DNA of 51,710 bases from Lactiplantibacillus pingfangensis (GTDB lineage Bacteria > Bacillota > Bacilli > Lactobacillales > Lactobacillaceae). The notes under the pieces were generated by a model, which saw only the letters and a list, made by a program, of their open reading frames with translations, ran no database searches and had not been told where the DNA came from. The DNA lies in the NCBI RefSeq assembly GCF_005404945.1, contig NZ_BJDG01000026.1:1-51710 (forward strand). The letters run 5' to 3'. Both the position numbers and the translations under genes were made by a program. Below, piece by piece: positions 1-51,710 of this stretch; position 1 is the stretch's first letter; every line of letters begins with the position of its first letter.

Positions 1-15
1 TATAAAAAGCACATA

Positions 16-61
16 AAAAATCCGTTGCCAGTAATCAAGATTGGTCTTGATTACCAACAAC
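16..61 (-). terminator. Possible minus-strand terminator
   Basis: A 10-bp perfect inverted repeat (GTAATCAAGA / TCTTGATTAC, loop TTGG) lies at 31-54, with GTTG/CAAC pairing further out. Read on the minus strand, a run of T follows a few bases after the stem. It would be a second stop downstream of the degV terminator or serve a gene outside the window. Confidence 0.45.
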
Positions 62-98
62 AGATATTATAGAGCCGAAAAAAACAAAGGCTTAGCAG

Positions 99-142
99 AA
101 AAGGATCAGCGCAACGTGTGAGTACGTTGCGCTGATCCTTTT
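99..142 (-). terminator. Rho-independent terminator after degV
   Basis: A long perfect stem is formed by AAAGGATCAGCGCAACGT and its complement at 124-142, with a short GTGAGT loop. The A/T-rich flanks make it work on the minus strand just past the degV stop codon, and possibly in both directions. Confidence 0.8.
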
Positions 143-150
143 GAATAAGC

Positions 151-1017
151 TTATTTAGGCCATTTTTCCCAATCTTTAGCCCAGAATAGTCCCATCACGC
201 CTTCGCCAACGTGCACGCCGACGACCGGTCCAATTTCACTTTGGTCAATGGTCAAGCCAGGAAAGCTTTCAGCAATATCTGCGACCCATTCAGCTTGAAG
301 CTTGGGGTTATTCCCATTAACGATGGTGATCCGTAAGGGATAATCAGTCGTCTCAATCGCCGCCGCCAATTTTGCTTTAATCGCGGCATAGGCCCGTTTC
401 ATCGTCCGTTCCTTTTCGATGGCAACGATTTTACCGTCTTCAAAGGTTAGAACCGGCTTAATTCGAAGCAGGTTACCAACGAGTCGTGAGGCGTTTGAAA
501 GCCGCCCGGTTCGAACTAAATGGCTGAGATTATCAACGACGAAGTAAACTTCGGTCGTGTCACGTAAGTGTTTGAGTTGTTCAATGACAGCTTCCGGCGT
601 TTGGCCTTCAGCAATTAACTTAGCGGCTAACATCGCCATATTGGCCTCGCCGGCAGCAGTGATCAAAGAATCAAATGGATAAACTTTAATGTTTGTAATA
701 TTTGGTAGATAGCTTTCAAGGTTGGTGATGAAACTAGTGATGCCAGAAGAAAGATGAATACTAATTACGGCGTCATAACCGTCGGCGGCCAACTGGTCAT
801 ACATTTCTTGCATTTGACCCAATGTAATCTGTGTTGTGGTCGGTAATTCTGGTGCGGTCCGCATCCGTTCATAAAATTCCTTGGACGTGATTTCAATATT
901 TTCTAAATAAGTTTGCTGACCAAAAATAACGGTAATTGGAACGACAAAAATATTATATTTTTTGATATCGGCGGCCGATAAATAACTTGCACTATCGGTT
1001 ACAATTGCTGTTCGCAT
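151..1017 (-). CDS. DegV family fatty-acid-binding protein
   Basis: A 288-residue protein of normal DegV length. The N-terminus IVTDSASYLS is the DegV opening motif. The central segment THGRL-like 'RTGRLSNASRLVGNLL' (about residues 168-183) and the C-terminal GVHVGEGVMGLFW correspond to the conserved fatty-acid carboxylate-binding and HxGPGxxG-like regions. DegV/FakB proteins bind a single fatty acid and present it to the kinase FakA for incorporation into membrane phospholipid; which lipid this paralogue binds cannot be read from sequence. It stands alone on the minus strand, divergent from the acetyltransferase gene, with its own terminator. The start ATG is the first in frame after an intergenic region. 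Family assignment is secure; physiological role is inferred from the family. Confidence 0.9.
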   Translation of the reverse strand: MRTAIVTDSASYLSAADIKKYNIFVVPITVIFGQQTYLENIEITSKEFYERMRTAPELPTTTQITLGQMQEMYDQLAADGYDAVISIHLSSGITSFITNLESYLPNITNIKVYPFDSLITAAGEANMAMLAAKLIAEGQTPEAVIEQLKHLRDTTEVYFVVDNLSHLVRTGRLSNASRLVGNLLRIKPVLTFEDGKIVAIEKERTMKRAYAAIKAKLAAAIETTDYPLRITIVNGNNPKLQAEWVADIAESFPGLTIDQSEIGPVVGVHVGEGVMGLFWAKDWEKWPK

Positions 1018-1202
1018 TTTTCCCCTGCTTTCATCGTGACAGATTATGTTGTATTATACCGCTTGTGTCGTGTTGAATGCTAGTTTTCATGAATGCGATG
1101 CTGGTTTTTAACGGCATTTTAAGGCCGAAAAATCCGCTATAATGTTGTATTCCAACGCCAAAACCGCCATAATAACTTTAATGATGGGGGAGTTGATCAA
1201 CG

Positions 1203-1658
1203 ATGGCAACAATTGAAATTAAAACAGCAACAGTGGCAGATCTTGACGCATTGGCTGAGATTTATTTGATTGACCGGCAGCGTGATTTTCCGTGGGCAAC
1301 GAATCCTAAATTAGCCGACTTTGAACATGATAGTCGGGGTGAATTTATTCAAGTTGCCTGGGTTGATGGTCAACGAGCTGGGTTCTGTTCGCTATACCGG
1401 TTAGCGAATTTTATTCATCTCTTATTCATTGCGCCAGAGTTCCGGAAAATGGGCGTCGGCGAAAGCTTGTTAGCTGAAATGCGACAATATGCAACCGAAC
1501 CAATGACCTTAAAATGCGTCATGGCAAACGAAGGGGCATTGAAGTTTTATGCACGGGTCGGCTTCAGGGTCGTCAAAGCTGATCGTGATGCATTACCACC
1601 GAATTACACGCTGCGTGATACGCGAACTGAACAATATGTTGCCTTAAATTTACAATAA
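1203..1658 (+). CDS. GNAT family N-acetyltransferase
   Basis: A 151-residue single-domain GNAT protein. The acetyl-CoA pyrophosphate-binding loop is visible as FRKMGVGESLLAEM (about residues 80-93; pattern R-x-x-G-x-G), preceded by the beta4 strand HLLFIAPE. The C-terminal part NEGALKFYARVGF is the typical motif B with the NxxAxxFYxxxGF signature. The family transfers acetyl groups from acetyl-CoA to amines on small molecules, peptides or proteins; the acceptor here is unknown. The ATG at 1203 follows a GGGGGAG-type ribosome binding site. The gene is monocistronic, ending in a strong terminator at 1723-1752. Confidence 0.88.
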   Translation: MATIEIKTATVADLDALAEIYLIDRQRDFPWATNPKLADFEHDSRGEFIQVAWVDGQRAGFCSLYRLANFIHLLFIAPEFRKMGVGESLLAEMRQYATEPMTLKCVMANEGALKFYARVGFRVVKADRDALPPNYTLRDTRTEQYVALNLQ

Positions 1659-1722
1659 GTCATAAAACTGAACAAGACTGTCAAAGATAAGGCTATTTTG
1701 ATCAACGATAAACGTGACTGAT

Positions 1723-1752
1723 GAGTCTGGGACAAACTCCCAGACTCTTTTT
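1723..1752 (+). terminator. Rho-independent terminator after GNAT gene
   Basis: GAGTCTGGGA and TCCCAGACTC form a perfect 10-bp stem with a CAAAC loop, followed by TTTTT. Confidence 0.85.
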
Positions 1753-1779
1753 GTAACTCCGAATATTAATAGCCGAAAC

Positions 1780-1888
1780 GTGGAACAAAAGGCACGGATG
1801 TCACAGAGCTACGAAAACCGAACGATTGAAAGTCCCAATCATCCGGTTTCCTAGGCTATGCTCGGTGGCAAACCGCCCTTTGTCCCAC
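1780..1888. repeat. Structured intergenic palindromic element
   Basis: This stretch of about 110 bases can fold as one nested structure. The outer arms GTGGAACAAAAGGC (1780-1793) and the CCCTTTGTCCCAC stretch ending at 1888 are imperfect complements. Inside are CACAGAGC against GCTCGGTG, and an inner hairpin ACCG-A-ACGATTG against CAATCAT-C-CGGT. No protein is encoded. It could be a small repeated intergenic element, a fragment of a mobile element, or a small RNA. The sequence shows the symmetry only; copy number cannot be judged from one window. Confidence 0.45.
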
Positions 1889-1953
1889 TCTCTTGGAGCG
1901 ACCTGTTTTCAGGACACTTTTTTTATTTTACACAGTTATTTTTAATAATTGAC

Positions 1954-1982
1954 TTGACATTGATTTAAACTGGCGCTAAACT
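1954..1982 (+). promoter_or_regulatory. Promoter of the T-box leader transcript
   Basis: TTGACA at 1954-1959 and TAAACT at 1977-1982 are separated by 17 bases. This places the transcript start near 1990, just before the T-box basal helix. Confidence 0.65.
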
Positions 1983-2010
1983 CAATTTATAAATTAAAAT
2001 TTGATTAAAA

Positions 2011-2282
2011 AACTTTGAAAAGGAACGGAACTAAGTGGGTTCAGTTAGCGAGCTGCGGATTGGTGTAAGGCAGTCTGAACAGCTTAGTCATGATCACCTT
2101 TGAGTTGAGCCCCGAAATTAAGTTGGAGGCGGTTCTGGATGGTACCCATTAGTGTACCGGCGTATCGCAATTTTGCTGTACGCGCTAAGGTGTTTGTTGT
2201 GAGATGAACACGAACAAAGGTGGTAACCCGTTATCGACGTCCTTTAACTAACTCAGTGGAGTTAGTGAAGGACGTCTTTTTT
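2011..2282 (+). promoter_or_regulatory. T-box leader, probably tRNA-Ile responsive
   Basis: A complete T-box riboswitch. Stem I can be drawn with AAAGG/CCTTT below the specifier loop and ACTAAG/CTTAGT plus GTTCAG/CTGAAC above it, and a distal arm near 2051-2074. The 3' strand of the specifier loop reads CATGATCA directly before CCTTT, so ATC (2093-2095) followed by A sits where the specifier codon is expected, giving isoleucine. A stem III-like hairpin lies near 2190-2212. The T-box motif AAAGGTGGTAACCCG is at 2216-2230; its TGGT pairs with the tRNA NCCA end. The terminator GACGTCCTT...AAGGACGTC with a T6 run is at 2236-2282, and CCTTT can alternatively pair with AAAGG as antiterminator. ATG at 2090-2092 (Met) is a less likely specifier. 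Confidence 0.85.
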
Positions 2283-2306
2283 AGTCAATTTAAGGTGGTG
2301 AGGACG

Positions 2307-2435
2307 ATGAAATCGGACATTAGAGTGGCTAGTACCCGACAAACATGGCCAAGGCGTACTAGTCCACTAACGGTTCAAATAATGAATACATTGAACGTCC
2401 TAATCCCTAGGACTTCAGAAATGGTCATGGCGTAA
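2307..2435 (+). CDS. Possible 42-residue small protein downstream of T-box
   Basis: An ATG at 2307 follows AAGGTGGTGAGG, a strong Shine-Dalgarno sequence with good spacing, right after the T-box terminator. The reading frame runs 42 codons to a TAA at 2433. The peptide (starting MKSDIRVASTRQTWPRRT) is basic and resembles no family I know. Two hairpins overlap it (GTGGCTAGTAC with GTACTAGTCCAC; GTCCTA with TAGGAC). It might be a leader peptide, a true small protein, or the remnant of the gene that the T-box once controlled. Evidence is limited to position and the ribosome binding site. Confidence 0.35.
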   Translation: MKSDIRVASTRQTWPRRTSPLTVQIMNTLNVLIPRTSEMVMA

Positions 2436-2537
2436 AGCACATAGAAGCCAGCTTATTTAGTCTATTGACTAAACACATAAATAGGACCAACACATATTGA
2501 TTAGCAACAGGCACACATAGAAACGGAGACATCGCTT

Positions 2538-3335
2538 ATGACAACTGCTACTGTAACAGAAACCGAATTTGCACAGAAATTATTTGACGCTTATCAGACA
2601 CAACATGCCTTGAATCCAACTGATTTTAAAGATGTCGTTGTTGACGAGGAGATGGCTTATCGTGTTCAAGCCAAGTTAACGGACCTCAAGCAACAACCGG
2701 TTGGGGGTTATAAAGTGTCACTAACTAGTGCGGAAACGCAGAAGATGTTTAACGCGCACACGCCACTGTATGGTGCGCAAGTCGCAGATCATTTTTTAGC
2801 AGCACCGGCAAGCGTTCGATTAAGTCAGCTGATGGCACCACTCGTTGAAGTAGAACTTGTTTTTAAAGCCAAAGAAGCGCTAACTGCCACAGATTCTTTA
2901 ACTGATTTGTGGCGTAAGACTACTGTCGCGCCCGGCTTAGAATTACCGGACTCACGGTTTTCTGACTGGTTTCCAAGTCTGCCTAAAAATTTAGTGGTGG
3001 CAGATGCGGCCGTCGGGGGACTAGTTGTCTATGGTGAAGAAGTGGCAACCTCACAACGGTTTAAGTCAGTTGGTGCGGTGGCGACTGTTAACTGTCGGTT
3101 AACACATGACGGCGTGGAAGTTAAAACTGGTGTGGCCAGTGAAGTTCTTGGGAATCCATTGAAGTCGTTGCACTGGTTGGTGGGCAAACTAGCGGAACAA
3201 GGAAAAGTGGTCGGGGCAGGACAACGTGTGTCGTCAGGGACATTCGTCTTGCCACCAAGTTTAACTGCCGGTCAGTGGGAAGTATCTTTTGATCAACAAC
3301 TCGGCAATGTCGCACTCGTTGTCACGAATGAGTAA
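2538..3335 (+). CDS. 2-oxopent-4-enoate hydratase / FAH-superfamily protein
   Basis: A 265-residue protein of the MhpD-type hydratase branch of the fumarylacetoacetate hydrolase superfamily. The N-terminal helical part is followed by GGYKVSLTSAETQKMF, then APLVEVELVF (about residues 95-104), which corresponds to the E-x-E metal-binding strand, and the conserved C-terminal core with GEVLGNP-like ASEVLGNPLKSLHWL and VSSGTF. These are the typical landmarks of 2-keto-4-pentenoate hydratases, which add water to 2-oxo-4-enoic acids using a divalent metal. No aromatic degradation genes are nearby, so the true substrate is open; decarboxylase relatives share the fold. The ATG at 2538 follows ACGGAG. 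It is the first long gene after the isoleucine-type T-box, which suggests regulation by uncharged tRNA-Ile. Confidence 0.8.
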   Translation: MTTATVTETEFAQKLFDAYQTQHALNPTDFKDVVVDEEMAYRVQAKLTDLKQQPVGGYKVSLTSAETQKMFNAHTPLYGAQVADHFLAAPASVRLSQLMAPLVEVELVFKAKEALTATDSLTDLWRKTTVAPGLELPDSRFSDWFPSLPKNLVVADAAVGGLVVYGEEVATSQRFKSVGAVATVNCRLTHDGVEVKTGVASEVLGNPLKSLHWLVGKLAEQGKVVGAGQRVSSGTFVLPPSLTAGQWEVSFDQQLGNVALVVTNE

Positions 3336-3357
3336 GTCAGTTTGAAGGTTATATCTC

Positions 3358-3392
3358 AAAACGGTCGTCACATTTTTTGTGGCGACCGTTTT
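3358..3392. terminator. Bidirectional terminator between hydratase and padA
   Basis: AAAACGGTCG...CGACCGTTTT forms a long stem with T/A runs on both sides. It can end the plus-strand hydratase transcript and the minus-strand padA transcript. Confidence 0.8.
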
Positions 3393-3394
3393 GA

Positions 3395-3410
3395 TGTTTC
3401 ACGTGAAACA
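3395..3410. other. parS chromosome partition site
   Basis: TGTTTCACGTGAAACA is a perfect 16-bp palindrome identical to the known parS consensus that ParB/Spo0J binds. ParB nucleates there, spreads along DNA and loads SMC to segregate origins. The site abuts the padA stop codon and lies outside any coding region. Such sites cluster around oriC, so this part of the window is probably origin-proximal. An exact 16-base match makes chance occurrence unlikely. Confidence 0.9.
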
Positions 3411-3947
3411 TTAGTTGTTTAAACGATGATAATTCTGATCAAAGTACTTACCGTTACGAATCTCATCAGGTAAGTTCTTATAAGGTGCTTCACTGATGAC
3501 ATCTTCATTATCTTGTCCGGCATCGCCCATGTAAGTGATGGTTGCAAATTCAGGGACAACTAGTTTGGGATAGGTGGCGTATTTTTCACGTGACGCTTCC
3601 ATTAAGGCAATGTGCTCATTTTGGAAGGTAACCGTGATTTCAGGATGGTCTTGAACCCATTTAGGAAAGAAGATCGTGCCGTTAACTTTGTTCTCATTAG
3701 GTAAGAAGTCCAAAGCGACATCGGTACCGGTAGGCTCTGTCCAGGCAACTTTATAAATACCCTCAGTTAGCATGACGATATTTGCTTCTTGATCTTTAAC
3801 CCAACGACCAGCAACCATGCCACCATGAATGCGGTAGTCAACCGTATGATCGTTTTTAGCGTACCATTCATATTCCCAACCATTGTCGTAAGTATAAATA
3901 AAATGTGTGCCTAGAAAGTCGTCTAAAGTTTTAAACTTTTTTGTCAT
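3411..3947 (-). CDS. padA: Phenolic acid decarboxylase
   Basis: A 178-residue protein, the full length of bacterial phenolic acid decarboxylases, with the family's characteristic [14 protein letters not shown] segment. It decarboxylates p-coumaric, caffeic and related hydroxycinnamic acids to 4-vinylphenols in the cytoplasm without a cofactor, as detoxification. Tyr18, Tyr20, Arg48 and Glu71 fall exactly at the active-site positions described for the L. plantarum enzyme. From memory the sequence differs from the L. plantarum protein at scattered positions, as expected for a sister species. It is divergent from padR, with the PadR operator between them, and expression is expected to be induced by phenolic acids. 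The ribosome binding site AGAGG precedes the ATG. Confidence 0.97.
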
Positions 3948-3980
3948 TAGTTATAGCCTCTTTTAATTAAATTAGTAAAA

Positions 3981-4010
3981 TTAAAACATGTAATTAGTTA
4001 TATGTTTTAA
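3981..4010. promoter_or_regulatory. PadR operator in padA-padR intergenic region
   Basis: TTAAAACAT and ATGTTTTAA are perfect 9-bp arms separated by 12 bases, between the divergent padA and padR genes. PadR repressors are known to bind ATGT/ACAT-type inverted repeats in padA promoters, and release DNA when phenolic acids are present. Confidence 0.75.
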
Positions 4011-4063
4011 TCAACAAGGTTAGTGTATACTGAACTTAATGATTCGTCAAGGAGGGTCTTCTC

Positions 4064-4609
4064 ATGGCGCAAAAAAACAAGTTACAATTTATTATTCTAG
4101 GCTTACTAAATCAGCAACCGTTGACGGGCTATGACTTAACAAAAGCTTTTGAGCATGAAATTGGTGAATTCTGGCAGGCACAACATAGTCAGGTTTATCC
4201 GCAGTTAAAACGACTCGAAGCGCAGGGCTACATTACGCATGAAATTACCATTAGTGGCGAGAAACTTGAAAAAAAGCTCTACCATATTGTGCCCGCTGGT
4301 CAAGCCGCTTTAACGACTTGGATTACGGCGGGGACGCCAGAACTCACGGCAACTAAGGATGAGTTTATTTTGAAACTCTACTTTGTGCGCACGAATCGTG
4401 ATCCACGATTACCTGAGATGCTGACAGAACAATTACACTTACATCAAGACAAGCTTGAGCATTTACAGCAGCGCTTAACGACTGTCTTTCCAACGAAAGC
4501 CACACAGTCGGAAAATTTTGGCCATTATTTAATCTTGCAACATGCTTTAGGTCGGGAAACAGACTATGTAACCTGGTTGAAGCAGACACTTACGGCCTTG
4601 CCGAAATGA
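4064..4609 (+). CDS. padR: PadR-type phenolic-acid-responsive repressor
   Basis: A 181-residue PadR family regulator. Residues 5-80 form the winged helix (LQFIILGLLNQQPLTGYDL, then WQAQHSQVYPQLKRLEAQG), and the remainder is the C-terminal helical dimerisation domain (Vir family). The wing carries the basic GEKLEKKLYHIVPAGQ segment. It lies head to head with padA, the classical arrangement in which PadR represses padA until p-coumarate or a similar acid accumulates. The ATG at 4064 follows AAGGAGG. A TATACT hexamer at 4025-4030 is a possible -10. The usp gene follows in the same direction, as in the padR-usp1 arrangement known from L. plantarum. Confidence 0.95.
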   Translation: MAQKNKLQFIILGLLNQQPLTGYDLTKAFEHEIGEFWQAQHSQVYPQLKRLEAQGYITHEITISGEKLEKKLYHIVPAGQAALTTWITAGTPELTATKDEFILKLYFVRTNRDPRLPEMLTEQLHLHQDKLEHLQQRLTTVFPTKATQSENFGHYLILQHALGRETDYVTWLKQTLTALPK

Positions 4610-4712
4610 GCTGAAATTGGGTTGAAAAAGCAACTGGAACGACCACGTTAAAGCGATGAAAGGGTTATAATATAGTGGCAATAACCAATTCAATTTAATG
4701 AGGAGGGATATC

Positions 4713-5174
4713 ATGGACAGTAATAAAATGAATGACCCGTTAATTTATCGACGGATCTTGTTGACCGTGGACGAGGACGACAATACGTCTTCGGAACGGG
4801 CTTTTCGGTATGCAACGACGTTGGCGCGCGATTATCGGGTGCCGCTAGGGATTGTGTCTGTTATGGAAAGTGAAGATATTAATATTTTCGATTCGCTGAC
4901 ACCATCAAAAATTCAAGCCAAACGAAGACAGGTTGAGCAAGTTGTGCAGGGCTATGTTGATTTGGCTGAAGCTGGTGGGGTTAAGACGGTTGAACCGCTT
5001 GTTTATGAAGGCGGCGATGTGGATGATGTGATCTTGGAACAGGTTATTCCGGACTTTAAACCGGACTTGTTAGTCACTGGGGCCGATACGGAATTTGCAC
5101 ATTCAAAGATTGCCGGTGCGATTGGGCCACGGCTAGCACGGAAAGCGCCAATTTCCGTCATTGTCGTTCGTTAA
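4713..5174 (+). CDS. usp1: Universal stress protein (UspA family)
   Basis: A 153-residue UspA-fold protein: YRRILLTVDEDDNTSSERAFRYATTLARDY at the N-terminus (about 9-38) and the C-terminal nucleotide-binding stretch LLVTGADTEFAHSKIAGAIGPRLARKAPISVIVV. The G-2x-G-9x-G(S/T) ATP loop is only partly conserved (GAIG..). I chose the ATG at 4713 because AGGAGGG lies 6-8 bases before it; the in-frame ATG at 4698 has no such site. A TATAAT at 4666-4671 suggests its own promoter in addition to read-through from padR. In L. plantarum the neighbouring usp gene was reported to influence the phenolic acid response; that link here is by position only. The gene symbol follows that precedent. Confidence 0.85.
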   Translation: MDSNKMNDPLIYRRILLTVDEDDNTSSERAFRYATTLARDYRVPLGIVSVMESEDINIFDSLTPSKIQAKRRQVEQVVQGYVDLAEAGGVKTVEPLVYEGGDVDDVILEQVIPDFKPDLLVTGADTEFAHSKIAGAIGPRLARKAPISVIVVR

Positions 5175-5234
5175 AACAAAAAATCAAACTCAACCCCCTC
5201 AGGAGTTGTATACGCGGAAAGAGGGCGTACCGTT

Positions 5235-6605
5235 TTGAAAAAGAAAACGGGCGAAAAAAAACAAACCAGTAAATTCATTAAGGAGACTGGTACCCAGCGT
5301 AAGAGTCTGGATGAAATTAACGGGACGATCGAGGTCCCAGAAGATAAAGGCTACTTTCGGACACTGCTGGCATACACTGGGCCGGGGGCATTAATTGCGG
5401 TCGGCTATATGGATCCAGGGAATTGGATTACGTCAATCGGTGGTGGTGCGAGCTTTAAATACACCTTACTGAGCGTCGTTTTGCTATCTAGCTTGATTGC
5501 AATGTTGCTACAAGCCATGTCAGCGCGACTCGGAATTGTGACCGGTCGTGATTTGGCACAGTTAACACGGGAGCGAACTTCTAGATGGGCTGGAATTGGG
5601 TTGTGGATTATTACAGAGCTGGCGATTATGGCGACAGATATTGCTGAAATCATCGGTTCTGGGATTGCGTTAGAGCTATTATTCGGTTTCCCATTAATTG
5701 TCGGGATCACGATTACGGCATTTGATGTGTTGATCTTATTATTCTTGATGAAATTAGGCTTTCATAAAATTGAAGCGATTGTGGCGACGTTGGTCGCGGT
5801 TATTTTGTTTGTGTTTGCCTATGAAGTATTTTTGTCGAAGCCGGATGCGCTGGGCGTTTTAGGTGGCTATGTGCCGCGGGCCGAGATCTTGACCAATCAA
5901 CCGATGCTTTATTTGGCGTTGGGGATTGTTGGGGCAACGGTTATGCCGCATGATTTGTATTTAGGTTCGTCAATTTCACAAACGCGGAAATATGATATTC
6001 ATGACGAAGCGTCTGTTCGGAAAACGATTCGGTTTACGATTGCGGATTCTAACATTCAATTGACGCTGGCGTTTGTGGTCAATAGCCTCTTGCTGATTTT
6101 AGGCGCGGCGTTGTTCTTTGGGACACACAGTGACCTAGGACGATTCGCCGATTTGTTTAACGCGCTGAACAATTCTAAAATTGTTGGCGCGATTGCGAGT
6201 CCAATGCTCAGCATGTTGTTTGCAGTTGCGTTACTTGCGTCCGGGCAAAGTTCCACGATTACCGGGACGTTAGCTGGTCAGATTATCATGGAAGGCTTTA
6301 TCCACTTGCGGATGCCATTGTGGGCACAACGGTTATTGACACGGCTAATGTCAATTACGCCGGTGTTGATTTTTGCGGTTTACTATCATGGCAACGAAGC
6401 AAAGATTGAAAGCTTACTGACATTTTCGCAAGTCTTTCTGTCGATTGCCCTGCCGTTTGCGATGATACCATTGATTATTTTTACGAGTGATAAAAAGTTG
6501 ATGGGCGTTTTTGCGAATCGGCCATGGGTTAAATACACCTCATGGATTGTGGCGATTATTTTAGTTATTCTGAATTTACAATTAATTTGGACAACGTTAG
6601 CGTAG
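5235..6605 (+). CDS. mntH: NRAMP-family Mn2+/H+ symporter
   Basis: A 456-residue membrane protein with about 11 transmembrane segments. Segment 1 carries the metal-binding DPGNW motif (residues 60-64) and segment 6 carries MPHDLYLG (from about 237); both are diagnostic of NRAMP transporters and provide the Asp, Asn and Met ligands. The family imports Mn2+ (also Fe2+, Cd2+) with protons. Lactobacilli accumulate manganese to high levels for oxidative defence. The hydrophilic N-terminal 35 residues are Lys-rich. The start is TTG, with AAAGAGGG upstream, as no ATG or GTG precedes the conserved region. It lies 60 bases after usp, a common lactobacillus neighbourhood, and ends in a strong terminator. 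Lactobacilli often have several mntH copies; which one this is cannot be told here. Confidence 0.93.
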
Positions 6606-6608
6606 GGT

Positions 6609-6654
6609 TAAAAACGAGTTTCGGTTCTTTGATGAACTGAAACTCGTTTTTTTT
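6609..6654 (+). terminator. Rho-independent terminator after mntH
   Basis: AAAACGAGTTTC and GAAACTCGTTTT pair around a GTTC/GAAC inner stem, followed by eight T. Confidence 0.9.
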
Positions 6655-6794
6655 GTCTGAAAAAATGAATCGTCGGGGAACTTTGTTCATTAATGAACTT
6701 TATTTTTGAGTGTCTTGGGACGCTTGAAAGCCCACCGGGATAAGGATGACAAACACTTGATATTATTGAATTTATAATTTTATAAAAGTATCGG

Positions 6795-6846
6795 TTGCAT
6801 TTTTAAATGAGTTAGTTATAATAATGTTTGTAAATTAATTCACAAA
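6795..6846 (+). promoter_or_regulatory. adhE promoter with Rex-like operator
   Basis: TTGCAT (6795-6800) and TATAAT (6817-6822) are 16 bases apart. Directly downstream, at 6827-6846, is TTTGTAAATTAATTCACAAA, which matches the Rex operator pattern TTGTGAAWWWWTTCACAA with one arm mismatch. Rex releases DNA when NADH is high, which would couple AdhE synthesis to the need to reoxidise NADH. The operator overlaps the expected transcript start. Confidence 0.7.
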
Positions 6847-6868
6847 GAATTTAACGGAGGAACCCGAC

Positions 6869-9466
6869 ATGATTAAAACTAACCAAAAACCTAAAGTTGA
6901 AACTGAAGTTGACACACTTGTCCAACGTTCTAAAAAAGCATTAGCGGAATTGAAAACGTATACACAAGCGCAAATTGATGATTTGTGTGAAAAGGTTGCT
7001 GTCGCTGCACTCGATAATCATATGAAATTAGCCAAATTAGCGGTAGAAGAAACTGGACGAGGCGTTGTTGAAGATAAAGCCATTAAGAATATTTATGCTA
7101 GCGAATATATCTGGAATAGCATTCGTCACGATAAAACTGTGGGAATTCTAAAAGATGATGATGAAACCCAGTTGATGGAGATTGCGGAACCAGTCGGAAT
7201 CGTTGCCGGGGTCACGCCGGTGACGAATCCCACGTCAACAGTTGTTTTTAAAGCATTGATTTCATTAAAAGGTCGGAATACGATTATTTTTGGCTTTCAT
7301 CCTCAGGCCCAAAAAGCGAGTTCCGAGGCTGCACGAATTATGCAAAAGGCAATTGCTGCAGCAGGAGGGCCGGCAGATGCAGTCCTTTATATTGAAAAAC
7401 CTAGTATTGATGCGACGAATGCTTTAATGCATCATCCAGATGTAGCGACAATTTTGGCAACCGGTGGTCCTAGCATGGTAACCGCTGCCTATTCATCTGG
7501 CAAGCCAGCTTTAGGTGTTGGCCCTGGTAACGGACCGACATATGTCGAGAAAACAGCAGATATCAAGCAAGCAGTTAATGATATTGTATTATCGAAAACG
7601 TTTGATAATGGGATGATTTGTGCATCGGAAAATAGTGCTGTCATTGACAAAGAAATTTATGCGGCAGTGAAAGCTGAATTTATTCGGCTAGGCTGCTACT
7701 GGGTCAAATCAAAAGATGTTCAAGCTTTGAGTGATGCTGTCATTGATCCAAACCGGCATACTGTTCGAGGGCCAGTGGCCGGGAAATCAGCTTATCAGAT
7801 TGCACAAATGGCTGGATTGGAAGATGTTCCCGTGGATTGCCGTGTATTGATTGCTGAAATTAATGGCGTCGGCGTAAAATTCCCATTATCTGGTGAAAAA
7901 TTATCACCTGTCTTGACTGTTTACAAAGCAGATTCACATGCCTCAGCTTTCAAGCGGTGCAATGAATTATTACACTATGGTGGCTTAGGTCATACTGCGG
8001 GGTTACACACCACAGATGACGATCTTGTTAAAGCTTTTGGGTTAGCAATGCCTGCTTGTCGAATCTTAATTAATACGCCCTCTTCAGTAGGTGGTTTAGG
8101 CAATATTTACAACAATATGACGCCATCGTTAACCTTGGGAACTGGATCATATGGTGGTAACTCAATTTCTCATAACGTCACAGATATGGATCTGATTAAT
8201 ATCAAAACAGTTGCGAAGCGCCGGAATAATATGCAATGGGTCAAGATGCCACCTAAGGTTTACTTTGAACGAAACTCAGTTCAATATTTGGAACACATGG
8301 CTGGAATTAAGAAAGTCTTTATCGTTTGTGATCCTGGGATGGTTGAATTTGGCTATGCAGATCGAGTTACCGCAGTTTTAAATCGGCGACCAGAACCAGT
8401 GGATATTGATATTTTTTCAGAAGTTGAACCAAACCCATCGACTGATACGGTTTACAAAGGTGTTGCCCGCATGAAGGCATTCCATCCCGATACCATTATT
8501 GCATTAGGTGGGGGCTCAGCAATGGATGCAGCGAAAGGCATGTGGCTCTTCTATGAACATCCTGAAGCTTCCTTCTTAGGGGCTAAACAAAAATTCTTAG
8601 ATATTCGGAAACGGACTTATCGTGTACCTGTTGCAAATAAGGTGACATACGTCGGGATTCCAACCACCTCTGGGACGGGTTCAGAAGTCACCCCATATGC
8701 AGTTATTACCGATTCAAAAACGCATGTGAAGTACCCAATTACTGACTATGCTATGCAACCAGATATTGCAATTGTTGATCCACAATTCGTTGAAACGGTG
8801 CCTAAGCGGACGACTGCCTGGACAGGGTTAGATGTCATTACTCATGCGACCGAAGCTTATGTGTCAACGATGGCCTCTGATTTTACTCGCGGCTGGTCAA
8901 TCCAAGCCTTGCAACTGGCTTTTAAATACTTGAAGGCATCCTATGACGGGGACAAATTAGCGCGTGAAAAGATGCATAATGCGTCTACTTTAGCTGGGAT
9001 GGCTTTTGCAAATGCGTTCTTAGGAATTAATCATTCCATTGCGCATAAATTGGGAGGAGAATTCAATCTTCCTCATGGTTTAGCGATTGCCATCACATAT
9101 CCGCAAGTTGTTCGGTATAATGCGGAGATTCCAACTAAACTGGCAATGTGGCCCAAGTATAATCACAATACAGCGTTGGCAGACTATGCTAATATTGCGC
9201 GTGCTGTGGGATTAGCTGGTAAGACGGATGAAGAATTGAAGGAAAGCCTGGTCCAAGCTTATATTGACTTGGCACATTCGATGGACGTGACGCTTTCTTT
9301 GAAGGCTAATCGAGTTGAAAAGGAACACTTTGACGCGACCGTTGATAAGTTAGCTGAGTTAGCCTATGAGGACCAATGTACGACCGCTAATCCACGAGAA
9401 CCATTAATCAGTGAATTGAAGGCTATCATGGAACGTGAATGGGATGGTCAGGGCACTGAAAAATAG
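6869..9466 (+). CDS. adhE: Bifunctional acetaldehyde-CoA/alcohol dehydrogenase
   Basis: An 865-residue fusion of the usual AdhE length. The N-terminal half is an acylating aldehyde dehydrogenase with the catalytic Cys251 in NGMICASENS. The C-terminal half is an iron-dependent alcohol dehydrogenase with the NAD-binding GGGSAMDAAKGMW and the iron-ligand region GINHSIAHKLGGEFNLPHG (about 719-737). It converts acetyl-CoA to ethanol while oxidising two NADH, and forms spirosomes in other bacteria. In heterofermentative pentose metabolism this is an NADH sink, which fits the pentose-phosphate-yielding pathways downstream. The ATG follows ACGGAGGAA. It is monocistronic, with a Rex-like operator upstream and a strong terminator downstream. 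Confidence 0.97.
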   Translation: MIKTNQKPKVETEVDTLVQRSKKALAELKTYTQAQIDDLCEKVAVAALDNHMKLAKLAVEETGRGVVEDKAIKNIYASEYIWNSIRHDKTVGILKDDDETQLMEIAEPVGIVAGVTPVTNPTSTVVFKALISLKGRNTIIFGFHPQAQKASSEAARIMQKAIAAAGGPADAVLYIEKPSIDATNALMHHPDVATILATGGPSMVTAAYSSGKPALGVGPGNGPTYVEKTADIKQAVNDIVLSKTFDNGMICASENSAVIDKEIYAAVKAEFIRLGCYWVKSKDVQALSDAVIDPNRHTVRGPVAGKSAYQIAQMAGLEDVPVDCRVLIAEINGVGVKFPLSGEKLSPVLTVYKADSHASAFKRCNELLHYGGLGHTAGLHTTDDDLVKAFGLAMPACRILINTPSSVGGLGNIYNNMTPSLTLGTGSYGGNSISHNVTDMDLINIKTVAKRRNNMQWVKMPPKVYFERNSVQYLEHMAGIKKVFIVCDPGMVEFGYADRVTAVLNRRPEPVDIDIFSEVEPNPSTDTVYKGVARMKAFHPDTIIALGGGSAMDAAKGMWLFYEHPEASFLGAKQKFLDIRKRTYRVPVANKVTYVGIPTTSGTGSEVTPYAVITDSKTHVKYPITDYAMQPDIAIVDPQFVETVPKRTTAWTGLDVITHATEAYVSTMASDFTRGWSIQALQLAFKYLKASYDGDKLAREKMHNASTLAGMAFANAFLGINHSIAHKLGGEFNLPHGLAIAITYPQVVRYNAEIPTKLAMWPKYNHNTALADYANIARAVGLAGKTDEELKESLVQAYIDLAHSMDVTLSLKANRVEKEHFDATVDKLAELAYEDQCTTANPREPLISELKAIMEREWDGQGTEK

Positions 9467-9505
9467 CTAACAACTATTATTTTTGTGGGTTGTTGACTGA
9501 ATAGT

Positions 9506-9554
9506 AAATAAAGAGCTGTCATTACTATACATTAGTGATGACAGCTCTTTATTT
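9506..9554 (+). terminator. Rho-independent terminator after adhE
   Basis: A 17-bp perfect stem is formed by AAATAAAGAGCTGTCAT and ATGACAGCTCTTTATTT, with T-rich 3' arm. Confidence 0.85.
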
Positions 9555-9873
9555 ATGAAGTGTTTGTTCCTAACGACAAAACGATGGTAGCGATGGTAAT
9601 GATATAAGTAGCATGTTTGAATTTTAGTTTAGAAACCAACAACATAAAGCGCAAACGCTAATAAATGGTCTATCATTAATCACCATTGGTATTATAAGTA
9701 TTTTCAGGGGAATTTGGCAAAACATTATGTAAATGATTATACTAATGATTGTTATCACCAGTTAACTTTAATTTTGTTAGTTATTATTACGGAACTTATA
9801 TTAGTTCCGTTTTTGACGTGTGAAGATAGTTTATTAGCCATTAGTATTATGAATGTAGCCCAGAGGTGATTAT
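9555..9873. other. Intergenic region before PRD regulator
   Basis: About 320 bases of AT-rich sequence with no credible gene on either strand. The only structure I see is a hairpin ACGGAACT-TATATT-AGTTCCGT followed by T4 at 9789-9814, which looks like a short terminator or attenuator about 60 bases before the regulator start. Confidence 0.4.
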
Positions 9874-11825
9874 GTGACAACTAGTAGTGGTATGGGCGAA
9901 CAAGTAAGTAATGACGTTCAAAGAGTTATTGCATATATTTATTCCAAGGATTTAGTGCACTATTCAGAATTAACTAAGTTGTTAGACGTCTCTAGGAAAA
10001 AAGTTCCAAAATATCTTGATTTGGTTGAGGAGGCTCTAAAAGGTACAGATGTTAGACTAATCCGCAAACGTAATGTTGGTATTTATTTTGAAGGTGACTT
10101 TGATAAGTTTAAACAAAAGTTTCAAGATGATGCGCAGTTATTAAATCTTGACGCGGTTGGGCGTGAAAGTCTGATCTTGTTAAAGCTGTTAATTTCAGAT
10201 CATGAAATAACAATGGCACGATTATGTGAACGCTTTTATATTAGTGGAAGCACTTTAGATCGTGATATTAAACAAATCAAAATATCATTAGCCAAGTATC
10301 ATCTGCAACTATTGAGCGATAATCATGGTCTTTATATAAAAGGAGCTGAACGCAATAAGCGCAACATTGCAAGTAAAATCGTTGCTCGATATTGGCGTGA
10401 ATCGGTCAAGGCCAATACTCGGGTAGTTAATTTTCCGAGTTCTTTGAACGAGTTAATAGATAAGGATTCGCTAAAAAAAGTTCAAACAGTTTTGCATGAA
10501 TTGCAAATCAAGACTGGATTAACTTTTACGGAATATCAGTATCAATCACTGCTTATCCATATCTGTATTTCGACGCTACGAATTAAGAATGATCGGTTTC
10601 TACAGGATAGTGATTATGGTGCTAACCAGTTTTGTGAGGAGACCAGAGTACTGGTTAAATTATTGGAGACAACTTTAAAAATTAGTATTCCTGTGACTGA
10701 ACAAGAGTATCTAAATATTCATATTTTAGCTGCGAAAAAGAATCGAATTGAAGTTACTGATTTTGAGCAAAATACCAAGTTAAACACAAAATTGCAAACG
10801 CTTTCTGCGTTTTAACTAATGAGCTGTCAGATTATGACGACCAACTCATCAATGATTTATCAATTCACTTGGAACCGGCATTGCACCGCTTTCAAGTGGG
10901 ATTACAGGCTTTTAATCCCTATACCAAGGAGATTATTAAACTTTATCCTCAATCTTTTGAACTAGCCTTTGAATTAAGTCAAAAGATTGATCAACGATTT
11001 ATGGTCACGATGGATAAGAATGAAATTGCTTATCTAGCACTTCACTTTGAAGCCTTTCTAGAACGTAAACAACCAACAACCAAAGTCAAGAATCTCGTCA
11101 ATATTGTTGTTGTATGTAGCACAGGAATGGGGACTGCACGTTTATTAACGCAAAGGATTCGTCGTTACTTTAATGGTGAAGTTGCAGTTAAACGGGTTAT
11201 CTCGGTGTCAGAGCTATTTAGAACTAAGATTTCAGAGGACTTAATTGTTAGTACATTGCCATTGGATATTCCAAATCAACGGGTTGTAGTGATTGAACCA
11301 TTCTTCAATGAAGCAGAACGGGTCCTTTTGAAGAAACAGATCGATGAAATATTAGGCAAGAAACAACCAACAGTTAATGCGTTTGTGGCATTGTTGAATT
11401 CTCAGCTAATATTTGTTAATCAAACGTTAAATACTCAGCAGGCGGTAATTAACTATGTGGGTGAACATTTGATTACTAAAAAGTTTGCAAAATCTGGAGT
11501 TGTTGAGGCTGCGCTTGAGCGTGAAAAAGTTGCCTCCACAGTTATTGAAAAAGGGTTAGCAGCTATTCCACATACAGCTAGCAAGTATGTTAATAGGTCT
11601 AGTATCTCGATCTTTATTAATCCGGGCGGTATTCAATGGGGCGATGATACTGTAAAGGTTGTCTTCTTCATTGGATTTAGTCAGGAAGATCTAAAAATTT
11701 TGTCGCTAGATGAAGTGTATAAATACTTTGATCGTCTGTTAGCTGCTAAGAAAACAATGAATCAACTTGTTGCCGCTAAGGATGTTACTTCAGTTCAACA
11801 AATAATTAATGAATTTTATAATTAA
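9874..11825 (+). pseudogene. Frameshifted PRD/EIIB/EIIA transcriptional activator
   Basis: Two adjacent reading frames together make one PTS-regulated activator of about 650 residues. The first (GTG at 9874 to TAA at 10815, 313 codons) has two N-terminal HTH regions and the first PRD (ends near NIHILAAKK). The second frame continues without a gap as LTNELSDYDDQLIND..., giving the second PRD, an EIIB-Gat-like domain with CSTGMGTARLL, and an EIIA-fru/mtl-like domain with the IPHT motif. Adding one T to the T4 run at 10810-10813 restores an uninterrupted frame (...LSAFLTNEL...). This is a one-base deletion, either real or a sequencing error. An internal TTG at 10869 could initiate only a truncated product lacking the HTH. 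It sits directly upstream of the ascorbate-like operon and presumably activates it when intact. Confidence 0.85.
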
Positions 11826-11903
11826 AAAACTAATTTTAAGAGGGTGATGCGGCATTCTTATTGGCGTCGCAATCAATATTAATAAAATAAAGGATGGTAA
11901 ATT

Positions 11904-12794
11904 ATGAAAGTATACTTAGTAGGTCTCGGAAAAATGGGTTACAATTTAGCGCTTAACATGAAAGCGCACGGACACCAGGTTGTTGGATTTGATGTTAGTG
12001 CGGACGTGTTAAAAAAAGCAAATGCCGATGGCTTTGAGACAATTGATTCTTTAGACCAATTACAAAAAGACACGGAACGAAAAGTTATTTGGGTGATGCT
12101 ACCAGCTGGTAAAATTACTGATTCAACTTTGCTAAAGCTGGAAAAGCTAGTTTCTGAGAATGATATTGTGATTGATGGCGGCAATTCAGACTATCATGTT
12201 TCCGTTGAACGAGCTAAGGAATTTGCCAACGCTAAGGCCTTCTTTATGGACATTGGGACATCTGGTGGCACATACGGGGCATTACATGGTGCCAGCTTTA
12301 TGGTTGGCGGAGATGAAAGCGCCTACAAATACATTGAGCCATTACTTAAATCCATGGCAGCGGAAGATGGGTTGCTTTATACCGGTAAATCAGGCAGCGG
12401 TCATTACTTGAAAGTTATCCATAACGCAATTTTACATTCAATGATGGAAGTTATTGGTGAAGGGTTTGATTTATTACATGCTAGTCCCTTTGATTATGAC
12501 TTAAAGGATGTAGCTTATACCTGGAATAAGTCAGCATTAATTCGTGGCTGGTTAATGGAATTGATGTATCATGCATTGGATCAAAACAAGAAGCTGGATG
12601 ATGTCAGCACAGTTATTCATTCAAGCAGTGCTTGTGCGGATGCAGTTAAATCAGGAATGGATTTAAATATTCCGGTACCGGCATTCGGACTTTCATTATT
12701 AATGCGTCAAAGAACTCAAAATCAAGAAACTTTTGATGCAAGAGTTATTAACTCTTTGAGAAAGGAGGTTGGCGGTTATCGGCCGGAAGCGTAA
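11904..12794 (+). CDS. 6-phosphogluconate dehydrogenase paralogue lacking catalytic Glu
   Basis: A 296-residue protein of the short (YqeC/GntZ-type) 6-phosphogluconate dehydrogenase branch. The NAD(P)-binding motif VGLGKMGYNLA is at residues 6-16, DGGNSDYH at 91-98, and the substrate motif DIGTSGGTYGALHGASFMVGG at 116-136. The catalytic Lys170, His173 and Asn174 are present (GHYLKVIHN). Residue 177 is Leu in IHNAILHS, whereas the family has Glu (HNGIEYG; Glu190 of the sheep enzyme), the acid that protonates C1 after decarboxylation. This suggests that it oxidises C3 of a 6-phosphohexonate but does not complete the decarboxylation. It is the first gene of the operon with a UlaD-type decarboxylase. 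The ATG follows AAAGGATGG. The role is inferred. Confidence 0.8.
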   Translation: MKVYLVGLGKMGYNLALNMKAHGHQVVGFDVSADVLKKANADGFETIDSLDQLQKDTERKVIWVMLPAGKITDSTLLKLEKLVSENDIVIDGGNSDYHVSVERAKEFANAKAFFMDIGTSGGTYGALHGASFMVGGDESAYKYIEPLLKSMAAEDGLLYTGKSGSGHYLKVIHNAILHSMMEVIGEGFDLLHASPFDYDLKDVAYTWNKSALIRGWLMELMYHALDQNKKLDDVSTVIHSSSACADAVKSGMDLNIPVPAFGLSLLMRQRTQNQETFDARVINSLRKEVGGYRPEA

Positions 12795-13083
12795 GTTATT
12801 TTATTGGTACAACGTGGAACATCAAAAAGGTAGAACTGTATACTGTTGGAACACTTTAATCAGTTATATAAGATTAATCCTAATTTTATCAGGCGTAATT
12901 CTCTGTGTTCAGAATCATTATGTAATTGCGCTACTGGTTGTGCTAGCCTACGGTGTTATTTACTTCTCATACCTTCATAAGAATCACAATATCCTACTTA
13001 AGATTCACCAAAAAGAATCAATTGCAAAAATTACGGGATTCAGATATTCATTTACCCGCCCATTAGAAATATGGGTTAAGTAG
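12769..13083 (+). CDS. Small membrane protein of unknown function
   Basis: I do not recognise a family. The frame of up to 104 codons (TTG at 12769) overlaps the end of the dehydrogenase gene. It encodes a basic N-terminus, two adjacent hydrophobic helices (LISYIRLILILSGVILCV, then YVIALLVVLAYGVIYFSYL) and a basic, polar C-terminal tail ending FTRPLEIWVK. An AAAGGAGG site lies at 12760-12767, too close to the TTG at 12769. GTG at 12814, which would give about 90 residues, is an alternative start without an obvious site. It lies inside the operon on the same strand, which supports it being real. It may be a small membrane accessory of the PTS permease, but there is no direct evidence. Confidence 0.5.
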   Translation: MAVIGRKRKLFYWYNVEHQKGRTVYCWNTLISYIRLILILSGVILCVQNHYVIALLVVLAYGVIYFSYLHKNHNILLKIHQKESIAKITGFRYSFTRPLEIWVK

Positions 13084-13146
13084 AATGCCAGGTGATTATA
13101 GGTAATTGCCAATAGAAAAGGTCTATTAATTGAAGGTAGTGAAATT

Positions 13147-13599
13147 ATGAATGATTTGATAAAAGACAATATTAACTTGCATGCAGACGTGAAAACAAGA
13201 AAAGAAGCGTTATATCAAATGAGCGTCATGCTTGAAAAAAATGACGTCATTAGTGATAAAGATGCCTTTTATGCAGCTGTACTTGATCGTGAGGCGATAG
13301 GCCCTACTGGAATGGAAAATGGCATTGCGATCCCTCACGGTGAATCTGATGTTGTTAAAGATGCAGCTATTGCAGTCTTTAAGACCAACCAAGATTTGAA
13401 ATGGGATAGTTTAGACGGTAAGCCGATTAAATTGATCTTCATGTTGGTTGTTCCGACACAGCATCGAGATGTTAACCATCTGAAGATATTATCGCATCTC
13501 TCAGCAGCTTTAACACATAAAGATGTTCAGCAACAGCTATTAACAGAAAATAATGTAACCGATTTCAAGAAAATATTAGAAAAATCTGGAGGAATGTAA
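13147..13599 (+). CDS. PTS EIIA, fructose/mannitol type
   Basis: A 150-residue EIIA of the fructose-mannitol family. The phosphorylated histidine is His64 in NGIAIPHGES, the standard motif. It receives phosphate from HPr and passes it to the EIIB encoded two bases downstream. Three separate genes (EIIA, EIIB, EIIC) follow each other, as in Fru-family permeases with unlinked domains. A GAAGGTAGTGA ribosome binding site precedes the ATG. Confidence 0.92.
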   Translation: MNDLIKDNINLHADVKTRKEALYQMSVMLEKNDVISDKDAFYAAVLDREAIGPTGMENGIAIPHGESDVVKDAAIAVFKTNQDLKWDSLDGKPIKLIFMLVVPTQHRDVNHLKILSHLSAALTHKDVQQQLLTENNVTDFKKILEKSGGM

Positions 13600-13601
13600 T
13601 T

Positions 13602-13919
13602 ATGAAAATTGTCGGAGTAACAGCTTGTACTGTCGGAATTGCACACACTTATATGGCTCGTGAAAAATTAATTAGCGCAGCTGAAAATTTGGGTATGGAA
13701 GCTCATGTTGAAACCCAAGGGAGTGCAGGAATGGAAAACCAACTTACAGAACAACATATTAAAGACGCCGATATTGTCATTATTGCGGCGGACGTTGCGA
13801 TTACTGGTGAGGATCGTTTCCATGGTAAAGCGGTTGTTAAAGTTCCAACCAATACAGCCATTCAAACGCCTGAAAGTTTATTACGAACAATTCAAAAGAA
13901 GTTGCAAGTCGCCAATTAA
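13602..13919 (+). CDS. PTS EIIB, fructose type
   Basis: A 105-residue single-domain EIIB-fru. The phosphorylated Cys9 lies in the motif TACTVGIAHTYMA, and ETQGSAGMEN follows at the usual distance. It transfers phosphate from EIIA to the incoming substrate at the EIIC. It starts two bases after the EIIA stop with TGGAGGAATG-type spacing, so the two genes are translationally coupled. Confidence 0.93.
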   Translation: MKIVGVTACTVGIAHTYMAREKLISAAENLGMEAHVETQGSAGMENQLTEQHIKDADIVIIAADVAITGEDRFHGKAVVKVPTNTAIQTPESLLRTIQKKLQVAN

Positions 13920-13957
13920 TTTTAGTGATGTTCATAAACTTTAAGGAGTGGTAGGAC

Positions 13958-15022
13958 ATGTATCGGGATATATTTAAAATCGACAACTTAAAAAGACACT
14001 TTTTAAGTGGATTATCTTATATGATTCCTCTTATCATTATGTCTGGGTTTTGTACAGCAATTGCCCGAATTATCGGTGGGACAGATATCAAAGGATCCTT
14101 CTCATATTATTTACTCGCAGCCGGTAATGATGGTTTTACAATTATGATTGCTGTTTTAGCCGCCGGGATTGGCTATTCGATTGCCGGTAAGTCGGCAATT
14201 GCACCCGGACTATTAGGTGGGTATCTGTCAACTGTTGTTAACGCTAGTTTCTTAGGTGGGATTATTGTTGGGATTACATCTGGGATGTTAGTTCTCTGGT
14301 GTAACAGTTGGAAATTGCCGAAGTCAGTTAAGTCGATGGTGCCATTAGTTATTATTCCATTATTGGGCGGGATTTTAGAGACAGTATTGGTAATGTATGT
14401 CATCGGTCCGCCATTGGCTGCATTGACTGGAGCTGCGGTCAAATTCTTTATGGGTATGAATCACGCTTCAAGATTTGTACTTGGTTTTCTACTTGGTAGT
14501 ATGACGGGGTTTGATATGGGCGGTCCCGTTAACAAGATCTCATTTGCGATTGTTACCGCGTTTGCATCATCGGGTGTCTGGGGGCCAGCGGCAGGCAAAA
14601 ATGTTGCTGCAATGGCGCCACCATTGGGAATTGCATTCTCAGTATTATTATTTTCACCACATAAATACACGCAGGCAGATCGTGAAAATGCTAAAGCTGC
14701 AATTATCATGTCAATGTGTCAAGTCACTGAAGGTGCCTTACCGTTTGCCTTTGAAGACCCTGTCAGGGTTGTACCAGCAGTAGTATTAGGATCAGGAATT
14801 GCCGATGGATTGATCTTGTCTTGGGGTGTCACAGTACCATTACTTTCAGGTGGGATCTTTACCATTCCAGTTGCAAGTAATCCATTCCTCTATTTAGCAG
14901 CGTTATTAATTGGTGCTTGCATCACTGGGGTAACGCTTTCCCTAATCAAACCTAAGATCAAGGAAAGTTCTAAAGAAGAAGAAGTTCATGATGATTTAGA
15001 TATTGATATTAATATTGATTAA
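13958..15022 (+). CDS. PTS EIIC, fructose-type permease
   Basis: A 354-residue integral membrane protein with about 9-10 hydrophobic segments. It carries the Fru-family signature FDMGGPVNKISFA (about 186-198) and the TEGALPFAFEDP loop, equivalent to the conserved TEpAIPF segment. The C-terminus is a charged tail rich in Asp and Glu. Fru-family permeases carry fructose, mannitol-like polyols and some sugar acids; the neighbouring ascorbate-pathway enzymes, rather than fructose enzymes, argue for an acidic substrate here. AAGGAGTGG precedes the ATG. Confidence 0.9.
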   Translation: MYRDIFKIDNLKRHFLSGLSYMIPLIIMSGFCTAIARIIGGTDIKGSFSYYLLAAGNDGFTIMIAVLAAGIGYSIAGKSAIAPGLLGGYLSTVVNASFLGGIIVGITSGMLVLWCNSWKLPKSVKSMVPLVIIPLLGGILETVLVMYVIGPPLAALTGAAVKFFMGMNHASRFVLGFLLGSMTGFDMGGPVNKISFAIVTAFASSGVWGPAAGKNVAAMAPPLGIAFSVLLFSPHKYTQADRENAKAAIIMSMCQVTEGALPFAFEDPVRVVPAVVLGSGIADGLILSWGVTVPLLSGGIFTIPVASNPFLYLAALLIGACITGVTLSLIKPKIKESSKEEEVHDDLDIDINID

Positions 15023-15042
15023 AGATTAGGAGATTGTTAGTT

Positions 15043-15681
15043 ATGACTAGACCAAATTTACAAATTGCTTTAGATCAAGATTCTTTGGAAGACGCGCTTG
15101 GAATTGTTAAACAGGCTGGTCCAGAAGTTGATGTTGTTGAAGCCGGAACCATCTTGCAATTACAAGAGGGCGTTAAAGCAGTTAGCTGTTTACGGCATAT
15201 GTTCCCAGATAAGATTGTTGTTTCTGATACTAAGTGTGCTGATGCCGGTGGAACCGTGGCAAAACACAGTAAGGACGCTGGGGCCGATTGGATGACGATG
15301 ATTTGTTGTGCAACGATTCCAACGATGCAAGCAGCCAAGAAAGAACTGAATGACTTACAAGTTGAATTATATGGTGATTGGACTTGGGATCAAGCTAAGA
15401 AGTGGCGTGAGATTGGGATTGATCAGGCTGTCTATCATCAAAGTCGGGATGCTTTATTAGCTGGTGAAGTCTGGGGCGAAAAAGATTTATCAGTTGTTAA
15501 AAAACTAATTGATATGGGCTTTAAAGTTTCAGTTACTGGTGGCTTAACCGTTGATACCTTAAAACTCTTTAAAGGTGTGCCTGTCTTTACATTTATTGCT
15601 GGTCGAGCAATTACTGGTCAAGATGATCCTCATGCTGCTGCTAAGGCATTACGGGACGAAATTACCAAGTATTGGGGTTGA
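15043..15681 (+). CDS. ulaD: 3-keto-L-gulonate-6-phosphate decarboxylase
   Basis: A 212-residue member of the OMP decarboxylase superfamily. Glu33, Asp62, Lys64 and Asp67 (VVSDTKCADAGG) match the catalytic residues of E. coli UlaD at the same numbers, and YHQSRDALLAG holds the His and Arg that distinguish keto-gulonate-phosphate decarboxylase from hexulose-phosphate synthase. It converts 3-keto-L-gulonate-6-P to L-xylulose-5-P with Mg2+. I start at the ATG at 15043, nine bases after AGGAG. It is followed five bases later by the 3-epimerase. The C-terminal phosphate-binding motifs VSVTGGL and AGRAITG are intact. Confidence 0.93.
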   Translation: MTRPNLQIALDQDSLEDALGIVKQAGPEVDVVEAGTILQLQEGVKAVSCLRHMFPDKIVVSDTKCADAGGTVAKHSKDAGADWMTMICCATIPTMQAAKKELNDLQVELYGDWTWDQAKKWREIGIDQAVYHQSRDALLAGEVWGEKDLSVVKKLIDMGFKVSVTGGLTVDTLKLFKGVPVFTFIAGRAITGQDDPHAAAKALRDEITKYWG

Positions 15682-15686
15682 GATAA

Positions 15687-16550
15687 ATGTTAGGAATCTA
15701 CGAAAAAGCTTTACCACATCAAATGGACTGGAATCAAAAACTGAAATTGGCGAAAGGGTTAGGATTTGATTTTGTTGAAATGTCAGTTGATGAAAGTGAT
15801 GAGCGCTTAGCACGATTGGACTGGGATAATGATGAAATTGAATCGGTACACCAAGCCATTATCAGTAATGATTTGCCAATCCTGTCAATGTGTTTGAGCG
15901 GTCATCGGCGGTTCCCATTAGGTTCCCATCAGCTTAAAAATCGTCAGACAGCGCTGACAATGATGCTGAAAGCTATTAAGCTCGCATCTCGACTTGGTAT
16001 TAGAAATATCCAATTAGCCGGTTATGATGTTTATTACGAAGATAAGTCGCCCTTAACTCGGCAATTATTTATACAAAACTTGACTAAATGTGTCAAAATG
16101 GCTGAAAAATATGAAGTTATGCTTTCAATTGAGATTATGGATGATCCGTTTATTAATTCTATTTCCAAGGTTCAACATATTAAGACGTTGATTCATAGTC
16201 CTTGGTTGCAAGCTTACCCGGACATCGGTAATTTGTCTGCTTGGCCAGAAAATGATGTTGGATACGAGTTAGAACATGGTATTGATAATATTGCTGCAGT
16301 TCATTTAAAGGATACCTTGCCAGTTCATGGTGATTTTCCAGGTAAGTTTAAAAATGTTCCATTTGGTGAAGGAACGGTTGATTTCGTTGGATGTTTAAGA
16401 ACATTGAAATCTTTGGGATACAATGGTCCTTACATGATTGAAATGTGGAGTGAAATGAGTTCTGACCCAGTTGGGGAAATTAAAGTCGCTAAGCAATTTA
16501 TTGATAAGGCATTTACTAATGCTGAGGCGGAGGTTGACGAACATGCTTGA
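15687..16550 (+). CDS. ulaE: L-xylulose-5-phosphate 3-epimerase
   Basis: A 287-residue TIM-barrel protein of the xylose-isomerase-like UlaE/SgbU family. Recognisable parts are the N-terminal GIYEKALPHQMDW, CLSGHRRFPLGS (about 69-80), the metal-binding Glu in SIEIMDDPF, the YPDIGNLSAW segment, and HLKDTLPVHGDFPG followed by VPFGEGTVDF near 205-230. It converts L-xylulose-5-P to L-ribulose-5-P, the middle step of the ascorbate lower pathway. Its stop overlaps the start of the 4-epimerase gene, so the two are translationally coupled. Confidence 0.93.
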   Translation: MLGIYEKALPHQMDWNQKLKLAKGLGFDFVEMSVDESDERLARLDWDNDEIESVHQAIISNDLPILSMCLSGHRRFPLGSHQLKNRQTALTMMLKAIKLASRLGIRNIQLAGYDVYYEDKSPLTRQLFIQNLTKCVKMAEKYEVMLSIEIMDDPFINSISKVQHIKTLIHSPWLQAYPDIGNLSAWPENDVGYELEHGIDNIAAVHLKDTLPVHGDFPGKFKNVPFGEGTVDFVGCLRTLKSLGYNGPYMIEMWSEMSSDPVGEIKVAKQFIDKAFTNAEAEVDEHA

Positions 16551-17274
16551 AACACTGAAACAAAAAGTTTATGAAGCAAATATGCAATTGCCAAAGTTAA
16601 ACTTGGTAACGTTTACGTGGGGAAATGTTAGTGGTATTGATCGTGATAAGGGCTTGTTTGTCATTAAGCCGAGTGGCGTTGCCTATGATCAGCTAAAGCC
16701 AAGTGATATGGTTGTTGTGGATCTGGATGGTCAGATTGTTGAAGGTGAACTGAATCCTTCCAGTGATACACCAACACATGCAATTTTGTATCGTGAATTT
16801 CCTGAAATTGGCGGAATCGTTCATACCCACTCGCCATGGGCAGTTTCATTTGCACAAGCGGGGATGGCTGTGCCCGCCTGTGGGACGACACATGCAGATA
16901 CTTTCTACGGCCCTGTTCCGGTCACACCACAATTGAGTAAACAACAAATTGCTGATGATTATGAGGGCAATACTGGGCGTGTAATAGTTGATACCTTTAA
17001 AAAGCAGCAGTTGGATACGGACGCTGTGCCAGGAGTTTTGGTACAAGATCATGGTCCATTTACTTGGGGTGCAACTCCCGATAAAGCAGTTTACAATGCT
17101 AAGGTATTGGAAGTTGTCGCTGAGATGGCTTATCATACAATGCAGTTGTCTGGACACGCTGATCCGTCAGTACCGCAATATCTATTGGATAAGCACTACT
17201 ATCGTAAGCACGGAGACAATGCTTATTATGGGCAGAGCAATCCTAAGTCAATGACACATGAACACATCTTATAA
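16543..17274 (+). CDS. ulaF: L-ribulose-5-phosphate 4-epimerase
   Basis: A 243-residue class II aldolase/epimerase. The zinc-binding HTHSPWA motif is at about 94-100, NVSGID and KPSGV supply phosphate and substrate contacts, and QDHGPFTWG marks the conserved later histidine region. It epimerises L-ribulose-5-P to D-xylulose-5-P, which enters the phosphoketolase pathway. AraD catalyses the same reaction; I favour the UlaF role because ulaD and ulaE precede it. The ATG at 16543 has GCGGAGG upstream and overlaps the previous stop by eight bases. It is the last gene of the operon. Confidence 0.93.
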   Translation: MLETLKQKVYEANMQLPKLNLVTFTWGNVSGIDRDKGLFVIKPSGVAYDQLKPSDMVVVDLDGQIVEGELNPSSDTPTHAILYREFPEIGGIVHTHSPWAVSFAQAGMAVPACGTTHADTFYGPVPVTPQLSKQQIADDYEGNTGRVIVDTFKKQQLDTDAVPGVLVQDHGPFTWGATPDKAVYNAKVLEVVAEMAYHTMQLSGHADPSVPQYLLDKHYYRKHGDNAYYGQSNPKSMTHEHIL

Positions 17275-17287
17275 AGGGCGTTGATAG

Positions 17288-17329
17288 ATTGGTTTGAGTA
17301 AAAGTCACTTTACTCAAACCAATTTTTTT
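17288..17329 (+). terminator. Rho-independent terminator of ascorbate-like operon
   Basis: ATTGGTTTGAGTAAA and TTTACTCAAACCAAT form a perfect 15-bp stem with a six-base loop and a T7 run. Confidence 0.95.
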
Positions 17330-17408
17330 GATTTTTTAAACTGATGTTGCGTTAGATTCTGCTCTTGATTGAAAGAAAAATGTCACAGGGTTAGTGACAA
17401 AGTGTGTA

Positions 17409-17437
17409 TTAACTGTGTAAGCGCTATCACATATACT
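17409..17437 (+). promoter_or_regulatory. Promoter with internal cre box
   Basis: TTAACT (17409-17414) and TATACT (17432-17437) are 17 bases apart. In the spacer TGTAAGCGCTATCA (17416-17429) fully matches the CcpA cre consensus TGWAANCGNTNWCA, so CcpA binding would block RNA polymerase when glucose is present. Confidence 0.8.
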
Positions 17438-17469
17438 GAACTTGTAAATAAGTAAGGGAGTTGAAAAAC

Positions 17470-17913
17470 ATGGCAATGTTTGAAGTAAGTCATATGAACA
17501 TGGCGCTTAAGGGTGCCGATCAAGATAGTATCTTAAAGGATCTTGCCAAATTAGCAAAGTCGATTGATGTTGTTGATGACGAAGCCCAACTAGTTGCGGA
17601 TTATCACGAACGTGAAGTTGAATCAACAACTGGTTTTGGCAATGGTGTGGCGATTCCACATGCTAAATCAAACAATGTGAAAACGGCAACGATTCTATTT
17701 GGTCGCAGTGCCAATGAGATTGAATGGCAATCATTGGATGGCAAACCGGTAAATACGTTTATCAGTTTATTGGTCCCAGCAAATGCTGGAGATGTTCATT
17801 TGAAGTTATTAGCTAGTTTAAGTCGTAAGTTAGTTCATAAAGATTTTGTGGCCATTTTAAAAAATGGCGATCAGTCAGCTGTTTTGGATGCAATTAATCA
17901 AGCAATTAGTTAG
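17470..17913 (+). CDS. PTS EIIA, fructose type
   Basis: A 147-residue EIIA of the fructose-mannitol family with phosphorylation site His64 in NGVAIPHAKS. I chose the ATG at 17470, nine bases after AAGGGAG, over the TTG at 17461 that sits next to the site. It is the first gene of a PTS operon controlled by a cre-overlapped promoter, and the EIIBC gene follows 14 bases later. It is related to, but clearly different from, the EIIA at 13147. Confidence 0.92.
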   Translation: MAMFEVSHMNMALKGADQDSILKDLAKLAKSIDVVDDEAQLVADYHEREVESTTGFGNGVAIPHAKSNNVKTATILFGRSANEIEWQSLDGKPVNTFISLLVPANAGDVHLKLLASLSRKLVHKDFVAILKNGDQSAVLDAINQAIS

Positions 17914-17927
17914 AGGAGGGATTTTAA

Positions 17928-19385
17928 ATGGCAAATATGAAAATTGTTGCCGTTACTAATTGTCCGGCCGGAATTGCGCACACTTACATGGTTGCTGAAG
18001 CGATTGAAGAAAAAGCAAAGTCGCTCGGTTATGAAGCTCATGTTGAAACGCAAGGTGCTAGCGGGGTTGAAAACAAGTTAACACCAGATCAAATTGCTAC
18101 GGCGGATTATGTCATCTTAGCCCTTGGTAAAGGGATGACAGATGAGGATAAGCAACGGTTTAATGGTAAAAAAGTTGTTGAACTACCGGTTTCAGAAGCG
18201 TTAAAAGAAATCGATACGTTATTTGACAACATTGATGATAAGGCTAGAGTCTTTGAGGCCTCAAAAGTTAAACTAGGTAGTGAACAAGATGCCGTTACAG
18301 ACGGCGTGATGAGTTACCTGATGGCTGGTGTTTCGGCGGCATTGCCATTTGTTATCGGTGGTGGGTTATTAATCGCGATCGGTAGTATGATGGTTCAATT
18401 TGGGATGCCCAATACGGCCTTGGCTAAGGGCGTACAGCCATCATTGGCTTGGGTCATTACCAGCATTGGTAATTTAGGCTTTCAGTTCATGATTCCAATT
18501 ATGGGTGCCTATATTGCGTTTGCGATTGGTGATAAGCCAGCCTTTGCACCGGCCTTCTTAGTAACCTTTTTGGCGAATGATACTGATTTACTAGGAACAA
18601 AATCTGGTGCTGGTTTCTTGGGCGCGATTGTCGTTGGGCTATCAATTGGTTACTTTGTTAAATATTTCAAGAAAGTTAAACTGGGTAAGAATTTCCAATC
18701 AATTTTAGGGTTTATGATTATTCCGTTTGTGACATTATTAGTCTTTGGACTATTAACTTATTACCTGTTAGGACCATTTATGGGTTGGTTAATGAGTATC
18801 CTCTTAGCATTCTTGAAAAACATTCCAACTTCAATGAAGTTGGGCGGCGGCTTCCTAGTTGGCTGTATGTTGGCTTTCGATATGGGTGGCCCAATCAACA
18901 AGACCGCTTGGTTCTTTAGTTTTTCATTGTTAAGTTCCGGTGTTTATAACTGGTACGGGATTGTTGGGGTTGTAACGTTATTACCACCAATGGCAGCGGC
19001 AATTGCCACTTGGATTCGTCCAAGCCTCTTCTCTAAACAAGAACGAGCGGCTAGCTGGAGTTCATTCTTAGTTGGGATGACAGTTGCGACTGAACCTGCG
19101 ATTCCATATGCTTTGGCGGCACCGTTACCAATGATTGCGGCGAACACGCTTGCTGGTGGGATCACCGGTGCGATTACGATCATGTTAAATGTTCAACGGA
19201 TGGCGCCTGGGATTGGGATCTTTGATCCATTAATTGGTTTGGAAAAGCCATGGTATTGGTTCTATCTCTCATTGGCAATTGGGTTGTTCTTGAACGTGTT
19301 CTTCATTATCACTTTCAAGTCAGCTTGGTTAAAGCGGCGCGAAAAGAAAGAACAAGAAAAGCTTGCGCAGGTTGAAGATAAATAA
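17928..19385 (+). CDS. PTS EIIBC, fructose family
   Basis: A 485-residue fusion. Residues 4-100 form EIIB-fru with phosphorylated Cys12 (TNCPAGIAHTYM), and residues 125-475 form the EIIC with about 9-10 membrane segments, AFDMGGPINKTAWFF and ATEPAIPYALAAPL, the Fru-family substrate-binding signatures. The C-terminus is highly charged (KRREKKEQEK). The partner EIIA is encoded directly upstream. No fructose-1-P kinase or mannosidase accompanies it; instead a PLP C-S lyase follows, so the transported substrate is not evident and may not be plain fructose. GAGGAGGG precedes the ATG. Confidence 0.93.
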   Translation: MANMKIVAVTNCPAGIAHTYMVAEAIEEKAKSLGYEAHVETQGASGVENKLTPDQIATADYVILALGKGMTDEDKQRFNGKKVVELPVSEALKEIDTLFDNIDDKARVFEASKVKLGSEQDAVTDGVMSYLMAGVSAALPFVIGGGLLIAIGSMMVQFGMPNTALAKGVQPSLAWVITSIGNLGFQFMIPIMGAYIAFAIGDKPAFAPAFLVTFLANDTDLLGTKSGAGFLGAIVVGLSIGYFVKYFKKVKLGKNFQSILGFMIIPFVTLLVFGLLTYYLLGPFMGWLMSILLAFLKNIPTSMKLGGGFLVGCMLAFDMGGPINKTAWFFSFSLLSSGVYNWYGIVGVVTLLPPMAAAIATWIRPSLFSKQERAASWSSFLVGMTVATEPAIPYALAAPLPMIAANTLAGGITGAITIMLNVQRMAPGIGIFDPLIGLEKPWYWFYLSLAIGLFLNVFFIITFKSAWLKRREKKEQEKLAQVEDK

Positions 19386-19414
19386 TCGATACATGCCACT
19401 TTTAAAAGAATATT

Positions 19415-19450
19415 AATAAACAGGCATGTTTGATGACATGTCTGTTTATT
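19415..19450 (+). terminator. Intercistronic hairpin before MalY-like gene
   Basis: AATAAACAGGCATGT and ACATGTCTGTTTATT form a 15-base stem (one mismatch) with a TTGATG loop. No separate T run follows beyond the U-rich arm, so it may be a partial terminator or mRNA-stabilising hairpin that lowers expression of the downstream genes relative to the PTS. Confidence 0.55.
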
Positions 19451-19473
19451 TATCGAGCGGAGGAGTGTCAAAG

Positions 19474-20637
19474 ATGAAGTATAATTTTGATCAAGTTATT
19501 AATCGTCGTGGAACTTATAGCACGCAATGGGATTACATTCAGGATCGGTTTGGTCGATCAGACATTATCCCATTCTCGATCTCAGATACTGATTTTCCAG
19601 TCCCAGTTGGCGTTCAGGACGCCTTAAAAAAGCGAATTGAACATCCAATTTACGGCTATACACGTTGGAATCATGACGATTATAAAAATAGTATTGTAAA
19701 CTGGTTTAAAAATCAGAATGACTATGAGCCCAATCCAGATTGGATTTTATATAGTCCCAGTGTTGTCTTCACAATTGCGACTTTCATGCGGCTGAAATCT
19801 GAGGTTGGTGACGGTGTTGCGGTCTTTACGCCAATGTATGATGCGTTTTATCATGTTATTGAGGATAATGATAGACTATTAATGCCGGTGAGGTTAGGCA
19901 GCGCACAACAGGGTTATCAGATTGACTGGGATGCTTTAGAGACGGTGCTTGCACAGCATAATACGAAGATCTTATTGGTTACCAATCCGCATAATCCAAC
20001 GGGGAAAGTCTTCTCACCAGCCGAATTGAAACGGATGGTGGCACTTTGTCAGCAATACCATGTGTTTATTATTTCGGATGATATTCATAAAGATATCGTT
20101 TTTTCAGCCGCAACCTATACGCCGATTACGACGTACGTTCAAAAAAACGTAGTCTTGTGTTGCTCCGCGACGAAAACCTTTAATACGCCAGGATTAATTG
20201 GCTCGTATTTATTTGAACCAGAAGAAGCATTACGATCAGCATTTTTAGTGGAATTGAAACAGAAAAATGCCTTGTCATCAGCTAGCATCTTTGGGATCGA
20301 GTCGCAAATCGCGGCATATAATACAGGTGCTGATTATTTGTTACAATTAATTAGCTATTTGCAAAACAATTTTGATTATTTGTCTGACTTTTTACAAAAA
20401 CAATTGCCAGAAGTTACCTTTAAACAGCCGCAGGCGACCTATTTAGCTTGGATGGATGTGTCAAAGTTAGGGTTAACATCGGAAGCGTTACAGTCCAAAT
20501 TAGTCAATCAAGGCCGGGTTGGCATTATGCCTGGGAAAACGTATGGTGATAGCCAATATTTACGGATGAACATTGCGTGCCCAATCTCGAAACTACAGGA
20601 GGGACTGAGAAGAATGGAGCAGGGAATCCGTTCGTAA
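19474..20637 (+). CDS. MalY/PatB-type PLP-dependent C-S beta-lyase
   Basis: A 387-residue fold-type I aminotransferase-like protein. FSISDTDFPVP near 34-44 is the MalY/PatB variant of the WVADMDF signature. TNPHNPTGK (170-178), SDDIHKDIVF (201-210) and the PLP lysine Lys234 in SATKTFNTPG are intact; a C-terminal Arg in YLRMNIACP binds the substrate carboxylate. The family cleaves cystathionine or cysteine S-conjugates to pyruvate, ammonia and a thiol, and E. coli MalY also has a regulatory role beside the PTS gene malX. Here too it is linked to a PTS. The ATG at 19474 lies eight bases after GGAGGAG. Whether it is an enzyme for the imported compound or a regulator is open. Confidence 0.88.
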   Translation: MKYNFDQVINRRGTYSTQWDYIQDRFGRSDIIPFSISDTDFPVPVGVQDALKKRIEHPIYGYTRWNHDDYKNSIVNWFKNQNDYEPNPDWILYSPSVVFTIATFMRLKSEVGDGVAVFTPMYDAFYHVIEDNDRLLMPVRLGSAQQGYQIDWDALETVLAQHNTKILLVTNPHNPTGKVFSPAELKRMVALCQQYHVFIISDDIHKDIVFSAATYTPITTYVQKNVVLCCSATKTFNTPGLIGSYLFEPEEALRSAFLVELKQKNALSSASIFGIESQIAAYNTGADYLLQLISYLQNNFDYLSDFLQKQLPEVTFKQPQATYLAWMDVSKLGLTSEALQSKLVNQGRVGIMPGKTYGDSQYLRMNIACPISKLQEGLRRMEQGIRS

Positions 20638-20640
20638 AAT

Positions 20641-22395
20641 ATGCTGAATTCACGGGAATTAAGGATTATCTTATTATTACAGGAACACGACCTTTCAGGC
20701 GAGGAATTAGCGACACTATTAGCGACTTCTAGAAGAACAATTGTGCGTGATATTGCTCAAATCAATACTTTGTTGGCAACTGAAAAGATTGGATCGGTTG
20801 AAAGTGTTAAAAAGTATCATTTGCTAGTATTAAATACGGCTAACTTTAATCAACTGCTAACGAGAGTTAACAATGAAAGTGATTTGGTCCTGCTTCACTT
20901 GCTAATTCAACCAAATATTAGTATGGCTGAATTAGCAGAAAAGACTTTTTTATCGCGTCAAAATATTCTTAACAATATTGAAAAGTTGAATCGGCGGTTC
21001 CAGGATGTTTTAAAAATTAGTTCTAAACCCCGAATTGGGATTGCCCTTAAAATAAAGCATATTTCTAAAATTGATGTTTTAGCAGCCTTGATTTTAGATA
21101 ATCAGCAACTAGTGACGAAACAATTAAAACAATGGCAACTAGCTCCGGAAATTGAGACGCCAGCACGGATTATTCGCCAACAACTGCCGGAACAACTATT
21201 TGACTATTTAACAGCAGGACAATTGCATGCTCAGATCCTGGCTTGTTATTTAGTTGCGCAACAAGCCGTGACCGTATCGAACCAGACATTATTAAATGAG
21301 TTCGTACGGCATGAAATTAACATTAGCGTTGCTAGTATTTTGACTAATTTCTTTGAGATTAAGCTTAAACTATTAACTGATCTGACGATGGTTAAAGTTC
21401 AAACAGCGATTCAAGTCACTAAAACGCGGTATACATTAGATGCGCTGGATAATAATTTTACCAGTGAAATCTTGAACCATCTACGTCGTAGTTCGATGTT
21501 TCCAACGTTTGTGCCAGAATCATTACTTGAACAAATTCGCTATCTTAAAATTCAAAACCCGTTCGCCTTTGATTTTGCTTTTGATCTAACGAAAAAGTTA
21601 CAAAGTACATTTAAAAGCAGTCAAATTGAAGATGAGTATATCGCGCTGTACGTTTTACGGGCAATTGAAACGCCAGTTGCCCATAATGTTCGAACTTTAA
21701 TGTATGGAACACGTCAATCTGTCGCAAATATCAACAAAATGATTATTACCGAACAGGTACCGAACCTAGATATTGAAATGGTATTTTCGAGAGAACAAAT
21801 GGAAACACGGCTCGCTTATATTGACTTCGACTTGGTGATCGGTAATGGCTTGCATCCCAATGATTTACGCGTACCAGTTCATTTTGACAGCACTTTTGAT
21901 GGCATCATCAGCCAGGATGAGTTAGATCGACTTAAGAATTTGGGGAGTGAGAGTTACATTCAGGAGAACTTACTGAAGTTTTTCCCAAAGAGTCATTTTG
22001 TTCGATTGAAAGGTGTCCATCATAGTGCTAAGCGTGTGCTGCGTGATGGATTAGCTAAATTTAGTGACCTTGGCCTGTTGACCGATGACCAAGCCACGGC
22101 ACTGATTAACCGTGAAGAGGCTGGCAATCAACTAGTCTTAAATCATATCTCGATTCCGCATGCTTCCACTGAATTAGTCGATGCTTATGAATTATTTGCC
22201 ATTTCGTTTGATGGTGAGGTTAAAATAGACGGCAAACCTATTTATTTAATGATTATGGTTTTGGCTAACCAGGGCCGTAAAGATAATGGTCAGGTCTTTG
22301 GTTATATCTATGCCAAAATTAAGCATTTAAGTGCAGTCCAGTTGCAGCGGCTGACCGACCACGAACAATTAATTGATCAATTAAAACAAAACTAA
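20641..22395 (+). CDS. PRD-containing PTS-regulated transcription factor
   Basis: A 584-residue BglG/MtlR-like regulator. Residues 1-60 contain an HTH (LSGEELATLLATSRRTIVRD), a second HTH is at about 90-125 (NISMAELAEKTFLSRQNI), followed by a PRD-type helical region around 190-345, an EIIB-like domain (about 355-420, no obvious catalytic Cys) and a C-terminal EIIA domain with IPHAS (about 500-504). Phosphorylation of PRD and EIIA histidines by the PTS is expected to set its activity. It starts three bases after the aminotransferase stop, so it belongs to the operon and probably controls it. A terminator follows. Confidence 0.88.
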   Translation: MLNSRELRIILLLQEHDLSGEELATLLATSRRTIVRDIAQINTLLATEKIGSVESVKKYHLLVLNTANFNQLLTRVNNESDLVLLHLLIQPNISMAELAEKTFLSRQNILNNIEKLNRRFQDVLKISSKPRIGIALKIKHISKIDVLAALILDNQQLVTKQLKQWQLAPEIETPARIIRQQLPEQLFDYLTAGQLHAQILACYLVAQQAVTVSNQTLLNEFVRHEINISVASILTNFFEIKLKLLTDLTMVKVQTAIQVTKTRYTLDALDNNFTSEILNHLRRSSMFPTFVPESLLEQIRYLKIQNPFAFDFAFDLTKKLQSTFKSSQIEDEYIALYVLRAIETPVAHNVRTLMYGTRQSVANINKMIITEQVPNLDIEMVFSREQMETRLAYIDFDLVIGNGLHPNDLRVPVHFDSTFDGIISQDELDRLKNLGSESYIQENLLKFFPKSHFVRLKGVHHSAKRVLRDGLAKFSDLGLLTDDQATALINREEAGNQLVLNHISIPHASTELVDAYELFAISFDGEVKIDGKPIYLMIMVLANQGRKDNGQVFGYIYAKIKHLSAVQLQRLTDHEQLIDQLKQN

Positions 22396-22423
22396 TGGTG
22401 CAGTGATGATCAGCATCAATTTA

Positions 22424-22475
22424 AGAAGGGCATAGCGTTTGAAAACAGGCTCGTTTTCAAACGCTATGCCCTTTT
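22424..22475. terminator. Bidirectional terminator
   Basis: AAGGGCATAGCGTTTGAAAAC pairs with its full complement 3' of an AGGCTC loop, with T4 on the plus strand and A-rich flanks on the other side. It separates the PRD regulator and the convergent LacI-family gene. Confidence 0.88.
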
Positions 22476-22488
22476 AGTTTCTGGTTGA

Positions 22489-23493
22489 TTAGATCGAATG
22501 GCGAATCGTAACTTGTGGCTGTACGTATTGTTTTAAGTGGTAATCGACTAATTGGTTGTCTTTTATTTCCTGTAATCGTGAAACAGCAACTTTAGCGATG
22601 GTGGTCACGGGGACGTGGACAGTAGTGAGATCAGGACTAGTTACGCGTCCCTCGCCAATATCATCGAACCCCATAATGGCTAAATCTTGCGGAATTTTCA
22701 GTCCTTTTTGTTGGGCCAACCGCATTAGTCGAATGGCGATATAGTCATTATCACAGAAAAATGCACGGGGTAGTGGCTTTGTAAAAATAGTAGCCATATC
22801 GCTATCTTGATTCATGGTCATTGAACCAACTTGATATTTCAAATGAATTTTCATCTGTGCTTCGGCTAATCGGGCATTAAAGCCTTGTTGACGCTCAAGA
22901 TAGTTAGGGTATGGTTCTCGAGCTGCCACGTAACCAATATCTTCATAACCACGTTTTAATAATTCATTAGCGGCACAATAACCGCCAAGATAGTTGTCAA
23001 TTGAAACAGCGTTGACTGAAAGATTTTTAAATGGGGCATCCAATATCAGGACTCGTTTTAAGGCTTTAGTAAAGCTTTCAACTTGTTTACGGTTTAATGC
23101 AGTCGCTAAAACGATGGTTCCGAAGTATCCGGGAGCATCCTCATCAATGGTTGAAATTCGATCTGCTAATTGTGCTGGCTCGAGATTTTCAATTTGTAAA
23201 CCAATACTTTTTTGCTGTGTAATCACAGAAAATTCTGCAATTAAACTGGCAAAGAAAGGTAGTTTAGTCGCTTGTTGAGTGTGATCTTCAGGGCTAATTG
23301 TAATAAAATGCAGAATTGATTTGGCCGGAGCCTTGTGCAATCGATGCTGCGGCGAATAGTTTTGTTCTTTAACAATTTTTAAAATGCGCTGTCTAGTTTC
23401 ATCACTTACGCCGGGGCGATTGTTTAGGGCAATCGAGACGGCCGATTTGGATACATTCGCTAGTTGAGCAATATCATCCATTTTCATATGCAT
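22489..23493 (-). CDS. LacI-family transcriptional repressor
   Basis: A 334-residue LacI/GalR regulator. The N-terminal HTH reads MDDIAQLANVSKSAVSIALNNRPGVS, followed by a hinge and a periplasmic-binding-protein-like sugar-sensing domain with the conserved late segments AIMGFDDIGEGRVTSPDLTTV and VTIRHS at the C-terminus. It is divergent from the isomerase/transketolase/ABC operon and is therefore expected to repress it from an operator in the 23494-23666 gap, released by the pathway sugar. Three Met codons near the start (MHMKM) make the exact start uncertain by up to four residues. Confidence 0.92.
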   Translation of the reverse strand: MHMKMDDIAQLANVSKSAVSIALNNRPGVSDETRQRILKIVKEQNYSPQHRLHKAPAKSILHFITISPEDHTQQATKLPFFASLIAEFSVITQQKSIGLQIENLEPAQLADRISTIDEDAPGYFGTIVLATALNRKQVESFTKALKRVLILDAPFKNLSVNAVSIDNYLGGYCAANELLKRGYEDIGYVAAREPYPNYLERQQGFNARLAEAQMKIHLKYQVGSMTMNQDSDMATIFTKPLPRAFFCDNDYIAIRLMRLAQQKGLKIPQDLAIMGFDDIGEGRVTSPDLTTVHVPVTTIAKVAVSRLQEIKDNQLVDYHLKQYVQPQVTIRHSI

Positions 23494-23589
23494 AACTCCA
23501 TTAATGTCTTTGATGATTCCAATAATAACATAGATAGATTTTAAATAAACAGGAAAATAGCTAAACTTTAGTTTTGTTTATATATCTTG

Positions 23590-23639
23590 TTGACTTTGTT
23601 TATGTATAAACTTATACTGTGTTTGTGAAAGCGATTTCT
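23590..23639 (+). promoter_or_regulatory. Operon promoter with LacI-type operator and cre
   Basis: TTGACT (23590-23595) and TATACT (23613-23618) are 17 bases apart. The spacer holds GTTTAT-GT-ATAAAC (23598-23611), a palindromic arm pair suited to the divergent LacI-type repressor. Just downstream TGAAAGCGATTTCT (23626-23639) is a cre box close to consensus. The layout implies dual control by substrate and by CcpA. Confidence 0.75.
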
Positions 23640-23666
23640 TTTTAAAGCGTTTAGGAGGAAATATTT

Positions 23667-25100
23667 ATGAGTAAATTAGATGAAATTAAAATTGGTTTTG
23701 CGCCAACGCGTCGAAACATTTTTTCCGCAGATGCAGCAATTGAATTTGCCGATAAGACACGGGACAAGCTTGATTCGATGGCGGTCAATTATGTCGATAT
23801 TAAAGACGTAAATGATGATGGCTTGCTCTATGATGATGCGGGCATGAATAAAATCACCGATAAATTTAAAGCTGCTAAAATTGATAGTTTGTTTTTAGCG
23901 AATGAGAACTTTGGAACTGAATATGAGTGTGCTCGTTTAGCTAAACAATTTGATGTTCCAGTGCTCTTGTGGGGACCTAAGGATGAAGCACCAGCAGCAG
24001 ATGGCTCGCGATTACGCGATACACAGTGTGGTTTATTCGCTATTGGGAAGGTCTTACGACGTTTTCAAGTCCCATTTACCTATTTAGTTAATGTTGATAT
24101 TGATGATCCGGAATTTGAACGTGGTGTTACTGATTTCATTAAAGTATGCAATGTTGTTAAAACATTTAAAAATACGCGAATTTTGCAAGTCGGTCCACGA
24201 CCATTTGATTTCTGGTCAACCATGGTTAATGAAGGCGAATTACTTGAACGATTCAATATTTCAATGTCACCAATTCCGCTGAATGAACTTGTTGATGAAA
24301 TTCATGCTTGCCAAAAAGATAACGATACTGAAATCGATGAAACCATTGCGACGTTACGTCAAGTTGCCGACATTGATATTAGTGACAAGGATTTAAACAT
24401 GGTCGCAGCTTTGAAGGTCGCACTAAAGCATAAAATGATTGAGTATGGTTGCAATGCTGGGGCAATTCAATGCTGGACGGCATTACAAGACTTAATTGGT
24501 ATCTTACCTTATGCATCTGAATCCTTGTTGCAAGATGAAGGTATGCCGGTAACTTGTGAAACTGATATCCATGGGGTCATCTCAGAGTTGATCGTTGAAG
24601 CTGCAACTTTGGGCGAACATAAGGCAGTCTTTGCTGATGTGAACTGCCGACACCCAGAAAATCCAAACGGTGAATTATTACAACATTTAGGTGTTTTCCC
24701 ATTTTCAACAGCCAAGAATCGACCATCACTACCGAAATCACATTTTGTTTTTGATTATCCTGGCTCAGTTGCGTTTGAAGCCCAGACAGGCAATTACACA
24801 CTTTGTCGTTTTGATGGTGACAATGGCAAATATTCGATGTTAATGGGGAATGCTGAGGCGGTTGCCGGACCATATGAACAAGGAACCTATCTTTGGCTGC
24901 AATTTAAGAATTTAAACCGATTTGAAACCAAACTGGTATATGGACCATACATCCATCACATTGCTGCTGTTACTGACGATGTGGTACCAATCCTTTATGA
25001 AGCATGTAAGTATATTGGCGTAACACCTGATTTCTATGATCCAATTGAAGATGATGTTCAGGCATATTTACGTGGAGATATTACTTCGATCGTTAAATAG
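23667..25100 (+). CDS. Fucose/arabinose-isomerase-like sugar isomerase, putative D-apiose isomerase
   Basis: A 477-residue protein of the L-fucose/L-arabinose isomerase-like superfamily. Visible features are the Rossmann-like N-terminal domains with LFLANENFGTEYECARLAKQ, then NAGAIQCWTALQ (about 259-270), the metal-site region CETDIHGVISELI (about 295-307) and the C-terminal YGPYIHHIAAV with paired histidines. These enzymes interconvert aldoses and ketoses with Mn2+. Its companions (split transketolase, FGGY kinase, ribose-type ABC transporter) match the D-apiose transketolase pathway, in which an isomerase makes D-apulose. That substrate is inferred from context. AGGAGGAAAT precedes the ATG. 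It is the first gene of the LacI-controlled operon. Confidence 0.75.
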   Translation: MSKLDEIKIGFAPTRRNIFSADAAIEFADKTRDKLDSMAVNYVDIKDVNDDGLLYDDAGMNKITDKFKAAKIDSLFLANENFGTEYECARLAKQFDVPVLLWGPKDEAPAADGSRLRDTQCGLFAIGKVLRRFQVPFTYLVNVDIDDPEFERGVTDFIKVCNVVKTFKNTRILQVGPRPFDFWSTMVNEGELLERFNISMSPIPLNELVDEIHACQKDNDTEIDETIATLRQVADIDISDKDLNMVAALKVALKHKMIEYGCNAGAIQCWTALQDLIGILPYASESLLQDEGMPVTCETDIHGVISELIVEAATLGEHKAVFADVNCRHPENPNGELLQHLGVFPFSTAKNRPSLPKSHFVFDYPGSVAFEAQTGNYTLCRFDGDNGKYSMLMGNAEAVAGPYEQGTYLWLQFKNLNRFETKLVYGPYIHHIAAVTDDVVPILYEACKYIGVTPDFYDPIEDDVQAYLRGDITSIVK

Positions 25101-25112
25101 GAGGGAAATAGT

Positions 25113-25964
25113 TTGAATACAGAAGAACTTGGTTCAAATATTAAGGAACTAAAAATTACTGCCGCGCAAGTTCGGAAAGCAACTTGGGAAATGATCTACC
25201 GGGCCAAAACAGGACATACTGGTTCTGATTTGTCCTGTGCTGATATTTTAGTCGCGTTATATTTCAGCGTATTGAAACAAGAACCAGATGCATTTGATGA
25301 CCCTAACCGTGATCGCTATATCCAATCAAAAGGTCATGCCGTTGAAATTTTGTACAATGTTTTAGCTGAGCGAGGCTTTATTCCAAAGTCAGACTTACTC
25401 ACTTATTCACAATTCAAATCGGATTATATTGGACATCCAACTAACCATATTCATGGGATCGAAATGAATACCGGTTCATTAGGTCATGGTTTGGGCCTAG
25501 GTGTGGGGATTGCTAAGGCAGCTAAATTAAATCATCAAGATTATCATACCTTTGTCCTAATGGGTGATGGTGAACAAGCAGAAGGCTCGGTTTGGGAGGC
25601 TGCGATGGCAGCCGGTAGTTTTAAACTGGATAATTTAACAGCAATTATTGACCACAATGGGTTACAGATTAGTGGTCCCATCAAAGATGTGATGAACAGC
25701 GAGCCACTATTTGAAAAATATGAAGCTTTCGGATTTGACGTTCAAGAAGTGGATGGCAATGATATGGCTCAATTAGTTACAGCTTTGTCAGCACCAAACG
25801 AGACTGGCAAACCACGTTTAATTTTAGCTGATACGGTTAAAGGCAAAGGCGTCAGCTTTGCAGAGAACCAGGCCGCTTGGCATCACAAGGTTCCGACTGA
25901 AGAACAATATCAAGAAGGTTTGCAAGAATTCGACGCAGAGATTGAGAGGTTACGTAATGAGTAA
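25113..25964 (+). CDS. Transketolase-like N-terminal (TPP-binding) subunit
   Basis: A 283-residue protein covering only the thiamine-diphosphate-binding half of transketolase. SKGHAVEILYNVLAERG supplies the conserved His region, GSLGHGLGLGVGIA the substrate and TPP contacts, and GDGEQAEGSVWEAAMAA (from about 151) the TPP/Mg motif with DHNGLQISG after it. It needs the pyrimidine-binding partner encoded next. Split transketolases occur in specialised catabolic operons; in the D-apiose route such a pair (AptA/AptB) transfers a two-carbon unit from D-apulose-4-P to glyceraldehyde-3-P, giving xylulose-5-P and dihydroxyacetone phosphate. The eight-base overlap with the next gene fits a heteromer. 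Confidence 0.88.
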   Translation: MNTEELGSNIKELKITAAQVRKATWEMIYRAKTGHTGSDLSCADILVALYFSVLKQEPDAFDDPNRDRYIQSKGHAVEILYNVLAERGFIPKSDLLTYSQFKSDYIGHPTNHIHGIEMNTGSLGHGLGLGVGIAKAAKLNHQDYHTFVLMGDGEQAEGSVWEAAMAAGSFKLDNLTAIIDHNGLQISGPIKDVMNSEPLFEKYEAFGFDVQEVDGNDMAQLVTALSAPNETGKPRLILADTVKGKGVSFAENQAAWHHKVPTEEQYQEGLQEFDAEIERLRNE

Positions 25965-26901
25965 TAGTAAAAAAGCGGGCGACGTTATTTGTGAAGAGTT
26001 GATTGCAGCGGCAACGGCCAATCCAGATGTTCTGGCGGTTACTAGTGACTCAAGAGGTTCGGCTTCTTTAAGCCCATTTGCAGTCCAGCTTCCAGATCAA
26101 TTGATCGAAATGGGAATTGCCGAACAAAACTCAGTAACTGTTAGCGCTGGCTTGGCTCACAGCGGTAAGCGGCCGTTTACATTTTCACCAGCGGCCTTTC
26201 TGAGTGCTCGGAGTATTGAACAAGTTAAAGTTGATGTAACGTACTCTAATACGAATGTTAAATTAGTTGGAATTAGTGGCGGGAATTCTTATAGTGTCTT
26301 GGGTAATACCCATCACTCGTTACAAGATTTAGCAACAACGCGGGCTTTACCTAATTTACAAGTTTATATGCCGGCCGATCGTGCTCAAACGCAAGGATTG
26401 ATGAGATATTTGGTTAAGTCTGATCTACCAGCGTATATTCGAATTGGTAAGAAAGCTTTAACAGACGTGTATGACAGTGCTGAAGTAGCTTTCAAAGGCC
26501 CTGGCAAAGCTAACTTAGTTGTTGATAATGGTGATGATATCACGTTGCTGGCAGCAGGTGAAACGGTAGCAATTGCCGTTGATGCTGCAACCGAACTTAA
26601 ACAACGCGGGATTCAAGCTAAGGTTGTCGATTTGGTTAGTGTTAAACCGATTGATAAAGAGATGATTAATGCTGTCGCTGATGCCACCCATCATTTTGTG
26701 ACAATTGAAGAACACTCAACTATCGGCGGTTTAGGTTCAGCAGTTGCTGAAGTAGTTGCACCGCGAGGAGATACTAAGGTAGACTTCGTTGGTTTTCCGG
26801 ATGCACCAGCGATTGCTGGCACACAAGATGAGGTCTTTAAGTATTACGGTATTGATACTCAAGATATTGCTGATCGTGTTGAAAAATTGTTGAAGGCGTG
26901 A
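25957..26901 (+). CDS. Transketolase-like C-terminal subunit
   Basis: A 314-residue partner of the preceding gene, with the pyrimidine-binding domain (GIAEQNSVTVSAGLAHSG; Glu56 is the expected TPP-activating Glu), then VGISGGNSYSVLGNTHHSLQD and the C-terminal transketolase domain (DITLLAAGETVAIAVDAA, VVDLVSVKPID, EEHSTIGGLGSAVAE). I chose the ATG at 25957, which overlaps the upstream stop and begins MSNSKKAGD. Both halves are complete, so an active two-subunit transketolase is likely. The proposed substrate, apulose-4-phosphate, is inferred from the operon. Confidence 0.88.
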   Translation: MSNSKKAGDVICEELIAAATANPDVLAVTSDSRGSASLSPFAVQLPDQLIEMGIAEQNSVTVSAGLAHSGKRPFTFSPAAFLSARSIEQVKVDVTYSNTNVKLVGISGGNSYSVLGNTHHSLQDLATTRALPNLQVYMPADRAQTQGLMRYLVKSDLPAYIRIGKKALTDVYDSAEVAFKGPGKANLVVDNGDDITLLAAGETVAIAVDAATELKQRGIQAKVVDLVSVKPIDKEMINAVADATHHFVTIEEHSTIGGLGSAVAEVVAPRGDTKVDFVGFPDAPAIAGTQDEVFKYYGIDTQDIADRVEKLLKA

Positions 26902-26910
26902 GGTTATATT

Positions 26911-28416
26911 ATGGCAGATTATATAATTGGGATTGATGAAAGTACCCAAAGTACTAAAGCATTTTTATATGATCAGCAAGGTAAAATTGTCGCGAAGTCA
27001 AATCGTAAACATCGACAAATCATTAATGATCAAGGTTGGATCAGTCATGATCTTGATGAAATCTATGCGAACTTAATGAGTTGCATTGATGAAGTAGTGA
27101 AAGTTGCTGACGTTGACGCAACCAGTATTAAAGCGATTGGCTTAACTAATCAACGAGAAACCGTTGCAGCTTGGTCACGGAGTTCCGGTAAACCTCTGGG
27201 ATTGGCAGTTGTCTGGCAAGATGCGCGTTCTGACGCGCTTTGTCAGCAACTACGTATGAAACATCCGGGATTGGACGACCTTGTACGAGAAAAATCTGGG
27301 ATACCGTTATCTCCGTATTTTCCAGCAGCCAAGATGGCTTGGTTGCTGACACATAATGAACAAGTGGAGCAAGCTGCTAATCAGCATGATTTGTGTTTAG
27401 GCACTATTGATAGTTGGTTGCTATTTCAACTCACTCACGGCCGTTACTTTGTCACAGAACCCTCGAATGCCTGTCGAACTGAGTTAATGGATCTTAAAAC
27501 ACTAACGTGGGATCCAGAGTTATTGAATTTATTCGGAATCCCAGAAGATGCGTTGCCAACAATTCAGCCATCTGATAGTGATTTTGGTAAGACTGATTTC
27601 AATGGTGTTTTATCACAACCGGTAACGATTCATGGTGTTCTTGGTGATTCAGAAGCTGCCCTTTATGGCCAAGGTGGTACCGAAGTAGGTGCATTGAAGG
27701 CAACCTATGGAACGGGCTCCTCAATTATGGTCAATGTTGGACCTGAGTTGGTGCGATCTACTGCTGGATTAGTTAGTTCTATTGGCTGGCAACAAGGCGG
27801 TAATGTTGCTTATGTTCTGGAAGGAAATATTAATTACACTGGTGCTTTGATTACTTGGTTGAAAGATCGACTACATTTAATCCATGATGCTGGTGAGACC
27901 GAACAGTTAGCACTTGCTGCTAATTCAAAAGATCAAACTGTGATTGTGCCAGCATTTACTGGTTTGGGAGCGCCATACTGGTTAAATGAAGCCCGAGCAA
28001 CGGTAGTTAATATGTCATCGACAACTGGGCGGGAAGAGTTCGTTAAGGCTAGCTTAGAAGCAATTGCCTTACAAATTCAGGCAGTTATTGAGTCAACCGT
28101 AAATGATATCGACCACATTAGCCATGATCTATTTGTTGATGGCGGTCCTACCCACAATGATTTCTTAATGCAGTGTCAGAGTAATTTTAGTAACTTACGT
28201 GTCGCAGTTCCTAATAATGAAGATATGAGTGCCTTTGGAGCCGCTTTGATTGCTGGGAATGCGGTCGGATTTTACGATAGCAGTCAAGTAAGCACATATC
28301 TGGACTATCGTTACTATGAACCTAAATTGTTACCAGCCGATCGTCAGCAGAAGTTACAAAATTGGAACGATGCGATTCAAACTGTGAAGTATCATGCTCA
28401 AAATTTATCAAAATAA
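26911..28416 (+). CDS. FGGY-family carbohydrate kinase, putative apulose kinase
   Basis: A 501-residue FGGY kinase. The N-terminal phosphate loop is GIDESTQSTKAFLYD (7-21), SIKAIGLTNQRETVAAW (about 72-88) and WQDARSD are glycerol/xylulokinase-like, LKATYGTGSSIMVN (about 267-280) is the FGGY signature region, and VDGGPTHNDFLMQCQSN with EDMSAFGAALIA forms the C-terminal ATP-binding part. Glycerol-kinase-like elements are present but the genomic setting is not glycerol metabolism. In an apiose-type pathway it would phosphorylate the ketose D-apulose before the transketolase. It starts ten bases after the transketolase gene. Confidence 0.85.
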   Translation: MADYIIGIDESTQSTKAFLYDQQGKIVAKSNRKHRQIINDQGWISHDLDEIYANLMSCIDEVVKVADVDATSIKAIGLTNQRETVAAWSRSSGKPLGLAVVWQDARSDALCQQLRMKHPGLDDLVREKSGIPLSPYFPAAKMAWLLTHNEQVEQAANQHDLCLGTIDSWLLFQLTHGRYFVTEPSNACRTELMDLKTLTWDPELLNLFGIPEDALPTIQPSDSDFGKTDFNGVLSQPVTIHGVLGDSEAALYGQGGTEVGALKATYGTGSSIMVNVGPELVRSTAGLVSSIGWQQGGNVAYVLEGNINYTGALITWLKDRLHLIHDAGETEQLALAANSKDQTVIVPAFTGLGAPYWLNEARATVVNMSSTTGREEFVKASLEAIALQIQAVIESTVNDIDHISHDLFVDGGPTHNDFLMQCQSNFSNLRVAVPNNEDMSAFGAALIAGNAVGFYDSSQVSTYLDYRYYEPKLLPADRQQKLQNWNDAIQTVKYHAQNLSK

Positions 28417-28432
28417 ATTAAACGCACACTAA

Positions 28433-28446
28433 TGTAAGCGCTTTAT
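28433..28446 (+). promoter_or_regulatory. cre-like site before ABC transporter genes
   Basis: TGTAAGCGCTTTAT matches the left half and centre of the cre consensus but not the last two bases. It lies in the 52-base gap between the kinase and transporter genes and might give extra catabolite control over the transporter half of the operon. Confidence 0.4.
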
Positions 28447-28468
28447 ACACCTGTGGAGGTGATTGTTG

Positions 28469-29968
28469 TTGAAAGTTGAATTAAAGAATATTTCGAAATC
28501 GTTTGGTGAAAACCATGTTTTGGAAGGTGTTGATTTAACTGTTGAACCGGGTGAAGTTCATTCACTTGTAGGTGAAAATGGTGCCGGAAAATCAACATTG
28601 ATGAATATTTTTACCGGACTTTTAAAGTCCGATGGTGGTGAGATTCTAGTGGATGGTAAAGCAGTCCATTATTCAGGTCCACTAGATGCAGAACAACATG
28701 GCATTTCATTTATTCATCAGGAAATGAATAATTTTGCGGAAATGTCGGTTGTTGACAACATGTTTCTAAGTAAGGAATTGCGAACCAAGTTTGGATTAAT
28801 GGATCAGAAGACGATGATCAAGCAAGCAAATCATTATTTAGGTGAGTTGGGATCAAATATTGATGTATTGGCACCAATTGGGTCGTTAACTGTTGGTAAT
28901 CAACAAATGATTGAAATTGCTAAGTCATTAATGACTAATGCTAAAGTGATTATCATGGATGAACCAACGGCGGCCTTAACTGGTAATGAAATTAAGCAAT
29001 TATTTGAAGTTGTCAATAAATTAAGAGCCAAAGGGGTTTCGTTTATTTATATCTCTCATCGGATGGAAGAAATCTTTAAAATTGCAGATCGTGTGACGGT
29101 TATGCGTGATGGTGTTTCAGTTGCGACTTATAAAGTTGCTGATGTTGCAATGAAACAATTAGTTCATGACATGGTCGGTCGTGACATTGGGTCATTTTAT
29201 CCGGATCGTAATCCCAAAATTGGTAAAGTCGCTTTAGAAGCAAAACATCTCAAAGAAAATGGTGTCTTTGATGATATTAACTTTGAAGTCCATGATGGTG
29301 AAATATTAGGTTTCTCGGGCTTGATGGGTGCCGGAAGAACTGAAATTATGCGCGCTATTTTCGGGATTGATAAGTTAACTTCGGGTGAAATTTTATTAGA
29401 TGGCAAGAAAGTTTCGATTCATACACCAGAGCAAGCCATCAGGCATAATATTGGTTTCTTGACGGAAGACCGCAAAGATGAAGGCCTGATTCTGGAAGAT
29501 TCGATCTACAACAATATTGCCTTACCTTCAATTGAAGGGTTCAAAAAACATGGTCTGATTGATGATAAAACCATCGATGACTTTGTGAAGATGCTAATGA
29601 AACGCCTAACAGTTAAAGCAATGGGTGCGGATGTTTCTGCGGGAAGTTTATCCGGTGGTAATCAGCAGAAAGTTGTTTTGGCCAAGTGGGTTGGATCAGG
29701 TGCCCGGGTGTTAATTTTGGATGAACCAACTCGTGGGGTTGATGTTGGAGCTAAACGTGAAATTTATGAACTGATGAATGAGTTAACCGACCGAAATGTA
29801 GCGATTATCATGATTTCCAGTGATTTGCCGGAAGTTCTAAGTATGAGTGATCGAATTGCGGTTGTTTATGAAGGGCGAATTACCGGAGTGGTTGATGCCA
29901 AAGGCGCTACTCAAGATATGGTTATGACGCTCGCAACGGGAGGAACAGTCAATGCAACAAGTAGATAA
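28469..29968 (+). CDS. Ribose-type sugar ABC transporter, ATP-binding protein
   Basis: A 499-residue RbsA-type protein with two tandem ABC domains. The first has Walker A GENGAGKST (35-43), a signature-like LTVGNQQMIEIAKSL and Walker B VIIMDEPTAAL. The second has a degenerate Walker A (GLMGAGRTEIMR), LSGGNQQKVVLAKW and LILDEPTRGVD. Three in-frame TTG codons occur at 28463, 28466 and 28469; the last is best spaced from GGAGGTGA. It powers uptake through the permease encoded next, whose start overlaps by 17 bases. The specificity is set by the binding protein, here perhaps D-apiose and/or ribose. Confidence 0.93.
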   Translation: MKVELKNISKSFGENHVLEGVDLTVEPGEVHSLVGENGAGKSTLMNIFTGLLKSDGGEILVDGKAVHYSGPLDAEQHGISFIHQEMNNFAEMSVVDNMFLSKELRTKFGLMDQKTMIKQANHYLGELGSNIDVLAPIGSLTVGNQQMIEIAKSLMTNAKVIIMDEPTAALTGNEIKQLFEVVNKLRAKGVSFIYISHRMEEIFKIADRVTVMRDGVSVATYKVADVAMKQLVHDMVGRDIGSFYPDRNPKIGKVALEAKHLKENGVFDDINFEVHDGEILGFSGLMGAGRTEIMRAIFGIDKLTSGEILLDGKKVSIHTPEQAIRHNIGFLTEDRKDEGLILEDSIYNNIALPSIEGFKKHGLIDDKTIDDFVKMLMKRLTVKAMGADVSAGSLSGGNQQKVVLAKWVGSGARVLILDEPTRGVDVGAKREIYELMNELTDRNVAIIMISSDLPEVLSMSDRIAVVYEGRITGVVDAKGATQDMVMTLATGGTVNATSR

Positions 29969-30929
29969 TGAGACACCAAAGAAAAAGTTTGATTTTAAAC
30001 AAATTATCAGCAAGATGGGAACAGTAATTGCACTACTGATACTAGTCTTGGTAGTAACAATTGCTAATCCAGGCTTCTTGCAACCAGATAACTTACTTAA
30101 TCTGCTACGGCAGACTTCGATTAATGCCATTATTGCCTTTGGGATGACCTTTGTTATTTTAACTGGTGGCATTGATTTATCTGTTGGTTCTATTCTTGCC
30201 TTTACGGGTGCAGTTACTGCTTCCACAATCGGAAGTGGGACACCGGCCTGGTTAGCGATTCTTTTTGGATTATTGTTAGGTGCATTATTTGGCTGTTTGA
30301 ATGGTTTCATCATTGCTTACGGGAAGGCGGCTGCGTTCATTGCAACTTTAGCCACTATGACCATTTTTCGTGGGGCAACCTATGTCTTTACAGACGGGAA
30401 TCCAATTTCCAGCAATGCATTGAATAATAGCTTTCTCTTCCAATACGTTGGGCGCGGTTACCTGTTTGGAATTCCATTTCCGATTATTATCATGGTTGTA
30501 GCCTTCCTGATTTGGTTTGTTGTTTTAAACAAGACAGCGTTTGGTCGTAAGACATATGCTTTAGGTGGTAACGAAAGAGCCGCATTTGTTGCTGGGGTTA
30601 ACACTAATAAAACAACTATATTGATTTACACGATTTCAGGCCTAATGGCGTCATTGGCCGGAATGATTTTAACTTCACGATTGAGTTCAGCGCAACCTGA
30701 TGCTGGGACCTCATATGAAATGGATGCGATTGCGGCGGTTGTCCTTGGTGGGACTAGTTTAGCCGGCGGGAAAGGTCGTATTACAGGAACCCTAGTTGGT
30801 GCATTAATTATTGGGACATTGAATAATGGGATGAACTTATTAGGAATTTCTAGTTTCTACCAACAAATTGTAAAAGGTGTTGTAATTTTGATTGCTGTTT
30901 TGTTAGACCGTAAAAAAAATAAAGCCTAG
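29952..30929 (+). CDS. Ribose-type sugar ABC transporter, permease
   Basis: A 325-residue RbsC-like permease with about 8-10 membrane segments. Conserved parts are FGMTFVILTGGIDLSVGSILAF (about 56-77), ALGGNERAAFVAGV, and AAVVLGGTSLAGGKGRITGT near 258-277, the loop that contacts the ATPase. It forms the translocation channel with the ATPase and receives sugar from the lipoprotein encoded next. GGGAGGAACAG precedes the ATG inside the upstream gene. Confidence 0.94.
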   Translation: MQQVDNETPKKKFDFKQIISKMGTVIALLILVLVVTIANPGFLQPDNLLNLLRQTSINAIIAFGMTFVILTGGIDLSVGSILAFTGAVTASTIGSGTPAWLAILFGLLLGALFGCLNGFIIAYGKAAAFIATLATMTIFRGATYVFTDGNPISSNALNNSFLFQYVGRGYLFGIPFPIIIMVVAFLIWFVVLNKTAFGRKTYALGGNERAAFVAGVNTNKTTILIYTISGLMASLAGMILTSRLSSAQPDAGTSYEMDAIAAVVLGGTSLAGGKGRITGTLVGALIIGTLNNGMNLLGISSFYQQIVKGVVILIAVLLDRKKNKA

Positions 30930-30956
30930 GGGCCAAAAGAAGCGGGGAATAAGAAA

Positions 30957-31916
30957 ATGAAACGTTCATTTAAGCGTCTGTTAACAATTGGAGCAGTAGT
31001 GTTACTTAGTGCTGGTGCACTAGCAGGGTGTGGTGGTACTGGATTAAGTAGTGGTACAAGTTCTTCAAATAAAGTTGAGAAGAAAAAGCCAGATAAATTA
31101 ACTGTTGGGGTTTCAATTTCAACTTTATCTAATCCAGCATTTATTGTTTTAAAGAATAAAATTGAAGATTATGCTAAAAAGAACGGAACTAAAGTCCAAA
31201 TTACTGATGCCCAAAATGATACTGCTAAACAAAATAACGACGTGGAAGACTTTGTTCAGAAGAAAGTTGATGCTATTATTGTCAACCCTTGTGATTCTTC
31301 AGCAATTACGCCAGAAGTTAAGAGTGCTAATAAAGCGGGTATTCCAGTCGTCTGTGTTGACCGTTCTAGTGATGGCGGTAAAGTTTTAAGTACCGTTGCA
31401 ACTGACTCGGTTAAAGGTGGTAAGATGGCTGGTGATTACCTGATCAAGCAACTTGGTGAAGGTAGTAAAGTGGCTGAAATTACAGGTATTCCAGGGGCTT
31501 CTGCCACCCGTGAACGTGGTCAAGGATTTGATGGTGCTGTTAAAGGTAAATTGGATATTGTTACTAAGCAAACTGCTAACTTTGACCGTGCTAAAGGGTT
31601 AACTGTTGCTGAAAATATTATTCAAGCCCATCCAGAAATCAAAGCAATCTTTGCTCAAAACGATGCGATGGCTGTTGGGGCTGCTAAAGCTGTTTCAGGT
31701 AGTAGCCACAAAGACATCAAGGTCGTTGGTTTTGACGGTGAAGCTTCATTCTTGAAGATGATTAAGAATGGACAAGGGACTGCTACGATTGCCCAACGTT
31801 GGGACTTAATGGGGACGATGAGTTTAGACGCTGTTTATGACCATTATCAAGGTAAGAAAGTCAAGAAGACGATTCATTCACCAATTAAGTTAACAACTAA
31901 GGCTAACGTTAAATAG
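30957..31916 (+). CDS. Ribose-type sugar-binding lipoprotein
   Basis: A 319-residue extracellular binding protein. The N-terminus MKRSFKRLLT plus a hydrophobic stretch and the lipobox LAGC (modified Cys25) give a lipoprotein signal. The mature part is a type I periplasmic-binding fold: LTVGVSISTLSNPAFIVLKN, DAIIVNPCDSSAITPEVKSA, IPVVCVDRSSDGG, AIFAQNDAMAVGAAKAV and VVGFDGEASFLKMI are RbsB-like. It captures the sugar outside the membrane and delivers it to the RbsC-like channel. In the apiose work of others, binding proteins of this ABC class recognised D-apiose; here specificity is not proven. Confidence 0.93.
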   Translation: MKRSFKRLLTIGAVVLLSAGALAGCGGTGLSSGTSSSNKVEKKKPDKLTVGVSISTLSNPAFIVLKNKIEDYAKKNGTKVQITDAQNDTAKQNNDVEDFVQKKVDAIIVNPCDSSAITPEVKSANKAGIPVVCVDRSSDGGKVLSTVATDSVKGGKMAGDYLIKQLGEGSKVAEITGIPGASATRERGQGFDGAVKGKLDIVTKQTANFDRAKGLTVAENIIQAHPEIKAIFAQNDAMAVGAAKAVSGSSHKDIKVVGFDGEASFLKMIKNGQGTATIAQRWDLMGTMSLDAVYDHYQGKKVKKTIHSPIKLTTKANVK

Positions 31917-31941
31917 TTAAGACTGAAGAGGTTTAAGCTAA

Positions 31942-32334
31942 ATGAAAAAGAGTGCAGTGTTGAATACTGAAATATCGTACGTGATTGCTGACATGGGACA
32001 TTTTGACACATTGATGATTGGTGATGCTGGAATGCCAGTACCTGATGGCACAAAGAAAATTGATTTAGCAGTTACGTTAGGACTCCCAACTTTCATCGAC
32101 GTTTTAAAAAATGTTTTGAGTGAGTTACAAGTGCAAAAGGTCTATCTTGCAGAAGAAATCAAGGTTGAGAATCCGAAACAACTGGAAGCGATCAAATCAC
32201 TAGTGGATGTGCCCATTGAATTTATGCCACATACAGAAATGAAAGCGCATTTAACTCATGATAAGGCCTTTATCCGAACGGGTGAAAGCACACCGTTCTC
32301 AAATATCATTTTAGAGAGTGGTGTCACGTTTTAA
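31942..32334 (+). CDS. rbsD: D-ribose pyranase (RbsD family)
   Basis: A 130-residue RbsD/FucU protein of normal length. [34 protein letters not shown] contains the active-site His (GHFD, His20 in the family) and AG-P loop, and the C-terminal [21 protein letters not shown] is the family end with the conserved FIRTGE..PYANIIL pattern. It interconverts ribopyranose and ribofuranose forms so that ribokinase gets its substrate. Its place between transporter and ribokinase is the classical rbs order. Confidence 0.93.
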
Positions 32335-32358
32335 AAATATTGTGAGGAGTGATGCTTA

Positions 32359-33279
32359 ATGTCAAATCGAGTTGTCATCTTAGGTAGTATCAACGTCGAT
32401 AATATTTTGCATATTCAGGCGTTACCTAAACCAGGAGAAACCATTGAAATGGCTGACTTTTCTAAGGCTGCGGGAGGCAAAGGCGCAAACCAGGCAATTG
32501 CTGCGGTTCGTTCAGGTGCTCAGACGACCTTTATTGGTAAAATTGGCAATGATTCAAATGGTCAGATGATGTTGACTGCCTTGAAAAAGGATAATATCAA
32601 TACGGAAAATATTGGTGTTGCAAAAACGCAGACGGGTCAAGCTTATATACTGCTAGTGGCAAGCGGTCAAAACTCAATTATTATTCAGCATGGTGCTAAC
32701 TTTGAGTTAACGCCAACGGATGTTCATCAAGCTCGAGAAGCGATTGTTGCAGCTGACTTTGTAGTTGCTCAAGCTGAAACGCCACTTGATGTGGCAGAAG
32801 AAGCGTTTAAAATTGCTCACGAAGCTGGAAAAAGGACCATTTTGAATCCAGCACCTGCTCATCAAGACTTACCAGAATCGTTACTAGCTGAAACTGATAT
32901 TATTATTCCTAATGAAACAGAAAGCGCGGCCATCACGGGAATTCCAGTGACTGATGATACTACCTATCGAGAAAACGCTGAGTTTTACCATCGTTTAGGC
33001 GTTGCTGGCGTGATTATCACGCTTGGATCAGCCGGATCATATGTTTCAACTAAACAAGTTAAACAACAAGTGCCGGCATATAAAGTCAAGGCTGTTGATA
33101 CAACTGCTGCTGGGGATACCTTTATTGGTGCCCTCAGTGCGGTTCTGCAGCCAGATCTAGCTAATTTAGTTGCAGCGGCCACATATGCCAGTCGGGCGTC
33201 ATCGTTAACAGTACAACATCTGGGAGCTTTTCCATCGATTCCGCTGCGTGCTGCTGTTGTCAAAGCGTTAAAGAATTAA
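32359..33279 (+). CDS. rbsK: Ribokinase
   Basis: A 306-residue PfkB-family kinase. The N-terminal signature KAAGGKGANQAIAAVRSGA (about 36-54) and the C-terminal DTTAAGDTFIGALSAVL (about 244-260, with the catalytic Asp in AAGDTF) are both present, along with NPAPAHQDLP. It phosphorylates D-ribose to ribose-5-P. It is the last gene of the long LacI-regulated operon, which makes the operon serve ribose as well as, or instead of, a second sugar. Confidence 0.93.
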   Translation: MSNRVVILGSINVDNILHIQALPKPGETIEMADFSKAAGGKGANQAIAAVRSGAQTTFIGKIGNDSNGQMMLTALKKDNINTENIGVAKTQTGQAYILLVASGQNSIIIQHGANFELTPTDVHQAREAIVAADFVVAQAETPLDVAEEAFKIAHEAGKRTILNPAPAHQDLPESLLAETDIIIPNETESAAITGIPVTDDTTYRENAEFYHRLGVAGVIITLGSAGSYVSTKQVKQQVPAYKVKAVDTTAAGDTFIGALSAVLQPDLANLVAAATYASRASSLTVQHLGAFPSIPLRAAVVKALKN

Positions 33280-33367
33280 TAAGGGCGAAACTTGAAGATG
33301 ATGTTGTACAATCACGATTACTATACCTTTTTGAAAATTCAGAAGTATTAACCCTTATTGATGCTTT

Positions 33368-33412
33368 AAGGCGGTTCAAGCCAGTCAGTTGACTGGTTTG
33401 AGCCGCCTTTTT
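33368..33412 (+). terminator. Rho-independent terminator after rbsK
   Basis: AAGGCGG-T-TCAA-G-CCAGT pairs with ACTGG-T-TTGA-G-CCGCCTT around a short loop, followed by T5. Confidence 0.85.
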
Positions 33413-35134
<1,722 letters not shown>

Positions 35135-35153
35135 TTTTTGACAAGTAGCAGTT

Positions 35154-35192
35154 AAGAAGGACTATTGCAATGATTTGTACTAGTCTTTCTTT
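35154..35192 (+). terminator. Hairpin between GH4 and EIICB genes
   Basis: AAGAAGGACTA pairs imperfectly with TAGTCTTTCTT and is followed by T-rich sequence. It may cause partial termination between the two genes. Confidence 0.4.
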
Positions 35193-35222
35193 TTAATTTA
35201 AAAAAAGTGAGATGAATTAATC

Positions 35223-37088
35223 ATGATGCAGAAACTGCAAAAATTTGGGGCCGCGATGTTCGTACCTGTTTTGCTCTTCTCCTTTGCTGGGTTGATTGTT
35301 GCCTTTGGTTCCTTGTTTACCAATGCTGCTATTTTTCCAAGTTTAGCAAAGACTACGACGACTTGGTATGGTATTTGGTACACTATTGAAGAAGGTGGTT
35401 GGACCATCTTCCGGCAAGTCCCATTACTGTTCGTTGTCGGGCTACCAATTGGCTTAGCTAAAAAATCACAAGGCCGGGCCGCACTAGAATCATTAGTGAC
35501 TTATTTAACTTTTAATTATTTCGTAGGTGCTATTTTAAGTATCTGGGGCCCAACCTTTGGGGTTAAAAACTACGCCGCTGAACTTTCTGCGAACTCGACT
35601 AATGGTGGGTTAACCATGATTGCTGGTATCAAGACACTTGATACTAGTATCGTTGGGGCCTTAGTTGTTGCCGGGATCGTGGTTTGGCTACACAATAAGT
35701 ACTTCGATAAGAAGTTACCTGACTGGTTAGGAACGTTCCAAGGATCATCGTATGTTGTTATTTTAGGCTTCGCTGCAATGTTTGTTTTAGCCTTTGTCAC
35801 TTGCTTAGTATGGCCAAAGATTCAATTAGGTATCTCTGCACTACAAGGGTTTATGAAGACATCCGGTGTAATTGGGGTCTGGGTCTACTGTTTCTTACAA
35901 CGGGTCCTGATTCCAACTGGGTTACACCACTTTATTTACATTCCATTCCAATACGGACCAGCCGCAGTTGCTGGTGGGCTAGAACCATACTGGTTACAAC
36001 ATTTATCACAATTTGCAACCAGTACCGCACCAATCAAGTCATTAGCACCAGCAATGGGCTTCGAATTGTTTGGTAACGAAAAGGTCTTCGGGATTCCAGC
36101 AATTTGTTATGCATTCTACGTTACCGCTAAAAAGAGCCGTAAGAAGCAAACTGCTGCATTATTAATTCCAGCTGGATTAACTTCAATCGCCGCTGGGATT
36201 ACTGAACCTGTTGAATTTACATTCTTGTTTGCTGCGCCTGTTCTCTGGGTTGTTCATTCATTATTAGCTGCTACTTTGGATGCAACGATGTTCGCCTTTG
36301 GGATCGTTGGTCAGTTCGATGGTGGATTAATTAACTTCTTGAGTATGAACTGGATTCCACTGTGGGCTAACCATTGGCACACTTGGGTTCTTCAAATTGT
36401 AATTGGTTTAATTTTCTCAGTTATTTACTTCTTTGTCTTTAAGATTATGATCCAACACTTCAACTATGCGACTCCAGGCCGTGAAGCAGAAGGTGAAGAT
36501 ACTAAGTTAATCAACAAGAAAGAATACAAAGCAAAGACTGGTTCAACATCAAATCCATATATTGAACGTGCCCAAGCTTACCTTGAAGGTCTTGGTGGTG
36601 CTGGGAATATTGAGGACATGACTAGTTGTGCCACTCGTTTACGGGTCACGGTTAAGGACCCTGAAAAGGTTGCCTCAGATGGCATGTTTAAAGCTAATAA
36701 AGCTGTTGGTGTGGTTCGGCACGGCAAGGCGATTCAAGTTATTGTTGGTTTAGATGTTGCTCAAGTGCTCGAAAAGATGACTGATTTGTCCAGTGGGCCA
36801 CTCCAAATGGATACTGAATCAAAACCAGAAGTTAAAGAATTGACACCAATGCAACAGAATGCTGTTTTGCTGATGGATTCATTAGGGACTGATCAAAACA
36901 TCGAAAATGTTGAAGATACTGCTAGTGAATTAGTTGTCACTGTTGTTAATCCAGCTGAGGTTGATCAAGAATCAGTCTTTAAAGAGTTAAATATTGGCAT
37001 TGACAGTGTTAAGGTTGATGGCAAGAAAGTCACAATCAATATGAAAGATCACGAAAAGTTTGCGCAAGCAATGTTGTCGTTGATTTAG
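35223..37088 (+). CDS. PTS EIICB, alpha-glucoside (maltose) type
   Basis: A 621-residue protein of the glucose-superfamily PTS. About ten membrane segments fill residues 1-430 (FGAAMFVPVLLFSFAGLIVA; RVLIPTGLHHFIYIPFQYGP; GITEPVEFTFLFAAPVLW are the conserved EIIC motifs). The EIIB domain follows with phosphorylated Cys469 (MTSCATRLRVTV). Unusually, residues about 540-621 form a second IIB-like domain without the cysteine. It imports an alpha-linked disaccharide as its 6-phosphate, the substrate for the flanking GH4 enzymes. EIIA is probably supplied by the gene at 43373. The start MM at 35223/35226 has only a weak GTGAGA site upstream. Confidence 0.9.
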   Translation: MMQKLQKFGAAMFVPVLLFSFAGLIVAFGSLFTNAAIFPSLAKTTTTWYGIWYTIEEGGWTIFRQVPLLFVVGLPIGLAKKSQGRAALESLVTYLTFNYFVGAILSIWGPTFGVKNYAAELSANSTNGGLTMIAGIKTLDTSIVGALVVAGIVVWLHNKYFDKKLPDWLGTFQGSSYVVILGFAAMFVLAFVTCLVWPKIQLGISALQGFMKTSGVIGVWVYCFLQRVLIPTGLHHFIYIPFQYGPAAVAGGLEPYWLQHLSQFATSTAPIKSLAPAMGFELFGNEKVFGIPAICYAFYVTAKKSRKKQTAALLIPAGLTSIAAGITEPVEFTFLFAAPVLWVVHSLLAATLDATMFAFGIVGQFDGGLINFLSMNWIPLWANHWHTWVLQIVIGLIFSVIYFFVFKIMIQHFNYATPGREAEGEDTKLINKKEYKAKTGSTSNPYIERAQAYLEGLGGAGNIEDMTSCATRLRVTVKDPEKVASDGMFKANKAVGVVRHGKAIQVIVGLDVAQVLEKMTDLSSGPLQMDTESKPEVKELTPMQQNAVLLMDSLGTDQNIENVEDTASELVVTVVNPAEVDQESVFKELNIGIDSVKVDGKKVTINMKDHEKFAQAMLSLI

Positions 37089-37125
37089 TTGCGAAGTGTT
37101 AGTCAGTAGGTAGGGGGTCAGCCAG

Positions 37126-37626
37126 ATGGTTGCAAAGAATGGTAGAATTTCAAGATTTTTTGACCGAGTCATCACCGGATTGCATTATGATTTACGAAAA
37201 GCGCTGAATATTTATATTGCAGTTTTGATGATCGTCCCAGTAGCTTACTTTGCTTATATTGCTCTGGCTTTAAACATGAATAACATGGGGTTAGAGACTT
37301 ACTTTAAGCAGAGTCCAATCACAACGGTAATGTTCATCGTGACATTGATGGACTTGATTGTTGCTTATGTGCTTTACTTTAGAAAGTCGGTGCTATTGAC
37401 CAACCGGATGACGGTGATTGTAACGTTTAGTGTTTTAACCGTCTTACAATTGATGGTCGGTAATGTGATCTCAGTTATTCTAGGTTTAATTGTGCTCTAT
37501 CTATCGAAAAACATCGTTGCAGCACAATCAACAGCCGTTGATAAGCAGACTTTAGCCGTGATTATTGGCAGTACACCATTTTACTTGATCTGTACTTGGT
37601 TACTGTTTACCATTGGTTTAAAATAA
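37126..37626 (+). CDS. Hypothetical four-helix membrane protein
   Basis: I do not recognise a family. The 166-residue product has a short basic N-terminus (NGRISRFFDRVITGLHYDLRK), four or five hydrophobic helices (IYIAVLMIVPVAYFAYIAL, TVMFIVTLMDLIVAYVLYF, MTVIVTFSVLTVLQLMVG, VISVILGLIVLYL, and a C-terminal one), and no cysteines forming a motif. AGGGGG lies before the ATG at 37126, 37 bases after the EIICB gene, so it is probably co-transcribed with it. It may be a PTS-associated membrane accessory. The next gene of the original operon is separated from it by the insertion sequence. Confidence 0.7.
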   Translation: MVAKNGRISRFFDRVITGLHYDLRKALNIYIAVLMIVPVAYFAYIALALNMNNMGLETYFKQSPITTVMFIVTLMDLIVAYVLYFRKSVLLTNRMTVIVTFSVLTVLQLMVGNVISVILGLIVLYLSKNIVAAQSTAVDKQTLAVIIGSTPFYLICTWLLFTIGLK

Positions 37627-37678
37627 GCGTTTTGAATCATAATTTGATTGCGTAAAATTGGTAATATAAGATTGAAGA

Positions 37679-37720
37679 CAGCCTGGCCAGCACTTAGTGT
37701 GATGACTGGGCTGTTGTTTT
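37679..37720 (+). terminator. Weak terminator-like hairpin
   Basis: ACAGCCTGGCCAG pairs imperfectly with CTGGGCTGT and is followed by TGTTTTG. It lies between the membrane protein gene and the insertion element. Confidence 0.35.
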
Positions 37721-37722
37721 GT

Positions 37723-37735
37723 AAAAATAAATGAG
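37723..37735 (+). repeat. Left copy of 13-bp target-site duplication
   Basis: AAAAATAAATGAG directly abuts the left inverted repeat of the IS30-type element and is repeated exactly at 38940-38952. Confidence 0.75.
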
Positions 37736-38939
37736 CCCGGATTTAAAATTGAAGTGCAACACCAAGTAAAGTAAACAAAAAGGCCATGGAGACCTATACT
37801 TTAATCACCACGAATAAAGAAAGAGGACTCTCCATGACCCAATTAAATATTACCACTACTCATAACTACCAACAACTGTCGGAAGCTGAAAGAGGCGCCA
37901 TTCAAGCGTTTCATGAAGATCATTATTCAATTCGAACTATTGCTCAACGACTCCATCGAAGCCCTAGTACAATTAGCCGTGAGCTCAAGCGTGGCACGGT
38001 TCGTCAGCTTAATTCAAACTACTTACCATACTATCAATACTTCGCTGAGACCGGACAAGCTAATTACCTCAAGCACCGTAAAAACTGCCATGCTAACGGA
38101 CTCTTAAACCGCTGCTGGTTGTTCTTTTCAATGCTCTGTAAGGCTCTTAAAAAGCATGTCCGGTGGGATAGTATTGATAGCTTTGTCCATCGTTTTCGGC
38201 GCGATCATCCAGACAAGCCTTGTCCATCAACCCCAACGGTTTACCGTTATATTGATATGGGAATGCTTGACTTGAACAATAGTGATCTACCAATGAAATT
38301 ACGCCGCCGAGTTAAGGGCAGCCATAAGCCCCATCTACGCATGAACAAGAAGAACTTAGGAACTTCCATCGATGATCGTCCAAGCTATATTGATGATCGT
38401 CTACTGCTTGGTGATTGGGAAGGTGACCTGGTCAAGGGGAAGCGAGTCGCTAGCGAACCAGCTGTCATGACTTTGACCGAACGTTTAAACCGGTTTGAAA
38501 TCATCGTCAAGATCCCCGACTATCACGCCGAAACCTGTCTTGATGCCTTACAAGCTATCATTAACCAGTATGGCCGGGACAAATTTCATTCCATCACTTT
38601 TGACAACGGTAGTGAATTCTCTTTGCTTAACCAGGTCCAAGGAACTCAGGTCTATTTTGCCCATCCTTATTCACCTTGGGAACGTGGTAGTAACGAGAAC
38701 CAAAATGGGTTGATCCGTGAGTTTATGCCTAAAGGTAAATCAATGAAGAACTATACAGATAGCTACATCACTGAAGTCCAAGCTGCCCTTAACAACCGAC
38801 TCAGAAAGTCACTTGGCTATCTAAGTGCCTGTGAAGCTTTCAAGCTCTTCTCACCAATCAAACTCAGATTACATTAATGAGTATAGCTCCATGTCTTTGT
38901 TTATTTTACTTAGTGTTGCACTTGATTTGACAATTCGGG
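37736..38939 (+). mobile_element. IS30-family insertion sequence, complete
   Basis: The element is 1204 bp. Its ends are long imperfect inverted repeats: the left end begins CCCGGATT and continues AAGTGCAACACCAAGTAAA, and the complement of the right end begins CCCGAATT and continues AAGTGCAACACTAAGTAAA; similarity extends to CATGGAG about 50-55 bases in. It encodes one intact IS30-type transposase. Identical 13-bp repeats flank it, so the insertion appears simple and fairly recent. A TTGACA hexamer at 38927-38932 points out of the right end and could act as a mobile -35 box, though no matching -10 is seen in the flank. Confidence 0.88.
37834..38877 (+). CDS. IS30-family transposase
   Basis: A 347-residue DDE transposase. 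The N-terminus has the IS30 HTH (YQQLSEAERGAIQAFHEDHYSIRTIAQRLHRSPSTISREL, about 12-51), the core has the first Asp in LLGDWEGDLVKGK, the second Asp in FDNGSEF, and the Glu in WERGSNENQNGLIREFMPKG, so the catalytic triad is complete. I start at the ATG at 37834 after a GAGGA site; an upstream in-frame ATG at 37786 lies in the inverted repeat. No frameshift or stop is seen, so the enzyme is probably active. Confidence 0.93.
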   Translation: MTQLNITTTHNYQQLSEAERGAIQAFHEDHYSIRTIAQRLHRSPSTISRELKRGTVRQLNSNYLPYYQYFAETGQANYLKHRKNCHANGLLNRCWLFFSMLCKALKKHVRWDSIDSFVHRFRRDHPDKPCPSTPTVYRYIDMGMLDLNNSDLPMKLRRRVKGSHKPHLRMNKKNLGTSIDDRPSYIDDRLLLGDWEGDLVKGKRVASEPAVMTLTERLNRFEIIVKIPDYHAETCLDALQAIINQYGRDKFHSITFDNGSEFSLLNQVQGTQVYFAHPYSPWERGSNENQNGLIREFMPKGKSMKNYTDSYITEVQAALNNRLRKSLGYLSACEAFKLFSPIKLRLH

Positions 38940-38952
38940 AAAAATAAATGAG
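38940..38952 (+). repeat. Right copy of 13-bp target-site duplication
   Basis: AAAAATAAATGAG follows the right inverted repeat immediately. Its last bases form part of the GAGGAG ribosome binding site (38950-38955) of the HAD gene. Confidence 0.75.
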
Positions 38953-38963
38953 GAGTGATTAGC

Positions 38964-39644
38964 ATGACCAATGCCCTGATTTTTGATTTTAATGGCACAA
39001 TGTTTTTTGACGCTGCTTTCCAAAAGACAGCTTGGGGAAATTTCTTGGCTGAAGTGTTTAATGTTAAAATGACTGAATCAGAATTTCAAAGCCATATTGC
39101 TGGGCGTAATAATCGATATACCTTTGAATACTATGCTCATCGACCAATTACTGAGACTGAATTAGAAACAATGAGTGAAGCTAAAGAACAAGGTTATCGT
39201 ACCTTGTGTCTATCTCAACCGGAAAACTTCCATTTAGTTCCTGGATTATCTGAATTTTTGGATAACTGTCGTACTCAAGGTATTAAGTTAAATATTGCCA
39301 CTGCTTCAGAACGCCCCAATGTTGAATTCTTCTTTAAAAATTTGGGCCTAGCACGTTGGTTTGCGATTGATCAGGTTGCCTTGAATGATTCTTCACTACC
39401 TGGTAAACCGGCACCTGATATTTTTTTGAAGGCGATGGCTAATGTTGGTGCGAACGGTGCTGAAAGTGCCATTTTTGAGGACTCTGTTTCGGGTATTCAA
39501 GCGGCGAACCGTGCGCAAACTGGTCAGGTTATTTTGGTGAGAGACCCGCAAGCAACTGCTATTAGCCTGCCAGTAGATCTGCGAGTGGACCATCAAATTA
39601 GTGATTATTATCGGATTGGTGAAACACTATTGGAAAATCGATAG
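38964..39644 (+). CDS. Beta-phosphoglucomutase-like HAD hydrolase
   Basis: A 226-residue HAD protein of subfamily I. Motif I is FDFNGTMFF (Asp8 nucleophile; Asn10 replaces the usual second Asp), a helical cap lies at about 15-85, motif II is ATASERPN, motif III Lys is in LPGKPAPDIF, and motif IV is FEDSVSGIQAA. The pattern KPAPDIF..A / FEDS..GI.AA is that of beta-phosphoglucomutases and sugar-phosphate phosphatases. Since the second acidic residue of motif I serves as general acid, Asn10 makes mutase activity uncertain. It belongs to the alpha-glucoside locus; the IS insertion sits directly ahead of its ribosome binding site and may cut it off from the upstream promoter. Confidence 0.85.
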   Translation: MTNALIFDFNGTMFFDAAFQKTAWGNFLAEVFNVKMTESEFQSHIAGRNNRYTFEYYAHRPITETELETMSEAKEQGYRTLCLSQPENFHLVPGLSEFLDNCRTQGIKLNIATASERPNVEFFFKNLGLARWFAIDQVALNDSSLPGKPAPDIFLKAMANVGANGAESAIFEDSVSGIQAANRAQTGQVILVRDPQATAISLPVDLRVDHQISDYYRIGETLLENR

Positions 39645-39739
39645 GGGTGTGCCAGTCGTTGTAAATGGCTTACTTTGGGGATTTGTGAGCTGAAAGAACT
39701 CTGAAATATATTTCAATTTATGAAACATGGGATAGCTTG

Positions 39740-39797
39740 TGAAACTGTTTCCAAACTCGTTCCAAAGCATTGAAAGCGCTTAATTTCGGAGTAATAT
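39740..39797 (+). promoter_or_regulatory. Promoter with cre for second GH4 gene
   Basis: TTGAAA (39770-39775) and TAATAT (39792-39797) are 16 bases apart. TGAAAGCGCTTAAT (39771-39784) is a cre box overlapping the -35. A second cre-like palindrome TGAAACTGTTTCCA (39740-39753) lies upstream with one central mismatch to the consensus. Confidence 0.7.
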
Positions 39798-39833
39798 TAA
39801 GACTGTAATCAAGTGAAACACAAATAGTTCTAG

Positions 39834-41177
<1,344 letters not shown>

Positions 41178-41476
41178 TTCGAAAAAATAGAATAAGGATA
41201 ACAATTGGAGAGCAAACTTAGATAGTAAAATAAGGGTGCGCTCCTTTGTTAATATAATGGTATCAGTCACTAAACCTAAAACTTTCTAATGGGACTGGAA
41301 TGGTAATTTTTGAGCTGAATTAAGGCGTTAATTGTTTTGTAAAACTAGGCAATAAAGCAGTCATACCAGGCAATTCACCGTTTAAATAGTGAGTAATGGG
41401 CATGTTATAATCTAAGAAGTTTAGTAGATTAAAACGTTTACTAAATGAATATACAGATTAGATTGAGGGATACGAT
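41178..41476 (+). promoter_or_regulatory. Intergenic region and promoter of rpiR-type gene
   Basis: About 300 bases with no gene. An extended -10 (TG-T-TATAAT, hexamer at 41406-41411) has a poor TTTAAA -35 at 41381-41386. Just downstream TTTAGTA (41420-41426) and TACTAAA (41439-41445) form an inverted repeat that could be an autoregulatory operator. Confidence 0.5.
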
Positions 41477-42253
41477 TTGAATTTAGAAGCTCTGGAAAAC
41501 GAACACTTTAGTGAGTTAAATGAAACGGACAAAGAAATTATCCAATTTATTAACCGAAATCGAGCGATGGTTAGAGAGGCAAGTTTAGCAGATGTTGCAA
41601 CGAGGTCATTGTTTTCTAAGTCGTCCATATTTAGAGCGTGTCAAAAATTAGGGTTAACGGGTTTTAGCCAGCTTAAATATTTATTGCAGGAAGAAGCAAA
41701 GCAAGTTCAAGATGTGAATATTGATTTTGTGTCACAAACCGTTAAATCAGTTTTATGGATGTCAAATCAATTTAAAAGTACCAAGTTGGATGATATCTAT
41801 GGCATGTTAAATCGAGCTAAAACAATCTTCATTTACTCAACTGGCTGGGAACAGCAAATTGTGGCACAGCAGTTGCAACGCAACCTATATTTGTCAGGCA
41901 AAATGGCATTTAGTTTTCCGAGTGCAGTTGACGAGATGAGTTTGTCGCGAACACATATTGATGCAAATGATGCGCTGATTGTGATTTCTTATTCTGGGAT
42001 GAATGATGTTGTGTTAAAGATGGTACAAAACTTTAATTTGCAAGGTGTGCAAACCTTGGCCTTTACATCATTTCGACAAAACAAGTTGTCACAAATAGCA
42101 AAATACAATCTTTATTATGATACCGTCTCAAAAAATGTGAGTTATGAGAATCGAAAAGAACAATTTTTCTCAGATTTACATGTTTTGATAGATTTGTTCA
42201 GTATGGGACTGATAAACTATATTAGTAGTACTAATCAGGACTTGGAAGATTAG
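41477..42253 (+). CDS. RpiR/MurR-family transcriptional regulator
   Basis: A 258-residue RpiR-family regulator. The N-terminal HTH occupies about 15-75 (ASLADVATRSLFSKSSIFRACQKLGLTGFSQLKY), and the C-terminal SIS domain runs from about 100 to 245 (TIFIYSTGWEQQIVAQQLQ, DALIVISYSGMNDVVLKMV), which binds a sugar phosphate. The start is TTG with GAGGGA upstream. Its place among the GH4 and PTS genes makes it the likely regulator of the alpha-glucoside locus, sensing a phosphosugar. Confidence 0.92.
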   Translation: MNLEALENEHFSELNETDKEIIQFINRNRAMVREASLADVATRSLFSKSSIFRACQKLGLTGFSQLKYLLQEEAKQVQDVNIDFVSQTVKSVLWMSNQFKSTKLDDIYGMLNRAKTIFIYSTGWEQQIVAQQLQRNLYLSGKMAFSFPSAVDEMSLSRTHIDANDALIVISYSGMNDVVLKMVQNFNLQGVQTLAFTSFRQNKLSQIAKYNLYYDTVSKNVSYENRKEQFFSDLHVLIDLFSMGLINYISSTNQDLED

Positions 42254-42406
42254 CACCTATTTGATGGCAGCAAATGTTAGCGTTTCCTGATTAGATTCTG
42301 AATCGTAAATTTGAAAAGGCTAATTAAGTAAAAGTTATGTTAAGCACAATCAGTTTTGCTAGTTGTTCTGCTTAGCAATTATTATTGATTCAGGAGGATG
42401 TCTAGG

Positions 42407-42988
42407 ATGAGGAAAGGAAATAGTTTCTCTCAGCAGGCGGTTGATTACCTGAAGGATTTAGGCGGAAGTGCCAATGTCGAGGATATCGTTAATTGTGCTT
42501 CACGAATTCGGGTCACTGTAAATGATGTGACCGCAGTGGCTTCCGATAAGCAATTTATTGCGGATGGTGCCATTACCGTTGTTCGACATGGGAAAGCGAT
42601 TCAAGTAATTGTCGGTTTGGACGTCCCCCAAATACTTAGTGTAATGCGACAACTCATATCAGGTCTGGATATTTACGATGCTGAGCTTGATGAATACGGT
42701 TTAACACCAATTGGTGAAAAAGCAACAATGCTCTATGAGTGTTTTGGCTTGGATGGTAATATTCAACAAATTACAGTGTCAAATGACCAGATTATCGTAC
42801 AAGTTAAAGATGTCTCATGGGTTGATCCGTTTGATATTATGCTGCAGCTAGGAATTGGTGTAACAGCCGTTAAGACTGTTGATACTCGAATATTTGTCGA
42901 GATTGCGGATGCGACGGATATTGCCCGACAGATGTTAATGATGGATATGACCAAATCGAAAGAATTGATGCGGCATGACAGTAATTAA
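42407..42988 (+). CDS. Stand-alone PTS EIIB with second Cys-less IIB domain
   Basis: A 193-residue soluble protein. Residues 8-85 form a glucose-type EIIB with phosphorylated Cys30 (VEDIVNCASRIRVTV), closely resembling the EIIB of the 35223 protein. Residues about 105-180 (GEKATMLYECFGLDGNIQQI...) form a second IIB-like unit without the motif cysteine; a Cys occurs in another place. I chose the ATG at 42407, nine bases after AGGAGG, over the ATG at 42398. It is followed by two IIA-like genes, so the three may form a separate phosphorelay for the same PTS or a regulatory branch. Confidence 0.85.
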   Translation: MRKGNSFSQQAVDYLKDLGGSANVEDIVNCASRIRVTVNDVTAVASDKQFIADGAITVVRHGKAIQVIVGLDVPQILSVMRQLISGLDIYDAELDEYGLTPIGEKATMLYECFGLDGNIQQITVSNDQIIVQVKDVSWVDPFDIMLQLGIGVTAVKTVDTRIFVEIADATDIARQMLMMDMTKSKELMRHDSN

Positions 42989-43358
42989 AAGGGATATTCA
43001 TATTGAATTACCAACTAACAGTATTTATCATATCGTCACGGCTAATGGCAAAATGAAAATTGTGATGAAATGTGAGGATACTAATATTTATGCGCCGGTA
43101 GCAGGGATTATTGACGCTTATTCACAAGTTGATCGAAGTATCAATATCATCATTGCCGGTTCAAAGATACCAGTGGTCATGCAATTACCAGCAGTGCCTG
43201 CCGAGCTAATTACTTTTTATGTGAATCCAGGAGAGCGCGTCACTAGTGGCTTAAAATTAGCAGATTTGAAAAAGTTAACGAGTAACCTGCTGATTACGAC
43301 AATTGATTTAGACGAAAATTGCCATTACGAAGTCTATAAACGGCAATCATTAAATTGA
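42975..43358 (+). CDS. Degenerate PTS EIIA-Glc-like protein without active-site histidine
   Basis: A 127-residue protein that overlaps the preceding gene by 14 bases. It resembles the beta-sandwich EIIA-Glc fold: NIYAPVAGIIDAYSQVD (about 36-52) aligns with the APVAGTI region and YVNPGERVTSGLKLADLKKL (about 90-109) with the GDxVxxGxxL segment near the EIIA end. Between them, where EIIA has THAIGI and LVHIGLDT, there is VVMQLPAVPAELI with no histidine. Phosphotransfer is therefore unlikely; a structural or regulatory role is possible. The relationship rests on motif spacing, so it is less certain than the neighbours. Confidence 0.6.
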   Translation: MTVIKRDIHIELPTNSIYHIVTANGKMKIVMKCEDTNIYAPVAGIIDAYSQVDRSINIIIAGSKIPVVMQLPAVPAELITFYVNPGERVTSGLKLADLKKLTSNLLITTIDLDENCHYEVYKRQSLN

Positions 43359-43372
43359 GTGGAGGATTTATT

Positions 43373-43858
43373 ATGTTTAAACTATTTAAGAAAAATAAAA
43401 CAGAAGCTGTCGTGGCACCAGCTACGGGTCAATTGATTAAGATCGAATCAGTTTCAGATGATGTTTTCTCACAAAAAATGATGGGTGATGGGTTTGCTGT
43501 TGAACCGTCACATAATGATATTGTTTCGCCGGTAGCTGGAACGATTTCAACCGTCTTTCCAACGAAACATGCGATTGGGATTACTACTGATGAAGGTCTT
43601 GAAGTCTTAGTTCATATGGGGCTCGACACGGTTGAATTAAATGGCGAACCTTTCGAAATGCTCGTTAAGGCTGGCGAAAAAGTTGAACCAAACACCCCAC
43701 TTGCCATCATGGATTTAGACAAGGTTAAAGCCGGTGGTAAAGGAACAACCGTTGTTATTGTTTATACAAACATGGACAAGATTGATAGTGTTCCAACAGT
43801 TGAACCGCAATATGTTGATCATGGTGATTCAGTAGGCACATTAACTTATCAAAAGTAA
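43373..43858 (+). CDS. PTS EIIA, glucose type
   Basis: A 161-residue EIIA-Glc protein. Residues 12-60 hold VVAPATGQLIKIESV and IVSPVAGTIS, His66 in TKHAIGI and the phosphorylated His81 in LVHMGLDTVEL are present. It takes phosphate from HPr and should serve the EIICB at 35223, which has no EIIA of its own. I start at the ATG at 43373 after GGAGG; an in-frame start at 43355 lies before the ribosome binding site. A terminator follows, closing the alpha-glucoside locus. Confidence 0.94.
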   Translation: MFKLFKKNKTEAVVAPATGQLIKIESVSDDVFSQKMMGDGFAVEPSHNDIVSPVAGTISTVFPTKHAIGITTDEGLEVLVHMGLDTVELNGEPFEMLVKAGEKVEPNTPLAIMDLDKVKAGGKGTTVVIVYTNMDKIDSVPTVEPQYVDHGDSVGTLTYQK

Positions 43859-43880
43859 GATATGTCTAAATGATTAAGTG

Positions 43881-43913
43881 AAGGACCGGATGTCAGTCAT
43901 CTGGCCCTTTTTT
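43881..43913 (+). terminator. Rho-independent terminator after EIIA
   Basis: AAGGACCGGATG and CATCTGGCCCTT pair with small mismatches around a TCAGT loop, followed by T6. Confidence 0.8.
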
Positions 43914-43938
43914 AGATTGAAAGAGTGAGGCGATAATT

Positions 43939-45288
43939 ATGGCATTAACAGATTCAATGAGTACGGTTCTCGATGATCAAGGTATTCAGCAGTTACTTTC
44001 AGAAAGCGTGAAACTGCAGACCTGGTTAGATGTCGAAAGCGCTCTGGCAACTGCCCAAGCGGAGAATGGTTTAATTCCTAAGGCAGCGGCAATACAAATT
44101 AAGAAAAATGCTAAAGTTGAAAATTTAGATTTGACGAAAATGGCTGAAATTAAGCGCCAAGTTGGCCATGGTTTTGTGCCCTTTGTTAAAGTCTTTGTTC
44201 AAACTTGTGATTCGGAAAGTGGTAAGTATATTCACTATGGCGCGACGACTCAAAATATTCAGCAAAGTTCACAAAATATTATTTTGAAGCAGATTAATCA
44301 TAAGTTTTTGACCATGACAAAAACAATTTTGTTAAATTTAGCGATGTTAGCTGAAAATAATGCGGCGAGTGTCATGGCTGGTCGCACGCATGGTAAACAT
44401 GCGATTCCGATTACTTATGGTTATAAGGTTTCAACGTGGCTGTCTGACATGCTCATGAGTCTAGACCGCCTTGAACAATTGGAACCACGTGTATTTACCA
44501 TTATGATGGGAGGCGCAGTGGGTGCTTTTAACTCTGTGGGTGCAGTTGGTCCCAAGATTCAAGCACGAGTGGGGGAGTTGTTGGATATGCCGGTAATGAT
44601 GATTCCTTCACGGGCCATCCACACACCGCAGATTGAGTATATTAATGCGCTCGCTTTGTTAGCGAATAATTGTGAGACGATTGCTGAGGAGGTCTTTCAA
44701 ACTTCAATTGAAGAGTTCGGGGAAGTTTCTGAGCCATTTCAGAAGGGCACTATTGGGAGTTCCACGATGCCACATAAGATTAATCCTAAATTGTCTAAAG
44801 GTATCATTGCGAATGCGCAGAAGCTCTACTCGTTAACGCAAGTGGGTTACTACTCAAGTGCTCGGCCATTTGAAGCTGATAGTAGTTCTAATATGTTGTT
44901 CGATGGCCTACTGACTGAAGCCGTGGGGTTAATGCGTGAAATTTTGAGTCGCACGGTGGCACTAACCGAGACTTTGCAAGTGCATGTGTCGCGACTATAT
45001 GCAAATGCGACGATTAATCATGGTATTGATAACAGTGAATATATCATGATGACTTTAGCAAAAAAGATTGGTAAAGACCGTGCGCATACGATGGTCTATC
45101 AAATGGCAATTGATGCGGAGGTTAATCATAAATCGTATCAAGATATTTTATTGAAGAACGAGTTATTAGGCCAGATGTTTTCGAAGGATGAGCTTAATAA
45201 TTTACTAAAACCGGAAAACTACACGGGTTTATCTCAAGAACTCACCTTGAAGATGGTTAAAATAGTTCGGCAACGCTGTGCAAAGTAA
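43939..45288 (+). CDS. Fumarase/aspartase-superfamily lyase (PurB/PcaB-like)
   Basis: A 449-residue lyase with the three conserved regions of the superfamily: YIHYGATTQNIQQSS (about 97-111), AGRTHGKHAIPITYGYK (about 147-163) and the signature GSSTMPHKINP (273-283) with the catalytic Ser loop. The second region is closest to 3-carboxy-cis,cis-muconate cycloisomerase and some adenylosuccinate lyase relatives. These homotetrameric enzymes eliminate fumarate or a similar group. A housekeeping PurB would be in the purine operon, and no protocatechuate genes are here, so this is a paralogue of unknown substrate. It has a GTGAGGCG site, its own terminator on each side, and no operon partner. Confidence 0.85.
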   Translation: MALTDSMSTVLDDQGIQQLLSESVKLQTWLDVESALATAQAENGLIPKAAAIQIKKNAKVENLDLTKMAEIKRQVGHGFVPFVKVFVQTCDSESGKYIHYGATTQNIQQSSQNIILKQINHKFLTMTKTILLNLAMLAENNAASVMAGRTHGKHAIPITYGYKVSTWLSDMLMSLDRLEQLEPRVFTIMMGGAVGAFNSVGAVGPKIQARVGELLDMPVMMIPSRAIHTPQIEYINALALLANNCETIAEEVFQTSIEEFGEVSEPFQKGTIGSSTMPHKINPKLSKGIIANAQKLYSLTQVGYYSSARPFEADSSSNMLFDGLLTEAVGLMREILSRTVALTETLQVHVSRLYANATINHGIDNSEYIMMTLAKKIGKDRAHTMVYQMAIDAEVNHKSYQDILLKNELLGQMFSKDELNNLLKPENYTGLSQELTLKMVKIVRQRCAK

Positions 45289-45305
45289 GGTAAGGACAGT
45301 GAAAT

Positions 45306-45349
45306 TAAAAGGCTCACAACTGGGAAAAAGCCTAGTTGTGAGTCTTTAT
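45306..45349. terminator. Bidirectional terminator
   Basis: AAAGGCTCACAACTGGG and CCTAGTTGTGAGTCTTT form a long stem around AAAAAG. It ends the lyase gene and the convergent GntR gene. Confidence 0.88.
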
Positions 45350-45352
45350 TAA

Positions 45353-46072
45353 TCACCAATATTCACTGCGATGGACGTCAATCACGAATTTAGAATGATC
45401 TTCAATAAATTGTGATATGGAATATTCGAAAGCATCGCCTTTTTGGTCATAAGCGATTTGTTCGATGACTAATACTGGCGTACCAACTGTAACAGCCAAC
45501 GCTTGGCTACTTTCTTCGTTGGCTGCTTGTGCATAGACAACACGACGGGCATCAGTCATGAAGAGATTCTTTTTGATTCCGAGATAATCATAAATGGAAC
45601 CAGCCAAAATCTTTTTATCGAGTGGTGCAATCCGAGTTGGCATGATGGTATGTTCAAAGCTGTAATGTTTACCATTACGGAAACGGACACGTTTAATTTC
45701 GTAAACGGGCTCATTAGCAGCTATTCGTAAGTTTTTTTGTTCCGTTTCATCGGGGAGCCGTGCACTGAAAAGCAAAATTTTACTAGTGATTTTTTGATCC
45801 CGATGAGTATAGGTTGTGCCAATGGGGAGATCCAAGGGTAATAATTCACCGTTATTATTAGCAATTTGTGATCGAACAATGGTTCCGGAACCTTGCTGAC
45901 TGTAAATTAACCCTTCATCACTTAATAGTTGTAATGATTTGCGCAACGTTAAACGACTCACCTTATATTTATGAGCTAATGCTTCCTGAGTTGGCATTGC
46001 CATCCCAGCGCGATAATGGTTGCGTAAAATATCGCGTTTAATATCAGAATAAATTTCTTTATATCTATACAA
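45353..46072 (-). CDS. GntR-family (HutC/UTRA) transcriptional regulator
   Basis: A protein of about 239 residues. The winged HTH is near the N-terminus (YKEIYSDIKRDILRNHYRAGMAMPTQEALAHKYKVSRLTLRKSL), followed by the UTRA effector domain (KITSKILLFSARLPDETEQ, YEIKRVRF, YSFEHTIMP, SISQFIEDHSKFV). HutC-type regulators sense sugar phosphates or related ligands. I propose the TTG at 46072 as start: it lies nine bases after GGAG, and a -10-like TACAAT for the minus strand lies between it and the upstream ATG at 46138, which would leave that ATG outside the transcript. It is divergent from the mannoside operon and likely represses it via the TATATGTATACAAATATA-like palindrome at 46125-46142. Confidence 0.85.
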   Translation of the reverse strand: MYRYKEIYSDIKRDILRNHYRAGMAMPTQEALAHKYKVSRLTLRKSLQLLSDEGLIYSQQGSGTIVRSQIANNNGELLPLDLPIGTTYTHRDQKITSKILLFSARLPDETEQKNLRIAANEPVYEIKRVRFRNGKHYSFEHTIMPTRIAPLDKKILAGSIYDYLGIKKNLFMTDARRVVYAQAANEESSQALAVTVGTPVLVIEQIAYDQKGDAFEYSISQFIEDHSKFVIDVHRSEYW

Positions 46073-46187
46073 CTTATTTCGCTCCAATCGTCCTAGGTAA
46101 TAGTCATATTGTAGCATAACTAAATTATATGTATACAAATATAACGAAAATTATCTAAATTTGGCAATACAAATCTTTAAATTCTTC

Positions 46188-46239
46188 TTTACATCTACTC
46201 AATTCTTGCTATAATCAAAAGTGTTAGAAAACGCTTTCT
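46188..46239 (+). promoter_or_regulatory. Mannoside operon promoter with cre
   Basis: TTTACA (46188-46193) and TATAAT (46210-46215) are 16 bases apart. AGAAAACGCTTTCT (46226-46239), a cre-type palindrome, lies at the expected transcript start, giving catabolite repression by CcpA. Confidence 0.78.
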
Positions 46240-46270
46240 GAAAATACATTATAAAAAGGGGTAGCAGATT

Positions 46271-47623
46271 ATGGCCTTCAATGTCGAAAAGCTCCAAGAA
46301 CCGTTACTTAAAGCTTCTGGTTGGGTGCAACAAAATAGTATTTTGCAAGCAATTAAAAACGCTTTCATCATGACGATTCCTTTCTCAATCATTGGTTCTT
46401 TCTCCAATTTGATTAAGATGCAACTCGATGCCTGGATTAAAAGTGCTCATATTACCAATGTCTGGTTAACAAATACGAGTGAATTATTTGGTTACTTAAA
46501 TACTGCCACATTAGGGATTATTGGAATTATTGTCGTTTTGAGTTCGTCATATTCATATGCACGAGAACTAAAGAAGAAGTATCAAGATATCAACATATTC
46601 TTGGCTGTAATTTTGGCTTTGGCCGCTTACTTTGTAATGGTGCCTAAGAATATCAACTTTGCAGATCCTAAAGCTAAAGTGATTGAAGGCTTTGCGACGG
46701 GATTCTTCGATTATTCGGGGATGTTTACCGGTTTGATCGTTGGGATGATTTCCGTTTATATCTATGCACGGTTGAGTAAGAGCAAGATTACGATTAAAAT
46801 GCCTGACAGCGTCCCACAAAACATTTTCGATTCATTTGCGTCATTGATCCCAATTACTGGAGCTTTATTGATGTTTGGGATTGTTCGAATTATTATTCAA
46901 AGTTTAGGTTTCGTTTCATTAATTGAATTAATCTCTGAAGTTTTGATCAAGCCGCTTTTGACTGTTGGAACTGGGTTACCAGCTATTATTGTCGTCATTA
47001 TCGTGGAACAAATTCTGTGGTTCCTTGGCTTACACGGATTTAACATTGTTTGGGGCGTGATGTCAGCGTTCTGGTTGCCGGTCTTCCTACAAGATGTTGC
47101 TAAGTATGCGGCAACGCAAAGCTTTGCTGGCATTACGATTGCACCAAATACCATGACTAACGTTTATGCCATGATTGGTGGCTCTGGGGCAACCTTTGGA
47201 CTAATTATTGCCATGTTGATCTTTACCAAAAAAGGTGAAAAAGAGCGCGAAATTGCCAAATTAGGCTTTATTCCAGGTTGTTTTGGGATTAATGAACCGA
47301 TTATCTTTGGGTTACCCATTGTCTTGAATCCAATTATGTTTATCCCATGGCTAGTTGTACCGTTGATGAATGCGATTATTGCTTACACCGTCACTAAAAT
47401 TGGTTGGGTTGTGCCATTGGTTGTTCTGAACTCGGGTAATGAACCAATCTTCTTAAGTACTTGGATTCTAGGGGCGTTCCATACGAGTCCAGTTGTCTTG
47501 ACCTTGGTCCTAGTTATCTTAGATGTTTTACTTTACTCACCGTTTGTCATTTTAAATCAACGAAGCGAACGCGCCCAATTTGCAAAACAAGCTAAGGCTG
47601 CAGCGGCCGAAGATGCTGCTTAG
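46271..47623 (+). CDS. PTS EIIC, lactose/cellobiose family
   Basis: A 450-residue CelB-type EIIC with about ten membrane segments. VEKLQEPLLKASGWVQQNSILQAIKNAFIMTIPFSIIGS is the typical N-terminus, FLGLHGFNIVWGVMSAFW (about 255-272) and GFIPGCFGINEPIIFGLPIVLNP (about 334-356) are the conserved substrate and translocation regions. The C-terminus is Ala-rich (AKQAKAAAAEDAA). It would import a beta- or other disaccharide as its phosphate with separate EIIA and EIIB, but neither is encoded here. Linked alpha-mannosidases suggest a mannose-containing disaccharide or short oligosaccharide. Confidence 0.93.
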   Translation: MAFNVEKLQEPLLKASGWVQQNSILQAIKNAFIMTIPFSIIGSFSNLIKMQLDAWIKSAHITNVWLTNTSELFGYLNTATLGIIGIIVVLSSSYSYARELKKKYQDINIFLAVILALAAYFVMVPKNINFADPKAKVIEGFATGFFDYSGMFTGLIVGMISVYIYARLSKSKITIKMPDSVPQNIFDSFASLIPITGALLMFGIVRIIIQSLGFVSLIELISEVLIKPLLTVGTGLPAIIVVIIVEQILWFLGLHGFNIVWGVMSAFWLPVFLQDVAKYAATQSFAGITIAPNTMTNVYAMIGGSGATFGLIIAMLIFTKKGEKEREIAKLGFIPGCFGINEPIIFGLPIVLNPIMFIPWLVVPLMNAIIAYTVTKIGWVVPLVVLNSGNEPIFLSTWILGAFHTSPVVLTLVLVILDVLLYSPFVILNQRSERAQFAKQAKAAAAEDAA

Positions 47624-47648
47624 TCCTCGTTAGAAAGAGAGTCGACTT

Positions 47649-50270
47649 ATGAAAGAAGTTTCGGTAATTGCCCATACCCATTGGGATTTTGAATGGTACT
47701 TTACACGGCAAGATGCCCGTGTTCAATTTGCCTATCATATGGATGAAGTTTTACAGGCGTTAGCGACAAATCAACTTGATTATTATTTATTGGATGGTCA
47801 AATGGCGATTGTTGATGATTATTTGCAAACTGATCCCGAAAAAAGGTCAGCGATGACGAAGTTCATCACTGCCGGTCGTTTGTTTGTCGGGCCTTGGTAC
47901 ACGCAGATTGATGAACTAGTCACTTCTGGCGAATCAATTGTCCGAAATTTGCAACAAGGGATTGCATTGTCAGCATCGTTGGGCAAGACGATGCCGATTG
48001 GTTATTTGCCGGATTCATTTGGCCAAGGGCAAGATATGCCTAAGATTTACCGTGGTTTTGGCATTGATAAGGCCATCTTTTGGCGGGGCATGCCAGCGGA
48101 AAACTCTGCCCGTTATTTCTACTGGACTAGTGATGATGAGTCAAAAGTATTAGTGACGAATTTACGTAATGGTTATCCAGTGGGCGCTGAGTTAATGGAA
48201 TCAGATGACTACGTCTCATTGCTGCACAAAATCAGTTCAGATACTGAGGTCAGTCATTTAGCATTGCCGGTGGGTGGTGATCAGCGGCCAGTAGACTTCA
48301 ACTTAAAGCAACGGATCGCCGCTGCTAATACGGCCCAGTCTGAGTACCATTTACATGAAAGTACTTACCCAGAATATTTTGACGCGCTGTCAAAGGAAGC
48401 CGATTTGCCAACTTATCAAGGTGAGTTTGTCGATCCTAGCACGTCGAAAATTCATCGCGGCATTTACTCGTCACGGGCAGATTTAAAACAGTTGTATGAT
48501 CAGATTGAGCGTCTAATGACTTATGAAGTTGAACCATTGATGGCCATTGCCCAATACCATGGTATTGAAACGAAGCAGGGACTTGTCGCAGAGGTTTGGA
48601 AAGCAGTGGCCCGTGGACAAGCCCATGACTCTTCGGGTGGCTGTAACAGTGATGCCACCAATCAGGATATCTTCCATCGTGGCACGGTGGCACTACAATT
48701 AGCGACGTCCGTTAAAGCTTATTTATTGCGTAAGTTAAGCAGTCATATTGATGGTGATCTTGATCTGTTCTTCTGGAACGCTACAGCAAACGCTACGAAC
48801 ACTATCAAAACAGTCACGTTGGCGACGCGGGCGTCTAAATTTGAGTTAACTGATGAACAGGAAAATCCCGTTACATTTCAAGTTTTGAAACAAGTAACTG
48901 TTGATATGGCTACTTTGCGACATGATCGGTCAGCAATGAAACCTGATTTGTACTACGAGACAACGATTGCATTGCCAGTAACAATTGCAGCGACTGATTG
49001 GGCCGGCGCCAAAATTATTGAAGTTGCGGGAACCTTTGCTCAGTCAGCGGCAGTTGACTCAATTGAAAATGAATTTTATCAGCTTGTGGCTGATAAATCG
49101 GGGATCACCTTAATTGATAAGCGGACGCAGCAAACTTATGAAGACTTTTTAAAAGTAGAAGATAGCGGCGATGAGGGTGATACCTATGATTATTCACCTG
49201 CCTATCAAGATTGGCTTTTAAACCTTGATTTCAAACAAGCGGTTATTCATGGTACAACGGGAAAATATCATTCCCAACTAACCTTGACAGGAACGTGGCA
49301 GTTGCCAGCTGATTTATCGCAACGCGCTGAAAAAGTTCGTGAAACCGCTGTGCCATATCAGTTGACGTTAACTTTACAACATGCAAATGAAACGATTGGT
49401 TTCAAACTTGACCTTGATAATCAGGTGAAAGATCATCGATTACGGTTGTTAGTACAAACGAGTGTACAAGCTGAAAATAGCTATGCTGATACACCTTTTG
49501 GCGTGATTAAGCGTCCTGTGATTGATCCCCATTTAGCTGATTGGCGAGCGATTGGGTATCATGAAGAAACAACGGCCTTAAGACCAATGTTACATTTCGT
49601 CAATATTCATGATCAGAATAGTAGTTGGTCAGTGATTGGTTTAGGTGAAAAGGACTTTCAAGTAATTGGGCAGCATTATGATCAATTAGCCATTACGTTA
49701 CTTCGAGGGGTCGGTTTTCTAGGACGGCCGGATCTCATTCGTCGGCCGAGTGATGCGTCCGGGTTACAAACTAAGTATGTACCGACACCGGATAGTCAAT
49801 TATTAGGACCAATGAGTTTTAGGGGTGGGATCTGTCTTGATGAACAATTCGATCCGGCAACAATCCAACAGCGCCATCATGCGTTGTCTATTGGGACCAT
49901 GGCGTACCAGAATCAGACACTAGATCGGTTTACGAGTCCGATTCAATATTTCCAGATTAATGCGACTGCAGCGACGTTGACGCATTTACCATTATTACAG
50001 TTAACTGCACCAAAATTAGTCATTAGTTCATTAACGACGACACCAGATCAAACTGGATTAGTCTTACGGGTGTATAATCCAACTAAGAAATCACTAGCAA
50101 CACCTGGTAAGTTAACGCTTGGTCAAACGAGTGTTGTCAAACAGTTAAATTTAAATCATGTGGCGATTGATAATCTTGCTGATTGTGTGACCGACTTATC
50201 GTTAGCAGATTTTCGTCCAGGTGAAATTCGGACTTATGGCATTTATCCAGTTTCGTTCAACAATTGCTAA
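47649..50270 (+). CDS. GH38 alpha-mannosidase
   Basis: An 873-residue GH38 enzyme. The zinc-binding start is IAHTHWDFEWYF with His9, His11 and Asp13; GYLPDSFGQGQDMPKIYRGF carries the nucleophile candidate Asp122; WRGMPAENSARYFYW and the helical middle domain (AVARGQAHDSSGG, about 320-332, with another zinc His) follow; the C-terminal part is the beta-sandwich GH38C domain. No signal peptide is seen, so it acts in the cytoplasm, perhaps on mannosyl-phosphate disaccharides like E. coli MngB. It starts 26 bases after the EIIC gene and is followed by GH125, a pairing seen in bacterial N-glycan or mannan use. Confidence 0.95.
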   Translation: MKEVSVIAHTHWDFEWYFTRQDARVQFAYHMDEVLQALATNQLDYYLLDGQMAIVDDYLQTDPEKRSAMTKFITAGRLFVGPWYTQIDELVTSGESIVRNLQQGIALSASLGKTMPIGYLPDSFGQGQDMPKIYRGFGIDKAIFWRGMPAENSARYFYWTSDDESKVLVTNLRNGYPVGAELMESDDYVSLLHKISSDTEVSHLALPVGGDQRPVDFNLKQRIAAANTAQSEYHLHESTYPEYFDALSKEADLPTYQGEFVDPSTSKIHRGIYSSRADLKQLYDQIERLMTYEVEPLMAIAQYHGIETKQGLVAEVWKAVARGQAHDSSGGCNSDATNQDIFHRGTVALQLATSVKAYLLRKLSSHIDGDLDLFFWNATANATNTIKTVTLATRASKFELTDEQENPVTFQVLKQVTVDMATLRHDRSAMKPDLYYETTIALPVTIAATDWAGAKIIEVAGTFAQSAAVDSIENEFYQLVADKSGITLIDKRTQQTYEDFLKVEDSGDEGDTYDYSPAYQDWLLNLDFKQAVIHGTTGKYHSQLTLTGTWQLPADLSQRAEKVRETAVPYQLTLTLQHANETIGFKLDLDNQVKDHRLRLLVQTSVQAENSYADTPFGVIKRPVIDPHLADWRAIGYHEETTALRPMLHFVNIHDQNSSWSVIGLGEKDFQVIGQHYDQLAITLLRGVGFLGRPDLIRRPSDASGLQTKYVPTPDSQLLGPMSFRGGICLDEQFDPATIQQRHHALSIGTMAYQNQTLDRFTSPIQYFQINATAATLTHLPLLQLTAPKLVISSLTTTPDQTGLVLRVYNPTKKSLATPGKLTLGQTSVVKQLNLNHVAIDNLADCVTDLSLADFRPGEIRTYGIYPVSFNNC

Positions 50271-50272
50271 AA

Positions 50273-50308
50273 GTTAAAACACCCTGCCTAGTCGCAGGGT
50301 GTTTTAAC
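50273..50308 (+). terminator. Intercistronic hairpin between mannosidase genes
   Basis: GTTAAAACACCCTGC pairs perfectly with GCAGGGTGTTTTAAC around CTAGTC, but the 3' T run is only within the stem arm. It may reduce read-through into the GH125 gene. Confidence 0.65.
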
Positions 50309-50328
50309 TAAGAAGGAGATTAGTTAAA

Positions 50329-51603
50329 ATGGAGATTAAGTTAGCCGAAGTTATTAAAAAAGTGGAGGCTTATGCGGCCAACCAGACCCTACCGACGGCT
50401 CGAACTACTGAGTTATTTCGGAATTTATTGAGCGACGCGTTGGCAAAGGCCACTACGGCAGAATCTGATGGGACGTTTTTCGTTAAAACTGGTGACATTC
50501 CAGCGATGTGGCTACGAGATGCCACTTTTCAAGTGCTGCCTTATCTTAGCCTGACGCAAGCAGTGCCGGAATTAATCCCAGTGCTAGTTGGTGTGTTACG
50601 GCGTGAATTGCGCTATGTCCAACATGATCCATATGCCAATGCCTTTAATCAAACTGCGTCTGGCGCTCATTGGAGTGATGACGAGTCCAACATTCCGGTT
50701 TCAGATTTAGTTTGGGAACGAAAATTTGAAATTGATTCGCTATGCGCACCCCTGTTACTAGCGCTGAGATTATATGAAAGAACTGGTAGTTCTGATCATT
50801 TAGACGATGAGTTTTGGCAGACCTTAGCAATTATTATGACAGTCTTCGAAACCGAGCAGCATCATGACGCGTCATCGTATTATTTTAGCCGCGTTGACTG
50901 TCCGGCAAATGATACTTTAGCGAATGAAGGAAAAGGAACGCCCGTTAGTTATACCGGTATGATTTGGGACGGCTTCCGACCGAGTGATAATGTTTGTGAA
51001 TATGGTTATCATGTACCGTCCAATATGTTTGTCGTCGCAGTTTTGACGCGATTAGTGCCATTAATACCGGCCAGTTTTAAAATATTAAAGGACCGTGTTC
51101 AAGAGTTAGTGGCAACGATTAAGCAAGGTATTACGCGCTATGCAATGGTTACGTTGCCGAGTGGTCAAGTGGGTTACGCATACGAAGTTGATGGGCTAGG
51201 CCATCAAAAATTGATGGATGACGCTAATGTGCCAAGTTTGTTAGCTTTGCCGTTTATTGGTTATACAGATGTGGATGATGTCATCTATCAAAATACGCGA
51301 GAATTTATTCTTAGTCATCAGAATCCGTATTACTATCAAGGCAAAGTTTTGTCCGGAATTGGGAGTAATCACACGCCGGAAGCGTACGTTTGGCCAATTA
51401 GTCTGGCTATGGTGGGCCTGACTTCAACTGATCAAGCAACGAAGCTCACCCAATTAGAAAAGATTGCGACCACTGATAATACAACCGGTCAATGTCATGA
51501 GAGTGTTAGTGTGGACGATACGAGTCAATATACCCGGGATTGGTTCTCATGGGCAAATATGACGTATTGTGAGTTGGCGTTAGATATTTTGCATGGTGAA
51601 TAA
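50329..51603 (+). CDS. GH125 exo-alpha-1,6-mannosidase
   Basis: A 424-residue GH125 enzyme with the (alpha/alpha)6 fold. The family motif KTGDIPAMWLRDATFQV is at about 53-69, NAFNQTASGAHWSDDE near 104-119, GMIWDGFRPSDNVCEYGYHVPSNM near 209-232 and DDANVPSLLALPFIGY near 303-318. GH125 enzymes remove alpha-1,6-linked mannose with inversion. No signal peptide is present, so it is intracellular. It completes the operon with the EIIC and GH38 genes. AAGGAG lies before the ATG, after the intercistronic hairpin. Confidence 0.94.
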   Translation: MEIKLAEVIKKVEAYAANQTLPTARTTELFRNLLSDALAKATTAESDGTFFVKTGDIPAMWLRDATFQVLPYLSLTQAVPELIPVLVGVLRRELRYVQHDPYANAFNQTASGAHWSDDESNIPVSDLVWERKFEIDSLCAPLLLALRLYERTGSSDHLDDEFWQTLAIIMTVFETEQHHDASSYYFSRVDCPANDTLANEGKGTPVSYTGMIWDGFRPSDNVCEYGYHVPSNMFVVAVLTRLVPLIPASFKILKDRVQELVATIKQGITRYAMVTLPSGQVGYAYEVDGLGHQKLMDDANVPSLLALPFIGYTDVDDVIYQNTREFILSHQNPYYYQGKVLSGIGSNHTPEAYVWPISLAMVGLTSTDQATKLTQLEKIATTDNTTGQCHESVSVDDTSQYTRDWFSWANMTYCELALDILHGE

Positions 51604-51639
51604 TAGTAACGGCAAAAAGACCATCAGGGGACTCGGCGC

Positions 51640-51710
51640 GGCTCCGTGTCAAGTAGACAATCAAATAATTAAAATTGTTAAGCAATTTTCTTGAGGGCAT
51701 GATTCCGGTA
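51640..51710 (-). mobile_element. Possible end of an ISL3-type insertion sequence
   Basis: GGCTCCGTGTCAAGTAGACA from 51640 resembles the GGCTCTTTGTCA-type ends of ISL3-family elements. On the minus strand from 51710 the reading frame YRNHALKKIA followed by TAA (51678-51680) looks like the last residues of a transposase (the ISL3 C-terminal region often has a YRN segment). Only 71 bases are in the window, so the assignment is tentative. Confidence 0.35.

Follow-up and report, generated by a model that had tools for sequence, protein, structure and literature searches.

The window, i.e., the whole stretch of 51,710 nucleotides from Lactiplantibacillus pingfangensis that was analysed, encodes at 11904..12794 (+ strand, ATG start) a 296-aa dehydrogenase of the 6-phosphogluconate dehydrogenase (6PGDH) family with the residues Leu177 and His178 in its catalytic stretch. 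We use the name gndL (protein GndL) for this gene and its counterparts in the clade that shares the Leu-His pair. Seven genes follow 3' of gndL on the same strand, with gaps of at most 63 bp or overlaps. They encode a conserved small membrane-like protein that overlaps the end of gndL (12769..13083; 104 aa, no Pfam match), the EIIA, EIIB and EIIC components of a fructose-family PTS (13147..13599, 13602..13919 and 13958..15022, respectively; all profile matches), the decarboxylase UlaD (15034..15681), the L-ribulose-5-phosphate 3-epimerase UlaE (15687..16550) and the L-ribulose-5-phosphate 4-epimerase UlaF/AraD (16543..17274), the latter two again from profile matches. The initial annotation had placed a dedicated keto-acid decarboxylase in the same operon, which agrees with the match of UlaD to NF009832 (322.1 bits, cut-off 250). 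The score for the stricter NF009831 is below its cut-off (247.8 vs. 294). UlaD of the window matches the E. coli protein at ten positions, which we take to be catalytic or ligand residues. A terminator-like hairpin of 17 pairs followed by a T-run is located directly after ulaF (17286..17325, +); over the whole terminator scan, 5 sites were found compared to 5.4 in shuffled sequences, i.e., there is no excess.

Upstream of gndL, we find a regulator of the Mga/PRD/EIIA type (9874..11825, +) that is split into two frames (9874-10815 and 10869-11825). The frame changes near 10812 with no residues missing, and the L. nangangensis counterpart is a single ORF of 650 aa; the change may be a true frameshift or an assembly error. 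Upstream of both genes lies an AdhE-type aldehyde/alcohol dehydrogenase (6869..9466, +). Beyond the cluster, the region 17461-22395 holds a second fructose-like PTS (EIIA, EIIBC) and a class I/II aminotransferase, followed by an ORF of 584 aa that looks like a further regulator of the PRD type. For a cre-like consensus, five matches are observed (at 6950, 10792, 13553 and 48958, two of them on one near-palindromic site) compared to 1.3 expected. None of 100 shuffles reaches five, and all matches are inside ORFs.

Judged from its profile matches, GndL is a short-chain 6PGDH relative. It scores 315.7 bits for the NCBIfam subfamily NF007161 (cut-off 271) and narrowly misses the equivalog TIGR00872 (289.1 vs. 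a cut-off of 297.2). Its NAD_binding_2 and helical domains are covered by the Pfam families PF03446 (134.9 bits) and PF00393 (41.3 bits), and it shows the characteristics of the beta-hydroxyacid dehydrogenase superfamily including the Lys/Asn motif (K170 and N174). When aligned with solved 6PGDHs, the IHNAILHS of GndL sits without gaps over VHNGIEYG, such that K170, H173 and N174 correspond to K183, H186 and N187 of the sheep enzyme (in 9/9 clade members) and L177 and H178 to E190 and Y191. The codons of the altered stretch Ile176-Leu177-His178-Ser179 are at 12429..12440 (+). The retained Lys, His and Asn as well as the Leu in place of Glu190 had been called correctly in the initial annotation, which had passed over the neighbouring change from Tyr191 to His178. 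Elsewhere in the same genome, a long-chain Gnd reads HNGIEYG, i.e., it has the Glu-Tyr pair. Superfamily relatives carry other residues at the Glu190 position, namely I in L003 (assigned to the superfamily by sequence only), V in GarR and S in YihU (both of E. coli).

To describe how widespread the variant is, we combined several scans. Five of 301 Lactobacillaceae genomes encode a protein with 68-100% identity to the query, and the remaining proteins are at most 48% identical among the matches listed. A scan of genome contigs with two short patterns added L. laiwuensis and a metagenome-assembled genome (MAG) of Alkalibaculum bacchi; L. paracasei, with 1 record, and L. salivarius, with 9, came from a collection of plasmids. 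No further clade member was found in the scans at the level of order (395 genomes), genus (21), phylum (398) and class (348), where all samples except that of the genus were drawn evenly from larger groups. In two of these scans the best score drops from 585 bits for the window protein to at most 358, and all loci fetched from the four scans have Glu-Tyr. Within another genus, 1/8 genomes holds a clade protein, which is an already counted member.

All nine distinct members read HNAILH, with Leu-His at the Glu-Tyr position, and the other eight are 59-95% identical to the window protein. For comparison, this residue was read in the 74 ordinary short-chain forms that were fetched as loci out of a larger number of scan matches. 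Glu-Tyr is present in 74/74 of them and Leu in none, which bears on the concern, raised in the initial annotation, that Leu might be common among proven decarboxylating enzymes. Since Leu-His is shared by 9/9 members, we ruled out a sequencing error or a lone mutation as the cause of Leu177. The variant forms a monophyletic clade: in the tree, the nine members group together (support 100/100), and their stem has a length of 1.31 changes per column. Their neighbours (96/85) are ordinary forms, from Lactobacillaceae and in one case from elsewhere in Lactobacillales. The simplest reading of these sequences is one origin, after which the gene became scattered and was in part carried on plasmids. 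Since the Alkalibaculum copy comes from a MAG, it may reflect a binning error.

Next, we consider the active site based on the 14 substrate-contact positions of sheep 6PGDH that are listed in excerpts of PMC1919378 and PMC8900737. Nine of the 14 are identical across all nine members and all 74 ordinary forms. The K260 position is Ser in the clade as well as in 72/74 ordinary short forms. The remaining four differ class-wide: Leu replaces E190, His replaces Y191, Tyr replaces H452', and Ala stands at the T262 position, where ordinary short forms have an invariant Glu. Among 296 positions there are 13 class-fixed differences, 4 of which fall on the 14 contact sites (P = 0.0018, a rough value because positions are treated as independent). 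The base Lys, the Ser, His and Asn as well as the phosphate-site Arg positions R287 and R446' are kept in 9/9 members, where the R446 column is uncertain outside the short forms since it is aligned to Q and K in two long-chain Gnds. The site thus looks remodelled yet still phosphate-binding. A replacement Glu nearby, which the initial annotation had considered, was not found: in the sequence comparison of the nine members with the ordinary forms, the clade gained no acidic residue elsewhere and lost two (at 177 and 243). His178 and Tyr292 are new and fixed in the clade, and either could serve as a substitute acid. The AlphaFold2 model (window protein and five related sequences) has a mean pLDDT of 55.6, with residues 154-296 below 50, which is too poor for structural arguments, such that our view of the pocket derives from sequence comparison. 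Finally, GndL has Asp30 in the second-strand region vs. Asn-Arg in two long-chain Gnds, which suggests NAD as the cofactor.

According to the same excerpts (PMC1919378, PMC8900737), Lys183 is the base for both oxidation and decarboxylation, and Glu190 is the general acid in the last step of the 6PGDH reaction, i.e., the tautomerisation and protonation of the enediol. On this account, the loss of Glu predicts an unfinished reaction, which is not necessarily one that stops before CO2 release. The initial annotation had concluded from the missing Glu that the enzyme would stop at the 3-keto acid. This is too strong on its own, because Glu190 works in the final tautomerisation and the Lys is kept. 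The wider idea, in which the dehydrogenase would pass a 3-keto acid on to UlaD, finds support from comparative genomics, and the gene context is a stronger case for non-completion than the loss of Glu.

We therefore turn to the gene context, which we compared across nine gndL loci of 6.6 to 52 kb. The small protein and the fructose-family EIIA, EIIB and EIIC follow gndL in all nine, and a PRD-type regulator adjoins it in eight (all except Alkalibaculum). UlaD, UlaE and UlaF are present in 7/9 loci when counting the partial UlaD of L. timonensis, where a one-N assembly join interrupts the gene; 6/9 clusters hold an intact UlaD. The initial annotation had suggested a search for other genomes in which the Leu variant and UlaD co-occur; the two are found together in seven of the nine loci (one with a partial copy). 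The cluster of L. laiwuensis is without UlaD, and a copy is found elsewhere in that genome in an ascorbate operon. No UlaD was found in the Alkalibaculum MAG, where the cluster contig ends after UlaG. No UlaA-type EIIC was found in any of these nine loci, and UlaG was found in that of Alkalibaculum only, such that in 6/9 loci an intact UlaD stands with neither UlaG nor UlaA found in the locus. AdhE is near gndL in three loci (window, L. nangangensis and L. timonensis); it is a possible outlet for NADH, a role that is weakened by its absence near gndL in the other six.

Two of the clusters carry additional genes. In the one from Alkalibaculum (L047:4306-6541), a UlaG-like lactonase is encoded together with a protein of 355 aa that has no Pfam match, perhaps to feed a phospho-lactone into the same pathway. 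On the L. salivarius plasmid that was read (L049:12795-16278), genes for a Cof-type hydrolase, a protein of the fructose-6-phosphate aldolase type and a transketolase come after that for UlaD.

UlaD is found in 31/301 Lactobacillaceae genomes (E 1e-50). An intact copy is present in 4/5 genomes with the Leu variant vs. 27/296 others (Fisher test, P = 4e-4); if the L. timonensis fragments are counted, this becomes 5/5 (P = 1e-5). Both p-values are to be read with the small number of Leu genomes in mind and with related genomes not being independent. Beyond the gndL clusters, 29 UlaD loci were compared, i.e., those of the 27 other genomes plus a second L. nangangensis copy and the L. laiwuensis copy. 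UlaG lies at most about 4 kb away in 28 of them, and the remaining one is cut by a contig end. Neither gndL, nor any short 6PGDH (E 1e-8), nor the EIIC of the gndL cluster occurs in any of these 29 loci. That is, UlaD has two settings: with gndL here and with UlaG elsewhere. A chance linkage of gndL with UlaD was rejected based on the Fisher test, the 0/29 other loci and the comparison of the nine loci.

At the level of genomes, UlaG is absent from three of the seven Leu genomes searched (the window genome, with no match at E 1e-10, as well as G258 and G123) and present in four (L. nangangensis, L. timonensis, L. laiwuensis and Alkalibaculum). UlaA is represented in the window genome by a 28% relative on another contig only. 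L. timonensis has one UlaG about 10 kb from gndL and another on a contig whose beginning holds the first part of UlaD; ascorbate genes may therefore adjoin the gndL cluster there.

In a tree of 36 UlaD proteins, those linked to gndL occupy three separate positions, one held by Lactiplantibacillus together with G123, one by L. paracasei and one by L. salivarius, and well-supported branches force at least three label changes between the two settings, which may instead comprise one gain and two losses. At 212/214 aligned positions, the UlaD encoded on the L. paracasei plasmid agrees with that of an ascorbate operon. On the DNA level, the ulaD stretch of the plasmid has 99.1% identity over 668 bases to this operon, and two more stretches downstream are at 97%. 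Taken together, the sequences indicate that UlaD was swapped between the gndL and ascorbate settings more than once. Such exchangeability suggests the same substrate in both, i.e., 3-keto-L-gulonate 6-phosphate or its C2 epimer.

C3 oxidation of 6-phospho-L-gulonate, -L-idonate or -L-galactonate gives a compound that UlaD could turn into L-xylulose 5-phosphate. Given the clade-wide Leu-His pair, the remodelled contact positions, the non-acidic residues of three superfamily relatives at the Glu190 position and the gene context of UlaD, we propose that GndL is an NAD-dependent 6-phospho-hexonate 3-dehydrogenase that leaves the 6PGDH reaction unfinished and releases the 3-keto acid to UlaD, a reading to which we assign a probability of about 0.65. 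Here, the fructose-family PTS would import and phosphorylate an L-hexonate (most likely L-gulonate or L-idonate, possibly L-galactonate), GndL would oxidise C3 to yield 3-keto-L-gulonate 6-phosphate or its C2 epimer, UlaD would decarboxylate this product to L-xylulose 5-phosphate, and UlaE together with UlaF would convert the latter to D-xylulose 5-phosphate. GndL and the PTS would thereby replace UlaG and UlaABC as the source of the UlaD substrate, and a one-enzyme 6PGDH reaction would be split over two proteins. The residue change, the clade, the gene order, the two settings of UlaD and its exchange between them are observed, while substrate, direction, cofactor and the predicted lack of decarboxylation are the conditional parts of this scheme. 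Counting against it are the late role of Glu190, the candidate substitute acids His178 and Tyr292, the two clusters without UlaD and the four Leu genomes with UlaG.

The strongest competitor, which we nevertheless hold to be unlikely, is that GndL converts an epimer such as L-idonate 6-phosphate directly to L-xylulose 5-phosphate by full oxidative decarboxylation, in which His178 or some other residue donates the proton, and that UlaD acts on a different substrate that these cells take up. L-idonate 6-phosphate is the C5 epimer of 6-phospho-D-gluconate. The retained Lys, the late role of Glu190 in tautomerisation (excerpts of PMC1919378 and PMC8900737), the new and fixed His178 and Tyr292 as well as the clusters of L. 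laiwuensis and Alkalibaculum without a local UlaD are all in line with it. Against it stand the three tree places of gndL-linked UlaDs and the six loci with an intact UlaD and no UlaG or UlaA found, and no UlaG was found that could feed such a UlaD in the window genome, G258 or G123.

The same three genomes speak against the quite improbable case of GndL acting as a reductase that forms a hexonate phosphate from ascorbate-derived 3-keto-L-gulonate 6-phosphate and so offers a redox outlet, for which the UlaG of four Leu genomes (in the cluster of Alkalibaculum and about 10 kb away in L. timonensis) could be cited. Moreover, the cluster has its own PTS and UlaDEF, i.e., a catabolic set, and an AdhE near gndL in 3/9 loci suggests NADH in need of disposal. 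That GndL is an ordinary NAD-dependent 6-phosphogluconate dehydrogenase, as the NF007161 score and the public annotation of the L. paracasei and L. salivarius copies (NAD-dependent decarboxylating 6PGDH) have it, is very improbable given the lost proton donor, the four changed contact positions, the score below TIGR00872, the lack of a gluconate gene among the cluster genes scanned and the long-chain Gnd with HNGIEYG in the same genome, the last of which also led us to reject a housekeeping 6PGDH role.

Returning to the proposed dehydrogenase that supplies UlaD, we consider a more specific account slightly more probable than not: a new non-decarboxylating, NAD-dependent 6-phospho-L-gulonate (or L-idonate) 3-dehydrogenase would have evolved once from 6PGDH by loss of the terminal proton donor and would have opened a PTS-fed, ascorbate-independent entry to UlaDEF, which spread among lactobacilli partly on plasmids, with UlaD being exchanged with ascorbate operons several times. 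If GndL indeed works in this way, nature has divided the oxidation and decarboxylation steps of a textbook one-enzyme reaction between two proteins, and some lactobacilli gain a route for an L-hexonate that is independent of vitamin C. The public labels of the L. paracasei and L. salivarius copies would then need correcting, and GndL, as a 6PGDH relative that naturally lacks the terminal acid, could be used to test what Glu190 is needed for.

Among the titles and abstracts listed from the open-access literature, no 6PGDH relative working with UlaD is described. UlaD and UlaE appear in the parts of PMC10164179, PMC11942490 and PMC3928093 considered as ascorbate genes or as ulaE with its neighbours, and no 6PGDH is named there. 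Among known systems, the short-chain NAD-dependent 6PGDHs GntZ/YqeC are among the closest to GndL: they are its neighbours in the tree and share its length, the catalytic Lys and Asn, the His, the Ser-Gly-Gly and the phosphate-site Arg positions. GndL differs from them by Leu-His for Glu-Tyr, Tyr for the tail His and Ala for the invariant Glu (T262 position) as well as by the operon with a PTS and UlaDEF. The ula pathway for L-ascorbate of E. coli and lactobacilli shares UlaD, UlaE and UlaF with the gndL cluster, whereas gndL clusters carry the dehydrogenase and a fructose-family PTS, with no UlaA-type EIIC found and UlaG in Alkalibaculum only. 3-Hydroxyisobutyrate dehydrogenase and the tartronate semialdehyde reductase GarR belong to the same superfamily, have a non-acidic residue at the Glu190 position like GndL, and catalyse a redox reaction without decarboxylation. 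They are, however, distant (the relative encoded in the window genome shares 24% identity across residues 2-186), and GarR and L003 are without the His-Asn pair and the Arg287 position of 6PGDH. Mammalian L-gulonate 3-dehydrogenase (EC 1.1.1.45) belongs to another protein family and acts on an unphosphorylated substrate, but its product is the unphosphorylated analogue of the one proposed for GndL.
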